DNA of 64,000 nucleotides, from the NCBI RefSeq assembly GCF_030269485.1, contig NZ_BSTL01000007.1:323204-387203 (forward strand). The letters run 5' to 3'. The position numbers and the translations under genes were made by a program. The notes beneath the pieces were generated by a model. It was not told where the DNA came from, did no database searches, and was given only the letters and a program-made list of their open reading frames with translations. Below, in pieces: positions 1-64,000 of this stretch. How positions within the stretch are numbered: position 1 is the stretch's first letter; each line of letters starts with the position of its first letter. The stretch is from Actinoplanes sp. NBRC 103695. Its GTDB lineage: Bacteria > Actinomycetota > Actinomycetes > Mycobacteriales > Micromonosporaceae.

Positions 1-1293
1 CTGCTGGTGGCCGGGGCCGTCGCCGAAGGTGAGCAGCACCGGCAGACGCGTCCCGCCGACGTGGTCGGGCGGGTAGAGGACCGAGGCGGGCAGCCGACGA
101 TCGGTGACCCGTTCCAGGATGGGGCGCGGGGAGTATGGCAGCGGCTCGGCGGACGACCGCAGGCGGTGCACCACGCGGTTGTCGCGCCGCACCTCCTCCC
201 CGATGACCAGGACGTCGCCGCCGACCGCCGCCGGTCGCGCGACGGCCACCCGCTCGGCCGAGGCGCCACCGCCGCCGAGCGAACCGCGTACCCGGAAGAT
301 GTCGCTGGTCGCCGGGTCGCCCTCGGTGGCCTCGACGACGAGCTCGGCGCCGGGCAGCACCCCGATCACCCGGCGGACGTAGAGGCCGGGCGGGGTCAGC
401 AGGCTGCCGTCCGCGAACAGGCAGCGCGCGTCGAAGCCGTCGTGCGCCAGCTCGCCACCGACCAGAACCCGGCCGTCCGGCAGGTGCCGCGGCGTGCCCG
501 CGACGGGCTCCACCCAGCGCGCGTCGGCGAGCTCGGCGTGCACCTGCGTCTCACCGGTGCGCGGGTCCACCGACAGCACCAGCCCGTGCTGCTGGAGCCG
601 GCGCAGCACGGTGATCAGCGGGTTCCCGCCGTCGCCCCAGTGCACGTCCACCAGGTAGGGGTAGGTCTCCCGGTCCCAGTGCACATCCACCCAGCCGCCG
701 TCCAGGTCCAGCAGGTGCAAGGAGATCGACCCGGCGGTACGCGAGGCGAGCACCTGAGCGCCGTCCGGCGACCACCACCAGCCCCGCCGCCGCCCGAACT
801 CCAGCCCGGCCGGGTCGGTGACGCCCCACCGGACGCCGCCCGGGTCTCGCCACGAGCTGTCCCCGGGCTCCCCGGCCAGCAGCTCGTCGCTGCCGTCCGG
901 GCCGGCGATCCGCAGGCAGCCGTCCGGCGTGGTGTAGCCGATGCTCGCCCCGGCCGGGTCCGGATGCGGGTCGATCGCGGGCGCCTCGGTGTGCATCGCG
1001 GTCACGTCGCCGGTGCGCAGGTCGGCCCGGAAGAGCCGGCCGTCGATCGCGTACGCGGCGACGGTGGCGTCCCGGTCGACGCCGTACCGCTCCACCGGAC
1101 CGGGCGCCACCTGCTGCTCCACGCCCGCGGTGACGCTCAGCACCCAGAGTGAGGCGGCCGCCTCGAACCGCCCGGCCGAACGCAGGAACACCACGCGCGC
1201 GCCGTCACCGCCGACCATCACGTCGTGTGGCGCGCCGTGCCGGAAGCCGCCGGTGCGCCGCGCGAGATCGGGAAAGTCCACGGAGACCAGCAT
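1..1293 (-). CDS. S9-family (prolyl oligopeptidase-type) peptidase, N-terminal part; cut by window edge
   Basis: The reading frame starts at ATG 1293 on the minus strand and stays open for 431 codons to the window edge, so the C-terminal alpha/beta-hydrolase catalytic domain lies outside. The visible part is a beta-propeller-like region with repeated blades (for example SPDGAQVLASR and VDVHWDRETYPYLVDVHWG), as in DPP-IV/S9 peptidases. It ends at RLPVLLTFGDGPGHQQ, which looks like the run-in to the hydrolase domain. Members of this family cleave short peptides. The gene is divergent from mshB with about 60 bp between them. The family call is from fold pattern; the catalytic Ser/Asp/His cannot be seen here. 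Confidence 0.75.
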   Translation of the reverse strand, partial: MLVSVDFPDLARRTGGFRHGAPHDVMVGGDGARVVFLRSAGRFEAAASLWVLSVTAGVEQQVAPGPVERYGVDRDATVAAYAIDGRLFRADLRTGDVTAMHTEAPAIDPHPDPAGASIGYTTPDGCLRIAGPDGSDELLAGEPGDSSWRDPGGVRWGVTDPAGLEFGRRRGWWWSPDGAQVLASRTAGSISLHLLDLDGGWVDVHWDRETYPYLVDVHWGDGGNPLITVLRRLQQHGLVLSVDPRTGETQVHAELADARWVEPVAGTPRHLPDGRVLVGGELAHDGFDARCLFADGSLLTPPGLYVRRVIGVLPGAELVVEATEGDPATSDIFRVRGSLGGGGASAERVAVARPAAVGGDVLVIGEEVRRDNRVVHRLRSSAEPLPYSPRPILERVTDRRLPASVLYPPDHVGGTRLPVLLTFGDGPGHQQ

Positions 1294-1352
1294 CCCTGAT
1301 CAAGGCCCCTCCGCGCCTGTCGTTGGTATGAGTTGCCCGTAGAGTTGCCCGG

Positions 1353-2231
1353 GTGATTGAGGAAGACCCCCGGAGCCTGCTGCTGGTGCACGCGCACCCC
1401 GACGACGAGGTGACCGGAACCGGCGCCACGATGGCCCACTACGCGGCGGAGGGCGCGCGCGTCACCCTGGTCACGTGCACCCTCGGTGAGGAAGGCGAGA
1501 TCCACGTTCCGGCGCTGGCGCAGCTGGAGGCCAGGCAGGCCGACCAGCTCGGCGGCTGGCGGATCGCCGAGCTCGAGCGGGCGTGTGCCGCGCTGGGCGT
1601 GACGGACCACCGGTTCCTCGGCGGTGCGGGTCGCTACCGCGACTCCGGGATGATGGGTCTGGAGACCAACAACCACCCGCGGTGCTTCTGGCAGGCGGAT
1701 CTCGACGAGGCCGCGGGGCTCCTTCTGGAGACCATTCGTGAGGTACGCCCGCAGGTCATGATCACGTATGACGAGAACGGCTTCTACGGCCACCCGGACC
1801 ACATCATGTCCCACCGGGTGGCGATGCGGGCGGCGGAGCTGGCCGGCCCCGACGCCCCCAGCAAGATCTACTTCACCGCGATGCCGCGCAGCGTGCTGAT
1901 CGGTGGCATGGAGGCGTTCCGCGGGCTGGACGACAACCCGTTCGCCGACGTGGAGAAGGTCGAGGACCTGCCGTTCGGGCATCCGGACGAGGAGATCGCC
2001 GCCCGGATCGACGGCACCGACCAGTACGAGAGGAAGGTCGCCGCGATGCGCGCGCACGCCACCCAGATCCCGGACAACTCCTGGCTGTACGGCATCGCCG
2101 GGGACTTCGGCGGCGAGTTCATGGGTGTCGAGTACTTCACCCTGGCCAAGGGCGAGCGAGGCGAGGTGGGCGGGCCTCACTCGTGGGAGAGTGACCTGTT
2201 CAGCGGCTTGTTCGCCGGGGACCGTCGATGA
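1353..2231 (+). CDS. mshB: Mycothiol biosynthesis deacetylase (GlcNAc-Ins deacetylase), PIG-L family
   Basis: The 292-residue protein should remove the acetyl group from GlcNAc-inositol in mycothiol synthesis in the cytoplasm. The zinc motif HAHPDDE is at residues 13-19 (H15, D17, D18) and the second motif GHPDH at 146-150, as in MshB of mycobacteria. Length also fits MshB. The start is GTG 1353. The next gene overlaps the stop by 4 bp (ATGA), so the two are probably co-translated. A mycothiol conjugate amidase (Mca) is the closest alternative, but the length and the N-terminal layout favour MshB. Confidence 0.9.
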
Positions 2232-2662
2232 CGGTGTCCACGTCGCCGTCGCTGGTGCAGTCGTCCGAGGAGCCGCCGCCTCCACCGGCCGACAGCGCCC
2301 TGATCCGGGCGGCCGGGCTGGTCGTCACGATCGTGGCGACCATGGTCACCGCCGTCGTCGAGCTGTACCTGACGCCGCTGCGGATCGCCGGGGTGCCGAT
2401 CGGCGCCTCGGTGATCTTCGCGGTGGCGGTGAACTGGGCGCTCGCCTGGTTCGTCCTGCACACCAGCCGGCGGCCGTGGGCGGTCGGCGTGCCCTGGGTG
2501 CTGTGGACCGTGATCATGCTGTTCGCGGCCGGTGCCCGCACGACCGAGGGGGACTACCTGCTCGGCGGCGACGACTGGATCGCGCTGGTCATGATCCTGG
2601 TGGGCAGCCTGTCGTTCGCTGTCTTCGCGTACCGGATGATTCTCGGAAAAATCCGGCTGTGA
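2228..2662 (+). CDS. Small integral membrane protein, co-translated with mshB
   Basis: This 144-residue protein has a proline-rich cytoplasmic N-terminus (about residues 1-20) followed by about four hydrophobic helices, for example [19 protein letters not shown] and [20 protein letters not shown]. It resembles the DUF6113-like membrane proteins that sit next to mshB in other actinomycetes; that match is from memory and not checked. ATG 2228 overlaps the mshB stop, which is a strong sign of translational coupling. No catalytic motif is visible and its function is unknown. Confidence 0.75.
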
Positions 2663-2743
2663 ACCTGTCCAGGTTTGTTGTCACGGGCAACTGATCACCG
2701 GCAGAATTGCTCGACTTTCTCACCTTCCCCCCAAGGGTGTGCC

Positions 2744-4465
2744 GTGACGACCGTTGAGCAGCAGGAACCCACCACCGAGGCGATCGGTGGGCCGGAACCA
2801 CGCCGGAAGACGTGGATCATCGTGGCCGCCTCCACCGCGGGCGTGCTGGTGGCCGCCGGCGCCGCGGTCGTGCTGTGGACCACCCACGGCGACGTGCCAC
2901 GCGGCACCAGGGTGCTCGGCGTCGACCTCGGTGCGAAATCGCTGGCCGAGGCCACCCGGGCGCTGACCGGCGCGTTCGGCGACCGCACCGGCGAACCGGT
3001 CGACGTGGCGCTGGACGGCAAGACGGTGCAGGTCAAACCCGAGGCGATCGGGATGACACTGGACGTCGACGCCACCGTCGCGGCGGCGGCAGCGGGCGGG
3101 CGCCGGCTGTGGGGCACCTGGGAGGTCGCCCCGGTCGTCCGGCTCGACCAGGCGCTGCTCGACAAGGCTCTGCGGGCCGAGGTCGACCCGAAACGGATCA
3201 CGCTGAAACGGCCCGGCATCGCGTACGCCGGCCTCACCCCGAAACCCACCTACCCGGCGCCGGGCCGCACGCTGGACCCGGCAGCCGCCGCGACCGCCGT
3301 GCGCGGCGCCTGGCTGACCGGGCGCCCGGCCACCGTCGAGCTCACCGAGCTGCCGCCGGCCACCACCAAGGAACAGGTCGACGAGCTGGTGCGGACGCTC
3401 GCCGCCCCGGCCGTGGCCGCGCCCGTGACGGTCAACGCGGACGGCAAGTCGTTCACGCTGAAACCGGCCGCGATCGCCAAGGGCCTGGTGTTCACCGCCG
3501 ACGACGCCGGCCGGCTGAGCGCCGCCGTCGACGGCAGGAAGCTGCACGCCGCGGCCGCCGCCGACTTCGCCAAGGTCGAGGTGGCCGCCGAGAACGCCAC
3601 GGTCACCCTGGCCGGCGGCAAGCCGAAGGTCGTCGCGAGCACACCCGGCAGGGCGATCGATCTGACCAAGCTCGCCCCCGCGCTACTCGACGTGCTGCCC
3701 TCCGCCGGCCCGCGCACGGTCGAGGCGTCACTGGTCACCAAGGAGGCGGCGGTCGGCGACGACCGGGTGGTGAAACTCGGCATCAAGGAGCGGGTGTCCA
3801 CGTTCACCACCAACTTCACCGGCGGACGCGGCTCACCGCGCAGCCAGAACATCATCACCATCGCCAAGGACGTGGACGGCGCGATGGTCCTGCCCGGCGA
3901 GACGTTCTCCCTGAACAAGCACACCGGCGAGCGCACCTACTCCAACGGCTACAAGGACGCGCCGGTGATCGTCGGCGGCAAGCTCGAGCCCGGCGTCGGC
4001 GGTGGCGCGTCGCAGTTCACCACGACGCTGTTCAACGCCGCCTACTACGCCGGGCTGGAGGACGTCGAGCACAAGCCGCACTCGTTCTACTTCTCCCGCT
4101 ATCCGAGCGTCATCGAGTCGACGATCTTCTACCCGACGCTCGATCTCAAGTTCAAGAACATCACGCCGTACGGGATCCTGATCGACACCGCGACCACCGG
4201 CAGCTCGGTGACCGTGTCGATGTGGAGCACGAAGCACTTCGACAGCGTCAAGACCGAGCGGAGCCCGCGCCGCAACTTCACGTCGCCGCCGACCATCCAG
4301 CGCGAGGCCGGGCCGAGGTGCATCGCCACCGGCGGGCTCCCGGGCTTCACCCAGGACGCTTGGCGCGTCATCCGCAAGGATGGCAAGGAGATCCAGCGGG
4401 AGAAGTTCACTTGGAAGTACGATCCCGAGCCACGGTTCGTGTGCGGCGGGGACAACGACGAGTAG
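2744..4465 (+). CDS. VanW-family protein with N-terminal membrane anchor and peptidoglycan-binding-like domains
   Basis: The chosen start is GTG 2744, giving 573 residues. A charged N-terminus is followed by one hydrophobic segment (about residues 25-45, TWIIVAASTAGVLVAAGAAV), so the body is probably outside the membrane. The middle holds two repeats of the YoaR-like putative peptidoglycan-binding type (about 60-310). A VanW domain follows (about 345-500), with motifs such as GETFSLNKHTGERTYSNGY and GGGASQFTTTLFNAAYYAGL. The C-terminus is cysteine-containing. VanW proteins are linked to the cell wall and glycopeptide loci, but their activity is unknown. An in-frame ATG-like start at 2675 would add 23 residues without a signal-like shape. 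Confidence 0.85.
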   Translation: MTTVEQQEPTTEAIGGPEPRRKTWIIVAASTAGVLVAAGAAVVLWTTHGDVPRGTRVLGVDLGAKSLAEATRALTGAFGDRTGEPVDVALDGKTVQVKPEAIGMTLDVDATVAAAAAGGRRLWGTWEVAPVVRLDQALLDKALRAEVDPKRITLKRPGIAYAGLTPKPTYPAPGRTLDPAAAATAVRGAWLTGRPATVELTELPPATTKEQVDELVRTLAAPAVAAPVTVNADGKSFTLKPAAIAKGLVFTADDAGRLSAAVDGRKLHAAAAADFAKVEVAAENATVTLAGGKPKVVASTPGRAIDLTKLAPALLDVLPSAGPRTVEASLVTKEAAVGDDRVVKLGIKERVSTFTTNFTGGRGSPRSQNIITIAKDVDGAMVLPGETFSLNKHTGERTYSNGYKDAPVIVGGKLEPGVGGGASQFTTTLFNAAYYAGLEDVEHKPHSFYFSRYPSVIESTIFYPTLDLKFKNITPYGILIDTATTGSSVTVSMWSTKHFDSVKTERSPRRNFTSPPTIQREAGPRCIATGGLPGFTQDAWRVIRKDGKEIQREKFTWKYDPEPRFVCGGDNDE

Positions 4466-4481
4466 TGACGGGGAGGGCGCG

Positions 4482-4946
4482 GTGAAACGACGGTGGACGA
4501 CGATCGCGTTGGTGGCGGTCGGGCTGTTCGCGATCAATGTGGTCGCACGGTTGATCATCCGGCTGGGCTTCGACGGTAACGATCAGGCGGAGGGCAACGT
4601 CTCCTTGATCATGTTCGGCGTGATCGGCCTGGCCCTCGCGGTGATCACGTTCATCCGGTCACAGCGGCACCGGCCGGCCGAGTGGCTCCCCGACCTGGCC
4701 GCGGCGGCCGCCCTCGGGATGCTGCTCACGATCCTGATCGGCCCGTTCGTCAGCGGCGACACCCCGTTCGGCGGCGGCGCGGGCAACTTCTTCTCCCAGG
4801 TGTGGCTCTACGGCGGCTTCGCCATCGTGGGCACGCTGCTCGGTTACTGGATCGCGACGGCGCTGGGCCGGGACTACCGGTCACGCTCCTTGAGCGCGTA
4901 CGCCCAGTCCCGCGCGACCAAGCCCCGCCGGGTTGTCCGCCGCTAG
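4482..4946 (+). CDS. Four-helix integral membrane protein, unknown function
   Basis: The start is GTG 4482 behind GGGAGGG, 16 bp after the VanW-type gene, so the two likely form one transcript. The 154 residues hold about four hydrophobic helices: WTTIALVAVGLFAINVVARL, VSLIMFGVIGLALAVITFI, LAAAAALGMLLTILIGPFV and VWLYGGFAIVGTLLGYWI. A basic tail ends RATKPRRVVRR. No family was recognised. Location in the cell membrane is clear from the sequence; the role is not. Confidence 0.7.
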   Translation: MKRRWTTIALVAVGLFAINVVARLIIRLGFDGNDQAEGNVSLIMFGVIGLALAVITFIRSQRHRPAEWLPDLAAAAALGMLLTILIGPFVSGDTPFGGGAGNFFSQVWLYGGFAIVGTLLGYWIATALGRDYRSRSLSAYAQSRATKPRRVVRR

Positions 4947-5061
4947 CGATCGTTCACGGGTGGCGGTCTGATCGGCCGTCCTTTCTGGTGTGTGGCGGTG
5001 CCGCCGTCCTTCGGGTGCGAGGCGTTGTTGCCGGCGTCTCCGCTGGGTGTGGGGTCGGGCC

Positions 5062-5447
5062 GGGTCTGCCAGGCGCCCGGGTGCCCGCTCATCGTCGCTG
5101 CCGCAGCTCGCGGTGGTAGCCGGGCACGCATTAGTGGTAGCCGGGCACGGCAGTGGTAGCTGAAGGCGCCATCTGCGGTGTTGACGGCCGGCCTGGTCTT
5201 TGTGTGCCGCCCGCACCGGGCGGCCGGTGGTAGGACCGGGCGCTATCCACTCAGCTTTCGCCGCTCTGAGCTACCACGCGCGCGGACCGTGGTGGCTCAG
5301 GGCGGCATTTCGGCCCGGATACCGCCCTGACCCACCACTGCGCGCATGTCCTACCACCCGAGCCCGCTCCTACCACCGACCGCGCCCGGCCACGGCCGCG
5401 AGCGGCGGCAGCAACAGTGAGCAGGCACCCGGGCGCCTGGCAGACCC
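5062..5447. repeat. Long imperfect inverted repeat (about 52-bp arms) with internal palindrome
   Basis: In the 537-bp gene-free stretch 4947-5483, the arms 5062-5113 and 5396-5447 are reverse complements. The outer 24 bp (5062-5085 with 5424-5447) match perfectly, and the inner part has only a few mismatches. Between the arms lies a second hairpin: 5289-5305 (GTGGTGGCTCAGGGCGG) pairs with 5322-5338 with one mismatch. No open frame with GC-rich third positions was seen inside. It looks like a non-coding palindromic repeat element. Confidence 0.7.
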
Positions 5448-5483
5448 AAGCGAACCCAAGGCCCGTAGAGGGTCAGGAGAGGG

Positions 5484-5966
5484 TTAGAGCTTCTTGACGT
5501 ATCGCCGGCACGGCACCGGGATCGTCGTGTCGCCGTGCCGTGCGGCGTACTGGAACGCGCCCTCGTCGTGCCAGCCGAGGCGCTCGTAGAACCGGCGAGC
5601 CCGCGCGTTGCCCTCGACGACGGCCAGCCAGGCGGACGCGTGCCCGTTGCCGGCGACCTGCCGCTCCGCCTCGGCGAGCAGCACCGCCGCCACGCCGCTG
5701 CCCCGATGGCCGGCGTCGACGAAGACCTGCTCCACCTCGTCGTCGGCGACCATGATGAACCCGGCCACCACCCCGTCGACCTCGGCGACTGTGGTGTCCG
5801 TGATCCGTTGCGCGGCACGGTCCAGGAACGACGCGTGCGTCCGTACGGCGACCAGCTCTTCCGGCACGTGCCCGAGATGCCCGTCGCGCCACGCCGAGGC
5901 CCAGATCGTCCCGACCGCATCGGCGTCCGTGTCTCGCGCGGCGCGCAACTCGACCATGCGCGTCAC
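5484..5966 (-). CDS. GNAT-family N-acetyltransferase
   Basis: The 160-residue protein covers a complete GNAT fold. The acetyl-CoA loop is visible as HRGSGVAAVLLAEAE (about residues 86-100; R-G-x-G type), followed by the C-terminal NARARRFYERLGW strand-helix that is typical of the family. The start is GTG 5966; an ATG three codons later is also possible. The substrate cannot be told from sequence. It is cytoplasmic and stands alone, bounded downstream by the inverted-repeat region. Confidence 0.85.
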   Translation of the reverse strand: MTRMVELRAARDTDADAVGTIWASAWRDGHLGHVPEELVAVRTHASFLDRAAQRITDTTVAEVDGVVAGFIMVADDEVEQVFVDAGHRGSGVAAVLLAEAERQVAGNGHASAWLAVVEGNARARRFYERLGWHDEGAFQYAARHGDTTIPVPCRRYVKKL

Positions 5967-5985
5967 CCTACCGACAGGGCACGTA

Positions 5986-6402
5986 TTAGCCGGCCCGGGA
6001 AACCGTGAACCTGTCCAGGACTTCGCCCGCCGGAACGGCTGATTTCACCGGCAGCCGATTCGTTGTGGCAGCCGTTCTCTCATATTCGTCGCTTAACCGA
6101 TTACTCGGCACGATGGCGATCACCTCGACCTTCATCGGCGGCCGGCTCGTCGGGCTAGGTCCCTCCGGGGACGTCCGTCGCGGTGGCCGCCGGCGACGTC
6201 GCGAGGCTCGGAGGGCCGTGAAGGCGCCGTTGTGATCCAGCACGACGACCATCGCGGAAAGCACTCCGGCGAGGGTGCCGATCACCGTTGCGGCGGTCAC
6301 GATCCGCGCCGTGCCCAGTCTCCGCCACATCCGTCGGAAACCCGAACCACGTCGATCGACGACTGGCGGAATGCTGTCCGGCACGGCTGTCTCATCGCGC
6401 AC
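5986..6402 (-). CDS. Hypothetical single-pass membrane protein
   Basis: This 138-residue frame starts at GTG 6402. It has a basic N-terminus, one hydrophobic helix at about residues 32-55 (IVTAATVIGTLAGVLSAMVV), and then a strongly basic stretch (ASRRRRRPPRR). The C-terminal third looks less like normal coding sequence. There is a 19-bp gap to the GNAT gene downstream. No family was recognised. The call rests on frame length and the membrane helix only and could be wrong. Confidence 0.4.
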   Translation of the reverse strand: MRDETAVPDSIPPVVDRRGSGFRRMWRRLGTARIVTAATVIGTLAGVLSAMVVVLDHNGAFTALRASRRRRRPPRRTSPEGPSPTSRPPMKVEVIAIVPSNRLSDEYERTAATTNRLPVKSAVPAGEVLDRFTVSRAG

Positions 6403-6453
6403 GGGAGCCCTGTTTTGTCTCCCGAATCGAGAGCAAAAGCAAATGCGAGCCGG

Positions 6454-7296
6454 TCAGTTCACCTGAATGGAGCGGATCGAATTGTTGTAGCGGGTGCTGG
6501 TGATCACCGACGCCGCGGTGGCCGGGTCGGACGCCGCGCCCAGCGTCAGCAGCAGTGGCACGTAGTGGTCGGCCGTCGGATGTGAGACGTGTGCGGCCGG
6601 CGCCTTCACCCGGTAGTCGGCGAGCGTGTCGACGTCGCCGCGGGTGAGGGCGTCGGCCGCCCACTCGTCGAAGGCGCGGGTGTGTCCGGCCAGCGCCGGG
6701 TTCCGCATCGCCGCGAAGCTGTGTGTCATGAATCCGGAGCCGATGACCAGCACACCCTCGTCGCGCAGTGACCGCAGGCGCTCGCCCAGCGCCAGCAGCG
6801 CCGCCGGGTCGAGGCTCGGCATCGACACCTGCACGACCGGTACGTCCGCGGCCGGGTACATCGCCATCAGCGGGATGAACGCGCCGTGGTCGAGGCCGCG
6901 CCGTGGGTCCTGGTGGACCGGGCCGAGGGTGCCGGCCAGGCGGCGGGCCAGGTCCGACGCGTCCGGAGTCGCGTACGGAAGGGTGTAGTAACGCTGGTGG
7001 AAGCCGCCGAAGTCGTAGAACAGCGGGGTGCCGGCCGTGGCGCCGCAGATGGCGACCGGCGCGTTCTCCCAGTGCGCCGACACCACCACGATCGCCCGTG
7101 GCTTGGGCATCGACCGGCCCCAGGCGTACAGGTCGGCGAGCCACTGCGGGTCGTCCAGCGTGGGCGGCGCGCCGTGGCTGACGAACAGCGCCGGCATCGG
7201 TCCGTCGGCAGGCTCCCAGACACGCTGGTCGTGAGCCTGTGGCAGCACGCGGGCCAGGAGATCGTCGTAGGCGCCTGCGGGAACTGTCACGGCCAC
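6454..7296 (-). CDS. Extradiol ring-cleavage dioxygenase, DODA/LigB type (YgiD-like)
   Basis: The 280 residues match class III extradiol dioxygenases of the DODA type. Likely metal ligands are H41 (VSHGAPP), H75 (VVSAHWE) and H244 (TADHYVPLL), with H137 (GLDHGAF) and H239 also conserved in position. Such enzymes open catechol-type rings; bacterial YgiD acts on DOPA-like substrates. The start is at 7296; the region upstream (7297-7315) separates it from the GNAT gene on the same strand by only 19 bp. The natural substrate is not evident. Confidence 0.88.
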   Translation of the reverse strand: MAVTVPAGAYDDLLARVLPQAHDQRVWEPADGPMPALFVSHGAPPTLDDPQWLADLYAWGRSMPKPRAIVVVSAHWENAPVAICGATAGTPLFYDFGGFHQRYYTLPYATPDASDLARRLAGTLGPVHQDPRRGLDHGAFIPLMAMYPAADVPVVQVSMPSLDPAALLALGERLRSLRDEGVLVIGSGFMTHSFAAMRNPALAGHTRAFDEWAADALTRGDVDTLADYRVKAPAAHVSHPTADHYVPLLLTLGAASDPATAASVITSTRYNNSIRSIQVN

Positions 7297-7315
7297 TCCT
7301 CGGCTACTTGAACTC

Positions 7316-8284
7316 TCAAGTAGCGTACCCGGGCTCCACCCGCGTCAGGTAGGTGTGGTGGGTGGCGAAGCCGAGCTTGCCGTACAGCGTGACCGCCGGT
7401 GTGTTGCGCTCCTCGACCTGCAGGTAGGACCTGGTCGCGCCGTGCTGGCTCGCCCACTGGGCCATCGCGCGGACCACGTGGGCGCCCAGCCCGGTGCGCC
7501 GCGCGTTCGGCGCCGTCTGGAGCAGCGACACCCCGAGCCGGCCAGGTTGGCCGGTCACCACACCCCGGGCCACCGCGAGCAGGTCACCCTCGGCGTCACG
7601 GACCTGGGCAAAAACCGTCTGGGGTACGCCCGTGAGCACCCGCCGCGCCGCCGCGGGGAGCGTGCCCTTGTGGTCGGCGACCATCGCGTACCAGTCATCG
7701 GACGGAGCGTCGGCGAGCGCGACCGGCGGCAGATCGGTGCGCACCGGCTCGGCCAGCAGCCGCGTGAGCGGCGCGATCTGCACCAGGGTGAGCGGCCGCG
7801 CCGCCCAGCCCCGCTCGTCGAGGGCCGCGTTGACCGGAGCGGCCAGTGGCATCGGAGCGTTGATCAGCGCCTGCTGACCACGATCGGCGTACCACCGCAC
7901 CACCGCGTCGATGGCCTCCTCCAGCGGGCGGTCCGGGTCGCCGACGGCCAGCGCCGAATTGGCACGCCCGGTCCAGTTCTCCGCCGAGCGCAGGATCCAG
8001 CTGCCCAGCCTGGCCTGCACCGGCGCCGGCCAGGCGTCGTTGGCGGCGAGTTCCAGCGCGATGACCTCGGCGGCCGGCGGCCGCCGGGCGATCGGCACCC
8101 GCTTGGCCCGGTGCACCTCGTGCAGCGGAACCCGCACGGTGCCGTGCGCGGTCGCGATGGTGAGATCTGTCTCGGTGAGGTCGACGAGCTCGCCGAGCGC
8201 GTCGGAGAACAGCGTGCGATCGGCAGAAACGCCTACAATTCGGCGCACCACCACCCGGTGTCCCACATCCTGCCGTCGGAGCAC
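7316..8284 (-). CDS. GNAT acetyltransferase with N-terminal SH3-like domain (Rv0428c type)
   Basis: The start is GTG 8284 behind a strong GGAGGGAGG site. Residues about 1-65 form a small beta-rich domain (VGHRVVVRRIVGV, then DLTIATAHGTVRVPLHEVHRAKRV), like the SH3-like head of the mycobacterial Rv0428c family. The C-terminal half is a GNAT fold with NARRTGLGAHVVRAM (acetyl-CoA loop) and NTPAVTLYGKLGF. The gene is divergent from fdxA, an arrangement I recall around Rv0428c relatives. The substrate is unknown. Confidence 0.82.
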   Translation of the reverse strand: MLRRQDVGHRVVVRRIVGVSADRTLFSDALGELVDLTETDLTIATAHGTVRVPLHEVHRAKRVPIARRPPAAEVIALELAANDAWPAPVQARLGSWILRSAENWTGRANSALAVGDPDRPLEEAIDAVVRWYADRGQQALINAPMPLAAPVNAALDERGWAARPLTLVQIAPLTRLLAEPVRTDLPPVALADAPSDDWYAMVADHKGTLPAAARRVLTGVPQTVFAQVRDAEGDLLAVARGVVTGQPGRLGVSLLQTAPNARRTGLGAHVVRAMAQWASQHGATRSYLQVEERNTPAVTLYGKLGFATHHTYLTRVEPGYAT

Positions 8285-8382
8285 GCGCGACCTCCCTCCG
8301 GCGAGATACTAGGCTTTGCAATTGCTGCCGCACTGCCCGCGCCAGATCCGCGCTGCCGAAGGGCCTGAGAGGAACTACTGCC

Positions 8383-8712
8383 GTGACATACATCATCGCT
8401 GAGCCCTGCGTCGATGTGCTCGACAAGGCATGCATCGAGGAGTGCCCGGTCGACTGCATCTATGAGGGCAACCGGATGCTCTACATCCACCCCGATGAGT
8501 GCGTTGACTGCGGTGCCTGCGAACCCGTCTGCCCCGTCGAGGCGATCTTCTACGAGGACGACGTGCCGGAGCAGTGGAAGAACTACACCAACGCCAACTA
8601 CGAGTTCTTCGAGGACCTGGGCTCGCCCGGCGGCGCCTCGAAGGTCGGCAAGTTGGACAAGGACACCCCGTTCGTGATCTCGCAGCCGGCGGGCCTGAAC
8701 GGCGAGCACTGA
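8383..8712 (+). CDS. fdxA: Seven-iron ferredoxin (3Fe-4S and 4Fe-4S)
   Basis: The 109-residue protein is a soluble electron carrier. C9, C17 and C50 fit the 3Fe-4S ligands, and C21, C40, C43 and C46 the 4Fe-4S ligands, as in Azotobacter-type seven-iron ferredoxins. The sequence CVDCGACEPVCPVEAI marks the second motif. The start is GTG 8383 with GAGAGGA just upstream. Only 3 bp separate it from dapC, a neighbourhood common in actinobacteria. The acidic C-terminal extension (about 55-109) is normal for this subgroup. Confidence 0.95.
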   Translation: MTYIIAEPCVDVLDKACIEECPVDCIYEGNRMLYIHPDECVDCGACEPVCPVEAIFYEDDVPEQWKNYTNANYEFFEDLGSPGGASKVGKLDKDTPFVISQPAGLNGEH

Positions 8713-8715
8713 CCC

Positions 8716-9807
8716 GTGCCACTGTCGTCGAAGCTGCCGGACTTCCCCTGGGATCTACTGGAGCCGGCCAAGACCGTGGCGGCCGCGCACCCCGGCGGCA
8801 TCGTCGACCTGTCCATCGGCACGCCGGTCGACCCGGTGCCACCGGCGATCCGGGCCGCGCTGGCCGACGCGTCGGACGCCCCGGGTTACCCGCTGACCGC
8901 GGGGACGCCCGCCCTGCGCGCGGCGATGGCCGCCTGGGTGGCGCGTTCCTGCGCCAGCACCGCGTCGGTCGGCGTGCTGCCCACGATCGGCTCCAAGGAG
9001 CTGGTCGGCTGGCTGCCGACCCTGCTCGGGCTCGGTCCCGGCGACGTGGTGGCCATCCCCGAGGTCTGCTACCCGACGTACGAGGTGGGCGTGCAGCTCG
9101 CCGGCGCCACGATGGTGCGTGCCGACTCGCTGACCGCCCTGGGACCGGACCCTCGCGTACGCCTGCTCTGGATCAATTCGCCCTCGAACCCGACCGGCAA
9201 GGTCCTCCCGGTCCCGCACCTGCGCAAGGTGGTCGCCTGGGCGCGTGAGCGGGGCGTGACCGTGGTGAGCGACGAGTGTTACCTCACGCTGGGCTGGGAG
9301 GCCGAGCCGGTCTCGATCCTGGCCGACGAGGTGTGCGACGGCGACGTCACCGGGTTGCTGTCCGTTCACTCCCTGTCGAAACGGTCCAACCTGGCCGGTT
9401 ACCGCGCCGGGTTCGTGGCCGGCGACCCGGCGCTGATCGGCGAGTTGCTCGCGGTCCGTAAACACGCCGGGATGATCATGCCGGCGCCGGTGCAGGCCGC
9501 GATGGTCGCCGGTCTCGGCGACGAGGACCACGTGGCCGAGCAGCGCGCCCGGTACTCCTCCCGCCGGGTGATCCTGCGCGAGGCGCTGCTCCGTGCGGGA
9601 TTCCGCATCGAACACTCCGAGGCCGGTCTCTACCTCTGGTCCACCCGTGACGAGGACTGCTGGGCGACCGTGCAGTGGCTCGCCGAGCGGGGCATCCTCG
9701 CAGCTCCGGGCGCCTTTTACGGCCCGTCCGGCAGCCGCCACGTGCGGGTCGCGCTGACCGCCTCGGACGAGCGCGTGGCCGCCGCCGCGGAGCGTCTCGC
9801 CCCCTGA
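8716..9807 (+). CDS. dapC: Succinyldiaminopimelate transaminase
   Basis: The 363-residue protein is a class I/II PLP aminotransferase. The Schiff-base lysine is K222 in HSLSKRSNLAGYR; the NSPSNPTGK motif (154-162) and SDECY (185-189) complete the PLP site. It should form N-succinyl-LL-diaminopimelate in lysine and cell-wall synthesis. The position directly after fdxA supports DapC over other aminotransferases. dapD and dapE, the neighbouring pathway steps, lie at 22.9-25.0 kb. The start is GTG 8716. Confidence 0.9.
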   Translation: MPLSSKLPDFPWDLLEPAKTVAAAHPGGIVDLSIGTPVDPVPPAIRAALADASDAPGYPLTAGTPALRAAMAAWVARSCASTASVGVLPTIGSKELVGWLPTLLGLGPGDVVAIPEVCYPTYEVGVQLAGATMVRADSLTALGPDPRVRLLWINSPSNPTGKVLPVPHLRKVVAWARERGVTVVSDECYLTLGWEAEPVSILADEVCDGDVTGLLSVHSLSKRSNLAGYRAGFVAGDPALIGELLAVRKHAGMIMPAPVQAAMVAGLGDEDHVAEQRARYSSRRVILREALLRAGFRIEHSEAGLYLWSTRDEDCWATVQWLAERGILAAPGAFYGPSGSRHVRVALTASDERVAAAAERLAP

Positions 9808-9921
9808 TCCGCCGAGACGGGGCCAGGTTATCCACAGCGGGTCCGTGACGGGTACCCCTGCGTCGCACGCTGCGGTTACTCTCGATGCGTTGCCGTTGAG
9901 CGCGATCACGGGGAGGCAGCG

Positions 9922-10320
9922 GTGAGTGACCCCTCCATCAATGTGGAGACCGGCGAGTTGAACAACTTCGCCAAGGACGTCCGGTTCGAGGCCGATGAGG
10001 TGTTCCGTCCGGCGGTGAGCCGCGCGGCGGTGAGCCTGTCCGGCATCAACTTCGGGCAGAAGAACGCGAGTGGCGCGGTGCACGCGGCGAAGACCCGGTA
10101 TTCCCAGGCGATGAGCGCGCACGTCCGCAACCTGAACGCGTATGTCGAGGCGGCCGGCATCATGGCCGCCGCGGCCGAGCTGGTCGCCAAGGAGTTCGAC
10201 GCCGTCGACGCCAACAACGCCGAGGCCGCCGCCCGGGTCAACGCGATGCTGCGGTCGGCCACCGACGAGGCGCACCGCAAGGCCTTCGAGCAGGCGTACG
10301 GCACCGGGGGTGCGGTGTGA
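9922..10320 (+). CDS. Small helical WXG100/ESX-like protein, type VII secretion candidate
   Basis: The start is GTG 9922 behind GGGGAGG. The 132 residues are almost wholly helical and alanine-rich, with two long helices (about 15-75 and 80-120), the size and shape of WXG100-like secreted proteins. A clear WxG turn is missing. The C-terminus carries AFEQAYGTGG. The gene overlaps the next one by 4 bp and sits two genes before a mycosin, which supports a type VII secretion role. No homologue was recognised beyond this. Confidence 0.6.
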   Translation: MSDPSINVETGELNNFAKDVRFEADEVFRPAVSRAAVSLSGINFGQKNASGAVHAAKTRYSQAMSAHVRNLNAYVEAAGIMAAAAELVAKEFDAVDANNAEAAARVNAMLRSATDEAHRKAFEQAYGTGGAV

Positions 10321-11756
10321 GCGAGCCGCCGCTGACGTCGAGCTGGTGCACCGCCTGGGGATCGTTCAACACGCCGCGGCTGTGGGCGATGGTCGCCGAC
10401 GAGGACAACCCGGACGCGTGGCGCCAGGTCGCCGCGTGGGGTGACGTCGCCACGTCGGTCAAGGACCAGCGCAGCCGCCTGGTCGCGGCCAAGGCGGCGC
10501 TGATCGCCGCGTGGCCGCCCTCGCAGAACGCGTCGGCCGACGCCTTCGTCACCGAGCTCGACGACCTGCTCAGCCGGATGGACCGCGCCCACCAGGACGC
10601 CAACGCCACGGCCGACGGCTACGCCAACATCCTCGAGGCGCTGCGGCAGGCGAAAAACCAGGTCCAGCCGCTGTACGAGGAGTACAAGCAGAAGAACGAC
10701 GACTGGGTGCCCGGCTGGTTCGACAACGCCGAGGACGAGATCGACGAGAAGGCGCGCAAGGCCCTGATCGCAGCCGAGCAGGCCGTCGAGCAGAACGTGC
10801 CGTCGATCAAGGTGCCCGAGCCGTACAAGATGGACCCGAACGCGAAGTCCGGCTACACCCCGCCGAAGGAGAACACCGCAGGCGACGGCACCCGGTACAG
10901 CGGCGGGGTCGGCTCGACTCACGCCACGACCAGCTCGTCATCCGGCGGCGGCCAGGACGGGGAGATCCCGGTCCCGCACGAGCCGGTGCCGCCGATGCCC
11001 GGCATGGACCCGATCGACCCCAGCGACGGCTCCGGCGGTGGCGGTGGTTCCGGCCCCGGCGGCCCTGGCGCCGGCGTCCCCGGCAGTGCTGGCTCCGGCA
11101 GTGGTGGCTCCGGCGGTGGTGGCGGTGGCACCGGTCCCGACCTGGCCGGCGTGACGCCGCTGCCAGTTCCGCCGCCGCTGCCCGCGCCGCCGCCCGGTGT
11201 GCCGCCGATCATCGGGCAGCCGTTGCCGCCCGCACCGCCACCGACGATCCTGCCCCCGCCGATCCTCGGCGTGCCGCCCACCGTCACCGGCATCGGCGGC
11301 GGCCCCGGCGGCCCTGGCGGTGCCGGCAAGCCACCGCCCACCGCCCCCTTCGGCCGCAGCGGCGGTCGAGGGGCGCTGCCCTCCGGCGCGGTCATCGGCG
11401 AGACGGTCGGCCGCAGCGGCAACGCCCGCCCCGGCGGCGTCGCGGCCGGCAACGTCGGCCGCAGCACCACCGCTCCCGGCCGGGCGAACTCCCCCACCGC
11501 CCGCTCCGGCCAGAAGCCGCCGCGCCCGTCCTGGCTGCCGCCCGACGACCACGCGGGCACCCGAAGCGCAACGTCACAGACCGCGATGTCCGGCGCCCGC
11601 CGAGGCAACCAGCAGGGCGACGAGCCCGAGGGCAAGCGCTTCGACCCCGACAACCCGTGGGAGGTCGAGTCCGGCGTAGCGCCAGTGATCAAGCCCCCGA
11701 CCGGCACCCCACGCCACGACCCCGGCCCCAACGTGATCGGCGGCTACCGCGGGTGA
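10317..11756 (+). CDS. Large type VII secretion-like protein with Gly/Pro-rich C-terminus
   Basis: The 479-residue protein has a helical N-terminal half (about 1-185), rich in Ala and charged residues, then a long low-complexity Gly/Pro/Ser region (about 225-400) and a polar tail ending NVIGGYRG. This layout resembles PPE- or EspB-like secreted proteins with a flexible C-terminus. The early segment SSWCTAWGSFNTPRLWAMV is aromatic-rich. ATG/GTG 10317 overlaps the preceding stop, and its own stop overlaps the GTG at 11753, so the three genes are probably one unit. The role is inferred from context. Confidence 0.6.
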   Translation: MSEPPLTSSWCTAWGSFNTPRLWAMVADEDNPDAWRQVAAWGDVATSVKDQRSRLVAAKAALIAAWPPSQNASADAFVTELDDLLSRMDRAHQDANATADGYANILEALRQAKNQVQPLYEEYKQKNDDWVPGWFDNAEDEIDEKARKALIAAEQAVEQNVPSIKVPEPYKMDPNAKSGYTPPKENTAGDGTRYSGGVGSTHATTSSSSGGGQDGEIPVPHEPVPPMPGMDPIDPSDGSGGGGGSGPGGPGAGVPGSAGSGSGGSGGGGGGTGPDLAGVTPLPVPPPLPAPPPGVPPIIGQPLPPAPPPTILPPPILGVPPTVTGIGGGPGGPGGAGKPPPTAPFGRSGGRGALPSGAVIGETVGRSGNARPGGVAAGNVGRSTTAPGRANSPTARSGQKPPRPSWLPPDDHAGTRSATSQTAMSGARRGNQQGDEPEGKRFDPDNPWEVESGVAPVIKPPTGTPRHDPGPNVIGGYRG

Positions 11757-13237
11757 TCGCCGAGCCCCTGGCCGAGCCCCTGGCCGAGCCTCCGGCCGAG
11801 CCTCCGGCCCCGGCGTCGGGTTCGGCCTTCGCCGCTGGCGCCGGCCTTGATCCACGGCCGGGCCTGCCTTCTGTGTCGGCGGCGGGCACGGTGGTCGGCT
11901 TGTCTGCCGTGGGTGGTGAGCGCCTTGACGCTCTGCCACCCGCCCGGCGCTCGCGCCTGCGTCCGGCGATCGGCCGGGGCGGCGCGGCCGGCGGGGCCTT
12001 ACATGTGGACGCGGCGGGTTCGGGTTCGCGTGAAAGCGCGGCGGGTTCGGGTTCGGGTTCGCGTGGAGGCGCGGCGGGGCGGGGCTCGCGTGGAGGCGTG
12101 GCGGGGCGGGGCTCGCGTGGAGGCGCGGCGGGCTGGGCCTCGGGTGTCGGCGCGGCGGGCTGGGTACGGCGGGTGGGTGCGATGCTGGCGGCGGTTGCGC
12201 TGGTGGCGCCGGCGCCGGCGCCCGCGCGGGCCGACTCGGTGCGCGACAAACTGTGGTATCTCGACTCGCTCGACGTGGCGGCGGCGCAGCGGATCAGCAA
12301 AGGTTCCGATGTGGTCGTGGCCGTGCTGGACACCGGCGTCGACGCCAAGCACCCCGACCTGAAGGGCGCGGTGCTGGCCGGCAACAACACGACCCGGCCC
12401 GGCGCCACGGGCAACGCCGACACCGAGGGCCACGGCACCGGCATGGCCGGCATCATCGCGGCCCGCGGGCGCGGCGACCGCGGCGTGGTCGGCATCGCCC
12501 CGGCCGCCAAGATCCTGCCGATCCGGCCCGCCGACGATCCGTACTTCGCCGCCGACGGGATCCGCTGGGCGGTGCGGCACGGCGCGAAGGTCATCAACAT
12601 GTCGTTCGGCCTGCCCGACTCGGAGACGCTGCACTCGGCGATCCGCGAAGCCTCGGACGCAGGCGTGGTGCTGGTCTCGTCAGTAGGCAACACCGGCGAC
12701 AAGGACAACAAGCCCGACTATCCCGGCGCCTATCCCGAGGTCATCGGCGTAGGCGCGGTCGGCCGAGACGGCAAGGTCGCGAAGTTCTCCCAGCACGGCC
12801 CCCAGGTCGACTTGGTCGCGCCGGGCGTCGACATCGAGCAGGCCGGCCTCTACGGCACATACCGCAACGGCTTCGGCAGCAGCAACTCGGCCGCCGTGGT
12901 GTCCGGGGCGGCGGCGCTGATCCTTGCCGAGTTCCCCGACCTCACCCCGCAGCAGGTGGCCGACCGGCTGTCCAGCACCGCGAAGGACAAGGGCGACAAA
13001 GGCCGCGACGACTACTACGGCCACGGCGAACTCGACCTGGTCAAAGCGCTGACCGCACCCCAGCCCTCTTCCTCCTCGGCCCCACCGACGGCCGGTGCTC
13101 CGGCCGCGGCCCCGCCAACCTCGGCGAGCGACTCTGACGGCGGCATTCCGCCCCTGGTGTTCATCGGCGCAGGCTTGCTGCTTCTGCTCCTCGCCGTTCT
13201 CGCCGTCACGATGGCGATCCGCCGCTCCCGCGCCTGA
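11753..13237 (+). CDS. mycP: Mycosin-type subtilisin protease of type VII secretion
   Basis: A subtilase domain spans nt 12245-13050. The triad is visible: Asp in [17 protein letters not shown], His in [10 protein letters not shown], Ser in [17 protein letters not shown] proline/alanine linker and a C-terminal membrane helix ([20 protein letters not shown]) follow, as in MycP. Mature protein probably begins near [16 protein letters not shown] after a signal peptide. The start is uncertain: GTG 11753 overlaps the upstream stop (GTGA) but gives an odd low-complexity N-terminus of about 140 residues; in-frame starts at 12098 (GTG) or 12182 (ATG) would give a normal signal peptide. No EccB/C/D/E genes are in the window. 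Confidence 0.88.
12059..12140 (+). repeat. 27-bp tandem repeat in the N-terminal region of the mycosin frame
   Basis: About three copies of a 27-bp unit that would encode SRGGAAGRG lie just upstream of the signal peptide region. Shorter GGGTTC repeats precede them (12016-12060). These repeats look like intergenic repeat expansion rather than protein domain and argue for a start downstream at 12098 or 12182. Confidence 0.6.
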
Positions 13238-13251
13238 CGCGCGACTCTCTT

Positions 13252-13464
13252 GCTGGACGCGCTGGATGCGCTGGATGCGCTGGATGCGCTGGATGCGCTG
13301 GATGCGCTGGATGCGCTGGATGCGCTGGATGCGCTGGATGCGCTGGATGCGCTGGATGCGCTGGATGCGCTGGATGCGCTGGACGCGCTGGACGCGCTGG
13401 ACGCGTCGGTCTTGCGCTGGACGCGTCGGTCTTGCGCTGGACGCGTCGGTCTTGCGCTGGACGC
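13252..13464. repeat. Tandem array: 17 copies of a 9-bp unit, then 3 copies of a 20-bp unit
   Basis: The unit GCTGGAYGC repeats 17 times without interruption (13252-13404). The first and last three copies carry C at the variable base and the 13 inner copies carry T. A 20-bp derived unit (GTCGGTCTTGCGCTGGACGC) then repeats three times (13405-13464). It starts 14 bp after the mycosin stop. Frames through it would encode Leu-Asp-Ala or Pro-Ala-His repeats, but none has a ribosome site, so it is taken as non-coding. Confidence 0.9.
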
Positions 13465-14355
13465 GGCGCTTTGCGCTGGACGTCCTGCTCCCGGGCTGGA
13501 CGCGCCGCTCGGGCGGGACGGCGCCGCTCCGGCAGGCGCGCGTCGCTCTCGCGGCGCGCGGCTTCCACTAGCGCGCTGGGCGCGCTGGTCTCGCGCTGGG
13601 CGCGCCGTTCTCGGGCGCGAGGCGCCGCTCCGGCAGGCGCGCGTCGCTCCCGCGGCCGCGCGCGACTTTCGCTATGGGCGCGACTTTCGCTATGGGCGCG
13701 GCTTCCGTAGCGGGCTCGGCGACCCCGCGTGGCGCTGCCTACTCGCGCTGGGTGCCGCCACCCGCGGCCGAGGTGGACAGGCAAGCGCACCAGGCCGGCG
13801 GAACTGCCCGCTCGCGCTGGTCCCGCCGCTCGCGGTTGTCAGTGGTAGCTCAGCGAGGGGCGGTTCCGCGCGGTGGTGGCTCCGCTCGGCGGTGGTAGTG
13901 CAGCGCGGTATCGAATCCGTGGATGGCGCTCTTCCCTACCACCGGATGTTGTGGTGGTAGCGAGGCGCGGTATCAGGCCCGTGGATGGCGTTCTGGGCTA
14001 CCGCTCGCTGCGGCGGTGGTAGGCGGTAGTGGTAGCGGGGCGCGGCGGGGGCTGTCCGGGGGAGTGGTGTGGCCGGGACCGGGCGGGACAACCCGGATGG
14101 TGGGGCGCGGAGGTCTCCCCGCGCCTGGCCGGCCTCGATGACGGGACTCTTCGGTCACACGTAGTCATCGTTTCTGTCTTTGGCTTTCGGGCGAGGGCGA
14201 GGGCGAGGCGAGGGCGAGGGCGACGGAAGGCGGCGGTTGATGTTTGCGGGAGGGCGACGGAAGACGGCGGTTGATGTTCGGCGCGAGGGCGAGGGCGACG
14301 GAAGGTGGCGGTTGATCTTCGGGGGAGGGGGAGCGGAGGCGGGTAGGTTCGGGCG
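13465..14355. repeat. Gene-free repeat field downstream of the mycosin
   Basis: About 890 bp hold no credible gene. 13465-13800 is GC-rich with scattered GCTGGGCGC/GGACGC remnants of the upstream array. Two near-copies of a 62-bp unit start at 13891 and 13953; both contain GTGGTAG, a GCGCGGTATC core and a GTGGATGGCG core. From 14218 to about 14328 three units beginning GGGCGACGGAAG (at 14218, 14252 and 14293) each end with GCGGTTGAT. Long frames here on both strands lack ribosome sites and have arginine-rich shadow composition. Confidence 0.65.
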
Positions 14356-15057
14356 ATGAGTGAGCAGCGGAGCGGCGGCCCGGCGACCGTGGTGGTTCGG
14401 GGTGAGGCGGTGCGGGAGGTGCCGCCCGAGGTGGCGGTGGTGCAGGTGACCGTGTCGGCGCGGGAGGGGGAGCGGGAGCTGGTGCTGACCCGGCTCACCG
14501 AGCGGGCCGCCGAGCTTCGGAGTCACCTGGATGACTTCGCCGAGGCGGTGGAGCGGCGGGAGACCGGCGGGGTGCAGATTCATCCGGAGCTGAAGCGGGG
14601 CGGCGGCAGAGTGGTCGCCTATCGGGGCTCGGTGACGACCTCGGTGACGGTGGCTGACTTCGCGGCGCTGGGGGATCTGCTGCTGCGGCTGGGGCGGCTG
14701 GACTCGGCGAGTGTGGACGGGCCGTGGTGGCAGCTGCGGCGGGGCAGCCGGGCCGGCGGGGACGTGCGGGCCGAGGCGATCGCGGACGCGTTGCAGCGGG
14801 CCCGGGAGTATGCGGCGGCGGTGGGGGCCCGGGTGGACCGCCTGATCGAGATCGCCGACGAGGGGGTCGGGGGTGTGCAGCCGATGATGGCCCGGGGGAT
14901 GGCGTTCGCCGCGAAGGCCGAGTCCGCTGACCTGGATCTCGAGTTGGATCCGGCGCCGCAGACGGTGCAGGCCTCGGTGGTGGTGCGGGTCTCGATCACT
15001 GAGCCGACCGCGGTGCACGGTGACGGACTGTCCGATTCGGATCAGCCCTCGCGCTGA
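14356..15057 (+). CDS. SIMPL-domain (DUF541) protein
   Basis: The 233 residues match the SIMPL/DUF541 family: an opening VVVRGEAVREVPPEVAVVQV strand pair, a middle GDLLLRLGRLDSASVDGPWW segment, and a long helix with AIADALQRAREYAAAVGARV. Most relatives are periplasmic or exported, but this one has no signal peptide, so it is probably cytoplasmic. The function of the family is poorly known; some members have been linked to stress tolerance. The start is ATG 14356, after the repeat field. Confidence 0.82.
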   Translation: MSEQRSGGPATVVVRGEAVREVPPEVAVVQVTVSAREGERELVLTRLTERAAELRSHLDDFAEAVERRETGGVQIHPELKRGGGRVVAYRGSVTTSVTVADFAALGDLLLRLGRLDSASVDGPWWQLRRGSRAGGDVRAEAIADALQRAREYAAAVGARVDRLIEIADEGVGGVQPMMARGMAFAAKAESADLDLELDPAPQTVQASVVVRVSITEPTAVHGDGLSDSDQPSR

Positions 15058-15153
15058 TCACGCTCGGTGCCGTTGTTACCGATACGTGACATCTTGAGCG
15101 GTCTTTACGCGACTCGGCGGGCCCTTGGCACAGATCGGGCAGGAGCAGCAGAA

Positions 15154-15178
15154 ACGGGCCCCTGAAACAGGGGCCCGT
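15154..15178. terminator. Perfect 11-bp hairpin between convergent genes
   Basis: ACGGGCCCCTG, AAA loop, CAGGGGCCCGT. It lies midway between the SIMPL gene and the convergent DUF4407 gene, about 100 bp from each. It has no T-run on either side, so it is a bidirectional terminator of the actinobacterial kind at best. Confidence 0.6.
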
Positions 15179-15277
15179 CACCACGGCGCAAGTCGCCAGA
15201 GCGGCCTGGCCGCCGATCAACAGAGCGTGGGCAGGCGATGCGCCGGAGCACATAGTAGCGCCTCTGTGCAACTTGCG

Positions 15278-16576
15278 TTAAGTCCGAACGGGTTTCTTCT
15301 CCGCCAGGCGATCGACCGGGCGTTCGGGCTGGACAGATATATGCCGATCAGTACGCCGTAACCGGGACGTAGGAGCTTCGCCGGCGGCCACATTGGCCCG
15401 GAGGACGTTGCGGGCCCGCTCGGTCGCCATCTCGGTGAGCTGCTCGTCTCTGGTCGCCGCGTCCACCCCATCGGCGACCACGCGCATCGTGGCCTCGCCG
15501 TAGACCCGCGCGTCGGCGACCCCGCGCTCGTAGGCGATCAACGCAGCGTGTTCGCGTTCGCGGGCCGCGCGGGCCTCGGCGCGCTCGTACGCGTTGCCCC
15601 GGGAGACGAATTTGAGCCCTACCGCCGCGCAGTCCAGGGCGACGAGCAGGAGCGCGATCCCGATGTAGAACACGCCGATGCCCCAGAAGTCGTCGGCCAC
15701 CAGGTACGCCATCGCTTTGGTCCGCGCGCCGAAGCCGGCGTCGGCCCGGACGGCGGCCGCGTTCTGTTCGCGCTGGTCGGCGATCAACTTCGTCAGCGAC
15801 ACCATCTCCGCGGTGCGCGCGTCCCGGGCCGGCCGCTGTGCCGACCGCAACGTCGCGGCCTGCCGGTCCAGTGCGGTCGCCTGGTCGTCCAGGATGCGCG
15901 ACCTGCGGACCAGCTTGTCGCAGTCGCCGCCGGTGGGGCAGCCGGCCCGGCGGGAGATCCCGTCGCCCTCGGAATCGGCCAGCGCCTGCTGGTAGAGCGC
16001 GCGGGCGTCGCGTCGTTTCGCGATCGCCTGGACACCCAGCCGGGTCACCGCCTGGTCGTCCTCGCCGGCGCGCTGCCGCAGGTAGGCCAGCCGCTGGTCG
16101 TACGCCCCGATCGCGCCGGTCGACGACAGCGCCAGGATCTGCTCGTTGTGCACCCGGTTCAGGTACGCGTCGATCTCACCGCGGTAGCGCGCCAGCATCA
16201 GCGGCTCGGTGATGATCACCGCGAAGAGCAGCGCCAGCCCGACCCGGCCCAGGTAGAGCCCGAGCGTCGGCCGTTTCAGCAGGTGGCTGGGGTCGGCCGA
16301 GTCCAGGTTCTGGTAGCTGATCGCGACCCGCCCGACGACCGCCCGGTCGTAGGCGACCACGCCCACCGCCACCAGCGGCCCGACCAGCCACTGCCACCAC
16401 GGGTGGGTGTAGTTGGCGCTGGCGTCCACGAACGCCGCCCCGCCGACCGTCGCGTACACGAAGTAGAGCAGCACGAAGACGCCGATCGCGCTGTAGAGCA
16501 CCCGGTCGGAGTGGGTGGTCACGCTCTCCGGGTTGACGTTGGCAACCCTGAGCAGGACGTCCCGGCGCCTCGGCAT
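15278..16576 (-). CDS. DUF4407 membrane protein with long coiled-coil loop
   Basis: The 432-residue protein has two N-terminal membrane helices (about 27-45 and 62-80), a third at about 110-128, and a fourth at about 295-315 (GIGVFYIGIALLLVALDCA). A long charged helical region (about 135-280) lies between helices three and four, which is the DUF4407 plan. The C-terminal tail is rich in Ala, Arg and Glu and probably helical. The function of DUF4407 proteins is unknown. The gene is divergent from the aldo/keto reductase with 58 bp between. Confidence 0.82.
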   Translation of the reverse strand: MPRRRDVLLRVANVNPESVTTHSDRVLYSAIGVFVLLYFVYATVGGAAFVDASANYTHPWWQWLVGPLVAVGVVAYDRAVVGRVAISYQNLDSADPSHLLKRPTLGLYLGRVGLALLFAVIITEPLMLARYRGEIDAYLNRVHNEQILALSSTGAIGAYDQRLAYLRQRAGEDDQAVTRLGVQAIAKRRDARALYQQALADSEGDGISRRAGCPTGGDCDKLVRRSRILDDQATALDRQAATLRSAQRPARDARTAEMVSLTKLIADQREQNAAAVRADAGFGARTKAMAYLVADDFWGIGVFYIGIALLLVALDCAAVGLKFVSRGNAYERAEARAAREREHAALIAYERGVADARVYGEATMRVVADGVDAATRDEQLTEMATERARNVLRANVAAGEAPTSRLRRTDRHISVQPERPVDRLAEKKPVRT

Positions 16577-16634
16577 GCAGCCGAGTCTTGCGGATCACAG
16601 GTGCACGCGTCCCCGATTCGGGTAAGTGTGGTGG

Positions 16635-17489
16635 ATGACCACAGACATCCCGACCATCACGCTGAATGACGGCCGTACCATTCCGCAGCTCGGTTTCGGG
16701 GTGTTCCAGGTCCCGCCGCCAGAGACCCGCGCCGCGGTCACGATGGCGATCGAGGCCGGCTACCGGCACATCGACACCGCGCAGATGTACGGGAACGAGA
16801 AGGGTGTCGGCGAGGCGATCGCCGATTCCGGGCTGGACCGCTCCGAGTTCTTCCTGACCAGCAAGCTGAGCAACGCGGCGCACCTGCCGGACGACGCGCG
16901 CCGGGCGTTCGACCGGACGCTCGAGGAGCTCGGCACCGACCACCTCGACCTGTTCCTGATCCACTGGCCGCTGCCGACCCGGTACAACGGCGACTTCGTG
17001 CAGACGTGGCTCGCCCTGGAGGAGTTCTACCGTGAGGGGCGCGCCCGCTCGATCGGCGTCTCCAACTTCACCCCGCACCACCTGGGCCGGTTGCGCGCGG
17101 AGACGCAGGTCCGGCCGGCGGTCAACCAGATCGAGATCCACCCGTACCTGACGAACGAGCAGCTCCGGGCGTACAACACCGCCAACGAGATCGCCAACGA
17201 GGCCTATTCGCCGATCGCCCAGGGTGAGGTGCTGAGCGACCCGACGATCGAGTCCATCGCGCGGGAGGTGTCCCGCACGCCGGCGCAGGTGGTGCTGCGC
17301 TGGCACATCCAGCGCGGCGACATCATTTTTCCCAAGAGCAAGACCGAGGCTCGGGTACGCGAGAACGCCGCGATCTTCGACTTCGAACTCGACGCGGGCG
17401 CCATGGCGGCGATCAGTTCCCTGGACAAGGGGGAGAAGGGTCGTACCGGCGGCAACCCCGACACGATGGCCTGGATCCCTGAGGAGTGA
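16635..17489 (+). CDS. Aldo/keto reductase
   Basis: The protein is an NADPH-dependent carbonyl reductase of the AKR superfamily (284 residues from ATG 16635). The catalytic tetrad is visible as D47, Y52, K77 and H110 in DTAQMYG, TSKL and LIHWP. IPQLGFGVFQV and GVSNFTPHHLGRL are family signatures, and the nucleotide-site IIFPKSKTEARVREN motif is near the C-terminus. It resembles the 2,5-diketo-gluconate reductase group. A GTG at 16626 would add three residues (MWW). The physiological substrate is unknown. Confidence 0.92.
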   Translation: MTTDIPTITLNDGRTIPQLGFGVFQVPPPETRAAVTMAIEAGYRHIDTAQMYGNEKGVGEAIADSGLDRSEFFLTSKLSNAAHLPDDARRAFDRTLEELGTDHLDLFLIHWPLPTRYNGDFVQTWLALEEFYREGRARSIGVSNFTPHHLGRLRAETQVRPAVNQIEIHPYLTNEQLRAYNTANEIANEAYSPIAQGEVLSDPTIESIAREVSRTPAQVVLRWHIQRGDIIFPKSKTEARVRENAAIFDFELDAGAMAAISSLDKGEKGRTGGNPDTMAWIPEE

Positions 17490-17791
17490 CAGGCCGACCC
17501 TGGCGGGTTAATACGAACCCTATTTCTGGTAACTGGCCACCTGGCAGTTTGAAAGCGTAGCCGTCAAATGCTAGGAGCTTGTTTCCGCAGCTCAGGGCGC
17601 ATGAGGAAATGTCTGAGGGCGGGGGCATCGGTGGATTTCCGGTGGCCCCGCCTCCCTCGTTGGGGTTAAGCCGGACAGTTCCCGCGCGCCGCATTTGTGC
17701 GTCAACAGCGTACGGAATCCCGATCACGAAATGCCTGCTCATCAGGTTGTCTGGAGTAGTCCGGAACCGGTACGCAGGAGGAATGCGCCGT
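17490..17791 (+). promoter_or_regulatory. Gene-free leader region with a GC-rich hairpin
   Basis: About 300 bp without a gene precede the anchored protein at 17792. A hairpin lies around 17615-17655: GGCGGGG (17618-17624) pairs with CCCCGCC (17646-17652), with further pairing around it. The stretch is less GC-rich than its surroundings and could be a structured 5' leader or simply promoter DNA. It matches no riboswitch class I know. An AGGAGG site (17776-17781) ends the region. Confidence 0.35.
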
Positions 17792-18388
17792 ATGCGAAAC
17801 ATGAGCGCCGACCGGCAGCCCAGCATGACGGTGGTTCCGGAACCGGACGAGCCCACATGGGAAGTCAGGCAGCCGACATCGGGACGGTCCGGGATGCGCA
17901 GGTTCGACGGCCGTACGCGGTCGATCCTCACCGTGGCGGCGGTCGTCGCCATCGTGGTGAACGCGGGCGTCGCCTGGACGTACTGGAAGGTCACCGGCTC
18001 CGAGCCGGCCGCCCAGTCCGGCACCGCCGTGGAGCTCACGCTGCGCGGGCGGTCCGACTTCAACCGGCCGCTCGGCCCGGGCGAGACCGGCAACCTGACC
18101 GTCACGCTGACCAACGACTACGACTTCCCGATCACCATCACCTCGGTGCGGCCGGCTCCGGGCGGTCCGGTCGCCGACGACGAGCACCGTGACGCCGGGT
18201 GCAAGGATCCCCGGGTCTCGATGAGCCGGGTGTCGTACGACGTGGAGTGGAACGTGTCGCGCAACACCATCGGCGCCTTCACCATCCCGGATGGCCTGAC
18301 CATGGCCGCGAACGCGCCGGCTGCCTGCCGCGGCGCCACGTTCACCATCCCGATCCAGGTCAGCGGGCGCAGCCGAGACAGGACCTGA
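17792..18388 (+). CDS. Membrane-anchored protein with extracytoplasmic beta domain
   Basis: The start at ATG 17792 is chosen because AGGAGG lies 10 bp upstream; ATG 17783 is too close to it and ATG 17801 is the next option. The 198 residues have a cytoplasmic N-terminus, one membrane helix (about 52-70, ILTVAAVVAIVVNAGVAWTYW) and an external beta-rich domain with LGPGETGNLTVTLTNDYDFP, which resembles an Ig-like/COG1470-type module. Two cysteines (in DAGCKDPR and APAACRGA) may pair. No family was firmly recognised. Confidence 0.65.
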   Translation: MRNMSADRQPSMTVVPEPDEPTWEVRQPTSGRSGMRRFDGRTRSILTVAAVVAIVVNAGVAWTYWKVTGSEPAAQSGTAVELTLRGRSDFNRPLGPGETGNLTVTLTNDYDFPITITSVRPAPGGPVADDEHRDAGCKDPRVSMSRVSYDVEWNVSRNTIGAFTIPDGLTMAANAPAACRGATFTIPIQVSGRSRDRT

Positions 18389-18494
18389 GCGGCGCGTCTG
18401 GTGACGATGCCGTTATCGGGGTGTAACCAGAGCGTGCCTGAAGAGCACGCACAACTGCGGCCGAATCTCGATGACCCATGGTTACCGTCGTGGG

Positions 18495-19235
18495 GTGCAG
18501 ACAATTCCGGAGTATGACGAGCTGGTCGGCGAGGCCGAGGGCGTGACCCTGGTGGGCTGGGAGTTCGGCTGGCAGGACGGCCGCGCGGTCGGTTTCGACC
18601 CGTCCTGGTCGTACCCGGATCTGGCCCGGCCCCTGGTCCGGCGGGCGACCAGCCTGCTCGACCTGGACACCGGCGGCGGCGAACTGCTCGCCGAACTGGC
18701 CCCTTTGCCCGCGCACACGGTCGCGGTGGAGACCTGGGCGGCGAACACCCCGGTGGCCCGCGACCGGCTCACGCCCTTCGGGGTGTCGGTGGTCACCGAG
18801 CTGCCCGGCGGCGAGAACGAGTTCGACGTGGTGCTCAGCCGGCACGGCCGCCTCCCGGCGGACGACATCGCCCGGCTGCTCGCCCCCGGCGGGACGGTGC
18901 TCACCCAGCAGGTGGGCAGCGACGACCTGGCCGAGCTGAACGCCGCCCTGGGCGCGCCGGCGCCGTACTCGAAGCGGTGGACGGCCGACGTGGCGGTGGC
19001 GGCCCTGGAGGCGGCCGGGCTCGAGGTGACCGACGTCCACGAGGAGCGGCCGGAGGTCGTCTTCCACGACGTGGGCGCGATCGTCTACCAGCTGCGAGCC
19101 GTGCCGTGGCAGGTGCGGGACTTCTCCACCCAGCGGTACGACCGGCAGCTGCGCCGCCTCGACGCGATGATCCGCACGGCCGGCGAGTTCAGGACGACGG
19201 CGCATCGCTTCCTGGTGGCGGCCAGGCGTCCGTGA
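18495..19235 (+). CDS. SAM-dependent methyltransferase-like protein
   Basis: From GTG 18495 the protein has 246 residues. Class I methyltransferase features are LLDLDTGGGELLAEL (SAM loop), TVAVETWAANTPVARDRL after strand 2, FDVVLSRHGRL (strand 4) and LLAPGGTVLTQQVG (strand 5). It resembles small stand-alone actinobacterial methyltransferases of unknown target. An in-frame ATG at 18471 would add eight residues. No operon partner is visible; the next gene is convergent. Confidence 0.78.
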   Translation: MQTIPEYDELVGEAEGVTLVGWEFGWQDGRAVGFDPSWSYPDLARPLVRRATSLLDLDTGGGELLAELAPLPAHTVAVETWAANTPVARDRLTPFGVSVVTELPGGENEFDVVLSRHGRLPADDIARLLAPGGTVLTQQVGSDDLAELNAALGAPAPYSKRWTADVAVAALEAAGLEVTDVHEERPEVVFHDVGAIVYQLRAVPWQVRDFSTQRYDRQLRRLDAMIRTAGEFRTTAHRFLVAARRP

Positions 19236-19303
19236 CCGGCAGTCCGTAATCGGCCGGGTCGACGCCGAGGAACGAGACGACCTCGCCGATCGACAGGACA
19301 GGC

Positions 19304-20371
19304 CTACGAGGCGGTCAGCCAGGCCAGCGTCTCGGCGATGAAGGACGGCTTGTGCCGCAGCGTGGCGCTGCCCACGCTCAGCTCGGTCCGGGCCACGTCC
19401 GGGTCGCCGGTGGGCTCCACCCGCGGCCACACCCAGAACCGCTGCTCGTCGGCGAGCTGCTTGGCGCGGGCCGAGTACGCCTCCACGGTCGTGTCCAGCA
19501 GCAGGTGCATCATCGGCGTCTGCGGCGGATCGGGCACCACGCGCACGGTCAGCACGTCGGCCAGCGCCGCCGCGATCGCCCGGGCGTGCTCCATCCGGGC
19601 GGGCATCTCGGCCAGCGCCCCGGGCAGCAGGTTGAGGGCGGAGGCGGCGGCCGGCCACAGCCCGAACAGCGTGCCGCCGAGCCGGTGCCGCCACTCGCGC
19701 ACCTCGGCCATGTCCTGCTCGCTGCCCGCGAGGCAGCACCCGGACAGCGCGCCGACGCCCTTGTAGAAGGACACGTACACGGTGTCGAAGAGGTCGGCGA
19801 TCTCGGCGGGTGTCCGGCCGTACCCGGCGCTGGCCTCCCACAGCCGCGCGCCGTCCAGGTGGGCGGCGGCGCCGCGGTCGCCGGCCCAGGCGGTCTGCGC
19901 GACGAGCTCGTCCCAGGGCGGCAGCTGGCCGCCGAGGTCGCGCTGCGGCAGCTCGATCACCAGCGCGGCGACCGGCTCGGCGACCCCGGCCAGGTCGGCC
20001 GAGGTGAGCAGCTTCTCCCGGTGGCCGGTCGGGCGGCCGACCAGCTGGTGCAGCCGGGCGTACGCGCCGTTCTCGTGCTCCTGGACGTGGCAGTACGGAT
20101 GCCAGACCACGGTCCGGGTGGTGCGCCGGTCGGCGTGCACCCGCAGCATCGCCGGCTGGGCCATGGTGCCGCTGGGCAGGAAGACGGCGGCGGGTTTACC
20201 GAGCAGGCCGGCGAGGTGCCGTTCCAGGTCGGTGACCGCGCCGCCGTCGCCGTACACATCCTCGACTGTGTCCGGTGGGATGGATCTCAGCAGGTCGGTG
20301 GGCCGCTGCAGGCCGTTGCCGTGAAAGGAGTCCGTGCAGTTGGCGCGCCGCAGCCTGATCTCGTCATCCAC
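19304..20371 (-). CDS. Threonine aldolase-like PLP lyase
   Basis: The 355 residues match the beta-eliminating lyase/low-specificity threonine aldolase group. The PLP lysine is K204 in SFYKGVGALSG, with D173 in AHLDGARLWE as the cofactor aspartate, and VYGDGGAVTDLE near residue 40. Such enzymes split threonine or related beta-hydroxy amino acids to glycine and an aldehyde. The gene runs 13 bp after the MerR-clamp fusion on the same strand, so the two may share a transcript. Beyond its stop a coding-like stretch continues in another frame (see findings). Confidence 0.85.
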   Translation of the reverse strand: MDDEIRLRRANCTDSFHGNGLQRPTDLLRSIPPDTVEDVYGDGGAVTDLERHLAGLLGKPAAVFLPSGTMAQPAMLRVHADRRTTRTVVWHPYCHVQEHENGAYARLHQLVGRPTGHREKLLTSADLAGVAEPVAALVIELPQRDLGGQLPPWDELVAQTAWAGDRGAAAHLDGARLWEASAGYGRTPAEIADLFDTVYVSFYKGVGALSGCCLAGSEQDMAEVREWRHRLGGTLFGLWPAAASALNLLPGALAEMPARMEHARAIAAALADVLTVRVVPDPPQTPMMHLLLDTTVEAYSARAKQLADEQRFWVWPRVEPTGDPDVARTELSVGSATLRHKPSFIAETLAWLTAS

Positions 20372-20384
20372 GCCGACCAGTCTG

Positions 20385-21371
20385 TCAGTGTCGCACCGGC
20401 ATCAATAGCGAGAATCGATCTTGTTCCGGCACCCGGACGGCCAGCGGGTGGATCGGCCCGTCGAGTTCCAGCACGAGCTGCCCGGCCCCACCGGCGTCCA
20501 GCGCCTGCAGCAGGTAGTCCCGGTTCACCGCGACATGTCCGTCGACATCCGCCGCCCACTCCTGCTCGGTCGCCGTCCGCAATTCCTGGTTCAAGATCAC
20601 GAGGGGGTACGGGGATCCGTCGTGTTCCCGCATCACGACCGGTTGCGACTCCACAGCGGCGCGCAGTTCCGCCACGTCGACCTGAACCCGCGGGCCGCCC
20701 GGCCGCCGGACCAGCCGCCGGAAGTCCGGGTAGTCGCCCTCGATCGGGGTGATCTCGGCGCCGTCGACCGTGACCCGCCCGGGTTCCAGGGTCAGCGTCC
20801 CGGCTTTGTCCGGCAGCTCGCCGGCCGGCACCACCACCCGGATCGGCGGCCCTTCGACCTCGGCCGTCGCCGAGGCCACCGCCAGCCGGAAGCGGTCGGT
20901 GGCCACCAGCGTCAGCGAGCCGTCGCCGGCTTCGAGGAGGACGCCGCCGAGCAGTCCGGGGTCGGTGCCGGCGGCGAACCGGACGGCGGCGACAGCGGCG
21001 GCGAACGCTCCGGCGGGCAGGGTGACAGTCGTCATGAGAATCTCCAGCTCCAGCAGGGTGCGGGCGTGGGAGAGCTCCCGGCGGGCATCGGCGAGGCCGT
21101 CCTCGAGCCGGCGCAGATGCCTCTCGATCAGCGCGTCGACGGCCGTGGCGTCGGGCAGGGCGCGTACCGCCGCGGTGATCTCCGCGATCGGCATGCCCAC
21201 CCGGCGCAGGCTGGCGACCAGCCGCGCGGCGCGCACCTGGTCGTCGCGGTAACGCCGGTACCCGGTGAACGGGTCCACTTCGGCCGGCACCAGCACCCCG
21301 GCGCTGTCGTAGAACCGCAGGGCGCTGACCGTGAGCCCGCTGACCCGGGCCATGTCACCGATCCCGCGCAT
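20385..21371 (-). CDS. MerR-type regulator fused to DnaN (sliding clamp)-like domains
   Basis: ATG 21371 has GGTGGAG 6 bp upstream, giving 328 residues. Residues about 1-70 are a MerR winged helix (GDMARVSGLTVSALRFYDSAGVL, TGYRRY), followed by the MerR dimer helix to about 110. The rest (about 115-328) resembles DNA polymerase III beta-clamp domains: LVATDRFRLAVA, IEGDYPDFRRLV and a terminal VRVPEQDRFSLLMPVRH that mimics the clamp C-terminus (RMPVR/L). The clamp part is shorter than full DnaN, probably two domains rather than three. The ligand and target are unknown. Confidence 0.85.
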   Translation of the reverse strand: MRGIGDMARVSGLTVSALRFYDSAGVLVPAEVDPFTGYRRYRDDQVRAARLVASLRRVGMPIAEITAAVRALPDATAVDALIERHLRRLEDGLADARRELSHARTLLELEILMTTVTLPAGAFAAAVAAVRFAAGTDPGLLGGVLLEAGDGSLTLVATDRFRLAVASATAEVEGPPIRVVVPAGELPDKAGTLTLEPGRVTVDGAEITPIEGDYPDFRRLVRRPGGPRVQVDVAELRAAVESQPVVMREHDGSPYPLVILNQELRTATEQEWAADVDGHVAVNRDYLLQALDAGGAGQLVLELDGPIHPLAVRVPEQDRFSLLMPVRH

Positions 21372-21417
21372 GTCGCTCTCCACCCTGATCACGCTGTCGC
21401 CTCGACCAGGTCGAGGG

Positions 21418-22263
21418 TCAACCCCGCAGTGCCTCGGCCGCCACTTCCTTGACCGCCGTGGTCAGGTCGGCCAGGACGTCGGACTCTATCCGCCAGCACT
21501 GCCAGTAGAGCGGAACGTCCAGGTGGCGGCCCGGGGTCAGGTCGACCACCCGGCCGGCGGCGATGTCGTCGCGGGCGATCCGCTCGGGCACCAGCGCCCA
21601 GCCCAGGCCGAGCCGGACGGCGTCGACGAACGCGGCCGCCGCCGGGATGTAGTGCACCGGCGGGTCGAGCTTCCGGCGGCTCACCCGGCTCAGGAACTGA
21701 TGCTGGAGCTCGTCCTTGCGGTTGAGCAGGATCACCGGCGTGGTCGCGAAGTCGTGGTCCAGGGACGGCGCGGCCACCGCGAGGTAGCGCATCGCGCCGA
21801 GCCGTTCCACTCGGCAGCCCTGCACCGCCACGTGCTGTGAGGTCACCGCGGCCATCACGGTCCCGGCGCGGAGCAGGTCGGCGGTGTACTCCTGGTCGTC
21901 CTGGTGCAGGTCGAAGGCCAGGTGCGGCAGCCGGGTCAGGGCCGGCAGGAACCAGGTGTGCAGCGAGTCCGCGTTCACCACCACGGACACCCGGACGCGT
22001 TCCCCGGCGAGCCCGCCGCGCGCGGCCGCGAGCGCCTCCCGTTCCAGCAGGCTCACCTGGCCGGCGAAGCGGACCAGCGCCCGCCCGGCCTCGGTCGGCT
22101 CGCACGGCTTGGCGCGGCGCACCAGCACCTGGCCGACGTCCTGCTCCAGGGCCTTGATGCGCTGGCTGACCGCCGACGGCGTGACGTGCATCGCCCGCGC
22201 GGCGGCGTCGAAGCTGCCCTCCTCGATCACCGCCTGGAAGGTCGCCAGCTGCATCGCATCCAC
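21418..22263 (-). CDS. lysG: LysR-family regulator of lysine/arginine export (LysG/ArgP)
   Basis: The 281-residue protein has a LysR winged helix (LATFQAVIEEGSFDAAARAM, TPSAVSQRIKALE) and a periplasmic-binding-like effector domain. It matches the ArgP/LysG branch and is divergent from lysE across 71 bp, the classical arrangement in Corynebacterium, where LysG with lysine or arginine turns on lysE. The start is at 22263. It should bind lysine and activate the exporter. Confidence 0.92.
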   Translation of the reverse strand: MDAMQLATFQAVIEEGSFDAAARAMHVTPSAVSQRIKALEQDVGQVLVRRAKPCEPTEAGRALVRFAGQVSLLEREALAAARGGLAGERVRVSVVVNADSLHTWFLPALTRLPHLAFDLHQDDQEYTADLLRAGTVMAAVTSQHVAVQGCRVERLGAMRYLAVAAPSLDHDFATTPVILLNRKDELQHQFLSRVSRRKLDPPVHYIPAAAAFVDAVRLGLGWALVPERIARDDIAAGRVVDLTPGRHLDVPLYWQCWRIESDVLADLTTAVKEVAAEALRG

Positions 22264-22334
22264 GTAAGCGATGCTAATGGTTCTGTAGAAACTTGAGCTG
22301 TTCTTACAGCGGCGACGACCGTAGCTTCGGGTTC
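22264..22334. promoter_or_regulatory. lysG-lysE divergent control region
   Basis: This 71-bp region has lower GC content than its neighbours. A dyad CTGTAGAA (about 22284) and TTCTTACAG (about 22302) flank ACTTGAGCTG. Such a dyad in a divergent LysR/target region is the usual place for regulator binding. The exact site is inferred, not shown. Confidence 0.5.
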
Positions 22335-22934
22335 GTGCTCAGTTCCGCCCTCGCCGGGTTCGCCGCCGCCCTCGTCCTGATCGTCGCCATCGGGGCGCAG
22401 AACGCCTTCGTGCTGCGCCAGGGACTTCGCCGGGAACACGTCCTGGTGGTGGTGCTGACCTGCGCACTGTCCGATCTGGCGCTGATTCTGGCCGGCATCG
22501 GCGGCCTCGGCGCCCTGATCACGGCACACCCCACGGCCGTGTCGGTCGCGCGCTGGGCGGGGGCGATCTTCCTTCTCGGGTACGCGGTCCTCGCCGCCCG
22601 CCGCGCCCTCCGGCCGACCGGGCTCACCCCCGCCGACGCGGCCCCGGCGACCCTGCGGGCGACATTGCTGACCTGCCTAGCCTTCACGTACCTGAACCCG
22701 CACGTCTACCTGGACACGGTTCTGCTGCTGGGCTCGATCGCGCAGCAGCACGCGTACCGCTGGGTCTTCGGTCTGGGAGCCGCGACGGCCAGCCTGGTCT
22801 GGTTCACCGCCCTGGGCGCCGGCGCGCGCAAGCTCGCCCCCGTGCTCGCGCGACCGGTCGCCTGGCGGGTGCTCGACGGCCTGATCGGCGCCGTGATGGC
22901 GGTGATCGCCGTGACGCTAGTCGTTCGCGTGTAG
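22335..22934 (+). CDS. lysE: L-lysine/L-arginine exporter, LysE family
   Basis: The start GTG 22335 gives 199 residues with about six membrane helices. The LysE signature is the N-terminal [22 protein letters not shown], and the middle [18 protein letters not shown] is typical of true LysE proteins. It should pump out basic amino acids. Its stop lies inside the 3' end of the convergent dapD gene (18-bp overlap). Control by the divergent LysG is expected. Confidence 0.93.
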
Positions 22935-23888
22935 CACGGTGTTGAGCTCGATCCCGGTGCCCTTGCGGGGGCGGGCCTCCAGCGCCCCGGTCACCGAGTT
23001 GCGCCAGAACAGCAGGTTGTTCACCCCGGCCAGCTCGCGCGCCTTGACCACCCGGCCGTCCGGCAGTGTGATCTTCGAGCCGGGCGTTATGTAGGTCCCG
23101 GCCTCGACCACGCAGTCGTCGCCCAGCGAGATGCCCACCCCGGCGTTCGCGCCCAGCAGGCTTCGCTCGCCGATCACCAGCTTGTCCTTGCCGCCGCCGG
23201 AGAGCGTGCCGAGGATCGAGCTGCCGCCGCCGATGTCCGACCCGTCGCCGACCACCACGCCCTGCACGATGCGTCCCTCGACCATCGAGGCGCCCAGCGT
23301 GCCCGCGTTGAAGTTGACGAAGCCCTCCTGCATGACCGTCGTGCCGGTGGCCAGGTGCGCGCCGAGTCGCACCCGGTCGGCGTCGGCGATCCGCACGCCG
23401 GTCGGCACCACGTAGTCGGTCATCCGCGGGAACTTGTCCACCCCGAAGACGGTCAGGTGGCGCCCGGCCGTCCGCTCGATCAGCCGCAGCTCGTCCACCC
23501 GCGCCGGCGGGCACGGGCCGGCCGAGGTCCAGGCCACGTTCGCCAGGTGCGCGAAGATCCCGTCCAGGTTCAGCTCGTTCGGCCGGACCAGGCGATGCGA
23601 GAGCAGGTGCAATCTCAGGTACGCGTCGGAGGCGTCCTTGATCGGGTCGGCCAGCGAGCCGATCACCACCTGCACGGCGACGGTCTCCAGCCCGGCGAGA
23701 GGGCGGGGACCGGTCAGGCCGGCCGGCAGTGCGGACTCGGCGTCGGCGGGCGTCTCGCCCAGGCCCAGCGACCCGGCCGGGAACCAGGTGTCGAGCACCT
23801 GTCCCTCGGCGGTCACGGTGGCCAGGCCGACGCCCCATGCGGGCGAGGTCGAGATCTCGGGGGTCACGGAGCCGACGATACCGGTCAT
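22917..23888 (-). CDS. dapD: Tetrahydrodipicolinate N-succinyltransferase
   Basis: The 323-residue protein is a trimeric left-handed beta-helix acyltransferase of the actinobacterial DapD type. Hexapeptide turns are seen in [20 protein letters not shown], then [20 protein letters not shown] and [17 protein letters not shown]. It makes N-succinyl-L-2-amino-6-oxopimelate from tetrahydrodipicolinate and succinyl-CoA in the lysine/DAP pathway. The gene is divergent from dapE with 39 bp between, so both probably share a control region. Confidence 0.95.
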
Positions 23889-23927
23889 CCGCAGGCGGGT
23901 TCACCGGCGGCCGGTATCGTGCGGCCC

Positions 23928-24998
23928 ATGGCCAACCCGCTTACCCAGGACGTCCTGGTCGATCCGGTCGTGCTGACCCGCGCCCTGGTCGACCTCCAGT
24001 CCGTGTCCCGCGAGGAGAAAGAGATCGCGGACTGTGTCGAGGAGGTGCTCAGGCAGGCGCCGCACCTGAGCGTGGACCGGCTGGGCAACACCGTGATGGC
24101 GCGGACCGACCTGGGGCGTGAACAGCGCGTGGTGCTGGCCGGCCACCTGGACACCGTGCCGATCAACGACAACTTCCCGTCGACCGTCCAGGACGATCTG
24201 ATCTTCGGCTGCGGCACGTCCGACATGAAGTCCGGCGTCGCGCTGGCCCTGCACCTGGCGGCCACCCTGCCCGACCCGCGCTACGACCTCACCTTCCTCT
24301 TCTACGAGGCGGAGGAGATCGACTCGCGGTACAACGGGCTCCGGCTGCTCGCCGAGGACCGCCCGGAGTGGCTGCGGGCCGACTTCGCGGTGCTGCTCGA
24401 GCCGACCTACGGCATCGTCGAGGCGGGCTGCCAGGGCACCCTGCGCGCGCTGGTCCGCACCACCGGGCGCCGGGCGCACACCGCGCGGGCCTGGCGCGGC
24501 GTCAACGCGATCCACGCGATGGGCGATCTGCTGCAGCGACTCAAGGACTACCGTCCGCGCACGATTGCCATCGATGGGTGTACGTATCGTGAGGGGCTCA
24601 ACGCGGTCCGGATCAGCGGCGGGGTGGCCGGGAACGTCGTACCGGACGCGTGCGAGATCGAGGTCAACCTGCGCTTCGCGCCGGACCGGACCGAGAAGCA
24701 GGCGCTCGAACACGTACACGAGGTGTTCGAGGGTTTCGACGTCGAGCTCACCGACTCGGCGCCCGGGGCCATGCCGGGGCTGGGCGCCGCGCCCGCCCGG
24801 GAGTTCCTCGCCGCGGTCGGGGAGCAGCCGGACGCGAAGCTCGGCTGGACCGATGTGGCGCGGTTCGCGGCGCTCGGCATCCCGGCGCTCAACTACGGCC
24901 CGGGCGACCCGCTGCTCGCGCACGCGCCGGACGAGCACGTCGAGATCGGCAAGATCCGCGACGGCGCCGCCACGCTGCACCGCTGGCTGGCCCTCTAG
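23928..24998 (+). CDS. dapE: Succinyl-diaminopimelate desuccinylase
   Basis: From ATG 23928 the protein has 356 residues and the M20 di-zinc fold. Metal-site motifs are AGHLDTVP, CGTSDMKSG, YEAEEID and the late LAHAPDEHV. RLGNTVMART and the TTGRRAHTARAW dimer-domain segment support DapE. It releases succinate to give LL-diaminopimelate. The frame is open far upstream, but homologues begin near this ATG. Neighbours dapD and the lysE/lysG pair make a lysine block. Confidence 0.95.
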   Translation: MANPLTQDVLVDPVVLTRALVDLQSVSREEKEIADCVEEVLRQAPHLSVDRLGNTVMARTDLGREQRVVLAGHLDTVPINDNFPSTVQDDLIFGCGTSDMKSGVALALHLAATLPDPRYDLTFLFYEAEEIDSRYNGLRLLAEDRPEWLRADFAVLLEPTYGIVEAGCQGTLRALVRTTGRRAHTARAWRGVNAIHAMGDLLQRLKDYRPRTIAIDGCTYREGLNAVRISGGVAGNVVPDACEIEVNLRFAPDRTEKQALEHVHEVFEGFDVELTDSAPGAMPGLGAAPAREFLAAVGEQPDAKLGWTDVARFAALGIPALNYGPGDPLLAHAPDEHVEIGKIRDGAATLHRWLAL

Positions 24999-25032
24999 CC
25001 GCTGGCCGGCCCTCTAGCCGCTGGCCGGCCCT
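24999..25032. repeat. Short direct repeat after dapE
   Basis: CTAGCCGCTGGCCGGCCCT occurs twice in a row from the dapE stop onward (about 24996-25032), with a third partial GCTGGC copy inside the dapE end. It probably arose by slippage. It separates dapE from the convergent small gene. Confidence 0.55.
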
Positions 25033-25212
25033 TCAGATCAGGGGTACGGCGACCCTGCCGATGGCCCGCGGCCGGATCTCGATCGTCGCTTCGCTCTCCA
25101 GGGCACGTTCGTGCGGCCGCAGGGCCATCGCCATCCGCCGTTCCTCGACCACGAGTCGGATGCGCCGCTGCATGCGGCGCTGCTCCTTGATGCGCTCATA
25201 TCGCGTCGTCAC
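25033..25212 (-). CDS. Small basic hypothetical protein (59 residues)
   Basis: The frame starts at GTG 25212 with GGGGAG 6 bp upstream and ends at TGA 25033. The protein is charged and probably helical: VTTRYERIKEQRRMQRRIRL followed by a beta-like end with IEIRPRAIGRVAVPLI. Third codon positions are strongly G/C, as for real genes here. No family was recognised. It is convergent with dapE and divergent from the LOG-family pair. Confidence 0.65.
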   Translation of the reverse strand: MTTRYERIKEQRRMQRRIRLVVEERRMAMALRPHERALESEATIEIRPRAIGRVAVPLI

Positions 25213-25378
25213 GGTGGCTCCCCTGCCTGCCCGTGGGAAATCGGACTACTGAAACAGACGCGCGACAGGCACCGTCCGTTGCCTCAATCTGGCAAAAAGG
25301 TCCCGGCGCCGCAATCCTCTTGCCGAAACACGTCAGCTTATTCACCGGGTCATGCACCCTCGCACTACCGTTGGTGCC

Positions 25379-26167
25379 ATGACAGACAGCACCAACGGGC
25401 GACCCCGAAGGACACCGGAGCGTCATCGCGGCGCGGTCACCCTGCGGCGCGAATCGATCCCGCCGAGCACCGCCGACGAGAAACTGCTCGATTCGCACTA
25501 CCGCCGTGAGTGGAAAACGAAGGACGCCTGGCGGGCGTTGCGGATCCTCTCCGAGTTCGTCGAGGGATTCGACACGCTCGCCGATCTGCCCCCGGCGGTC
25601 AGCGTGTTCGGCTCGGCGCGCAGCAAGCCGGACAGCCCCGAGTGCGAGATGGCCGCCGACCTGGGCGCGGCCCTCGCCGAGGCGGGCTACGCGGTGATCA
25701 CCGGCGGCGGTCCCGGCGTGATGGAGGCGGCCAACCGGGGCGCCACCGAGGCCGGTGGGATGTCCGTCGGACTGGGCATCGAGCTCCCGTTCGAGCAGGG
25801 CCTCAACGACTGGGTCGACGTCGGGATCGACTTCCGCTACTTCTTCGTCCGCAAGACCATGTTCGTCAAGTACGCGCAGGCTTTCGTCGTCCTGCCCGGC
25901 GGATTCGGCACCCTCGACGAACTGTTCGAGGCGATCACACTCGTGCAGACCAAGAAGGTCACCCGGTTCCCGGTGATCCTGATGGGCGCGGCGTACTGGG
26001 GTGGCCTTCTCGACTGGATGAAACGCACGGTGCTCGACGACGGCAAGATCAGCCCGACGGATCTCGACCTGATCCAGGTGACCGACGACGTCGACGAGGC
26101 GGTGCGGATCATCGTCGACGCGGCGCCGATCTCCTCCTCGAACTCCGTCGTCATGGAAGAGGACTGA
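25379..26167 (+). CDS. LOG-family (TIGR00730-like) Rossmann-fold protein
   Basis: From ATG 25379 the protein has 262 residues. It has a charged N-terminal extension (about 1-70) and the LOG fold with VSVFGSARS, VITGGGPGVMEAANRGA and the signature VLPGGFGTLDELFEAITL. LOG proteins release cytokinin-like bases from nucleoside monophosphates or act as nucleotide-binding phosphoribohydrolases. A start at 25352 (ATG) is also possible. The next gene is a second LOG protein that begins right at the stop codon. Confidence 0.88.
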   Translation: MTDSTNGRPRRTPERHRGAVTLRRESIPPSTADEKLLDSHYRREWKTKDAWRALRILSEFVEGFDTLADLPPAVSVFGSARSKPDSPECEMAADLGAALAEAGYAVITGGGPGVMEAANRGATEAGGMSVGLGIELPFEQGLNDWVDVGIDFRYFFVRKTMFVKYAQAFVVLPGGFGTLDELFEAITLVQTKKVTRFPVILMGAAYWGGLLDWMKRTVLDDGKISPTDLDLIQVTDDVDEAVRIIVDAAPISSSNSVVMEED

Positions 26168-26713
26168 GTGGCGGCGATCGGCGTCTTCTGCGCGTCGTCC
26201 ACCCGGCTCGACGAGCGCTGGCTGGAACTCGCCGCCGCGACCGGCAAGGAACTGGCCGCTCGCGGCCACACCCTGGTCTCCGGCGGCGGCAAGGTCGGCA
26301 TGATGGGTGCGGTCGCGGCCGGCGCCCGCTCGGGCCGGGCGCACACCCTCGGGATCATCCCGCAGACGCTGGTCGACTGGGAGGTCGCCGATCAGGACTC
26401 GGACGAGCTCGTCGTCACCGGGTCGATGTCCGCGCGGAAAGATCTGATGATCGAGCGCTCGGACGCCTTCATCACCCTGCCGGGCGGACTCGGCACCCTG
26501 GACGAGCTCTTCGAGGTCTGGACGACAGCCACCCTGGCCCTGCACGCCAAGCCGATGGTCGTGCTCGACCCGGACGGCTTCTACGAGGGCCTCTTCGCCT
26601 GGCTGTCCGGCCTCACCGAGGACGCCTTCATCCGCCGCGAGGCCCTGGCCATGGTCACCGTCGCCGGTTCGGTCCCGGCCGCCTTCGACACCATCGGCGC
26701 CGCTCTCACCTGA
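26168..26713 (+). CDS. LOG-family (TIGR00730) phosphoribohydrolase-like protein
   Basis: The 181-residue protein is a compact LOG: IGVFCASSTRLDERWLELA, LVSGGGKVGMMGAVA, then the signature TLPGGLGTLDELFEVWT. The GTG start follows directly on the stop of the first LOG gene with no gap. The short form fits cytokinin riboside 5'-monophosphate phosphoribohydrolases. The tandem arrangement of a long and a short LOG is common in actinobacteria. Confidence 0.9.
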   Translation: MAAIGVFCASSTRLDERWLELAAATGKELAARGHTLVSGGGKVGMMGAVAAGARSGRAHTLGIIPQTLVDWEVADQDSDELVVTGSMSARKDLMIERSDAFITLPGGLGTLDELFEVWTTATLALHAKPMVVLDPDGFYEGLFAWLSGLTEDAFIRREALAMVTVAGSVPAAFDTIGAALT

Positions 26714-26727
26714 CTACACTGCGTGCC

Positions 26728-27753
26728 ATGCCGTCGCAACGGCCGACTCTTCTCCAGGTCGCCCAACGGGCGGGGGTCTCCCGCAGCACGGCCTCGTTCG
26801 TCCTGGCCGGACGCCATGTGGACATGCGGATCTCCGAGGAGGCCCGGCAGCGGGTGCTGCGCGCGGCGGAGGAACTCGACTACCGGCCCAACCTGATGGC
26901 GCGCAGCCTGCGCACCAAGGTGACCAAGACGATCGCGCTGGTCTCCGACACCATCGCCTCCGATCCGTACGCCGGCCGCGCCATCCACGGCAGTCTCGCC
27001 GCCGCCGTCGCGCACGGGCATCTGCTCTTCATCGGCGAGACCGAGGGCGACCCGGTGATCGAGGAGAAACTGATCTCCGACCTGCTCGACCGGCAGGTCG
27101 ACGCGTTCGTCTACGCGAGCATGTCCACCCGCTACGTACGCCTGCCGAAACTGTTGCGCGGCTCCAAGGTGGCCCTGCTCAACTGCCTCACCCGGGCGGC
27201 CGCCCCGGCCCAGCACGCGGTCATCCCCGACGAGGTCGCGGCCGGCTGGAGCGCCGCGCAGGTGGTCGTCGAGGCCGGCCACCGCACCGGCATCCACCTG
27301 GTCGGAAACCTTGCCGAGCACGTGTTCGCGGGGCGCGAGCGGGTGGCCGGCATCCGCGAGGGGCTGGCGCAGGCAGGGGCCCGACCGGCCGGGACGATCG
27401 ACTGCGACTGGTGGCCCGACCCGGCGTACGAGGCGGTCCACGCGGCGCTCGCCGGAGGGCTGCGGCCGCGGGTGCTGATCTGCCTCAACGACCGGATCGC
27501 GCTGGGCGCCTACCAGGCGTTGCGGGAGGCCGGATTCACCGTCCCGGATGACGTCTCGGTGCTCTCTTTCGATGACTCCGACCTGGCCGCGTGGCTCCGG
27601 CCGCCGCTGACCAGCATCGCGCTGCCGCACTACCAGATGGGGTGGCGGGCGGTGGAACTGCTGCTCAGCCCCGATGCCGAGCCGGGCGTGGTGCGGGTGC
27701 CGATGCCCGTGCGCGCCAGGGCATCGGTCGGTAAGCCGGTCGACCTGACCTGA
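26728..27753 (+). CDS. LacI-family transcription regulator
   Basis: From ATG 26728 the protein has 341 residues. The LacI helix-turn-helix is TLLQVAQRAGVSRSTASFVL, with the hinge YRPNLMARSLRTK. A periplasmic-binding-like sugar domain follows, with ICLNDRIALGAYQAL and VLSFDDSDLAAWLRPPLTSI. No sugar-uptake or catabolic genes are adjacent, so the ligand is unknown. It lies 14 bp after the second LOG gene. Confidence 0.93.
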   Translation: MPSQRPTLLQVAQRAGVSRSTASFVLAGRHVDMRISEEARQRVLRAAEELDYRPNLMARSLRTKVTKTIALVSDTIASDPYAGRAIHGSLAAAVAHGHLLFIGETEGDPVIEEKLISDLLDRQVDAFVYASMSTRYVRLPKLLRGSKVALLNCLTRAAAPAQHAVIPDEVAAGWSAAQVVVEAGHRTGIHLVGNLAEHVFAGRERVAGIREGLAQAGARPAGTIDCDWWPDPAYEAVHAALAGGLRPRVLICLNDRIALGAYQALREAGFTVPDDVSVLSFDDSDLAAWLRPPLTSIALPHYQMGWRAVELLLSPDAEPGVVRVPMPVRARASVGKPVDLT

Positions 27754-27820
27754 CGGGCGACAGACACCCGCCCCGCCGCGGGGCTACGGTCCACTGTGAT
27801 TCCCTGATCGGAGGTGCGCG

Positions 27821-28249
27821 GTGACCCGGAAACGTGTCCTGCTGCTCGGCGCCCTCCTGGCCGTGGCCGGCGTCGGCGCGCCCACCACGATGATCCTGAT
27901 GTCCGATCACCGCGACGCGACCGACCCGCCGCCCGCGCCGCCCCGGATCGCCACCCAGCCGGTCCAGCCCGCGGTCCAGCCGATCGTCGCCGGAACTCCC
28001 GCGCCCGTCTCGGCGGCGCCGGTCACCGAGGTGGTGGTCACCACGTTGCCGCCCGCCCTGGCCACGCCCGTCCTGTCCACTCCGGCCCTGTCCACTCCGG
28101 CGGGACCGGCTACCACGTCGGGCCGGCCGGACCCGCTCACGATCCGTAAGCCCGTCGTGCAGGTCTCCGCGCCGCCACCCCTGTCGACCGGCGACCCCGT
28201 CGCCCAGCCGCCGCCACTGACCGGCGACGACGACGAACCCCCGGGCTGA
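27821..28249 (+). CDS. Secreted or anchored proline/threonine-rich hypothetical protein
   Basis: The start GTG 27821 has GGAGG 8 bp upstream. A signal-type helix (about residues 6-26, VLLLGALLAVAGVGAPTTM) is followed by a low-complexity Pro/Ala/Thr/Val region for the rest of the 142 residues. There is no globular domain or sorting motif. It is probably exported and extended. No function can be proposed. Confidence 0.65.
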   Translation: MTRKRVLLLGALLAVAGVGAPTTMILMSDHRDATDPPPAPPRIATQPVQPAVQPIVAGTPAPVSAAPVTEVVVTTLPPALATPVLSTPALSTPAGPATTSGRPDPLTIRKPVVQVSAPPPLSTGDPVAQPPPLTGDDDEPPG

Positions 28250-28292
28250 CCTGTGGTGAGGGCTGTCGTACCCGCGTGGTCTGATTGATGCC

Positions 28293-31200
28293 GTGAGCAC
28301 TCAGGCGACCTCTCCGGCGGCCCGCCGCCCGGCGTTTCGTCTGGTGCGGCGCCTGCCCGAGGCGGTTGTCCCGCTGCGGGCGGACCCCCTCCAGGAGCAT
28401 GTGATCGGCCACACCGACGGCCCGATGCTCGTCCTCGGCGGCCCCGGCACCGGCAAGACGTCGACGCTGGTCGAGGCGGTCGCCGCGCGGATCGCCTCCG
28501 GCGTCGACCCCGAGCGCATCCTGGTTCTCACCTTCGGCCGCCGCGGCGCCGCGTCCCTGCGCGACCGGATCGAGGCGCGGATCGCCGGCGACGAGAGCCG
28601 CATCGTGCACGAGCCGTTGGTCAGGACCTTTCATGCGTACGCCTTCGGCCTGCTCCGCCGCGCCGCCGCCGAGCGCGGCGAACCGTCCCCGCGCCTGCTC
28701 ACCGGCCCCGAACAGGACCTGATCATCCGCGAGCTGCTGTCCGTCATCGGCGAGGCGCTCGACCCGTACGGCTGGCCCGACGCTCTACGCCCCGCGCTGC
28801 CCACCAGGGCGTTCGCCCAGCAGCTCCGCGACCTGATGCAGCGAGCGGCCGAGCGCGGCGTCGGCCCGGTCGACCTGGCCCGCCTCGGCGAGCGCCTGGG
28901 CCGCGACGACTGGCCGGCCGCCGCCCGGTTCATCCGGGAGTACGTCGCGGTCCTCGCCCTGCGCGACGCCACCACCCGGGGCTCCACCGCCTACGACCCC
29001 GCCGAGCTGGTGCGCGCCGCCTCGGGCCTGCTCACCGACGACCCGTCCCTCCTGGACGCGGAGCGCCGCCGACTCTCCCACATCTACGTCGACGAGCTGG
29101 CCGAGACCGACCCCGCCCAGATCGAGTTGTTGTCGCTCGTCGCCGGCGGCGGAGTCCCCCTGGTCGCGTTCGCCGATCCGGACTCCTCCATCTACGGCTT
29201 CCGAGGCGCCGATCCCACCGTGGTGGCTGAATTCCCCCACCACTTCCGCACCGCATCCGGTGCTCTGGCCGAGACCCTGACATTGCACACCAGCTACCGA
29301 GCGACCACCCCGATGCTCACGGCCACCGCAAACGTCACCACCCACATGCGCGGCCCCCAACGCCACCGCTACCTGCACGCCCCCACCCCACCCGCCGCGC
29401 CCCCGTCCAACGCGCCCCCGTCCGCCGCGCTGCCACCCGCCGCCGCCTCGCCACCCGCCGCCGCGCCGCCATCCACCGATGGCCCGCTGCCCACCGACGC
29501 CCCTTCTCCCGGCGACGACGGCACTCCTCCTTCCACCGCGGCACTCACCTCGCCAAGTCCCGCGACCTCGGGTGACTTCGCGACCTCGGGTGACTTCGCG
29601 ACCTCGGGTGACTTCGCGACCTCGGGTGACTTCGCGACCTCGGGTGACTTCGCGACCTCGGGTGACTTCGCGACCCCGGGTGACTCCGCGACCCCGGGCG
29701 GGCTCGGGGCTGCGGCGGAGGTGCGGACGTTTCGGACTCCGGGCAGCGAGACCGCCTACGTCGCGCACGTTCTGCGGGAGGCGCACCTCATCCACGGCGT
29801 GCCCTGGTCGCGGATGGCTGTCCTGATGCGATCGACGTCGTTGCAGCTGGCTTCGTTGCAGCGGGGGCTGACCGCCTCGGGGGTGCCCACCGTCACCCAC
29901 GCGGAGGATCTGCCGCTTCATCTGCAGCCGGCGGTGGCGCCGTTCCTGTTGCTGCTCCGCTGTGCGCTGGAACCGGAGCTTCTCGACGAGGAAGCCGCCG
30001 TCGCCCTGCTGCACTCGCCGCTGGGCGGAGCCGATCCGCTGGCCGAGCGGCGGCTCCGGCAGGGTCTGCGGGCGCTGGCGCTGTCGGCGGGTGACCGGCG
30101 GCCCTCCGGCGAGCTGCTGGTCGACGCGGTCCGCGACCCGGCGGGGCTGGACATGGTCGAGCGCCGGTGGGCGGCGCCCGCGCAGCAGGTGTCGCGGCTG
30201 CTCGCCGTGGCGCGGGAGGCCGCGGCCGAGCCGGGGGCGTCGGCCGAGCAGGTGCTGTGGACGGTCTGGCGGGCCAGCGGGCTTTCCGAACGCTGGTACG
30301 CCCTCAGCACCCGCACCACCACCATCGACCCGGCGGCGGACGGCGGCCGTGCCCGGCAGTGGCGTGCCGAAGCCGCCGACCGTGACCTGGACGCGATGGT
30401 GGTGCTCTTCGACGCAGCCGCCCGGTTCGTGGACCGGTTGCCCGGCGCGCGCACCGAGGTCTTCCTCGACCATGTGCTCGGCCAGGACCTGCCGGCGGAT
30501 TCGATCGCCCCGAGCGCCGACCGCGGTGAAGCGGTCCGGCTGCTCACCGCCCACGCCGCCAAGGGCCTGGAGTGGGATGTCGTGGTGCTGGCCGGTGTCC
30601 AGGAGGGCATCTGGCCGGACCTGCGTCTGCGTGGCAGCCTGCTCGGCTCCGAACGGCTGGTCGACTTCCTGGCCGGCCGCGCCTCCTCGGGTGCCGCGGC
30701 CGTGGTCGGCGAGACGTCCGCGCTGCTCGACGAGGAGCGCCGCCTGTTCTACGTGGCGGCGACCCGGGCCCGCCGCAAGCTGGTCGTCACGGCCGTGGCC
30801 TCCGCCGGTGTCGGTGGCGCCGACGGCGAGGAGCAGCCGTCCCGCTTCCTCACCGAGCTGGCCGGCACCTACGGCCCGCCCGGCGCCACCCCGCCCCCGG
30901 CCGATCCGGAGGACCCGGGCCCACCCGAGCCGCCCGACCCCGGCCCGCCCGACCCCACCGATCCCGGCGACCCCGTCGATCCGGCGGACCCGCTCGATCC
31001 CACTGATCCGGCCGATCCCAGCGATCCCACCGATCCGACCGATCCGGCCGATCCCGCGGATCCGGGTCCGGCTGCCGTCGACGAGAAGGTCGACGGCAGC
31101 CGGCCCGGTGCGGACGGGCGGGTGCCGGAGCAGCGGCGCGGCGACGACCACCTCGCCGTCGAGGTGGGTGCGGGGCGGGCACCCCGGGCTCTGACGCTGG

Positions 31201-32156
31201 CGGCGCTGGTGGCTGAGCTGCGTACCGTCGTGGTCTCGCCGGACCAGAATCCTGCCCGGCGGCGCGCCGCGGCCGCCGAGCTCGCCAAGCTGGCGGCCGC
31301 CGGAGTGCCGGGCGCGCATCCGGACCAGTGGTGGGGCCTGCGCGGGTTGTCCGACGACCGGCCGCTCGTCGACCCGGGTGATCCGGTCAAGGTCACGCCT
31401 TCCTCCATGGAGAGCGCGTTGCGTTGCAGCCTGCGCTGGCTGCTGGAACGGCACGGCGGTGCGGCGCCGCCCGGGCCGGCTCAGGGCGTCGGCAATCTGG
31501 TGCACGCGGCCGCCATGCTCGCCGAGGATGCCAACGCGGATCGGGAGCAGCTGGTCGAGTACGTGTCGGCCCGCTTCGACGCGATCGAGCTGGCCGCCCG
31601 CTGGCTGGCCGGACCGGAGCACGACCGGGCCCAGGCCATGGTGGACAAGCTGTTGCGCTGGCTGGCGAAGAACCCGCGCCGGCTGCTCGCGATCGAGCAC
31701 GAGTTCACCGTGCGGCTGGACGACCCGCAGCGGCCGATCCAGCTGACCGGCCGGGTGGACCGGCTGGAGGTCGACGAGCAGGGCCGGCTGGTCGTGATCG
31801 ACCTGAAGACGGGCAAGACGACGGCGGTCACCGCATCCGATCTGACCGAGCACGCGCAGCTCGCGGGTTATCAGGCGGCGGTGGACGCGGGCGCCTTCGA
31901 CGAGTTGCACGGCGGCCGGGAGAGTGGCGGCGCCGCCCTGGTCCAGCTGGGACCGAGCAAGGACGCGCGCGAGCAGATGCAAGTGCCGCTGGCCGAGGCG
32001 GACGATCCGGACTGGGCGTACGCGATGGTCCGCCGCACCGCCGACACGATGGCCGCCGCGACGTTCTCCGCGGTGGCGAACAACCGTTGCCGGATCTGCC
32101 CGGTCCAGACCAGCTGCCCGGTCTCGGGGCGAGGGCGCCAGGTAGTGGAACCGTGA
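28293..32156 (+). CDS. adnA: AdnA-like helicase-nuclease subunit (DNA double-strand-break resection)
   Basis: The 1287-residue protein is a UvrD-type helicase with a C-terminal RecB-like nuclease. Walker A is GGPGTGKT (49-56); the Walker B region reads VDELAETDP instead of the usual DEYQDT, so this motor may be weaker, as known for AdnA. Helicase motifs TAHAAKGLEWDVVVLAG and YVAATRARRKL are present. Nuclease motif: VVIDLKTGKT. Cysteines in RCSLRW and CRICPVQTSCP probably hold a 4Fe-4S cluster. Two low-complexity inserts are unusual: TSGDFA repeats near 424-471 and DP-rich repeats near 868-927. adnB follows after 13 bp. Confidence 0.9.
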   Translation: MSTQATSPAARRPAFRLVRRLPEAVVPLRADPLQEHVIGHTDGPMLVLGGPGTGKTSTLVEAVAARIASGVDPERILVLTFGRRGAASLRDRIEARIAGDESRIVHEPLVRTFHAYAFGLLRRAAAERGEPSPRLLTGPEQDLIIRELLSVIGEALDPYGWPDALRPALPTRAFAQQLRDLMQRAAERGVGPVDLARLGERLGRDDWPAAARFIREYVAVLALRDATTRGSTAYDPAELVRAASGLLTDDPSLLDAERRRLSHIYVDELAETDPAQIELLSLVAGGGVPLVAFADPDSSIYGFRGADPTVVAEFPHHFRTASGALAETLTLHTSYRATTPMLTATANVTTHMRGPQRHRYLHAPTPPAAPPSNAPPSAALPPAAASPPAAAPPSTDGPLPTDAPSPGDDGTPPSTAALTSPSPATSGDFATSGDFATSGDFATSGDFATSGDFATSGDFATPGDSATPGGLGAAAEVRTFRTPGSETAYVAHVLREAHLIHGVPWSRMAVLMRSTSLQLASLQRGLTASGVPTVTHAEDLPLHLQPAVAPFLLLLRCALEPELLDEEAAVALLHSPLGGADPLAERRLRQGLRALALSAGDRRPSGELLVDAVRDPAGLDMVERRWAAPAQQVSRLLAVAREAAAEPGASAEQVLWTVWRASGLSERWYALSTRTTTIDPAADGGRARQWRAEAADRDLDAMVVLFDAAARFVDRLPGARTEVFLDHVLGQDLPADSIAPSADRGEAVRLLTAHAAKGLEWDVVVLAGVQEGIWPDLRLRGSLLGSERLVDFLAGRASSGAAAVVGETSALLDEERRLFYVAATRARRKLVVTAVASAGVGGADGEEQPSRFLTELAGTYGPPGATPPPADPEDPGPPEPPDPGPPDPTDPGDPVDPADPLDPTDPADPSDPTDPTDPADPADPGPAAVDEKVDGSRPGADGRVPEQRRGDDHLAVEVGAGRAPRALTLAALVAELRTVVVSPDQNPARRRAAAAELAKLAAAGVPGAHPDQWWGLRGLSDDRPLVDPGDPVKVTPSSMESALRCSLRWLLERHGGAAPPGPAQGVGNLVHAAAMLAEDANADREQLVEYVSARFDAIELAARWLAGPEHDRAQAMVDKLLRWLAKNPRRLLAIEHEFTVRLDDPQRPIQLTGRVDRLEVDEQGRLVVIDLKTGKTTAVTASDLTEHAQLAGYQAAVDAGAFDELHGGRESGGAALVQLGPSKDAREQMQVPLAEADDPDWAYAMVRRTADTMAAATFSAVANNRCRICPVQTSCPVSGRGRQVVEP
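29562..29705 (+). repeat. 18-bp tandem repeat inside adnA
   Basis: Six perfect copies of GCGACCTCGGGTGACTTC (29562-29669) and two altered copies (29670-29705) encode ATSGDF repeats. They lie between helicase motifs in a Pro/Ala/Ser-rich insert (about residues 360-475) and remain in frame. Confidence 0.92.
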
Positions 32157-32169
32157 AAAAAGAGGAACC

Positions 32170-35100
32170 GTGACCCAACCGTCCCTGTTCACCGAGGGGC
32201 CGCCCCGGCCACGCCGGCAAGCCGACGCCGGACCGCGCTACACCCCGCTCGAGCTGGCCCGCCTGCTGCGCCTGCACCCGCCGACGCGGGAGCAGACCGA
32301 CATCATCGCCGCGCCGGTGGAGCCGATCCTGGTGGTCGCGGGCGCGGGTTCCGGCAAGACCGAGACGATGGCGTCGCGGGTGGTCTGGCTGGTCGCCAAC
32401 GGGTACGCCCACCCGGACCAGATCCTCGGCCTGACCTTCACCCGGAAGGCCGCAGGCGAACTCGCCCACCGGATCCGCACCCGGCTGGGCCAGCTGGTCC
32501 GCCGCCTGGGCCGGGACGACGCGCTGGCCGGCGAGGCGACCGTCGCCACCTACCACTCGTACGCCGCCCGCGTCGTCACCGAGCACGGCCTGCGAGCGGG
32601 CTTCGAGCCGTCCGCCCGGCTGCTCACCGAGGCGGCCCGCTGGCAGATCGTGGATTCGCTGGTCAGGTCGTACACGGGGGAGATGACCGGCCTGAACCGC
32701 GCCCCGGGCACGGTGACCGACGACGTGCTCGCGCTGGCCGGCGAGCTAGCCGAGCACCTGGTCACGCCGGACGAGCTGGCGGCCTGGACCGGGCGGTTCA
32801 CCGGGGAGGTGCAGTCGCTGCCGGGCCGGGTCTACAAGGACGTGTCGGACATGCTCCAGCGGCAGCGCCACCGGCTCACCCTGCTGCCCCTGGTGCGCCG
32901 CTACGAGCAGCGCAAACTCGACCTGGAGGCGATGGACTTCGGCGACCAGATGGCCCGGGCGGCGCGGGTGGCGCGGGATCATCCGGAGGTCGGCGAGATC
33001 GAGCGCGGCCGGTTCCGGGTGGTGCTGCTGGACGAGTACCAGGACACCAGCCACGCCCAGGTGACGATGCTGAACGCGCTGTTCGGCGGCGGCCATCCGG
33101 TGACCGCGGTGGGCGACCCCTGCCAGTCGATCTACGGCTGGCGGGGCGCCTCGGCGGGGACGCTGGACAGGTTCCCGGGCGAGTTCGCGCGGCGGGACGG
33201 CCGGGACGCCGCGGTGCTGACGCTGAGCAAGTCGTGGCGGAACCGGCCGGAGATCCTGGACGTGGCGAACGCGTTGTCCGCACCGCTGCGCGCGGCGGGC
33301 GCCCGGGTCTCCGAGCTGGTGCCGGCGCAGCGGACCGCGGAGGGGGTGGGCGGCCGGACGGTGGCGTGCGCGCTGCTGCCCACGTACGTGCAAGAGGCCG
33401 AGTGGATCGCCGACTCGATGCTCACCGCCTGGCGGATCAGCGCCGGGATGCCGGACAAGCCCGCCGCCGAGATCCCGGTGGAGAAGCGGCCGACGAGCGC
33501 GGTCCTGGTCCGGGTGCGCAGTCAGATCGCGGTGCTGGAGGAGGCGCTGCGGGCGCGCGGCCTGCCGGTCGAGGTGGTCGGCCTGGGTGGTCTGCTGGAC
33601 ACCCCCGAGGTACGCGACGTGGTGTGCACGCTGCGGGTGCTGGCCGACCCGGCGGACGGCGCGTCCCTGTTGCGCCTGCTCACCGGCGCCCGCTGGCGGA
33701 TCGGCCCGCGCGACCTGGTGGCCCTGCACCGGCGTGCCCGGTCGCTGGCCGCGGCCCGGGCGGCCGCCGTGAACGACGAGGAGCCGGACGAGGTGGTGGG
33801 CGACCGGCTGGACGACGCCACGCTGGTCGAGGCCATGGCCGACCTGGGCGCGGCGCAGCAGTACTCGGCGGAGGCGTACGCCCGGCTGCGGTCGTACGCG
33901 CGGGAGCTTGCCGAGCTGCGCAAACGTCTCGACCAGCCGCTCCCGGACCTGGTCGCGGACATCGAGCGCACGATCGGCCTGGACGTCGAGGTGGCGGTCC
34001 GCGGATGGCAGACGGGCGACGCCGGGCTGGCCCGCGGTCACCTGGACACCCTGGGTGATGTGGCGGCGCGCTACGCGGGTGACACCGACGGCGGCACGCT
34101 CGCCGGTTTCCTGGCCTTCCTGACCGCGGCCGAGGAGGAGGAGCGCGGCCTGGAGCCGGGGCAGGTGGATGTCGTCGAGGGCGCCGTGCAGATCCTGACC
34201 GCGCACGCGGCGAAGGGCCTGGAGTGGGACGTGGTCGCGGTGGCCGGCCTGGCCAAGGGCGTGTGGCCGGGCCTGGTGCGCAGCTCGGACCACTACCTGA
34301 TGGGAATGGGCGTGCTGCCGTTCCCGCTGCGCGGCGACCGGGACGGGTTGCCGCTGCTGGACCTGTCGGAGGCGGCGGATCAGAAGGATGTCGCGACCGC
34401 GCTGGGCACGTTCGCCGCGGATTGGCGCGGGCATGACGAGCGGGAGGAGCGGAGGCTCGCGTACGTGGCGGTGACCCGTCCCCGCCGGCTGCTGCTGTGT
34501 TCGGCGTACTGGTGGGGTGACGGTGTGAAGAAGCCCCGTGGCCCGTCGGTGTTCCTGAACGAGGTGCGGGAGAGCTGCCTGGCCGGCGCCGGCGTGGTGG
34601 ACGTGTGGACGCCGGAGCCGGCCCCGGACGCGACGAACCCGAGCGCCGAGCTGGTGGCGTCGGCGGAGTGGCCGGCTGACCCGCTGGGTCTGCGCCGCCC
34701 GGCGATGCAGGCGGCCGCCGACCTGATCCGCCGGATGATCACCATGCCGGAGCCGGACGCCGCGGTCGCGTTCGCCGAACTGGCCGAGGCCGACCCGGAG
34801 ATCGCCGAGCGGGCGGGCATGGCCGCCGACCTGGTCGGGCTCCCGGAGGCGAAGGAGGCCGGCGACCCGGCGGTCGAGCGCTGGCGTACCGAGGCGACCA
34901 TGCTGCTGGCCGAGCGCTCCGAACGCGCCCGCCGGGACGGGCCGCTCGAGGTCGCCGTGCCACCGCACCTGTCCGTGTCCCAGCTCGTGGTGCTGCGCCG
35001 CGACCCGCAGCGGCTGGCCCGCTCGCTGCGCCGGCCGCTGCCGCAGACCCCGGCCCCGTACGCCCGCCGCGGCACCGCCTTCCACGCCTGGCTGGAGCAG

Positions 35101-35556
35101 CGCTTCGGCTCGGTCCGCCTGCTCGACCTGGACGAGCTGCCCGGCGCGGCGGACGAGGACGCGGCCGGCGACGAGCAGCTGGCCGCCCTGCAGGAGGCGT
35201 TCCTGGCCGGCGAGTGGGCGAACCGTTCCCCGGTCGAGGTGGAGGTCCCGTTCGCGACCACGATCGCCGGGGTGGTCGTCCGGGGCCGGATGGACGCGGT
35301 GTTCGCCGATCCGGGCGGCCGGTACGACGTGATCGACTGGAAGACGGGCCGTCAGCCGGGACCGGCCGAGGCGTCCGCGGCGGCGGTGCAGCTGTCCGCG
35401 TACCGGATCGCCTGGGCCTCTCTGGCGAACGTGCCGGTGACGCATGTGCGGGCCGGCTTCCACTACGTCGGGGAGGGCGCCACGGTGCGGCCCGCCGACC
35501 TGATGGACCCGGCCGAGCTGGCGGCGTTACTCGAAGACCTCCCCGAGCAGAGCTAG
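32170..35556 (+). CDS. adnB: AdnB-like helicase-nuclease subunit
   Basis: The 1128-residue partner of AdnA has a full UvrD motor: AGAGSGKTET (Walker A, about 57-66), LLDEYQDTSHAQ (Walker B), GDPCQSIYGWRGA, and TAHAAKGLEWDVVAVAG. The C-terminal nuclease carries MDAVF and VIDWKTGRQPG and lacks Fe-S cysteines, as in AdnB. Together they should unwind and cut DNA ends in the RecBCD-like mycobacterial AdnAB manner. The start GTG 32170 has GAGGA just upstream. The 3' end overlaps the convergent next gene by 30 bp. Confidence 0.92.
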   Translation: MTQPSLFTEGPPRPRRQADAGPRYTPLELARLLRLHPPTREQTDIIAAPVEPILVVAGAGSGKTETMASRVVWLVANGYAHPDQILGLTFTRKAAGELAHRIRTRLGQLVRRLGRDDALAGEATVATYHSYAARVVTEHGLRAGFEPSARLLTEAARWQIVDSLVRSYTGEMTGLNRAPGTVTDDVLALAGELAEHLVTPDELAAWTGRFTGEVQSLPGRVYKDVSDMLQRQRHRLTLLPLVRRYEQRKLDLEAMDFGDQMARAARVARDHPEVGEIERGRFRVVLLDEYQDTSHAQVTMLNALFGGGHPVTAVGDPCQSIYGWRGASAGTLDRFPGEFARRDGRDAAVLTLSKSWRNRPEILDVANALSAPLRAAGARVSELVPAQRTAEGVGGRTVACALLPTYVQEAEWIADSMLTAWRISAGMPDKPAAEIPVEKRPTSAVLVRVRSQIAVLEEALRARGLPVEVVGLGGLLDTPEVRDVVCTLRVLADPADGASLLRLLTGARWRIGPRDLVALHRRARSLAAARAAAVNDEEPDEVVGDRLDDATLVEAMADLGAAQQYSAEAYARLRSYARELAELRKRLDQPLPDLVADIERTIGLDVEVAVRGWQTGDAGLARGHLDTLGDVAARYAGDTDGGTLAGFLAFLTAAEEEERGLEPGQVDVVEGAVQILTAHAAKGLEWDVVAVAGLAKGVWPGLVRSSDHYLMGMGVLPFPLRGDRDGLPLLDLSEAADQKDVATALGTFAADWRGHDEREERRLAYVAVTRPRRLLLCSAYWWGDGVKKPRGPSVFLNEVRESCLAGAGVVDVWTPEPAPDATNPSAELVASAEWPADPLGLRRPAMQAAADLIRRMITMPEPDAAVAFAELAEADPEIAERAGMAADLVGLPEAKEAGDPAVERWRTEATMLLAERSERARRDGPLEVAVPPHLSVSQLVVLRRDPQRLARSLRRPLPQTPAPYARRGTAFHAWLEQRFGSVRLLDLDELPGAADEDAAGDEQLAALQEAFLAGEWANRSPVEVEVPFATTIAGVVVRGRMDAVFADPGGRYDVIDWKTGRQPGPAEASAAAVQLSAYRIAWASLANVPVTHVRAGFHYVGEGATVRPADLMDPAELAALLEDLPEQS

Positions 35557-35919
35557 CAGCGCGGTCGCGTAGGCCTCCTCGGCGGTGGGCGCGGTGAACA
35601 CCTCGGTGGTCTCGACCGAATATCCGTCATCGGTGCGGTGAAGGCTCCGGAACGTCCCGCCGAGGAGGTCCCGGAGCTGGTTCTCGCGGGGCAGCCAGAG
35701 GGTCTCCTCGATCTCCACGTCGTCCAGCGCCCACTCGGTGGTGCCGTTGAATCCGATCACCCGGCCCTCCGGCACCTGATGCACCTCGATGGTCATGTTG
35801 CTCAGCACGAACACCTCGTCGTCGAGGTCTCGATCGGGGATGGTGAACCGGTCGCCGGGGCCCGGTTTCCACACCAGTCCAGCGTCCTTGAGCTGCTGTG
35901 CCATCTGCACGCCGATCAC
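35527..35919 (-). CDS. Conserved actinobacterial hypothetical protein
   Basis: GTG 35919 lies 7 bp after AAGGAGG. The 130 residues begin [20 protein letters not shown] and continue with [35 protein letters not shown] and a final acidic helix. This matches a widespread actinobacterial family sometimes mislabelled as pilus assembly CpaE. No catalytic motif is visible. It is convergent with adnB (30-bp overlap) and divergent from cspA. Confidence 0.75.
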
Positions 35920-35981
35920 TTGGCGGCCTCCTTCACCGTGCTACGCTCGCCCCGTTGTCAGTTTGGTTCCCAAGTACTCAG

Positions 35982-36015
35982 GAGCGCCTGTGGGGGAAGT
36001 CTGCCCCAGGCGCTC
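35982..36015 (+). promoter_or_regulatory. Strong hairpin followed by T-run in the csp leader
   Basis: GAGCGCCTG-T-GGGG (35982-35995) pairs with CCCCAGGCGCTC (36004-36015) to give a 12-bp stem with one bulged T and an 8-base loop; TTTGTCG follows. It lies about 125 bp before the csp start and after the probable promoter near 35955-35980. It could be a leader terminator or a cold-responsive structure. Confidence 0.6.
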
Positions 36016-36140
36016 TTTGTCGTAACCCGGGTCTTCCGGTCGGGCGATCAGTACGACAGCACGAGATCCGCGAAGTGCGGCTCTTACCACCCTCGCTCCC
36101 GCCGCCGAAGCGGGCGCGTTCGACCGTGGAGGACACGATC

Positions 36141-36344
36141 ATGGTTTTCGGCGTAGTGAAGTGGTTCAACGCGGACAAGGGCTACGGATTCATCACCCCG
36201 GAGGACGGCGGCGCTGACGTGTTCGCCCACTTCTCCGCGATCCAGAGCTCGGGCTACCGCAGCCTCGAGGAGAACCAGCGGGTCGAGTTCGAGGTGACCA
36301 CGGGCCAGAAGGGCCCGCAGGCCGCCAACATCCGCCCCGTCTGA
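36141..36344 (+). CDS. Cold-shock domain protein (CspA family)
   Basis: The 67-residue protein is a single cold-shock beta-barrel with RNP1 KGYGFITPE and RNP2 DVFAHFSAI. It binds single-stranded RNA/DNA and acts as an RNA chaperone. ATG 36141 has GTGGAGGA upstream. A leader of at least 125 bp and the terminator at 36376 mark it as a single-gene transcript. Confidence 0.95.
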
Positions 36345-36375
36345 CAAGTGGCCCTTGTCAGCTGAAACACCAGGT

Positions 36376-36409
36376 CGGCGCCGTCTCCCCAAGTGGGGGC
36401 ACGGCGCCG
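36376..36409 (+). terminator. Terminator after the csp gene
   Basis: CGGCGCCGTCTCCCC, loop AAGT, GGGGGCACGGCGCCG. It is a 15-position stem with two mismatches, 31 bp after the stop, followed by a weak CTTGCATTTG tail. Confidence 0.8.
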
Positions 36410-36466
36410 CTTGCATTTGTTCGCACTTCGAGGCAACCAACTGATGATCACTGACGTCATAGGGGT

Positions 36467-36580
36467 ATGGAAACCGCACGCCGCGAGTTGACCTTCGTGC
36501 TCGGTGTCGCCCTGGTGGGCTTGATGCTGGTGACCCTGGTGGCTTTTGCCCCCTGGTACGACAGCCTGGTGCTGAGCTGA
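36467..36580 (+). CDS. Small single-helix membrane protein (37 residues)
   Basis: ATG 36467 opens a 38-codon frame ending TGA 36580. The protein is METARREL, then a membrane helix TFVLGVALVGLMLVTLVAF, then PWYDSLVLS. Charge layout fits an N-in single-pass protein. AGGGG lies close upstream but with poor spacing. Similar tiny proteins exist in related genera as far as I recall. Function unknown. Confidence 0.45.
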   Translation: METARRELTFVLGVALVGLMLVTLVAFAPWYDSLVLS

Positions 36581-36628
36581 CGCGAGGGCTTCACCGCCTC
36601 ACACCCGACGTGGTGTTCACTGGTAGGT

Positions 36629-37501
36629 GTGAGTGAGCGTTGGCAGCGTCCAGGTGGGTCGTGGGGATCAGGCACGGTCACCGCGCCGCCCCCGCCGCCG
36701 GACCTGCCCCCGCCGCCCGCCCCGCCGAAACCCGGTGGCGACGGCCCGGCCAGGCGCAAGCGTCAGATGTTCGTCTTCGGTGGTGTCGCCGGCGCGATCC
36801 TCGCCACCGGTCTGATCATCATCCTGGTCGTGGTGTTCTCCGGCAGCGGCGACCCGTTCGGCAGCGGCAAGGCCGACGCGCCCTCGGACGTCCGCCCGCC
36901 GCTGGCCCAGATGTGCCCGGCGCCGACCGTGGCACCCAGCGATCCGCCGCCCGCCGGTCCGAGCGCCGCGCCACCCGCCCCGACCGGGCAGCGGACGGTC
37001 GACGAGGAGGCCGGGATCTCGTACAACGCGTACGGCTCGCCCTGGGTCGCCTGGAACGAGGTGTGGCGGGCCGGGACGCTGGAGGTGCCGTACAAGGTCG
37101 GGCAGCACTTCGTGACCGAGGAGTACTCGGCCGGGCAGTACCACGCCTCGATCCTGTCGGCGGCGGTCCCGGCCGCGGACAACGACGCGGTCACCTTCGA
37201 CATGGAGTGTGTGGGCCGGCAGGTGGCGGCGGACGTCCGCGCCGAGTACTACCCGCAGCCGAACACGATGGAGCCGATCCGTGACGGGCTGACCAGGCTG
37301 GGTGGCCGTCCGGCCTATCTGGCCGAGTTCCGGCTGCACTTCTCGGCGGCCGGGCTGCAGGCCAAGGACGAGCTCTCCGCGGTGGCCGTGATCGATGTCG
37401 GCAAGCCGACCGCCGCGGTGCTCTACATCTCGATCCCGGGTACGCACAAGCAGTTCGACTACGTCATAGACGACGTGCTGTCCTCCGTACGCCCGCTCTG
37501 A
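36629..37501 (+). CDS. Membrane-anchored protein with proline-rich N-terminus
   Basis: The 290-residue protein starts at GTG 36629. Residues 1-45 are Pro/Gly-rich and cytoplasmic, one membrane helix follows (about 47-70, MFVFGGVAGAILATGLIIIL), then a Pro/Ala-rich linker to about 120. A globular external domain (about 122-290) carries two cysteines and ends at VIDDVLSSVRPL. The plan resembles many actinobacterial membrane proteins with a C-terminal lipoprotein-like domain. It overlaps the convergent Rrf2 gene by 43 bp. Confidence 0.75.
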   Translation: MSERWQRPGGSWGSGTVTAPPPPPDLPPPPAPPKPGGDGPARRKRQMFVFGGVAGAILATGLIIILVVVFSGSGDPFGSGKADAPSDVRPPLAQMCPAPTVAPSDPPPAGPSAAPPAPTGQRTVDEEAGISYNAYGSPWVAWNEVWRAGTLEVPYKVGQHFVTEEYSAGQYHASILSAAVPAADNDAVTFDMECVGRQVAADVRAEYYPQPNTMEPIRDGLTRLGGRPAYLAEFRLHFSAAGLQAKDELSAVAVIDVGKPTAAVLYISIPGTHKQFDYVIDDVLSSVRPL

Positions 37502-37929
37502 AGCGAAGTGTTCCCGCTCCGCAGCGTCGTGTTCCCGCTCTGTAGCTCGGCCAGCGTCCGGTGGTCGACCACGCCCTCGATCGCCTCCTCGACGGCGACC
37601 CAGACGTCCCGCAGGCCGATGGCCGCGCCGTGGTAGGTGGTGGTGGCCGTGGGCAGCCCGCGGACCGTGGTCAGGGCGCCGCCGACCGCGCGCACCACGT
37701 CGCCGATGGTGATCTCGTCGGCCGGGCGGGCCAGCTGGTATCCGCCGTCGACGCCGCGGTGGCTGTGCAGCAGCCCGGCCCGGCGCAGGTCGAGCAGGAT
37801 GCCCTGCAGGAAGCTGAGTGGGATGTCCTGGGCGGCGGCCAGCGTCGCAGCCTTCACCAGGTGGGGACCGTCGGCGGCCACCGAGAGCATGGCTCGGACG
37901 GCATAGTCGGTGCGTGCCGAGACGTACAC
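37459..37929 (-). CDS. Rrf2-family transcription regulator
   Basis: From GTG 37929 the protein has 156 residues. The Rrf2 winged helix is clear: VSARTDYAVRAMLSVAA, DIPLSFLQGILLDLRRAGLL and HRGVDGGYQLARP. No cysteines are present, so it does not bind a Fe-S cluster and may sense another signal. It lies 40 bp after the last gene of the SIR2/caspase cassette on the same strand. A partial dyad CCTACC/GGATAGG at 37939-37955, just before the start, could be its own operator. Confidence 0.88.
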   Translation of the reverse strand: MYVSARTDYAVRAMLSVAADGPHLVKAATLAAAQDIPLSFLQGILLDLRRAGLLHSHRGVDGGYQLARPADEITIGDVVRAVGGALTTVRGLPTATTTYHGAAIGLRDVWVAVEEAIEGVVDHRTLAELQSGNTTLRSGNTSLQSGRTEDSTSSMT

Positions 37930-37969
37930 GACAGTAAACCTACCATGCGGATAGGAATAATGGGTGGCC

Positions 37970-38359
37970 TCAAGAGGCGGCGGTGAATGCCTCCGCGGCC
38001 TCGTGCAGCGCCTTGACCGTCGCCGGGTCGCCCGTCGACTCGCGCAGCGCGCGCGCCGGCACGAGCCCGCCCACACCCACCTCACGCAGCCAGGAGGCGG
38101 CCTGCGAGGTGCGGTTGACGGTGTGGAAGATGCTGATCAGCTCGACCGCGGCGGACAGCCGCCGGGCGGCCGTGTCGCTGCTCAGCACCGGGCCGGCGGA
38201 CCACGACCGGAACTCGTCGATGGTGTTGGCGCCGGCCAGGTAGGCGGTCAGGTCCTCGCCCAGCACCTCGTCGCAGACCTCGATGTTCGCCGAGACCCCG
38301 CTCTCCCGAAGGAAAGCCGAGCCTTCCCGAGGAGCGGCGCGTAACGCGGTCGCAGTCAT
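37970..38359 (-). CDS. MbcA/ParS/Xre antitoxin-like small protein, last gene of the cassette
   Basis: ATG 38359 lies 5 bp after the SIR2 stop, giving 129 residues. The sequence is all-helical. It has an N-terminal part with VCDEVLGEDLTAYLAGANTI and a C-terminal part, AARRLSAAVELISIFHTV then ASWLREVGVGGLVPARALRE, that resembles the toxin-binding domain of MbcA/ParS/Xre antitoxins (DUF2384). Those normally guard RES-type NAD-degrading toxins; no RES gene is here, but a SIR2-like putative NADase is directly upstream. The link is inference. It could also be an unrelated helical adaptor. Confidence 0.6.
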   Translation of the reverse strand: MTATALRAAPREGSAFLRESGVSANIEVCDEVLGEDLTAYLAGANTIDEFRSWSAGPVLSSDTAARRLSAAVELISIFHTVNRTSQAASWLREVGVGGLVPARALRESTGDPATVKALHEAAEAFTAAS

Positions 38360-38364
38360 GCCCA

Positions 38365-40488
38365 CTACGTTACTTCTCCGCGACCATCGGGGCGAGCGCC
38401 CAGATAAAGGTCGTTCACGTGGTCGGCCAGCACGTCCAGCGCCGGCCGGCCCATCTCGATCGCCGCCACGAACGCCGCCCACGAGTCCAGCGGGAAGTCG
38501 TCCACCCGCGGCATCGTCGCCGACGTCAGATAGACCGGCAGCAGCATCGCGTTGTGGAAGAGCCACGGCACGTAGCTGCCGTCCGAGTCCCAGCCGCGCA
38601 GCTCGCGCGTGCGATAGAGGTGTTCCCGCAGTTCCTCGCGGGTGGACCAGCTCAGCATGTGCGCGTCGTGCTTCAGATTCTTGATGTACGGGTTGTAGAG
38701 GTGCCCCGGCCCGAACCCGAACGTCTGCCGCCACGACGCCCAGAGCAGCGCCTCGTCCCGGCCGCCCAGCGTCAGCACGTCCCCGGTCTGGCTCTCCAGC
38801 AGCATGCTGTTCAGGTACGGCCACAGGGTCAGCGGGATCAGCAGCCGGCTCGCGTCGGTGCGCAACATCGCCTGCACGATCGGCCAGGCGTTGGCCTCCA
38901 GCGCATCCCAGTCGGCCAGGTGCGGCACCGCCTTCACCGCGGCGAGCATGCTGTACAGCGACGGGTTCCGGTCGCTGTAGAAGATCCGCCGGGCCACGCC
39001 CCACGGGTCGGTCGGCCGGAGCAGGGACTCCGGCGACGGCGTACGCGGCAGGCGCTGGCTCTGTTCGACGAACTCGCCCAGGCTGACGAACCGCACCTGG
39101 GCGCCGTGCCCGGTCCGGCCGATCCAGTGCTGCAGGTCGGCGCGGAAGCTGTCGCCGGACTCGGCGGTCCGGGTGCCCACGTCGTCCAGCACCATCCGCA
39201 CCTCGACGCCGAGCCGGGCCAGCGCCCCGGCCACGAACGCCTGCACCATGTGGATCACCGACGCCCGCGGCCGCAGCCGCACCGGCCACAGCACCCGGGC
39301 CGGCCGCCGCGTGCCCTGCTGCTGGTTCACCCAGCCGAACCGGCGTTCCAGCTGCAGCAGCAGCCCGGGAACGTCGGCCGGCGGCGTCGAGTCGGGCTGG
39401 GTGACCAGCTCCCGTTCCCACTTGTGGTGCCGGGCCACGTGCCGCCGCCCGGTCTCGCGGGCCGGCACGATCACCCCGGCCCGGTCGGCCAGCGCCGGGA
39501 ACAGCCGCTCGGTGTCGATGCCCGGGAAACACTCCACCTCGGTGCCGGTCAGCTGCTTGAGCCGCTCGCCGGTCCGCAGCGCCTGGTCCGGGTCGGCGTC
39601 GAAGAGGCCCCACAGCACCCGCAGCCGGCGGCGCCGGGCGACCAGCGCGATCGCCGAGGCCAGCGTGCCCGCCCAGTCGGTGGTGCCGAGCACGCACACG
39701 GTGTCGCCGCGGATCAGCGCGGCGGTGCCGTCGACCAGGTCGGTGGCGGCGGTGATCCGGGCCGGGTCGTGCAGCAGCCGGGGACCGCGGACGTGCAGCG
39801 TCGGCCGCCAGAAGCCGTGCGTGTGGAAGACCCGGATCGCGCCGTCCGCGCCGGCCGACGCGCCGTACCCGCCGCTCAGGTCCAGCGGCAGGCTCACCGC
39901 CAGACCACCGGCGTGCCGGACGGCGATCTCGATCAGCGGGTCGAAGTTGGTGGTGATCACCCGGTTGTCGAAGGCGACCGCGGTCTGCGCGAGCAGGTGG
40001 CCGAGCGCCTCCACGCCGCGCGGGAGCTGCCAGCCGTACCGCTCGTTCTCCAGCGCCTCGCCGACGCCGCGCTCCACCCGCTGCCCCAGACCGCGGGTGG
40101 CCAGCGGCGACTCCATCGGGTCCTCCGGCGCGTACGCCTTCAGCACGGCCTGCTGCGCGATCACGTCGAAGGCGCCGGCCGAGACCCAGTCGGAGAAGAC
40201 CCTCCGGTACGCGCGGTAGACGTCGATCGCCGGTACCGGACCGAGCCGCGCCCGAGCCTGCGCCAGCGCGCGTTGCAACGATCCCTCGTCGTTGCGGCCG
40301 GCCGCGTACTGGTCGGCGATCTCCAGCAGGCCCGGCACCCGCGGCACCACGCTCGCCGACACGCCCGAGCCGACCATCAGCGTGATCTGCTCCGAACCGG
40401 AAAGGCTCGCCGACAGCCGGCCGAGCAGCATCGCCTCGCCCGCGCTGAGCTCCTCCTCGGGACCGTCTCCGCCGGACCAGTCAGTCAT
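38365..40488 (-). CDS. SIR2-like (putative NADase effector) protein with large C-terminal domain
   Basis: From ATG 40488 the protein has 707 residues. Residues about 35-310 are SIR2-like: LMVGSGVSAS (38-46), VITTNFDPLIEIA (177-189, with N181 and D183), FHTHGFW (221-227, H224) and VCVLGTTDWAGTLASAIA. This pattern matches SIR2 domains of bacterial defence proteins that cleave NAD. The C-terminal 350 residues are helical and tryptophan-rich (for example SLYSMLAAVKAVPHLADWDA), with no recognised family. It sits between the caspase gene (5-bp gap) and the MbcA-like gene (5-bp gap). Confidence 0.75.
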   Translation of the reverse strand: MTDWSGGDGPEEELSAGEAMLLGRLSASLSGSEQITLMVGSGVSASVVPRVPGLLEIADQYAAGRNDEGSLQRALAQARARLGPVPAIDVYRAYRRVFSDWVSAGAFDVIAQQAVLKAYAPEDPMESPLATRGLGQRVERGVGEALENERYGWQLPRGVEALGHLLAQTAVAFDNRVITTNFDPLIEIAVRHAGGLAVSLPLDLSGGYGASAGADGAIRVFHTHGFWRPTLHVRGPRLLHDPARITAATDLVDGTAALIRGDTVCVLGTTDWAGTLASAIALVARRRRLRVLWGLFDADPDQALRTGERLKQLTGTEVECFPGIDTERLFPALADRAGVIVPARETGRRHVARHHKWERELVTQPDSTPPADVPGLLLQLERRFGWVNQQQGTRRPARVLWPVRLRPRASVIHMVQAFVAGALARLGVEVRMVLDDVGTRTAESGDSFRADLQHWIGRTGHGAQVRFVSLGEFVEQSQRLPRTPSPESLLRPTDPWGVARRIFYSDRNPSLYSMLAAVKAVPHLADWDALEANAWPIVQAMLRTDASRLLIPLTLWPYLNSMLLESQTGDVLTLGGRDEALLWASWRQTFGFGPGHLYNPYIKNLKHDAHMLSWSTREELREHLYRTRELRGWDSDGSYVPWLFHNAMLLPVYLTSATMPRVDDFPLDSWAAFVAAIEMGRPALDVLADHVNDLYLGARPDGRGEVT

Positions 40489-40493
40489 GGCCG

Positions 40494-41783
40494 TCACCGG
40501 CCGGCCTGCAGCGACTGCCACAGTTCGCCGGGGCGCGCCGTGAACACCTGCCGGGTCGGCCGCCGGCTGACGATCAGCTCGCCGCGCTCGATGTAGTCCT
40601 CCAGCTCGCCGGGCCGCCAGCCGAGATAGCCGACGAAGATGCGCACGGTGTCGACGGTGTCCTCCAACTCGCCCAGCGCCTCGGTCAGCGCCATCGTGCC
40701 CAGCCGCTCCTCGTCGTCCCGCTCGCGTAAGGGGGTGAAGCGCAACGGGTGCGGCGCGCCCGACCGCAACATGGTCAGCACGATGTAGCCGTCCCGGGCC
40801 ACCGGGCCGCCGTGGAAGAGCAGCGTGGGGGTGCTGATCAGGGAGCGCCAGGCGGCCGGGAAGTCAGCCGGGATCTCCCGGTCCGGGCGGGTCAGGCAGA
40901 CGCCCAGCGCCCCGGTCGCGTTGTGCCGCAGCACCAGGATGGCCCGCTGGCCCAGCTCGTCGTCGATGAACCAGGGCGCCGCGTAGAGCACCGTCCCGGC
41001 CAGGTCACGCCGGGGGAGGCGGGCGTTGTGCACCAGCGCGATCGCGGCGCCGAAATCGCGGGCGCGCATCTCCGGCCGCTCGAAGCCGCGGTGCAGCATC
41101 GCGTCGCGTACCGAACGCCAGATGGTCTCCACGGTCAGAGCCGGCGGCGTCGCCTCGCGCGGGCCGGGCTGATAACCCTCGCGCAGGAACCGCAACAGCT
41201 CGCCGGTGAACGCGGTGTGGATCTCGCCGTGCGGAGCACGCGCGCGCCGGTTGGCCGGCGCCGAGACCAGCAGGCAGGTGCCGTCGGTGGCGGCCTTGTC
41301 GGCGACCGCGTCGGTGCCGGTGAAGCCGGTGCCCAGTTCGGCGTCGGCGCGCCCGGAGTAGCAGCAGTCCAGGATCACCAGCCGGCGCCGTGCCCGGGTG
41401 CCGGCCACCGCCCAGCGGATCCAGTCGTACGGCAGGCCCTCCTCGTGCGGGGCGTCCGGGTCGCAGGCGGGCAGCGCCAGGATGAGTTTCTCGTCGTCGG
41501 CCGGGTCGACCAGCCCGTGCCCGGAGAAGTAGACCAGCAGCAGGCCGTCGCGTTCGGTCGCCGCGGCCGCCTCGCGCACCACCCGGCTGACCTCGCCCGG
41601 GCTGGCCGGGTCGAGCAGCACGTGGCAGTTCTCCGGCGGAATGCCCCAGAAGTCGGCGTCGGCCAGCAGGTCGCCGAAGCCGGCCACGTTGTTGCGGACC
41701 GCGGGCAGCTCCGGCAGGTGCTGATAGCCGGACACGCCGATCAGGACGACCTGGGACAGCGCCGGGTTGGCGACCTCACTCAT
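40494..41783 (-). CDS. Caspase-like (C14) protease fused to an AlgH/YqgE domain
   Basis: The 429-residue protein has a caspase-like domain at about 10-235. The catalytic pair is H89 in VYFSGHG and a cysteine in LDCCYSG (C140/C141). Residues about 257-425 are an AlgH/YqgE (UPF0301) domain: LAGTVLYAAPWF, GALGVCLTRP (291-300), FHGGPV (323-328) and IFVGYLGWRPGELEDYI (382-398). Such caspase-like proteases occur in bacterial conflict systems with EACC1-type partners. The start ATG is 3 bp after the EACC1-like stop. I know of no standard family with this domain pair. Confidence 0.85.
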   Translation of the reverse strand: MSEVANPALSQVVLIGVSGYQHLPELPAVRNNVAGFGDLLADADFWGIPPENCHVLLDPASPGEVSRVVREAAAATERDGLLLVYFSGHGLVDPADDEKLILALPACDPDAPHEEGLPYDWIRWAVAGTRARRRLVILDCCYSGRADAELGTGFTGTDAVADKAATDGTCLLVSAPANRRARAPHGEIHTAFTGELLRFLREGYQPGPREATPPALTVETIWRSVRDAMLHRGFERPEMRARDFGAAIALVHNARLPRRDLAGTVLYAAPWFIDDELGQRAILVLRHNATGALGVCLTRPDREIPADFPAAWRSLISTPTLLFHGGPVARDGYIVLTMLRSGAPHPLRFTPLRERDDEERLGTMALTEALGELEDTVDTVRIFVGYLGWRPGELEDYIERGELIVSRRPTRQVFTARPGELWQSLQAGR

Positions 41784-41786
41784 CGG

Positions 41787-42131
41787 CTATGCCCGCTCCA
41801 GCTCCCGCAGCGCGGTCTCCAGAGCCTCCGGCGTGGACGCTTCGATCCGGGTGGTGCCACCGTCCGGGTGAACGTGGGTCACCACCAACTCCGGCGGGCG
41901 CGGCCGGGACTCGCGCCACTGCTTGACGGCGAGCACCAGCTGGGCCGCCGAGAACCCGGTGCCGATGACCAGGGTCAGCACGTCGATCAGGGGGCCGAGT
42001 TCCTCCGGGTCGGGGTTCTCGGCGCGGGCCAGCCGCCCGTCCGAACGCGCGCCGGGCTCGTCGCGCAGCCATCGGAACAGCGACTCGGCATCCGCCTCGG
42101 ACTCACACGTCAGTTGCAGCTGAACGGCCAT
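41787..42131 (-). CDS. EACC1-like effector-associated component
   Basis: ATG 42131 gives a 114-residue protein and is the first gene of the cassette. It opens with a beta strand (AVQLQLTCESEADAESLFRW) and LRDEPGARSDGRL, followed by a hydrophobic membrane-like helix, LGPLIDVLTLVIGTGFSAAQL, then a charged strand-rich end with VHPDGGTTRIEASTPEALE. This order (short beta domain, RWLRD motif, hydrophobic helix, -W- and beta end) matches EACC1, the constant component of caspase/trypsin-linked conflict systems described by the Aravind group. The match is from memory of the family, not a search. Confidence 0.75.
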   Translation of the reverse strand: MAVQLQLTCESEADAESLFRWLRDEPGARSDGRLARAENPDPEELGPLIDVLTLVIGTGFSAAQLVLAVKQWRESRPRPPELVVTHVHPDGGTTRIEASTPEALETALRELERA

Positions 42132-42187
42132 CGGGAGATTGAACCCTTTCGTTGCCCGGACCTTGCGAAAGTTAGCACCGCGCTTCC

Positions 42188-42242
42188 AGGTCGTGTCTCG
42201 TGGACCTCGCCTCGCACGTGGCCGACCCACGAGACACGACCT
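42188..42242. promoter_or_regulatory. Perfect 16-bp inverted repeat between divergent units
   Basis: AGGTCGTGTCTCGTGG (42188-42203) pairs perfectly with 42227-42242 across a 23-bp spacer. It lies upstream of both the EACC1-led cassette (minus strand) and the M16 protease pair (plus strand). It could be an operator, a roadblock hairpin or a remnant of insertion. Confidence 0.75.
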
Positions 42243-42283
42243 GCCCTGGCATGCACCGCCGGCCGCCGGGCTAGATTCATGGA

Positions 42284-43591
42284 GTGGTGCGCAAAATGAA
42301 GATTCCCGCGACCAAGTATCCGGTCGAACGACTCACGCTCGACAACGGGCTGCGGGTGGTTCTGTCACCCGATCGCAGTGCCCCGGTGGTCGGCGTTGCC
42401 GTGGTCTACGACGTCGGCATCCGGTCCGAGCCGGAGGGGCGCACCGGGTTCGCGCACCTCTTCGAGCATCTGATGTTCCAGGGATCGGGCAACATCGACA
42501 AGCTGGAGCACGCCCGGCACGTGCAGGGGGCGGGCGGCAGTTTCAACGGATCCACCCATCTGGACTACACCGACTACTACGAGGTGCTCCCGGCCGGTGG
42601 CCTGGAACGCGCGCTCTTCCTCGAGGCCGACCGGATGCGCGGTCCGCGGCTCACCGAGGAGAACCTGCGCAACCAGGTCGACGTGGTCAAGGAAGAGATC
42701 CGGGTCAACGTCCTCAACCGGCCGTACGGCGGATTTCCCTGGCTGAAACTGCCGCCGGTGATGTTCTCGACGTTCCCCAACGAGCACGACGGGTACGGCT
42801 CCTTCGCCGACCTGGAGAGCGCGACGCTGGCCGACGCCGAGGAGTTCTTCGAGCGCTACTACGCCTGCGGCAACGCCGTGCTCGCGGTGGCCGGCGACTT
42901 CGACCTGGCCAAGACCACCGAGCTGATCAAGCGGCACTTCGGCGACGTGCCCGCCCGGCCGGCCCCGGCGCGCCCGGACTTCGACGAGCCCGACCTCACC
43001 GCCGAGCGCCGCGAGTCGTACACCGACCGGCTCGCCCCGCTGCCCGCGGTGGCCAGCGGCTGGCGGGTGCCGGACCCGATCGGCGACTTCACCGGCTACC
43101 TGCCCTACACGGTGCTCGCCGAGGTGCTCACCGACGGCGACGCCTCGCGCCTGGTCGACCGCCTGGTGCAGCGCGACCGCACCGTCACCAGCATCGGCGG
43201 CTACCTCGGCTTCATGGGCGACGAGTACGCGGTCCGCAACCCGACCGCCCTGCTGCTGCAGGCGCATCTGCCACCCGGCGGCGACGCGGAGAAGGTGCTG
43301 CGGACCGTCGACGAGGAACTGGACCGGCTGGCCACCGACGGACTGCGGCCGGGCGAGCTCGCCCGTACCCAAGCCCGGATCGCGACCCACCACCTGCGTG
43401 AGATCGACGCGGTCCTCGGCCGGGCGCAGCCCATGGCCGTGCTGGAACAGCAGCGTGGCCGGCCCGAGCTGATCAACGAGGTGCCGAAACTGATCGGTGA
43501 GGTGACCGAGGAGCAGGTCGTGGCCGCCGCCGCCACCCTGCGCCCGGAGCGTCGCGCCACCGTCGAGGTCAAGCCGGGAGCCGGAGCATGA
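42284..43591 (+). CDS. M16-family zinc metallopeptidase (active subunit)
   Basis: The 435-residue protein has the inverted zinc motif HLFEH in GFAHLFEHLMFQGS near residue 60, with the downstream glutamate in NQVDVVKEEIRVNV. It is a pitrilysin/processing-peptidase-like enzyme that degrades peptides. The start at GTG 42284 is one option; ATG 42296 has GGAG 11 bp upstream and is equally likely. TAGATT at 42272 could be a -10 box. It overlaps the next gene by 4 bp (ATGA). Confidence 0.92.
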   Translation: MVRKMKIPATKYPVERLTLDNGLRVVLSPDRSAPVVGVAVVYDVGIRSEPEGRTGFAHLFEHLMFQGSGNIDKLEHARHVQGAGGSFNGSTHLDYTDYYEVLPAGGLERALFLEADRMRGPRLTEENLRNQVDVVKEEIRVNVLNRPYGGFPWLKLPPVMFSTFPNEHDGYGSFADLESATLADAEEFFERYYACGNAVLAVAGDFDLAKTTELIKRHFGDVPARPAPARPDFDEPDLTAERRESYTDRLAPLPAVASGWRVPDPIGDFTGYLPYTVLAEVLTDGDASRLVDRLVQRDRTVTSIGGYLGFMGDEYAVRNPTALLLQAHLPPGGDAEKVLRTVDEELDRLATDGLRPGELARTQARIATHHLREIDAVLGRAQPMAVLEQQRGRPELINEVPKLIGEVTEEQVVAAAATLRPERRATVEVKPGAGA

Positions 43592-44904
43592 GCACGCACG
43601 TCCTTCCCGGCCTGGCGCCGGACAGCAAGATCAAACTGCCCCGCTCGGCCGAGCGCACGCTGGCCAGCGGGCTGACCGTGATCGCCATCCGGCGGCCCGC
43701 GGTCCCGCTGGTCGAGCTGCGCCTGCGGGTGCCGTTCGGCCGGGCGCCGCTGCCCCGGGCCACGCTGCTGTCCCAGGCCCTGTTCACGGGTACGGGCAGC
43801 ATGTCCAGCCTGGAGATCGCTTCCGAGCTGCAGGCCGTCGGCGGCGGGCTGTCCGCCGGCCTCGACCCGGACCGGCTGCTGGTCACCGGCAACACGCTCG
43901 CCGCCGGTCTGGAACGGACGCTGGAGATCCTGGCCGCGGTGCTGACCGACCCGGCGTACCCGGCCGACGAGGTGGGCACCGAGCGGGAACGGCTGGTCGA
44001 CCACATCCAGGTCGCCCAGAGCCAGCCCGCCCACCTGGCCCGCACGGCGCTGCTCAAGCGGATCTACGGCCGGCACCCGTACGCGGTGCAGACCCCCGAG
44101 CCCGAGCAGGTCCGCGGCGTCCGCCCGGCCCAGCTCCGTGCCCTGCACGCCGACCGGGTCCGCCCGGACGGCGCGGTGCTGGTGCTGGTCGGCGACATCA
44201 ACCCGGAGAAGGCGATCGACGCCGCCGACAAGGCGCTGGGCAGCTGGACCGGCCCCGGCAAGGACGGCAACGTCCCGGCCATCCCGGCGCTGGAGACCGG
44301 CCCGCTGCTGCTGGTCGACCGGCCCGGCTCGGTGCAGTCGTCGCTGCGGCTGGCGATGCCGGCGGTGCCGCGCACCGATCCGGATTACGCCCCGCTGCTG
44401 CTGGCCAACCTGGTGTTCGGCGGCTACTTCTCGTCCCGCTGGGTGGAGAACATCCGGGAGGACAAGGGCTACACGTACGGGCCGGGCAGCTCGATCGAGC
44501 ACTTCCTGGCGGGTTCGTCGCTGGTCGCGTCGGTCGAGGTGGCCACCGAGGTGACCGGCCCGTCTCTGCTGGAGACGGTGTACGAGCTGGGCCGCATCGC
44601 CAGCCTCCCGCCCGGCGAGGAGGAACTGGAGCAGGCCCGGCGGTACGCCCTGGGCACCCTGCGGCTGGGCATGTCCACCCAGGCCGGGCTGGCCGCGCTC
44701 GCCAGCATGTACGCCAGCTTCGGCCTGCGCCTGGACTACCTGGTCGAGCACTCGGCGGCGCTGGCCGCGGCGACCCGCGAGCAGGTGGCCGAGGTCGCCT
44801 CGCGGTACCTCGCCCCGGCCAAGGCGGTGACCGTGGTGCTCGGTGACGCCGAGCGGATCGAGGGCCAGCTGGCCGCCCTGACCGCGGTGGAGCGCGACGC
44901 CTGA
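43588..44904 (+). CDS. M16-family peptidase homologue lacking the zinc motif (partner subunit)
   Basis: The 438 residues show the two M16 halves, with IREDKGYTYGPGSSIEHFLA in the second half, the R/Y motif that closes on substrate. The HxxEH motif is absent (the matching place reads LSQALFTGTGSMS). Paired active and inactive M16 subunits are typical of this family. Translation is coupled to the upstream gene by an ATGA overlap and to nudC by TGATG. Confidence 0.9.
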   Translation: MSTHVLPGLAPDSKIKLPRSAERTLASGLTVIAIRRPAVPLVELRLRVPFGRAPLPRATLLSQALFTGTGSMSSLEIASELQAVGGGLSAGLDPDRLLVTGNTLAAGLERTLEILAAVLTDPAYPADEVGTERERLVDHIQVAQSQPAHLARTALLKRIYGRHPYAVQTPEPEQVRGVRPAQLRALHADRVRPDGAVLVLVGDINPEKAIDAADKALGSWTGPGKDGNVPAIPALETGPLLLVDRPGSVQSSLRLAMPAVPRTDPDYAPLLLANLVFGGYFSSRWVENIREDKGYTYGPGSSIEHFLAGSSLVASVEVATEVTGPSLLETVYELGRIASLPPGEEELEQARRYALGTLRLGMSTQAGLAALASMYASFGLRLDYLVEHSAALAAATREQVAEVASRYLAPAKAVTVVLGDAERIEGQLAALTAVERDA

Positions 44905-45854
44905 TGGCCGAGCACATCCCGCCGCTGGCGCGCAGCACGCTGGACCGGGCCGCGCATCACCGGCGCGACCCGGACTGGCTGGCCGAGGCGGAGAAATCCG
45001 CCCTGGTCCTGGTGGTGGACACCGAGGCCGGTGGCCGCGCGCTGGCCCGGGACAACGAGGACGGCACGGCGAGCCTGGTCCTGCTGGACCACGCGACCGC
45101 CCCGGGCGGCGACCGGCATTTCCTCGGCTTGGACGCGGACGGCACCCCGGTCTTCACGGTGGACGCGCCGCTCCCGGCGATGACCGAGGCCACCGGCGTG
45201 ACGTTGCGGGATGTCGGGCATCGGCTGGACGACCGGGACGCCGGGCTGTTCAGCGCGGCGGCCGCCCTGGTCAATTGGCACGCCTCGCATCTGTTCTCGC
45301 CGCGGTCGGGGCTGCCCACCACCATCACCGAGGCGGGCTGGTCGCGGACCGACCCGGACGGCCGGCAGATGTGGCCGCGCACCGACCCGGCGATGATCGT
45401 GCTGATCCACGACGGCGTCGCCGGGCCGGACGGTCGCTGCCTGCTCGGCCGCAACGCCCAGTGGCGGATGCCGGACGGCACGCTGCGCTTCTCCACGCTG
45501 GCCGGTTTCGTGGAGCCGGGCGAGTCGGCGGAGGCCGCCGTGCACCGCGAGGTGCTCGAGGAGGTCGGGGTCAAGGTCCGCGATCTGCGGTACGAGGGCA
45601 GTCAGGCCTGGCCGTACCCGGGCTCCCTGATGCTGGGGTTCACCGCCCGTGCCGACGCGAGCGACCCGATCGTGGTGGACCCGGCGGAGATCGCCGAGGC
45701 GCGATGGTTCACCCGCACCGACATCACCGCGATGCGTGCCGATGATTACCGCGATCCGGCGACCGGAGTATCTGTACGGCTACCGATGAGTGCCTCGATC
45801 GCGCTCTATCTGATCGAGACCTGGCTGGGTGGTTTGCCAGTATCCCGGCCTTGA
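44904..45854 (+). CDS. nudC: NAD(+) diphosphatase, Nudix family
   Basis: The 316-residue protein has the Nudix box GFVEPGESAEAAVHREVLEE (G-x5-E-x7-REUxEExGU) and the NudC tail motif SQAWPYPGSLM. It should split NAD(H) to NMN and AMP and may remove NAD caps from RNA. The usual zinc-ribbon cysteines before the YPRTDP-like motif are missing (RSGLPTTITEAGWSRTDPDG). Its start overlaps the M16 stop by one base. In mycobacteria nudC lies in the same block as adnB and uvrD2. Confidence 0.92.
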   Translation: MAEHIPPLARSTLDRAAHHRRDPDWLAEAEKSALVLVVDTEAGGRALARDNEDGTASLVLLDHATAPGGDRHFLGLDADGTPVFTVDAPLPAMTEATGVTLRDVGHRLDDRDAGLFSAAAALVNWHASHLFSPRSGLPTTITEAGWSRTDPDGRQMWPRTDPAMIVLIHDGVAGPDGRCLLGRNAQWRMPDGTLRFSTLAGFVEPGESAEAAVHREVLEEVGVKVRDLRYEGSQAWPYPGSLMLGFTARADASDPIVVDPAEIAEARWFTRTDITAMRADDYRDPATGVSVRLPMSASIALYLIETWLGGLPVSRP

Positions 45855-45881
45855 TTCCATAAAGTCCGTAAAGTCCGCTAT

Positions 45882-46361
45882 GTGATCTCGACTTCAGCCG
45901 GTCAGCTCGTGCTGACCTCACTGCGGGACGAGGACCGTGCGCCCGTCGAGGTGCGCCCGGGACCGGCCCGGCTGATGCGTGAGGTGTTCGCGGTCGCGGT
46001 CCGGCGATGCTTCGCCGGCCGCGACCCGCGGGACGTCACGCCGTACGTCCGCGGCCTGCTCGAACGGCGCGGGGTGTCGTCCGACGGCGTCGCCGCCCGC
46101 GAGCTCGAGGCCGTCATCCGTTCCGTGCTGGGCGAACCGGAACTGGTCGCCGGCATCCCGGACGAGCGCCGCGTCGGCATGATGATCGTGGTGGTCGGCG
46201 ACCTCGCCCAGGGCGCGGCGGCGGACGGCGCGATCACCGGCGCCGAGCTGCTGGAGGCGCTGGTCGCCCAGGCCGAGACCCGGGTGGCGCGGTTCGATCC
46301 GCCGCCGGACGGGCGGCCCTGGCGCCGTTCCTCGCCGCGGCCGGTCCGGGGCCCGCGATGA
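45882..46361 (+). CDS. Hypothetical protein, paralogue of its neighbour (first of pair)
   Basis: The 159-residue protein starts at GTG 45882 with no ribosome site, so it may be leaderless or weak. Its core (MREVFAVAVRRCFAGRDPRDV, then ELEAVIRSVLGEPELVAGIP and VVVGDLAQGAAADGAIT) aligns by eye with the next gene. The C-terminal tail is Pro/Arg-rich. No family was recognised. The two short repeats TAAAGTCCG lie just upstream at 45859-45877. Confidence 0.65.
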   Translation: MISTSAGQLVLTSLRDEDRAPVEVRPGPARLMREVFAVAVRRCFAGRDPRDVTPYVRGLLERRGVSSDGVAARELEAVIRSVLGEPELVAGIPDERRVGMMIVVVGDLAQGAAADGAITGAELLEALVAQAETRVARFDPPPDGRPWRRSSPRPVRGPR

Positions 46362-46723
46362 GCGCGGCCACCGAGTTCCTGCGGGCCACGGCGACCAACA
46401 CGGTCGCGCCCGAGCCTCCTGGGGAGGACGCCGACGAGATCTTCGCCGCGGCCTTCCGGGCGGCGGTCAAGCTGCGATTCCGTACGGACGCGCCGCTCGC
46501 CGCGATCACCGGCTCGGTCCGCGCCGCCACCCGCCGGCACGCCGAACTCGTGCCGGTGCGGGAGGCGGAGATGCTGATCCGGTCGGCCCTCGGTGAGAAG
46601 GTGCCGACCGGCGAGATCGACCGGGCGTCCGCGGTCAAGGTGCACGTCCTGCTCTTCGCCACGCTGGTCGAGGAGCTGGCGCTGACCGACGACGAGCTGG
46701 ACGAGCTGATCGCGGCGCTCTAG
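46358..46723 (+). CDS. Hypothetical protein, paralogue of its neighbour (second of pair)
   Basis: The ATG overlaps the previous stop (ATGA), giving 121 residues. The helical core (DEIFAAAFRAAVKLRFRTD, REAEMLIRSALGEKVPTGEID and LLFATLVEELALTDDELDEL) mirrors the upstream protein, so the pair arose by duplication and may form a heterodimer. The acidic C-terminus ends LDELIAAL. No family was recognised. Confidence 0.65.
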   Translation: MSAATEFLRATATNTVAPEPPGEDADEIFAAAFRAAVKLRFRTDAPLAAITGSVRAATRRHAELVPVREAEMLIRSALGEKVPTGEIDRASAVKVHVLLFATLVEELALTDDELDELIAAL

Positions 46724-46735
46724 AAGTGTTATTTC

Positions 46736-46803
46736 TGCACTACTAGGCGATATGACCCTCTGTAGTGCACCATGTACAAACCGTTAACATATGGAAGCAC
46801 TAC
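46736..46803 (+). promoter_or_regulatory. Repeated TGCACTAC/GTAGTGCA sites before the surface-protein gene
   Basis: TGCACTAC (46736-46743) and GTAGTGCA (46762-46769) form a perfect 8-bp inverted repeat around AT-richer DNA. A third half-site GCACTAC lies at 46797-46803, directly before the GGGGGAAGC ribosome site. This looks like a regulator binding region controlling the gene at 46818. Confidence 0.6.
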
Positions 46804-46817
46804 GGGGGAAGCAGTAA

Positions 46818-49800
46818 ATGGGCGTGACAGAATTCTGTCGCCGCCGCCTGAGCGAGTGGCGTCGGTGGGCGGTGGAGGCCCGAAACTGGGGCTCCCTGAC
46901 AAGTTCGGCGTGGGACAGCTGGCAAGGGCGCATCCGCGGCCGTCGGCGGGCACGGAGGCTCAGCACCGGGGGCGCGCTGGCACTCGTGTTCAGCATCGTC
47001 GCCCTGTCGGTCGGCGTGATGCCGGCCTTCGCCGAGCCGCCGTCCACGACCGTCGCGCTCACCGCCTCGCCCGACCCGTCGGTGACCGGGGAGACAGTGA
47101 CTCTCTGCGCCACCGTCACGGCACCGGCACCAGAGGCCCGAGCACCGGGCCTGCCCGACACCCCCACGGGGACGGTCACCTTCACCGGCCCGGGCGGGCT
47201 GAACTCGACAGTGCCGCTCGACGGGGCAGGCGAGGGCTGCGCGACCACCACCGTGCTGACCACGGGCACGGTCACCGCGACGTACAGCGGTGACGGAACA
47301 TACGACCCGGCCACCGACTCGGAGGCGGTGACGGTCGATCCTGCGGCTACGAGTACGGCGGTGACCGCGTCGCCGGATCCGTCGGTGTCGGGGGAGTCGG
47401 TTGAGGTGTGTGCCGTGGTGACGGTGGAGGCGCCTGGTTCGGGTACGCCTACGGGGACGGTGACTTTCACGGGTCCGGGTGGGCTGAATCAGACGGTTGC
47501 TTTGGATGGGACTGGTGAGGGTTGTCTGACGACGGCGACTTTGGCGACGGGGACGGTGACGGGCACGTATAACGGTGACTCCGGGAGGGCTGGGTCGACT
47601 GGAACGGTCAGTGTCACGGTCGATCCTGCGGCTACGACCACGACGGTGGTGTCGGCGCCCGAGCCTTCGGTGACGGGTGAGTCGGTCGAGGTGTGCGCCA
47701 CTGTCGCGGCGACGCCGCCTGGTTCGGGTACGCCGACCGGGTCGGTGACTTTCACGGGTCCGGGTGGGCTGAATCAGACGGTCGCTTTGGATGGGACTGG
47801 TGAGGGTTGTCTGACGACGGCGACTCTGGTGACGGGGACGGTCACCGGCACGTATAACGGTGGCGGCGGGATGGCCGGGTCGACCGGTACGGCGACTGTC
47901 ACGGTCAATCCTGCGGCTACGAGCACGGCGGTGACCGCGTCGCCGGATCCGTCGGTGTCGGGGGAGCCGGTCGAGGTGTGTGCCGTGGTGACGGTCGAAG
48001 CGCCTGGTTCGGGAACGCCGACCGGGACGGTGACTCTCACGGGTCCGGGTGGGCTGAATCAGACGGTCGCTTTGGATGGGACTGGTGAGGGTTGTCTGAC
48101 GACGGCGACTTTGGCGACCGGGACGGTCACCGGCACGTACAACGGTGACTCCGGGATGGCCGGATCCGTCGGGACCGTGAGCGTCACCGTGAATCCGGCC
48201 GCCACGACCACGACGGTCGTGTCGGCGCCCGAGCCTTCGGTGACCGGCCAGTCGGTCGAGGTGTGCGCCACTGTCGCGGCGACGCCGCCTGGTTCGGGTA
48301 CGCCGACCGGGTCGGTGACTTTCACGGGTCCGGGTGGGCTGAATCAGACGGTCGCTTTGGATGGGACTGGTGAGGGTTGTCTGACGACGGCGACTTTGGC
48401 GACCGGGACGGTCACCGGCACGTATAACGGTGGCGGCGGGATGGCCGGGTCGACCGGTACGGCGACTGTCACGGTCAATCCTGCGGCTACGAGCACGGCG
48501 GTGACCGCGTCGCCGGATCCGTCGGTGTCGGGGGAGCCGGTCGAGGTGTGTGCCGTGGTGACGGTGGAAGCGCCTGGTTCGGGAACGCCGACCGGGACGG
48601 TGACTCTCACGGGTCCGGGTGGGCTGAATCAGACGGTTGCTCTGGATGGGACTGGTGAGGGTTGTCTGACGACGGCGACTTTGGCGACCGGGACGGTGAC
48701 GGGCACGTATAACGGTGACTCCGGGAGGGCCGGGTCGACTGGAACGGTCAGTGTCACGGTCGATCCTGCGGCTACGACCACGACGGTGGTGTCGGCGCCC
48801 GAGCCTTCGGTGACGGGTGAGTCGGTCGAGGTGTGCGCCACTGTCGCGACTACCCCGCCTGGTTCGGGTACGCCGACCGGGTCGGTGACCTTCACGGGTC
48901 CGGGCGGGCTGAACCAGACCGTCGCTCTGGACGGGGCCGGCGAGGCCTGCATCACGACCACCAGCCTGGCGACGGGAACCGTCACGGCCACCTATGGCGG
49001 CGACTCGGTGGTGACCGGGTCGACAGGTACAGCGAGTGTGACGGTCAATCCCGCCGACACCAGCACGGCGGTCACGGCGACGCCGGATCCGTCGGTGACC
49101 AGTGAATCGGTCGAGATCTGCACCGCCGTCACCGTGACGGCCCCCGGTACAGGCATGCCGACGGGCACGGTGACTTTCACCGGCCCTGGTGGGCTGAACC
49201 AGACCGTCGCTCTGGACGGGGCCGGCGAGGCCTGCATCACGACCACCAGCCTGGCGACGGGAACCGTCACGGCCACCTACAACGGTGACTCCGGGATGGC
49301 CGGATCGACGGGCACGGCGGCCGTCACGGTAAACCCGGCGCCGACCACGACGACCGTGCTGACCGCCGTCCGTACCGGCGCCTCGGTCGAGCTGTGTGCC
49401 ACCGTGACCTTCGATGCCGCCCCGGCCTCGCTCGCGAACTCCGCCGTCGCCCTGATCGCCGACAAGGCGGGCCGGGACGGCGCGGTCTCGATGGGTGGCT
49501 CCGGCGCGCCGACCGGGACCGTCACCTTCACAGGGCTCGGCGGGCTCAACCAGACGGCCGTCCTGGACTCCGACGGGAAGGCCTGCGTCACGGTGACCGA
49601 TGTCGCCGGGGGCACGGCCACCGCCACGTACTCCGGCGACGCCGGCATTGCCGGTTCGACGGACACGGAGACCGTGCCGCCGAGCGTTCCCAGCGCGCCG
49701 GGCAACGTCACGGCGGTCGGTGGTGTCTCGTCGGTCGTCGTGAGCTGGCAGCCGCCGTCCACGGGCGCGGCGGTGACCGGTTACACCGCTACCGCCGGCC

Positions 49801-50381
49801 CCGGCCCCGCCGTCTGCACCACGACCGGCGAGACGAGCTGTCTGCTGGGCGGGACCGCGGGAACCACCTACACGGTGACCGTTGTCGCCCATTCGGCCGT
49901 GGGTGACTCACCGGCCAGCGAGCCGTCGAACGAGGTCACCGTCGTGGCCCCGACGCCGCCGTCCGAACCGCCCACGACCGACCTGACGCTGACCACCACC
50001 GACGGGGACATCACCGTCGCGGAGCCCGGTCAGCGCCTGGTGTTCATCGGCACCGGCTTCGCGCCGTTCTCCACGGTCGTGGTGACGCTCTACTCGGAGC
50101 CGGTCCTGCTCGGCAGCTTCACCACCAACGCGATCGGCTCTTTCGAGGCGCCGGTCACGCTGCCGGAGAACTTGTCGGCGGGGAAGCACACCGTCGCGGC
50201 GCAAGGGATCGCGCCTGACGGCAGCCCGCGGGCGATGGTGCTCACGGTCTCCGTCGGTGGCGGGGCCGGCCTGCCGGTCACCGGTCCGTCGGTCAGCGTG
50301 CTGCTGCTCAGCGGCATCCTGCTCGCGATGGGCGGCACCGGCCTGGTCGCCGTGGGCAGGCCGCGGCGACGCGTGCGCTGA
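46818..50381 (+). CDS. Sortase-anchored Ig-repeat surface protein
   Basis: The 1187-residue protein has a long signal peptide (cut expected near PAFAE, about residue 73), about nine bacterial Ig-like (BIg3-type) domains, one fibronectin III domain (about 955-1050) and a final Ig-like module. The C-terminus is a sorting signal: LPVTG, hydrophobic helix, RPRRRVR. Each Ig domain has two cysteines (one in VCAxV, one in GEGCLTT or GEACITT) that likely form a disulfide. ATG 46818 has GGGGGAAGC upstream. It probably sits on the cell wall as a stalk or adhesin. No sortase gene is in view. Confidence 0.88.
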   Translation: MGVTEFCRRRLSEWRRWAVEARNWGSLTSSAWDSWQGRIRGRRRARRLSTGGALALVFSIVALSVGVMPAFAEPPSTTVALTASPDPSVTGETVTLCATVTAPAPEARAPGLPDTPTGTVTFTGPGGLNSTVPLDGAGEGCATTTVLTTGTVTATYSGDGTYDPATDSEAVTVDPAATSTAVTASPDPSVSGESVEVCAVVTVEAPGSGTPTGTVTFTGPGGLNQTVALDGTGEGCLTTATLATGTVTGTYNGDSGRAGSTGTVSVTVDPAATTTTVVSAPEPSVTGESVEVCATVAATPPGSGTPTGSVTFTGPGGLNQTVALDGTGEGCLTTATLVTGTVTGTYNGGGGMAGSTGTATVTVNPAATSTAVTASPDPSVSGEPVEVCAVVTVEAPGSGTPTGTVTLTGPGGLNQTVALDGTGEGCLTTATLATGTVTGTYNGDSGMAGSVGTVSVTVNPAATTTTVVSAPEPSVTGQSVEVCATVAATPPGSGTPTGSVTFTGPGGLNQTVALDGTGEGCLTTATLATGTVTGTYNGGGGMAGSTGTATVTVNPAATSTAVTASPDPSVSGEPVEVCAVVTVEAPGSGTPTGTVTLTGPGGLNQTVALDGTGEGCLTTATLATGTVTGTYNGDSGRAGSTGTVSVTVDPAATTTTVVSAPEPSVTGESVEVCATVATTPPGSGTPTGSVTFTGPGGLNQTVALDGAGEACITTTSLATGTVTATYGGDSVVTGSTGTASVTVNPADTSTAVTATPDPSVTSESVEICTAVTVTAPGTGMPTGTVTFTGPGGLNQTVALDGAGEACITTTSLATGTVTATYNGDSGMAGSTGTAAVTVNPAPTTTTVLTAVRTGASVELCATVTFDAAPASLANSAVALIADKAGRDGAVSMGGSGAPTGTVTFTGLGGLNQTAVLDSDGKACVTVTDVAGGTATATYSGDAGIAGSTDTETVPPSVPSAPGNVTAVGGVSSVVVSWQPPSTGAAVTGYTATAGPGPAVCTTTGETSCLLGGTAGTTYTVTVVAHSAVGDSPASEPSNEVTVVAPTPPSEPPTTDLTLTTTDGDITVAEPGQRLVFIGTGFAPFSTVVVTLYSEPVLLGSFTTNAIGSFEAPVTLPENLSAGKHTVAAQGIAPDGSPRAMVLTVSVGGGAGLPVTGPSVSVLLLSGILLAMGGTGLVAVGRPRRRVR
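47343..49337 (+). repeat. Seven tandem 285-bp units encoding Ig-like domains
   Basis: Unit boundaries fall at 47343, 47628, 47913, 48198, 48483, 48768 and 49053, each exactly 285 bp (95 codons). Two types alternate: one beginning STAVTASPDPSVSGE, the other TTTVVSAPEPSVTG. So the higher-order unit is 570 bp. Units two to six are nearly identical at DNA level, showing recent expansion. Confidence 0.9.
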
Positions 50382-50448
50382 GCCTGATCGCCGAGCCGCG
50401 GCGTCCGGGTGGGTGATGCGTATATGTGCTCAGAGCAAAGCGTGTAGC

Positions 50449-50473
50449 GGCGGGCCGGGATTCTCGGCCCGCC
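50449..50473 (+). terminator. Terminator after the surface-protein gene
   Basis: GGCGGGCCG, 7-base loop, CGGCCCGCC; a perfect 9-bp stem 68 bp after the stop. No T-run follows. Confidence 0.6.
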
Positions 50474-50538
50474 GTTGCGTTGTGGGCGCCGGCGAGGAGC
50501 GAAAGGTCCGGCGAGACGCGAGTCCTGCGAAACGCGAA

Positions 50539-50563
50539 AGGCCCCGGCGATGAGCCGGGGCCT
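50539..50563 (-). terminator. Terminator after the mycoredoxin gene
   Basis: AGGCCCCGGC, loop GATGA, GCCGGGGCCT; a perfect 10-bp stem 47 bp beyond the minus-strand stop. CTTTCGC follows on the minus strand. Confidence 0.75.
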
Positions 50564-50609
50564 GCCCGCGCTGTCACCGGGCCGCGTGCCCGGCGCCGAG
50601 GGCGTTCGA

Positions 50610-50873
50610 TCAGCCGCTGACGCCGGCGCCGGCCAAAGCGCTCTTCAGCTGGATGATCGAGGGGTTCGTCAGCACGATCTCGGCGCCGCCCCCATCGGGG
50701 ACTATGCGAATCGTGGGAACCGTCTGGTTGCCGCCGTTGACACCCATCACGAACTCGGCGGCGGCCGGGTCCTGCTCGATGTCGACCACCTCGTAGGCGA
50801 TGCCCTCGCGGTCCAGCTGTGTCTTGAGCCGATAGCAGTAGCCGCACCACGTGGTGGAGTACATGGTCAACAT
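50610..50873 (-). CDS. mrx1: Mycoredoxin (mycothiol-dependent glutaredoxin-like protein)
   Basis: The 87-residue thioredoxin-fold protein carries the CGYC active site at residues 10-13 (STTWCGYCYRLK), followed by the TVPTI cis-proline loop. It reduces mixed disulfides with mycothiol. It is divergent from uvrD2 with 82 bp between, as Rv3198A is next to uvrD2 in mycobacteria. The mshB gene at 1353 makes its cofactor. Confidence 0.93.
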   Translation of the reverse strand: MLTMYSTTWCGYCYRLKTQLDREGIAYEVVDIEQDPAAAEFVMGVNGGNQTVPTIRIVPDGGGAEIVLTNPSIIQLKSALAGAGVSG

Positions 50874-50955
50874 CGGTCGCGTTCCTCTCGGCCTGTGTCA
50901 CTCGGCACGGTGCCATCCCAGGGAACGTCGTACCCGGGTGTCATGATTCCCGACT

Positions 50956-53100
50956 GTGACAGCGGAACGTGTGCTCGCCGGGCTCGACCCCGATCAGCGT
51001 AAGGCGGTGACCGCCCCCGCGGGTCCGGTCTGCATCCTCGCCGGCGCGGGCACCGGCAAGACCCGGGCGATCACCCACCGCATCGCCTACCGCGCGATCA
51101 ACGGCGAGATCAGCGGCCGGCACGTGCTGGCTGTCACGTTCACCGCGCGGGCCGCCGCCGAGATGCGCGCCCGGCTCACCGCGCTGGGCGCCGCCGGGGT
51201 GCAGGCGCGCACCTTCCACTCCGCCGCGCTGCGCCAGGTGCGCTACTTCGCGCCGCGGCTGCTCGAGGGCCGGGCGATGCCCGAGCTGCTGGAGAGCAAG
51301 GCCCGGCTGGTCGGCCTGGCCGCCGCCCGGGTCAACGTGCGGGCCGACCGCACCGGCGCGCGCGACCTCGCCGCCGAGATCGAGTGGTCCAAGTCGTCCC
51401 TGGTCGAGCCGGGGGAGTACCCGGTGGCCGCGGCCAAGGCGCTGCGCGAGCCGCCGTACGACCCGGCCAAGGTCGCCGAGGTCTTCGCGGCGTACGAGGA
51501 GCTCAAGCGCCGGCAGGGCGTGATCGACTTCGAGGACATGCTGCGCGCCGCGGTCTGGGGCATCGAGGAGCACTCCGACGTCGCCGAGCAGATCCGCGCG
51601 CAGTACAGGCACTTCGTGGTCGACGAGTACCAGGACGTCAACCCGCTCCAGCAGCGCCTGCTGGAGTCCTGGCTGGGCGGCCGCGACGACCTGACCGTGG
51701 TCGGCGACGCCAGCCAGACCATCTACTCGTTCACCGGCGCCACCTCGGCCTACCTGATCGACTTCCCCCGGCAGCGCCGCGACGCCGTGGTGGTCCGGCT
51801 GGTCCGCGACTACCGCTCCACGCCGCAGGTGGTCGGCCTGGCCAACGCGGTGATCAAGCAGGCCCGCGGCAGCGAGGCCAGGCTGCGGCTGGAGCTGGTC
51901 GGGCAGCGACCGGCCGGTGCCGAGCCGGAGCTGAAGATCTTCCCGGACGAGCCCGGCGAGGCGGCCGCGGTCGCCCGGCGCTGCAAGGAGCTGATCGGCA
52001 CCGGCACCCCGGCCAGCGAGATCGCGGTGCTGTTCCGCACCAACGCGCAGTCCGAGACGTATGAGAAGGTGCTGGCCGAGGCCGAGGTGCCGTACGTCGT
52101 CCGGGGCGCCGAGCGGTTCTTCGAGCGGGCCGAGGTGCGGCGGGCGATGATCGCGCTGCGCTCGGCGACCCGGTCCATCTCCGGCGAGACGCCGCTGGTC
52201 GAGGCCGTCGTCGAGGCGCTGAGCGCGCTCGGCTGGGCCCGCGGCCAGCCCCCAGCCGGTGGCGCCGCGCGTGAGCAGTGGGAGGCGCTGGCCGCCCTGG
52301 TCGCGCTCGCCGAGGAGCACGCCAAGACGCCGGCCATCGAGCCGGTCGGCGACGGCGCGGCGATACAGCGCGATCCGTCGCTGTCCGACTTCGTGGCCGA
52401 GCTGCAGCGCCGGGCCGAGCAGCAGCACGCGCCCACCGTCGAGGGGGTGACGCTAGCCTCGCTGCACTCCGCCAAGGGACTGGAGTGGGACGCGGTGTTT
52501 CTGGTCGGGCTCTCCGACGGGACGCTGCCGACCACGTACGCGAAGACCACCGAACAGATCGAGGAGGAGCGGCGGCTGCTCTATGTCGGGGTGACCCGGG
52601 CGCGGCAGTGGCTCTGGCTGTCGTACGGGCAGACCCGCTCGGGCGGTGGCCGGGCCCGGCGTCCCTGTCGTTTCCTGCCGCAGCTGGAGCGGCGCGGCAC
52701 CGGCGGACCGGAGCGTGCGGGCGTGTCCAGTGTCAGTCGCAAACCCGACCGCCGCTCGAAGGTGTCGTCCTGCCGGATCTGCGGCGCCACCCTGCTCGCC
52801 GGCGCTGACCGCAAGCTCGGCCGCTGCCCCACCTGTCCGTCGGACATCGACCAGGATCTCTACGATCGGCTCCTCGACTGGCGCCGGAGGACCGCATCTG
52901 AACTGGACGTTCCCGCGTACGTGGTGTTCACCGACGCGACCCTGGTGGCCCTTGCCGAACGCAAGCCGGGCACCCCTGCGGAGCTGCTCGCGATCGCCGG
53001 GATAGGGCCTCGCAAGCTGGGTCAGTACGGCGCCGCGGTGTTCGCTCTGGTGGCTGGTGAAAGCCCAGATGATCTTGCTCAGGAAAACTTTGAAAACTAG
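50956..53100 (+). CDS. uvrD2: DNA helicase UvrD2
   Basis: The 714-residue helicase has Walker A AGAGTGKTRA (about 29-38), VVDEYQDVNPLQQ (Walker B), SAKGLEWDAVFLVGLSDG and YVGVTRARQWLWLSYG. Near the C-terminus a tetracysteine unit (CRIC and CPTC, residues about 597-620) links to an HRDC domain (LYDRLLDWRRRTASELDVPA, then AELLAIAGIGPRKLGQYG). This makes it UvrD2 rather than UvrD1/PcrA. The start is GTG 50956. Confidence 0.93.
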   Translation: MTAERVLAGLDPDQRKAVTAPAGPVCILAGAGTGKTRAITHRIAYRAINGEISGRHVLAVTFTARAAAEMRARLTALGAAGVQARTFHSAALRQVRYFAPRLLEGRAMPELLESKARLVGLAAARVNVRADRTGARDLAAEIEWSKSSLVEPGEYPVAAAKALREPPYDPAKVAEVFAAYEELKRRQGVIDFEDMLRAAVWGIEEHSDVAEQIRAQYRHFVVDEYQDVNPLQQRLLESWLGGRDDLTVVGDASQTIYSFTGATSAYLIDFPRQRRDAVVVRLVRDYRSTPQVVGLANAVIKQARGSEARLRLELVGQRPAGAEPELKIFPDEPGEAAAVARRCKELIGTGTPASEIAVLFRTNAQSETYEKVLAEAEVPYVVRGAERFFERAEVRRAMIALRSATRSISGETPLVEAVVEALSALGWARGQPPAGGAAREQWEALAALVALAEEHAKTPAIEPVGDGAAIQRDPSLSDFVAELQRRAEQQHAPTVEGVTLASLHSAKGLEWDAVFLVGLSDGTLPTTYAKTTEQIEEERRLLYVGVTRARQWLWLSYGQTRSGGGRARRPCRFLPQLERRGTGGPERAGVSSVSRKPDRRSKVSSCRICGATLLAGADRKLGRCPTCPSDIDQDLYDRLLDWRRRTASELDVPAYVVFTDATLVALAERKPGTPAELLAIAGIGPRKLGQYGAAVFALVAGESPDDLAQENFEN

Positions 53101-53225
53101 TCCGTTAATTCGTTTGCTCTCGCTGCTACGCGCGGCATAGCCTCAACGCACACCTTGAGGGCCGGTCACGGCCCAAGGGGTTTCCATTCAAGATCGAGCG
53201 CATGTTTCTGGAGGAGGTGGCACCG

Positions 53226-53516
53226 ATGGAGATCTACACGACAGGACGACCGTCCGTGTTGCTGGCTCCTGCCTGCGCTCCGTTCGCCTATGGCCCCGAG
53301 TCGCTCGTGGCCGCACGGCGGGCTCCGCTCTCGCAGGTGCACCAGGTCCAGATCCAGGCCGAGCTGGCTCGGAATGTGGCGCGCGGCGGCAGCACCACCA
53401 GCACCACCAGCAACACGGTGTCCCCGATGGGACGCGATGGGTTCGTGGGCAGCAATGGCTCTGTCGTCAAGACGGATGGTGCCAGCGGTGTCCCGCCTCG
53501 AGGAAGGCCGGTCTGA
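53226..53516 (+). CDS. Upstream ORF in the whiB7 leader (97 codons less stop)
   Basis: ATG 53226 lies behind a strong GGAGGAGG site. It encodes MEIYTTGRPSVLLAPACAPF and a polar, Ser/Thr/Gly-rich rest (96 residues). Its last codons (53495-53511) form one arm of a hairpin that competes with the whiB7 leader terminator. I interpret it as a leader peptide whose translation controls transcription into whiB7, as known for whiB7/wblC leaders; a protein function is also possible. Confidence 0.65.
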   Translation: MEIYTTGRPSVLLAPACAPFAYGPESLVAARRAPLSQVHQVQIQAELARNVARGGSTTSTTSNTVSPMGRDGFVGSNGSVVKTDGASGVPPRGRPV

Positions 53517-53580
53517 TTCACAGACCTCCGGCTCACCTCGAGGCCGCGGAACCCGTAACCGGGATCCGCGGCCTTTCTTA
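53495..53580 (+). promoter_or_regulatory. whiB7 attenuator: terminator and competing hairpin
   Basis: The terminator stem is 53541-53555 with 53560-53574 (15 positions, one mismatch, loop TAAC) followed by TTCTTATTT. The competing hairpin pairs 53495-53511 with 53528-53544 (four mismatches, around an inner GGTCTG/CAGACC stem). The two structures share 53541-53544 and cannot coexist fully. A ribosome at the end of the upstream ORF would cover the left arm of the competing hairpin and favour termination. Confidence 0.7.
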
Positions 53581-53656
53581 TTTGCCGGCCACCCAGCCGG
53601 TGCACAACCTGTACGGCGATCCAGAAGATCGAGAAAGAGAGAGGTGACCGGGCTTT

Positions 53657-54016
53657 ATGAGTCTGGCGCTGGCCCCCCTCGACGTGAGCGTCGAGATGGA
53701 GGCAAACCTGCCCTGTCGGAAGTTCGACCCGGACCTGTGGTTCTCGGATTCGCCGGCCCAGTTGGAGCTGGCGAAGTCGCTCTGCGGGGACTGCCCGCTG
53801 CGCGTCGAGTGCCTCGCCGGTGCGGTCGAGCGTGCTGAGCCCTGGGGTGTCTGGGGCGGAGAGATCTTCGAGCGTGGCGCCGTGGTTCCGCGTAAGCGGC
53901 CCCGTGGTCGTCCGCGTAAGGCCGACGTCGCTCGCGACGCCGAGCTGAAGGCTCAGACCGAGGAGCGTCTCGCGGCCACCGGCCTCGAGCGCGACGCCGT
54001 CCGACTGGCGGCATGA
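53657..54016 (+). CDS. whiB7: WhiB7 redox-sensing transcription factor
   Basis: The 119-residue protein has the four cluster cysteines C20, C43, C46 and C52, the WGVWGGE turn (63-69) and an AT-hook RPRGRPRK (81-88), which is diagnostic of WhiB7. It binds the primary sigma factor and turns on intrinsic antibiotic-resistance genes. The leader with upstream ORF and terminator explains its induction by ribosome inhibitors. It lies directly after uvrD2, as in mycobacteria. Confidence 0.95.
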   Translation: MSLALAPLDVSVEMEANLPCRKFDPDLWFSDSPAQLELAKSLCGDCPLRVECLAGAVERAEPWGVWGGEIFERGAVVPRKRPRGRPRKADVARDAELKAQTEERLAATGLERDAVRLAA

Positions 54017-54020
54017 CGAC

Positions 54021-54230
54021 ATGACCACCATCACCATCCACAACCCGACGCGAGAGACGACCGAGATGACTTTGAATGGAGCCCCGAAGATGAGACTCAT
54101 CCAAGAAGCGCTGTCACGAGCCCGAATGCGTCGGCCTCAGGCCGACCCTGAGGCGCACCGCTCCGCTCGCCGAGTAGCCATGGAGGCGCGTCAGCGCGCC
54201 GCTCGGGAGCTGGGTGGTCGTCCGCTCTGA
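54021..54230 (+). CDS. Small basic protein downstream of whiB7
   Basis: ATG 54021 begins 4 bp after the whiB7 stop; an in-frame ATG at 54066 is an alternative. The 69 residues end in a basic helical part with MRLIQEALSRARMRRPQADP and RRVAMEARQRAARELG. Similar small basic proteins follow whiB7/wblC in relatives, as far as I recall. Function unknown. A strong terminator follows. Confidence 0.65.
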   Translation: MTTITIHNPTRETTEMTLNGAPKMRLIQEALSRARMRRPQADPEAHRSARRVAMEARQRAARELGGRPL

Positions 54231-54271
54231 CCAGCCTCAACGGGCCGCACCTGGCCGCACCTAGTGATGAG

Positions 54272-54304
54272 AAAGGCCCCGTCCGCCGAGCGGACGGGGC
54301 CTTT
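54272..54304. terminator. Strong bidirectional terminator
   Basis: AAAGGCCCCGTCCGC, loop CGA, GCGGACGGGGCCTTT: a perfect 15-bp stem with A and T runs on the two flanks. It lies between the whiB7 unit and the convergent ABC1 kinase gene. Confidence 0.93.
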
Positions 54305-54345
54305 CCCGTGTTCCCTCGGCGGCGTTGGTCCGTCCCGCCGCACGC

Positions 54346-55692
54346 CTACGCCACGGGCGCGAAGCCGGGCAGCCACTTCTGCAGGATGGCCCGGTACGGC
54401 GCCTTGGCCTCGAGCTGCGACAGCACCCCGATCGAGCCGATCGTCACCCGGTGGATCAGCAGGTAGGACGGCGGCAGGTTCAGTTTGCGGCTGAGCTGGA
54501 AGGCCGGCGACCGCGGGTTGGACAGCCGCTGCGCCTCGCCGCGCAACCACGTCCGGGTGAACCGGAACTCGTCCACCGCGACCGGCTCGATCATCGGCCG
54601 CAGGAAGGTCAGGACGGCCTCCGCGTCCAGGTCGTCGTCCGGCTTGATGAAGCCCTCGTCGCGCAGCCCGTCCGCGACGGCCTGCGCGTCGCCGGACAGC
54701 GCCAGCCGGACCAGCCGCCCGATGGGTTCCGGGTGGCCGCCGGGCAGCCGCGCCACCGCCCCGAAGTCGATCACGCCGAGCCGCCCGTCCGGCAGGATCC
54801 GGAAGTTGCCCGGGTGCGGGTCGGCGTGCAGCAGGCCGCAGCGGGCGGGCGCGGAGAAGTGCAGGATGGCCATCAGCCGGCCCGCCTCGTCGCGTTCCTC
54901 GGGCGTCCCGTCGCTGATCACTTTCGCCAGTGGGGTGCCGTCCACCCACTCGGTGACCAGCACCCGCTCGGAGTGCGCCACCACCCGGGGCACGAAGATG
55001 TCCTCGTCGCCGGCGAACGCCTCGGCGAAGGTGGTCTGCGACTCCGCCTCCATCGCGTAGTCGAGTTCCTCGACGATCCGCTCGCGCAGCTCGTTGACCA
55101 GCGGCTTGATGTCCATCCCCGGCTGGATGATCTTGAACATGCCGGCCAGCCGGCCGAGCTGCTTGAGGTCGGAGAGCAACGCCTGCGCCGCGCCCGGGTA
55201 CTGGATCTTCACCGCCACCGGCAGCGTCTTGGGCTTCGCGCCCTTGCGGCTCGGCGGTAGTTTCCAGACAGCCCGGTGCACCTGGCCGATGCTGGCCGCG
55301 GCGGCCGGCGAGTCGTCGAACTCCGCGAACCGCTCCCGCCAGTCCGGGCCCAGCTGCTCGGCGAGCGCCTTGTGGACGTTCGCCACCGGCATTGGCGGCG
55401 CCGCCTCCTGAAGCTTGGTCAGGGCCTGCCGGTAGGGGCCGGCCATCTCGTCGGGCATCGCGGCCTCGAGCACGGACAGCGCCTGCCCGAACTTCATCGC
55501 GCCGCCCTTGAGCTGCCCCAGCACGCTGAAGAGCTGCTCGGCGGTGCGCTGCTGGATGTCGGCGGAGACGATGTCGGCGGCCGCGCCCACGGCTCGCTTG
55601 CCCAGCCCGAGGGCGGTCCGGCCGGCGAACCCGAGCGGCAGTGCGGCCAGCCGTGCTGTCCGGGCCGCGGCTCGTCTCGGTATGTCGCTCAC
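54346..55692 (-). CDS. ABC1/UbiB-family atypical kinase
   Basis: The 448-residue protein belongs to the AarF/UbiB/ADCK family. Seen are the KxGQ-type motif GGAMKFGQALSVLEAAMPDE, the alanine-rich loop AAAASIGQVHRAVWK, the catalytic lysine in VAVKIQYPG, and HADPHPGNF with VIDFGAVARL. The N-terminus has a glycine-rich helix. The mycobacterial counterpart is Rv3197 next to whiB7, linked to macrolide tolerance. Other members support quinone synthesis. Confidence 0.92.
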   Translation of the reverse strand: MSDIPRRAAARTARLAALPLGFAGRTALGLGKRAVGAAADIVSADIQQRTAEQLFSVLGQLKGGAMKFGQALSVLEAAMPDEMAGPYRQALTKLQEAAPPMPVANVHKALAEQLGPDWRERFAEFDDSPAAAASIGQVHRAVWKLPPSRKGAKPKTLPVAVKIQYPGAAQALLSDLKQLGRLAGMFKIIQPGMDIKPLVNELRERIVEELDYAMEAESQTTFAEAFAGDEDIFVPRVVAHSERVLVTEWVDGTPLAKVISDGTPEERDEAGRLMAILHFSAPARCGLLHADPHPGNFRILPDGRLGVIDFGAVARLPGGHPEPIGRLVRLALSGDAQAVADGLRDEGFIKPDDDLDAEAVLTFLRPMIEPVAVDEFRFTRTWLRGEAQRLSNPRSPAFQLSRKLNLPPSYLLIHRVTIGSIGVLSQLEAKAPYRAILQKWLPGFAPVA

Positions 55693-55776
55693 CCGATCAT
55701 TGTTACCGACCCGGAGAGGACCGCCCGCCCGGAGCGCACTATTTGCCGGGTAACCGACCGAAGGTCCGCTTTGGGA

Positions 55777-55831
55777 AAGTGGTAGCTCAGCGCGGGATCC
55801 GAGCGCTCGATACCGCGCCGAGCCACCACTT
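55777..55831. repeat. 23-bp-arm palindrome of the GTGGTAG family
   Basis: AAGTGGTAGCTCAGCGCGG (start of arm 55777-55799) pairs with 55809-55831 with three mismatches. The 9-base loop is itself palindromic (GAGCGCTC). It shares the GTGGTAG/GTGGTGG-CTCAG-GCG core with elements at 5289-5338 and 13850-14020. Confidence 0.75.
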
Positions 55832-55838
55832 CGGTCAG

Positions 55839-55952
55839 CGGAGGCTCTGCCGCTCGTGGGAGCGCCGGCAGGCTGGATGCGGCGGCGTTCGTCATCGGAG
55901 GCTCTGCCGTTCGCGAGAGCAGTGGCAGGCCGGATGCGGCGGCCAGGATCGG
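55839..55952. repeat. 57-bp direct duplication covering the ThiF-like gene end
   Basis: CGGAGGCTCTGCCG begins at 55839 and again at 55896, and similarity continues for the whole 57-bp unit. The second copy encodes the last residues of the ThiF-like gene (HPACHCSRERQSLR); the first copy lies beyond its stop and would encode HPACRRSHERQSLR. Confidence 0.75.
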
Positions 55953-56869
55953 CGGCGGTGATGGCCGGGGCGGTCGATCTCGACCACCGCGCCGAGCGAC
56001 TCCGGTGTGTCGCCGTCCAGGAAGGCCAGCGCCTCGGCCGCGGCGTAGGCGGTCGCGGCCAGGATCGTCGCGACCGTGGCCGGCTCGGCGGTGACCGACG
56101 GCTCGGACCAGCCCGGATCCCGGTCGCGGCGGTGCAGGTCGACGCAGAGCAGGCACGGGCCGCCCGTCGCGGGCACGAAAGGGCCGATCACCGCCAGGCC
56201 CTCACGCAAGCGCAGGGACAGGTGCGGACGCCGGCGGCGGGACAACGCCGCCGCGAGCAGGCCCACCGGCTCCCGGTACCGGAGCTGGATCTGCAGGCTG
56301 ACCGCCCGGTGGCGGATCGGGTGGGTCCTGATGCCCGGCGCCGCCCGCCGCAGGGCCGCCGCGACCGCCTCGCCCCGCTCCCGGCCCGTGTCGGCCGCGC
56401 TCAGCGGCCCACCGGGCAGCTCAGCGGCCGTGACGGTGCCGGGAAGGTCCAGCTCGACGTGCCCGACCCCGGCCGCCGCCAGCGCGGCCGCCACTCCGGC
56501 GCCCAGCCGGCTCTCGCCGGTCACCCGCACCACGGCCCCGGCCCGTTGCCGCAGCACCCGGTCGGGCGCGGTGTGGCCCAGGTGCGCCAGCGCCGCCGCC
56601 TCGCCCAGGAAGTCCCGGGGCAGCGCCGGGACCACGAGCCCGGCGGACGTCAGCGTTTCCAGCAGCGCGCGGGTCGCCGCCGGCGCCAGCCCGTGCCGGG
56701 CCGCGTGGTGGACGAGCAGACGATCGGTCCGGGTGCCGTCGATCAGGTCGAGGATCGCCGCCGGGTCCTGGCCCGGCAGATCCACCAGGACCGGCCGCGA
56801 CGTGCCCAGTTGCAGGGTGTGCGGGCCGCGGCGGAGGCGGGGGATGCCCGGGATCAAAAGCGGACGCAT
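55892..56869 (-). CDS. ThiF/TOMM leader-binding-like protein
   Basis: The 325-residue protein has a head of beta strands (about 1-95), a Rossmann-like GESRLGAGVAAALAAAGVGHVELDL segment (split here into a nucleotide-type fold near 115-140), and a C-terminal zinc pair: CLLC (about 247-250) and HPACHC at the very end. This pattern matches actinobacterial ThiF-family proteins annotated as TOMM precursor leader-binding proteins. No peptide substrate or cyclodehydratase partner is near, so the role is unclear. It is next to the ABC1 kinase as in mycobacteria. Confidence 0.7.
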   Translation of the reverse strand: MRPLLIPGIPRLRRGPHTLQLGTSRPVLVDLPGQDPAAILDLIDGTRTDRLLVHHAARHGLAPAATRALLETLTSAGLVVPALPRDFLGEAAALAHLGHTAPDRVLRQRAGAVVRVTGESRLGAGVAAALAAAGVGHVELDLPGTVTAAELPGGPLSAADTGRERGEAVAAALRRAAPGIRTHPIRHRAVSLQIQLRYREPVGLLAAALSRRRRPHLSLRLREGLAVIGPFVPATGGPCLLCVDLHRRDRDPGWSEPSVTAEPATVATILAATAYAAAEALAFLDGDTPESLGAVVEIDRPGHHRRRSWPPHPACHCSRERQSLR

Positions 56870-56909
56870 GCGTGACAGCGTGTCACTGCGCCCTCGCGAT
56901 CAGACCGGG

Positions 56910-56972
56910 TTATCCACAGGGTGGCGGAGGGTCCACGCACGGTTATCCACAGAGGTGGACAAGTTATCCACA
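56910..56972. other. Cluster of three DnaA boxes
   Basis: Perfect TTATCCACA boxes lie at 56910-56918, 56943-56951 and 56964-56972, all on the plus strand. A near-box TTGTCCACC lies on the minus strand overlapping the last pair. The region is gene-free (56870-57070) between the ThiF-like gene and the DUF5679 gene. Another single box is at 9828-9836. Confidence 0.8.
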
Positions 56973-57070
56973 GGCCTGTGCCTACTTACTCAACGTGTGT
57001 GCATGGCCACGCGTTATGCCCTGAACGAGTGAGGGGCGGCCGAAGCCGCCCCTCGTCAGATCGTTCCTGG

Positions 57071-57232
57071 TCAGGCCTTGGCCTTGCCCAGGATCCGGTT
57101 GACGGTCGTGCCACAGACCGGGCACTTGCCCTTGGCCATGTTCATGCCCGTCTTCGAGACTTCCACGGTGCCCTGGAAGTCACGCTTCTCCTTGCACTTC
57201 ACGCAGTAGCCGTTGTACGTGTTGTCGGCCAC
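57071..57232 (-). CDS. Small zinc-ribbon protein (DUF5679-like)
   Basis: GTG 57232 has GAGGAGGA 3-10 bp upstream. The 53 residues begin VADNTYNGYCVKCKEKRDF and contain a second CPVCGTT, so two CxxC pairs can bind zinc. It is a compact actinobacterial DUF5679-type protein. It ends ILGKAKA. Function unknown; nucleic acid binding is possible. Confidence 0.88.
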   Translation of the reverse strand: MADNTYNGYCVKCKEKRDFQGTVEVSKTGMNMAKGKCPVCGTTVNRILGKAKA

Positions 57233-57694
57233 GGTTCCTCCTCGTCATGTATGCCGGCCCGGCCGGCCCGGTGCCCGGCTCGCGGCGCTCCGCCGCGACC
57301 TGTGTTCGGCGCTGGACCGCTCCGCGACCACGGGATGCGGCCGCCTTTCCGCGGCGGACGATACCCAGGTCAGGCCGTTTCCATGTCAGCGCAACGTCGG
57401 CTGAGTTGCCGACGACGAGAGTGTGCGTCGCCGCCGCGGCCTTTTTAGGCAGATATGTCGGGACACGCCGAGGAATACGCTCAGAAGCTCACAAACCGGA
57501 CGATCATGCGGTTCGGTGACCCGTTTTGTGATGAGGTACGGGTTGCGGGGTTGCGGTCTGAGAAAATCTTTTCGGTCAGTCGGGGACGAAGCTCGTTTTT
57601 CCGGCGCGTGTCGTTTGGCATACCCTTGCGGTGACATGGGTCTCACGGATTAGCGTCTTTATGTGAACCCGAATCTGGGCCCCGCGAGCCGCTG
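57233..57694. other. Gene-free stretch
   Basis: About 460 bp with lower GC than its surroundings from 57430 on. A small plus-strand frame (57423-57653) has poor coding composition and no ribosome site. The stretch probably holds promoters for the flanking genes: divergent DUF5679 (minus) and the metallopeptidase (plus). No further structure was seen. Confidence 0.4.
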
Positions 57695-58225
57695 ATGGCC
57701 CGGACACGCAAGCCTGTCGTCGAGGTGCGCCGAAGTCAGCGCCGGCGTCGGACCGTGTCCGCGTACCGGGACGGCGAGCGCGTCGTCGTGCTCATCCCGG
57801 ACCGCTTCTCCCGTGCCGAGGAGATGGAGTGGGTCGAGCGCATGCTGGCCCGCCTGGCGGCCCGTGAGGACCGCCTCCAGCGTAGCGATGACGAGTTGTG
57901 CGCCCGCGCCCAGCGTCTCACCGCCCGCTACCTGGCCGACCACACCCGCAAGGTCGCCACCGCGAGCGTCCGCTGGGTCACCAACCAGAACGGCCGCTGG
58001 GGCAGCTGCACCCCCGACGACGGCACCATCCGCATCTCACACCGCATCCAGGAGATGCCCGACTGGGTGATCGATTACGTCCTGCTGCACGAGCTCGCGC
58101 ACCTCGTCGTCCCCAGCCACTCGGCCCGCTTCTGGGACCTGGTCAACCGCTACCCCAAGGCCGAACGCGCCCGCGGCTACCTGGAGGGCATCAGCGCGGC
58201 CACAGGACTGGTGCTGGACGATTGA
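57695..58225 (+). CDS. YgjP-type (DUF45/M48-like) metallopeptidase
   Basis: The 176-residue protein has the zinc motif HELAH in DYVLLHELAHLVVPSHSARF and the family signature QNGRWGSCTPDDGTIRIS. The N-terminus is basic (MARTRKPVVEVRRSQRRRRT). It belongs to the YgjP/SprT-like group, whose substrates are unknown; some are encoded near restriction systems, but none is present here. The start is ATG 57695. Confidence 0.9.
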   Translation: MARTRKPVVEVRRSQRRRRTVSAYRDGERVVVLIPDRFSRAEEMEWVERMLARLAAREDRLQRSDDELCARAQRLTARYLADHTRKVATASVRWVTNQNGRWGSCTPDDGTIRISHRIQEMPDWVIDYVLLHELAHLVVPSHSARFWDLVNRYPKAERARGYLEGISAATGLVLDD

Positions 58226-58238
58226 AGATCAAGAGCTT

Positions 58239-59017
58239 GATGTCGTAGCCGGGTGGGTGGTCCAGACCGTCGCTCACGCCGAGGGTCGCTTCGCTCCACC
58301 TGCGTAAGTGGTCACCCTCTTCTCCGACCCACGGCCCGGGTAGCCTCGCGCTCGTGACGCGGCGTGTGGTGGTGGTCCTGTTGGTGCCGGTGACGTGGTC
58401 GCCGCCCGGCGTCGAGCTGACGGCCTGGCGGGCCGCGATGGCCGAGGACGTGGTGGACCTGCTGGCCCGGCTGGCGCAGGCGACGCCGGCCATCGCCGCG
58501 ATCCCGGCCGACCGGGGGCTGGCCGAGGAGATCGCCTGGCCGGGGACGACCATCTACGACATCGCGACGGCCACCGTGCGGCCCGTGCTGGAGGCGGCCG
58601 CCTCCGACGGCTTCGATCAGGCCGCCGTCATCGCCGCGGACGCGCCCGACCTGCCCGGCATGATCCTGGGCAAGCTGCTGCGGCCCCTGGAACGCAAGGC
58701 GGTGGCCGTGTCGCCGCTGCTGGGCGTGGCGACCCACCTGCCGCCGCCGGACTGGTTGGCCGACCACGACCTGGACTCCGCCACGCCGATGACGCTGCGC
58801 AAGGGCGCACCACAGCCGGGCGACGTCGAGTCGACCCCGGAGTGGCGGCGCCTGCGCGGCCCCGCCGAGCTGGGCATGCTCGACCCCGCCCTGGAGGGCT
58901 GGGAGAACACCCGGGCGATCCTGGGCGGTTAGAAAAAAGCGCAACCACGCACGGACGTGGAGCGAAGCGACCCTCGGCGGGAGCTGCGGTCAGCACCACC
59001 CGCCGAGCTACGACATC
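58239..59017. repeat. 61-bp inverted repeats flanking one gene
   Basis: Arms 58239-58299 and 58957-59017 are reverse complements. The inner 22 bp (58278-58299 with 58957-58978) match perfectly; the outer 39 bp match with several changes and begin GATGTCGTAGC. They enclose the gene at 58354-58932 and 25-60 bp on each side. Confidence 0.85.
58354..58932 (+). CDS. DUF2064-type (TIGR04282-like) nucleotidyl/glycosyltransferase-fold protein
   Basis: The 192-residue protein starts at GTG 58354. The motif AAVIAADAPDLPGMILGKLL is the DUF2064 metal/nucleotide site, and the N-terminal VVVVLLVPV strand opens a GT-A-like fold. The family is related to sugar nucleotidyltransferases; activity is unproven. 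The gene is enclosed by 61-bp inverted repeats, which is unusual for this family. Confidence 0.7.
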   Translation: MTRRVVVVLLVPVTWSPPGVELTAWRAAMAEDVVDLLARLAQATPAIAAIPADRGLAEEIAWPGTTIYDIATATVRPVLEAAASDGFDQAAVIAADAPDLPGMILGKLLRPLERKAVAVSPLLGVATHLPPPDWLADHDLDSATPMTLRKGAPQPGDVESTPEWRRLRGPAELGMLDPALEGWENTRAILGG

Positions 59018-59020
59018 GGT

Positions 59021-60283
59021 TTAAGGTTTGGGGTCTTCGTCCTTCTTCGCGTCGCCTTCACCCGAAGAAGACGGCTTGTCCAGTTCGGAGATGTCCCAGT
59101 CCAGTTTCGCCTCGGCGAACGCCGCCGGGTTGGCGAAGTCCTCGTCGGTGGGCAGCAGGTCGGGGTGATCCCAGAGCGCGTCCCGGCCGGCGATGCCGCG
59201 TTTGTCGGCCACCGCCGCCCACAGCGCGCCGGCCTCGCGCAACCGGCGCGGCCGCAGCTCCAGACCGACCAGTGCGGCGAAGGTCTGCTCCGCCGGGCCA
59301 CCGGCCGCACGACGGCGCCGGAACGCCTCACCCAGCGCGTTCACCGACGGCAGCCGGTCGCCGGCGGCCGAGTCGACCACGTGGCCCACCCAGCCCTCGA
59401 CCAGCGCGAGCGCCGTCTCGAGACGGGCCAGGCTCGCCTTCTGCTGCGGCGTGTCCTCCGGCGTGAAGATGCCCTCGAGGGCCATGGCCTGCATCGACTC
59501 CGGGTCGGACGGGTCGACGCGGCTCATCGCCTCCTCGATCGCCTCCCGGTTGACGGTGATGCCGTTCGCGTATGTCTCCACCGCGTTCAGCACGTGCGCA
59601 CGCAGCCACGGCACGTGCTGGAACAGCCGCTGGTGGGCCGCCTCGCGCAGGGCGACGTAGAGCCGGACCTGATCCTCGGGGATCTCCAGGCCCTCGCCGT
59701 ACGCCTTGATGTTGGCCGGGATGAGCGCCGCCGTGCCGCCCGGGCCGAGCGGCAGGCCGATGTCACCGGCCGAGAGCACCTCCGCCGCGAGCTGGCCGAG
59801 CGCCTGGCCGAGCTGGCCGCCGAACAGCGCGCCGCCGAGCGTGGCCACCATCGACTGCATCGGGCCGAGCTGGGCGCGGGCCTCCTCGGGCACCAGGTCG
59901 CTCATCGCGCCCACCATCCGACCGGCGATCGGGTCGCACAGCTTCTTCCACACCTCGAGCGTGTTGTAGATCCACTCGTTGCGGTTCCATCCGGCTGCCG
60001 AGCGGATGCCGCTGGGCAGCGCGGACGCCGGGTCGAGCCAGAGATCGGCGAGCCGCAGGCTCTCCTCGATCTGGTTGCGCTCGACGATCGTCACGGCCGG
60101 GTCGCCGGCCGTCTGGAGCTGGCTCGCCGCCACCTGGCGGGCGAGGTCCCAGTTCACCGGGCCTTCGCCGGCGCCGGCGAACATATGCTGCAGCTGGTTC
60201 ATGAACTGCTGCATCTGCTGCGGATCGGAGGGATCGGGCGGCTGGGCCCCCGGCAGGGAGAAGCCGAATGGGATATCAGGCAC
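59021..60283 (-). CDS. DUF2342 zincin-like protein (putative zinc metalloprotease)
   Basis: The 420-residue protein matches the actinobacterial family TIGR03624/DUF2342 (mycobacterial Rv3195). The N-terminal DPSDPQQMQQFMNQLQHMF segment, ALFGGQLGQALGQLAAEVL and the zincin-like motif REAAHQRLFQHVPWL are diagnostic. The C-terminal tail is charged. It is divergent from the PDZ/S16 protease gene with 90 bp between, as in mycobacteria. Activity has not been shown for the family to my knowledge. Confidence 0.88.
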   Translation of the reverse strand: MPDIPFGFSLPGAQPPDPSDPQQMQQFMNQLQHMFAGAGEGPVNWDLARQVAASQLQTAGDPAVTIVERNQIEESLRLADLWLDPASALPSGIRSAAGWNRNEWIYNTLEVWKKLCDPIAGRMVGAMSDLVPEEARAQLGPMQSMVATLGGALFGGQLGQALGQLAAEVLSAGDIGLPLGPGGTAALIPANIKAYGEGLEIPEDQVRLYVALREAAHQRLFQHVPWLRAHVLNAVETYANGITVNREAIEEAMSRVDPSDPESMQAMALEGIFTPEDTPQQKASLARLETALALVEGWVGHVVDSAAGDRLPSVNALGEAFRRRRAAGGPAEQTFAALVGLELRPRRLREAGALWAAVADKRGIAGRDALWDHPDLLPTDEDFANPAAFAEAKLDWDISELDKPSSSGEGDAKKDEDPKP

Positions 60284-60373
60284 GTGGTCAAAGGTACGCG
60301 CGAAATACCTTCCCGGTACCGATGCAGGTGTCAGCTCAGAGAGAACTCAGGGTGGGTGGGTACGCTCACGCGC

Positions 60374-61396
60374 ATGAGACGTCGCGGTGTCACGGTCATC
60401 CTCGGCGCCCTGATCACCGCTCTGCTCGCCATCGGGGTCATGGCCGTCCCGATGCCGTACGTCGTGCTGAAGCCCGGACCGACCGTCAACACGCTCGGTT
60501 CGGACAACGGCAAAGAAGTGATCCAGGTGACGAAGGCGCCCACGTCGACGTCCAAGGGTCAGCTCAGGTTGACCACCGTAGGGGTGCAGAACGACGTCGA
60601 GCTCGTCTGGGCGATCCGCGGCTGGTTCAGCAACCAGCAGGCGGTCGTGCCGCGCGATGTGATCTACCCGCCGGACCAGACCGAGGAACAGGTCGAGGAG
60701 AACAACAAACAGGAGTTCCAGGGCTCGCAGTCCAGCGCGGAGACGGTCGCGCTGCGCGAGCTCGGTTACCCCATCCAGACGTACGTCGCCGCGGTCACCG
60801 ACGGCGGCCCCTCGACCGGCAAGCTGGCCAAGGACGACATCCTCACCTCGGTCGACGGCACGCCGGTGACCAGCCCCGCGAAACTGACCGAGCTGATCCA
60901 GGCCAAGCCCGCCGGCACCGAGCTGACGCTGGGCTACACCCGGGCCGGCAAGGCCGCGACCGTGCGGGTGAAGACCGCCGACGACAAGGGGACGCCCCGG
61001 GTCGGCGTGCAGATCGACAAGAAACAGCCGCACCCCTTCGACGTCACGATCGACCTGGGCGAGATCGGCGGCCCCAGCGCCGGCCTGATGTTCTCGCTCG
61101 GCATCATCGACAAGCTCCGCCCGGAGGACCTCACCGGCGGCAAGATCATCGCGGGTACCGGGACGATCGACGACGAGGGCAACGTCGGTCCGATCGGCGG
61201 CATCCCGCAGAAGCTGGTCGGCGCGGACGCCGCCGGAGCCCAGCTCTTCCTGGTGCCCAAGGACAACTGCGCCGAGGCGCTGCGCAACGCGGTGTCCGGC
61301 CTGCCGATGGCCGAGGTGGCCACCGTGGACGACGCGCTGACCGCGCTCAAGACCTTCACGTCGGGTGGCACGCCGAAACCGTGTACCGCCACGTGA
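60374..61396 (+). CDS. Membrane-anchored PDZ and Lon-type (S16) protease, YlbL family
   Basis: From ATG 60374 the protein has 340 residues: a membrane anchor (about 5-25), a PDZ domain (about 130-215, GGPSTGKLAKDDILTSVDG) and an S16 Lon-like domain with catalytic serine in GGPSAGLMFSLG and lysine in GGIPQKLVGADAAGA. It is the counterpart of Rv3194c. It should be an outward-facing protease. A large membrane protein (UPF0182) follows after 39 bp. Confidence 0.92.
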   Translation: MRRRGVTVILGALITALLAIGVMAVPMPYVVLKPGPTVNTLGSDNGKEVIQVTKAPTSTSKGQLRLTTVGVQNDVELVWAIRGWFSNQQAVVPRDVIYPPDQTEEQVEENNKQEFQGSQSSAETVALRELGYPIQTYVAAVTDGGPSTGKLAKDDILTSVDGTPVTSPAKLTELIQAKPAGTELTLGYTRAGKAATVRVKTADDKGTPRVGVQIDKKQPHPFDVTIDLGEIGGPSAGLMFSLGIIDKLRPEDLTGGKIIAGTGTIDDEGNVGPIGGIPQKLVGADAAGAQLFLVPKDNCAEALRNAVSGLPMAEVATVDDALTALKTFTSGGTPKPCTAT

Positions 61397-61435
61397 CAAT
61401 GCGTTGCAATCGAGTGGCTGGAGTTTCCGTTGGTC

Positions 61436-64000
61436 ATGCGTAATACGCCTCTGCCGAGGATGAGCCGGCGCGGTCGCGTGACCGTCGGCGTCCTCGTCGG
61501 AGTATTCCTTCTCTTCACACTGCTGGGCTGGGGCATCGACCAGTACACCGATCTGCTCTGGTTCCGCGAGGTCGACTACACCCAGGTGTACACCGGCCAG
61601 CTGTTCACCAGAGTGCTGCTGTTCCTCGCCGTCGGCGCGGCAATGGCACTGCTGGTGGCGGCCAACCTCTACCTGGCGTACCGGCTGCGTCCACTGCTCC
61701 GGCCACACTCGGCGGAACAGGCCACGCTGGAGCGGTACCGGATGGTCCTGGCGCCGCGCCTCGGCACCTGGATCGCCGCCATCTCCGTGATCATCGGCTT
61801 CTTCGCCGGGCTGAGCGCACAGAACCGCTGGAAGGAGTGGCTGCTCTTCCAGAACGCGCAGCCCTTCGGCATCCGCGACCCGCAGTTCAACGTGGACATC
61901 GGCTTCTACGTCTTCGACTATCCGCTGTGGCGCTACCTCCTCGGTGTCGGCTTCACCGCGGTCGTGCTGGCGGTCATCGGCGCGCTCGCCGTGCACTACA
62001 TCTTCGGCGGCGTACGCCTACAGGGCGTCGGCGACCGGATGACGTCCGCCGCACGAGCACACCTGACCTCGCTGGTGGCGGTGTTCGTGCTGCTCAAGGC
62101 GGTCGCGTACATCCTGGACCGGCGGGCGCTGCTGCTCGAGCAGCACGTGTCGCCGGGCCTCTACGGCGCCGGGTACACCGACGTCAACGCGCTGCTGCCG
62201 GCCAAGGAGATCCTCGCCTACATCTCCATCGTGGTCGCGGTGGCGATCATCGTGTTCTCCAACGCGGTCATGCGGAACCTCGTCTGGCCGGGCGTCTCGC
62301 TGGCGCTGCTGGCCATCTCGGCCGTCGCGATCGGCGGCATCTACCCGCTCGCCGTGCAGAACTTCACCGTCCAGCCGAGCCTCGCCGACAAGGAAGCGCC
62401 ATACATCCAGCGCTCCATCGACTCGACCCGAGATGCCTTCGGCATAGCCCAGACCGACATACGTCCGTACGCCGCGGGCAACACCAGGGCGCCGGCGAAC
62501 CTGGCCCAGAACCCGAGCGCGCAGAACGTCCGGCTGATGGACCCGCAACTGGTCTCCGAGGCGTTCACCCAGTCGCAGCAGGTCCGCGGCTTCTACGACT
62601 TCGGCGCCAAGCTGGACGTCGACCGCTACACCGTCAACGGCTCCACCCGCGACTACGTGGTCGGCGTCCGCGAGGTCAACGACGCCCAGCTCACCGCGCA
62701 GCAGCGCAACTGGCTCAACCGGCACACCGTCTTCACCCACGGGTACGGCCTCGTCGCCGCCCCCGCCAACCAGGTGTGCAGCGGCCTGCCGCACTTCGTC
62801 TCCGGCTTCCTCGGCGAGCAGAAAGCCGACCCCAGCCAGGACGCGGCGTGCGCGCCGACCGAGCAGATCAAGGTCGAGCAGCCGCGCGTCTACTACGGCG
62901 AGCAGGCCACCGAGTACGCGATCGTCGGACAGGCCGACAAGAACCGGAACGTCGAGTTCGACCGGCCGCAACCCGACAACAGCAACGCCGAGGAGCGCTA
63001 CACCTACCAGGGCCAGGGCGGCGTCCCGATCGGGTCGTCCTTCCGCCGCCTCGTGTTCGCCATCAAGAACACCGAGAGCAACTTCGTCCTGTCCGACGCG
63101 GTCAACAACGACAGCCGCCTCATGTACGTGCGCAACCCGCGCGACCGCGTCGAGAAGGTCGCGCCGTTCCTCACCATCGACGGAGACCCGTACCCCGCCG
63201 TCGTCGACGGCCGCATCCAGTGGATCCTCGACGGCTACACGACCAGCAACAGCTACCCGTACTCCCAGCGCATCAACCTGGCCCAGGAAACCCGCGACGA
63301 GACCACCAACCAGGGCACCTTCGCCCTGGCCCGGGACAACGTCAACTACATGCGGAACTCGGTCAAGGCCACCGTCGACGCGTACGACGGCACGGTCAAG
63401 CTGTACGAGTTCGACGGCCAGGACCCCGTCCTGAAGGCGTGGAACAAGGCGTTCGGCGGCGACCTGATCATCCCCAAGGCGGAGATCTCGCCCTCGCTGG
63501 AGGCGCACTTCCGCTATCCCGCCGACCTGTTCAAGGTGCAGCGCAACCTGCTCGCCTCGTTCCACGTGACCGACGCCGGCGAGTACTTCTCCGGCCAGGA
63601 CTTCTGGCAGGTCCCCAACACCCCAGACGCGCCGCAGGAACAGGTCAAGCAGCCGCCGTTCTACCTGAACGTGCAACTGCCGGGCCAGACCGCGACCAGA
63701 TTCCAGCTGACCTCAGCGGTGACACCACGCAACCGCGACAACCTGGCAGCCCTCATCTCCGGCAGCTACGTCAACGGCCAGCCCAAACTAGAGGTCCTGG
63801 AACTACCCGACCAGACAGCCATCCCAGGCCCCGTCCAGGTCCACCAACGCATGGCCAACAACGCCGAGGTCAGATCCCAACTGACCCTTCTGTCCACCAG
63901 CACACAATCCAACGTCCTCTACGGCAACCTGATATCCCTGCCCGTAGGCGACGGCATGCTCTACGTGGAACCGGTGTACGTGAAGGGCACCCAGCAGAAC
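61436..64000 (+). CDS. UPF0182-family large membrane protein; cut by window edge
   Basis: From ATG 61436 the frame is open for 855 codons to the window edge; full family members have about 950-1000 residues. About seven N-terminal membrane helices (to about residue 310) begin with VTVGVLVGVFLLFTLLGWGI. A large extracytoplasmic domain follows, with GGVPIGSSFRRLVFAI and GYTTSNSYPYSQ. The mycobacterial counterpart is Rv3193c, which also follows the PDZ protease. The role is unknown; ATG at 61460 is an alternative start. Confidence 0.93.
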   Translation, partial: MRNTPLPRMSRRGRVTVGVLVGVFLLFTLLGWGIDQYTDLLWFREVDYTQVYTGQLFTRVLLFLAVGAAMALLVAANLYLAYRLRPLLRPHSAEQATLERYRMVLAPRLGTWIAAISVIIGFFAGLSAQNRWKEWLLFQNAQPFGIRDPQFNVDIGFYVFDYPLWRYLLGVGFTAVVLAVIGALAVHYIFGGVRLQGVGDRMTSAARAHLTSLVAVFVLLKAVAYILDRRALLLEQHVSPGLYGAGYTDVNALLPAKEILAYISIVVAVAIIVFSNAVMRNLVWPGVSLALLAISAVAIGGIYPLAVQNFTVQPSLADKEAPYIQRSIDSTRDAFGIAQTDIRPYAAGNTRAPANLAQNPSAQNVRLMDPQLVSEAFTQSQQVRGFYDFGAKLDVDRYTVNGSTRDYVVGVREVNDAQLTAQQRNWLNRHTVFTHGYGLVAAPANQVCSGLPHFVSGFLGEQKADPSQDAACAPTEQIKVEQPRVYYGEQATEYAIVGQADKNRNVEFDRPQPDNSNAEERYTYQGQGGVPIGSSFRRLVFAIKNTESNFVLSDAVNNDSRLMYVRNPRDRVEKVAPFLTIDGDPYPAVVDGRIQWILDGYTTSNSYPYSQRINLAQETRDETTNQGTFALARDNVNYMRNSVKATVDAYDGTVKLYEFDGQDPVLKAWNKAFGGDLIIPKAEISPSLEAHFRYPADLFKVQRNLLASFHVTDAGEYFSGQDFWQVPNTPDAPQEQVKQPPFYLNVQLPGQTATRFQLTSAVTPRNRDNLAALISGSYVNGQPKLEVLELPDQTAIPGPVQVHQRMANNAEVRSQLTLLSTSTQSNVLYGNLISLPVGDGMLYVEPVYVKGTQQN

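Follow-up and report, generated by a model that had tools for sequence, protein, structure and literature searches.

A conserved EACC1–caspase gene cassette of Micromonosporaceae includes a SIR2-like protein and a candidate antitoxin

A compact four-gene cassette in Actinoplanes

Within a 64,000-nucleotide stretch of the genome of Actinoplanes sp. NBRC 103695 (the window), four minus-strand genes lie almost end to end, separated by gaps of 3, 5 and 5 bp. An EACC1 protein gene (41787–42131, 114 aa) comes first, followed by a caspase–AlgH fusion gene (40494–41783, 429 aa), the gene for a SIR2-like protein with a C-terminal domain (CTD), here SIR2-CTD (38365–40488, 707 aa), and a small MbcA/Xre/ParS-like gene encoding a candidate antitoxin (37970–38359, 129 aa). 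The coordinates agree with those of a sequence-only reading of the same DNA. Outside the cassette lie an M16-peptidase-like gene on the plus strand (42284–43591) and, on the other flank, an Rrf2-like regulator gene on the minus strand (37459–37890), both families being assigned by eye. An uninformative scan of positions 37400–42500 yielded no promoter of sigma-70 type; it turned up two terminator-like sites where 0.8 would be expected, including one (37939–37955) directly past the small gene.

The EACC1 protein matched PF19953 with E = 1.1e-23 and 83.7 bits (cut-off 23.6), and the fusion protein matched NF047832, ‘caspase, EACC1-associated type’ (216.8 bits, cut-off 140), PF00656 (6.4e-9, 36.3 bits, cut-off 21.4) and the AlgH family PF02622 (4.5e-17). 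Profile searches thus confirmed two assignments of the sequence-only reading, an EACC1 domain and a caspase fused to an AlgH/YqgE domain. The EACC1 protein has a hydrophobic stretch with small residues at about residues 48–69, located by eye, and is predicted to be a membrane-associated constant component. In the fusion, the caspase domain (about residues 10–230, 41094–41756) carries the catalytic pair H89 and C141, and the AlgH/YqgE-like domain occupies about residues 257–424 (40512–41015). Both domains were detected at E ≤ 0.001 in all 23 aligned family members, a set that omits L014, where the gene is cut, and L020, which has none; H89, D139 of the DCC motif and C141 are invariant throughout this alignment, window protein included.

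Taken alone, the window SIR2 protein scored below the PF13289 cut-off (19.5 against 24.5 bits), but PF13289 is matched at E ≤ 1 by every one of the 30 aligned family members (best 4.1e-10), and a PDB search with the family profile gave FAM118B (2.4e-6) and, at 0.004, a bacterial Sir2 protein (8in8) that presumably comes from an NAD-depleting defence system. The earlier SIR2-like assignment is therefore upheld by the family. Across the 30 sequences, the glycine-motif residues G40 and G42, the catalytic N181 and also D183 are invariant in the SIR2-like domain (about residues 33–340, bounds by eye), and the catalytic H224 is nearly so, with P0061 the single exception by eye. No SIR2 model of PADLOC-DB was strongly matched, the top score being 14.8 bits (E = 0.0025) for an alignment of 20 residues, and caspase–AlgH gave a weak match to one PADLOC caspase model (0.0012). 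Between the SIR2-like domain and the CTD lies a basic linker (residues 346–365, 39394–39453), often RHRVRHxxWE and a candidate processing site. It contains the protein's most basic 12-mer in 16 of the 30 sequences when R, K and H are counted and in 11 when only R and K are; four Dactylosporangium-type sequences (P0076–P0079) lack it.

The CTD itself (about residues 363–707, 38365–39402) went unrecognised by Pfam and PDB searches: no Pfam match is common to the family, and the best PDB sequence match (0.53) was taken as chance, so a known fold was dropped as a candidate. A motif in the domain hints at a possible resemblance to class I tRNA-synthetase-like folds. Neither the CTD nor the radical SAM enzymes associated with it figured in the sequence-only reading.

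An MbcA-like family in a genome without a RES match

The small window protein alone matched no Pfam family, whereas its family profile matched MbcA (6fkg, 1.3e-5) and, at 0.17, an Xre antitoxin. The MbcA-like label is thus borne out by the family and not by the window protein by itself, and the same is true of the toxin-binding domain PF09722, which matches 6 of 23 members at E ≤ 0.1. The L019 protein exceeds the PF09722 cut-off (7.9e-8, 32.6 bits) and the L023 protein falls below it (19.5 bits).

RES toxins, the partners of MbcA and Xre, are mostly reported as NADases in the sections of PMC12204516 consulted. The whole host genome gave no match to the RES profile PF08808 at E ≤ 1e-3 (as a control, the profile matched in 2 of 14 genomes), which rules out, at this threshold, a RES toxin as hidden partner and therefore leaves the MbcA-like protein without its usual NAD-degrading partner. 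The SIR2 protein would be the obvious replacement, and its gene is followed by the small gene in 37 of the 40 genomes surveyed. The suggestion that the small protein acts as a built-in restraint gains support from the family profile and from the missing RES match.

Conserved order and patchy distribution

Among 300 genomes of the host family (Micromonosporaceae), 40 carry a SIR2-CTD protein. The SIR2 profile matched in 49, with the best three candidates scored per genome (the best two to six in the other genome searches), and nine partial, weak matches (5.6e-9 to 4.6e-4) were dropped. An earlier set of 24 loci overlaps these 40 genomes, and its counts are kept separate rather than summed with theirs. 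All four genes stand in one order and on one strand in 32 of the 40, which rules out a chance juxtaposition of unrelated genes, bears out the claim that they form one unit and excludes the contrary outcome, that they never occur together elsewhere. Caspase–AlgH adjoins SIR2 in 38 genomes, EACC1 adjoins the caspase in 33, and caspase–AlgH, SIR2 and the small gene are found together in 36. In G089 the locus is broken by a contig end and the caspase–AlgH match lies on another contig; G184 is the only genome of the 40 truly without one. Of the 38 loci free of contig ends, 5 gave no EACC1, and 3 of all 40 gave no small gene, so the cassette does not strictly require either. G256 has neither of the two yet retains caspase and SIR2, and in G053 the small gene alone is missing. 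Full-length caspase–AlgH matches, from a search scoring up to five best candidates per genome and evaluated by hand, occurred in at least 36 genomes, all of them, among the matches listed, within the 40 bearing SIR2-CTD. Across the genomes sampled, with the best few candidates scored in each, full-length SIR2-CTD proteins were confined to a single family.

Both starts were called in 22 loci by a simple purpose-made gene caller, which also supplied gene starts for the distance comparison and the locus surveys; 10 of these loci show a 4-bp overlap between the caspase and SIR2 frames, a sign of coupled translation. Pairwise distances of the cassette parts rise together (Mantel r 0.91–0.98), as common descent alone could produce. 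The M16-peptidase-like and Rrf2-like genes directly adjoin each other in 22 of 28 host-genus genomes, and the cassette is therefore a discrete insert. A tblastn search with the SIR2 protein at 1e-5 found no match among 50,697 records of phages and 72,556 of plasmids, ruling out carriage of the cassette on the phages and plasmids in those records.

A possible route from protease to NAD loss

In the portions of Kaur et al. (2020; PMC7159879) available, the two-gene EACC1–caspase conflict system resembles the cassette in encoding EACC1 5′ of an EACC1-type caspase, which in the cassette keeps its His and Cys and carries a further C-terminal domain. The cassette differs in that this domain is steadily AlgH and that two more genes, SIR2-CTD and MbcA-like, are present; a search through that paper's main text turned up none of the words SIR2, sirtuin, AlgH, DUF179 and ParS. 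The same portions describe how genome comparisons predicted such systems in several hundred multicellular bacteria (671 organisms), and propose effector release by proteolysis. The literature we covered contains no experimental test of any EACC1–caspase system, and the titles and abstract openings from our literature search described no EACC1 together with SIR2 and MbcA.

We tentatively propose, as a reading with somewhat less than an even chance of being right, that the cassette is a variant of the EACC1–caspase system with fixed composition, in which cleavage by the protease releases a SIR2 NADase from inhibition by the MbcA-like protein. EACC1, at the membrane, would sense or relay a trigger and switch on the caspase–AlgH protease. 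The SIR2 protein would be an NAD-consuming effector restrained by its MbcA-like neighbour, which would act on it as MbcA/Xre/ParS antitoxins act on RES toxins. Once active, the protease would remove the inhibitor, cut the SIR2-CTD linker or do both, probably by cleavage after a basic residue, whereupon NAD would fall and the cell would stop growing or die. In favour of this proposal we count the domain matches, the retained catalytic residues, the gene order shared by 32 of 40 genomes, the frame overlaps, the correlated distances, the occurrence of the listed caspase–AlgH matches within genomes bearing SIR2-CTD and the missing RES match. The sequence-only reading envisaged a suicide system with two effectors; the caspase may be a trigger rather than a second effector. 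The cassette unites a protease with a candidate inhibitor and with a candidate activity that can be measured, NAD loss, so caspase targets become directly testable; if the proposal is true, an antitoxin family has also passed between two NADase folds. We counted against this mechanism that the window SIR2 and small proteins alone lie below Pfam thresholds and that the phage and plasmid records gave no match at 1e-5. The absence of the small gene from three loci is awkward for an essential antitoxin, and four relatives have no basic linker, which tells against a cut at that site in every member.

In Craspase, a caspase-like protease reportedly cuts a partner and thereby releases a function. Craspase is described, in the part of PMC10028731 consulted, as a CRISPR system with the TPR-CHAT protease Csx29, whereas the cassette has no CRISPR parts and its protease belongs to C14 rather than CHAT. 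Like the RES–Xre, MbcTA and ParST toxin–antitoxin pairs, as far as the excerpts of PMC12204516 present them, the cassette combines a small protein, linked to MbcA through its family profile, with a partner that probably acts on NAD; unlike them, it has SIR2 in the place of RES, and its small protein matched no HTH family. The SIR2 anti-phage NADases DSR2 and Thoeris ThsA, in the partial accounts at hand, share a SIR2 domain with the Asn/His pair kept, but the cassette gives weak PADLOC matches (SIR2 models 0.0025 or worse), has a different CTD and adds a protease and an antitoxin-like protein. SIR2-APAZ/pAgo is another SIR2 anti-phage NADase system.

The SIR2 protein might instead be activated directly by a CTD-bound trigger, as in DSR-type defence sirtuins, with the MbcA-like protein an adaptor or autoregulator and the caspase acting independently on cellular or phage proteins. 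This is possible but rather unlikely: three loci keep SIR2 without the small gene, the large conserved CTD could be a sensor and a stand-alone CTD relative exists, yet the small gene and caspase–AlgH stay beside SIR2 in nearly every genome, with only G184 truly lacking the protease. We regard as unlikely a developmental or stress-related death or dormancy switch of filamentous actinomycetes, driven by internal signals rather than phage. Occurrence in one family among the genomes sampled, the lack of phage or plasmid copies at 1e-5 and a steady composition, set against the varied C-termini reported for EACC1 systems in the available parts of PMC7159879, would suit such a switch, but a scattered distribution (40 of 300 genomes) and clean acquisition or loss at the M16–Rrf2 site look more like an accessory conflict cassette.

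Radical SAM enzymes beside the cassette

A radical SAM gene adjoins the cassette in 23 of the 40 genomes, from lineage A in 20 and lineage B in 3; in the host genome it lies elsewhere. The enzyme is evidently optional, since 16 of the 40 genomes have neither an adjacent radical SAM gene nor a lineage-A match. In the proposed release of a SIR2 NADase by proteolysis, it would probably modify one cassette protein, perhaps through the CTD. These recurring neighbours would also fit a protein-modification pathway of caspase–AlgH and radical SAM genes with SIR2 as a protein deacylase or ADP-ribosyltransferase instead of an NADase, a reading made improbable by the closest solved relatives by profile, FAM118B and the presumed defence protein 8in8.

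One CTD relative lacks SIR2 and protease: a stand-alone protein at L104, with weak HTH matches, that adjoins a radical SAM gene. The search for stand-alone CTDs returned two proteins, one of them the query itself, so the CTD–radical SAM link outside the family rests on this one locus. It is conceivable, although we doubt it, that the CTD is a new class of radical-SAM-linked domain, found in HTH-CTD, TCAD9-like-SIR2-CTD and caspase-cassette SIR2-CTD forms that each adjoin the same radical SAM lineage. It would then serve a protease-gated NADase, in which caspase–AlgH would destroy an MbcA-like antitoxin that had switched from RES toxins to a SIR2 NADase, and modification of the SIR2 CTD by a dedicated radical SAM enzyme would license the response; if so, that enzyme is a working part of a death switch. 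FtsH ternary conflict systems, in the passages of PMC7159879 consulted, likewise have a radical SAM enzyme adjoining the conflict genes, with modification of a peptide effector proposed there, whereas the enzymes seen here go with the SIR2-protein CTD and fall into two lineages.

A four-gene cassette that comes and goes as one unit

The genome of Actinoplanes sp. NBRC 103695 (G000; 10.8 Mb, 180 contigs) carries, within the window on its contig C7, a cassette encoding an EACC1 protein, a caspase-AlgH protein, a SIR2 protein with its own C-terminal domain (CTD) and a small MbcA-like protein. The sequence-only reading had placed these as four minus-strand genes separated by gaps of 3, 5 and 5 bp, and both positions and gaps were confirmed. 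The G+C content of the cassette region (0.73) lies inside the window range of 0.67–0.76, and no tRNA was found in the 64-kb window. Elsewhere in the window, a tandem MRW repeat at 13266-13571 forms an open frame that is probably no gene, and at 46800-50381 both strands hold very long open frames, the plus-strand one being, by eye, an Ig-like repeat protein.

A SIR2 profile scan of GTDB genomes returned 24 loci, in 23 of which the caspase gene adjoins SIR2 (the exception, L020, ends at a contig end); EACC1 is present in 19 (18 by BLAST, L022 by Pfam) and the small gene in 23, all but L018. Named relatives of the SIR2 protein come from Actinoplanes, Couchioplanes, Dactylosporangium and other Micromonosporaceae, and 40 of 300 sampled genomes of this family encode it (E below 1e-50). 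Among these 40 loci, caspase-AlgH occurs in 38, EACC1 in 33 and the small gene in 37, with all four genes in a single order and strand in 32 and the caspase–SIR2–small run in 36. Contig ends cut two loci (genomes G043 and G089); EACC1 is missing from G024, G044 and G081, the small gene from G053 and both from G256, while in G184 caspase, EACC1 and small gene are all missing and the SIR2-CTD is fused behind a TCAD9-like region (match 1e-5, below the cut-off). Of 22 loci measured, 10 show a 4-bp overlap between the caspase and SIR2 frames. Full-length caspase-AlgH was found in at least 36 genomes, all carriers of the SIR2 protein among the matches listed. Pairwise distances of the cassette parts correlate (r 0.91–0.98), with 0 of 2,000 permutations as high for any pair; made among the cassette parts themselves, this comparison is evidence of joint inheritance rather than of interaction. 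Of 394 genomes sampled across the class, none outside the family gave a full SIR2-CTD protein and two gave partial matches, and a CTD profile search of phylum (346 genomes) and order (298) samples retrieved family members only.

An M16-like and an Rrf2-like gene flank the cassette. These flanks are directly adjacent in 22 of 28 Actinoplanes genomes (284–813 bp between matches, distances by hand) and 4.5–5.8 kb apart in three (the window's genome, G146 and G167); the other three are uninformative (G220 and G228 lack an Rrf2 match at 1e-40, and that of G090 lies far away). Three genomes with adjacent flanks (G152, G184 and G196) carry the SIR2 gene elsewhere. The M16–Rrf2 site is common to the window and 5 of the 24 loci (L002–L006), the remainder having different surroundings. 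Thus, given adjacent flanks in most genomes and different surroundings elsewhere, the cassette is a discrete insert, a unit gained or lost as a whole. A tblastn search of phage and plasmid records with the SIR2 protein found no copy of the cassette.

Seven of the 24 loci (L018, L019, L020, L021, L023, L024 and L025; Pfam basis for L018 only) have a CYTH (class IV adenylate cyclase-like) gene 3' of the cassette. In six (L009, L010, L011, L012, L013 and L016, near 10.5–12.2 kb; Pfam basis for L009 only) a pair of genes lies there, one for an HD_4 domain protein and the other for a protein of unknown family.

Domain composition of the cassette proteins

The EACC1 protein matches PF19953 (Pfam, E = 1.1e-23). 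The second protein scores 216.8 bits against NF047832 ('caspase, EACC1-associated type') and carries an AlgH/YqgE domain (Pfam PF02622) C-terminal to the caspase; both domains are present in 23 of 23 aligned family members (E ≤ 0.001), and among solved proteins the AlgH part resembles UPF0301-type ones in sequence, for example 2gs5 (9.1e-10; family profile, 5.9e-25). Caspase residues H89, D139 and C141 are invariant among the 23. D139, two residues before the Cys, occupies the metacaspase S1-pocket position, so cutting after Arg or Lys would be favoured. The genome holds four more EACC1 matches (L108–L111): two precede other caspase genes, a third forms a fusion with a caspase, and for the fourth the 8 kb read gave no caspase call.

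The window's SIR2 protein alone matches PF13289 weakly (19.5 bits; cut-off, 24.5), and each of the 30 aligned family members matches it at E ≤ 1 (best E, 4.1e-10), with N181 and D183 invariant and H224 nearly so. Against the PDB, the family profile finds human FAM118B (2.4e-6) and, at 0.004, a bacterial Sir2 protein (8in8). Conservation runs along the whole length of the CTD, for which no Pfam match common to the aligned members and no PDB match was found. Counting R, K and H, the linker between SIR2 domain and CTD contains the protein's most basic 12-residue stretch in 16 of 30 sequences, and counting R and K alone it does so in 11 of 30; the linker is absent from four Dactylosporangium-type sequences.

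The window's fourth protein alone has no Pfam match. Six of 23 members of its family match PF09722 (Xre/MbcA/ParS toxin-binding domain) at E ≤ 0.1, that of L019 passing the cut-off, and in the PDB a profile of all 23 matches Mycobacterium MbcA (6fkg; 1.3e-5 over 79 residues) and the Xre antitoxin 6gw6 (0.17). The PF09722 and 6fkg matches thus support the MbcA-like identity first proposed by eye.

The EACC1–caspase pair is already known. A literature search found no earlier description of the constant AlgH fusion, the genes for SIR2-CTD and the MbcA-like protein, the CTD domain or the radical SAM link described below; AlgH may be among the 'up to 50' C-terminal domains of PMC7159879, of which a part was available, and the available part of PMC8195603 mentions SIR2 once, as another system's effector.

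A putative protease-gated NADase

RES toxins, reported as NADases in most cases, are neutralised by MbcA/Xre/ParS proteins (PMC12204516, accessible part). A whole-genome search (E ≤ 1e-3) found no RES toxin in the window's genome. Because the small protein resembles RES antitoxins, no RES gene was detected and in 37 of 40 genomes the small gene follows the SIR2 gene, the most economical interpretation would be that SIR2 replaces RES, occupying its position, and that the small protein may restrain SIR2. In the accessible part of PMC7159879, Kaur et al. propose that membrane sensing by EACC1 triggers the caspase and, in turn, proteolytic effector release. Combined, the RES-antitoxin analogy and this proposal suggest a putative protease-gated NADase, for which the candidate protease target would be the small protein, the SIR2-CTD linker or both.

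Radical SAM enzymes accompany the CTD

Two groups of radical SAM enzymes, lineages A and B, occur near SIR2-CTD genes. In 20 of 40 loci a lineage A gene (PF04055) is encoded no more than 2 kb from SIR2, on the opposite strand, and all 21 sampled genomes (of 300) with a lineage A match (E ≤ 1e-30) are among the 40 SIR2 carriers; the hypergeometric probability of this co-occurrence, 1.3e-21 by genome and 4.0e-6 by genus, is overstated by linkage and relatedness. Lineage A adjoins the cassette in 20 of the 21, the unlinked copy being that of the window's genome, on another contig (G000:C4:33738-34853; L034:9733-10878) beside a glnE-like gene (by eye), where the 20 kb read contain no further cassette. 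Of 14 other copies compared with it, that of Actinoplanes sp. TBRC 11911 is the most similar (66%), and copies at the window's own site are 56–58% identical to it. This gene is either an in-trans partner or a relic.

Lineage B, whose members share 43–86% identity and about 23–42% with lineage A over partial stretches, lies co-directionally 3' of the cassette in G044 and G081 and 3' of the SIR2-CTD fusion in G184 (3 of 40). The TCAD9-like–SIR2-CTD fusion (1,090 aa; L076:3378-7698) is followed by a lineage B gene and has no caspase. In a Frankiaceae MAG (L104:5966-8109), the CTD occurs as a separate protein with weak HTH matches, whose gene is followed directly 3' by a lineage B gene with a 4-bp overlap; neither a SIR2 nor a protease gene was noted next to it. 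Radical SAM enzymes thus accompany the CTD in three architectures, one of which is known from just one locus, outside the family. The radical SAM enzyme is accessory, since 16 of 40 genomes lack both a radical SAM neighbour and a lineage A match (lineage B being scored as a neighbour only).
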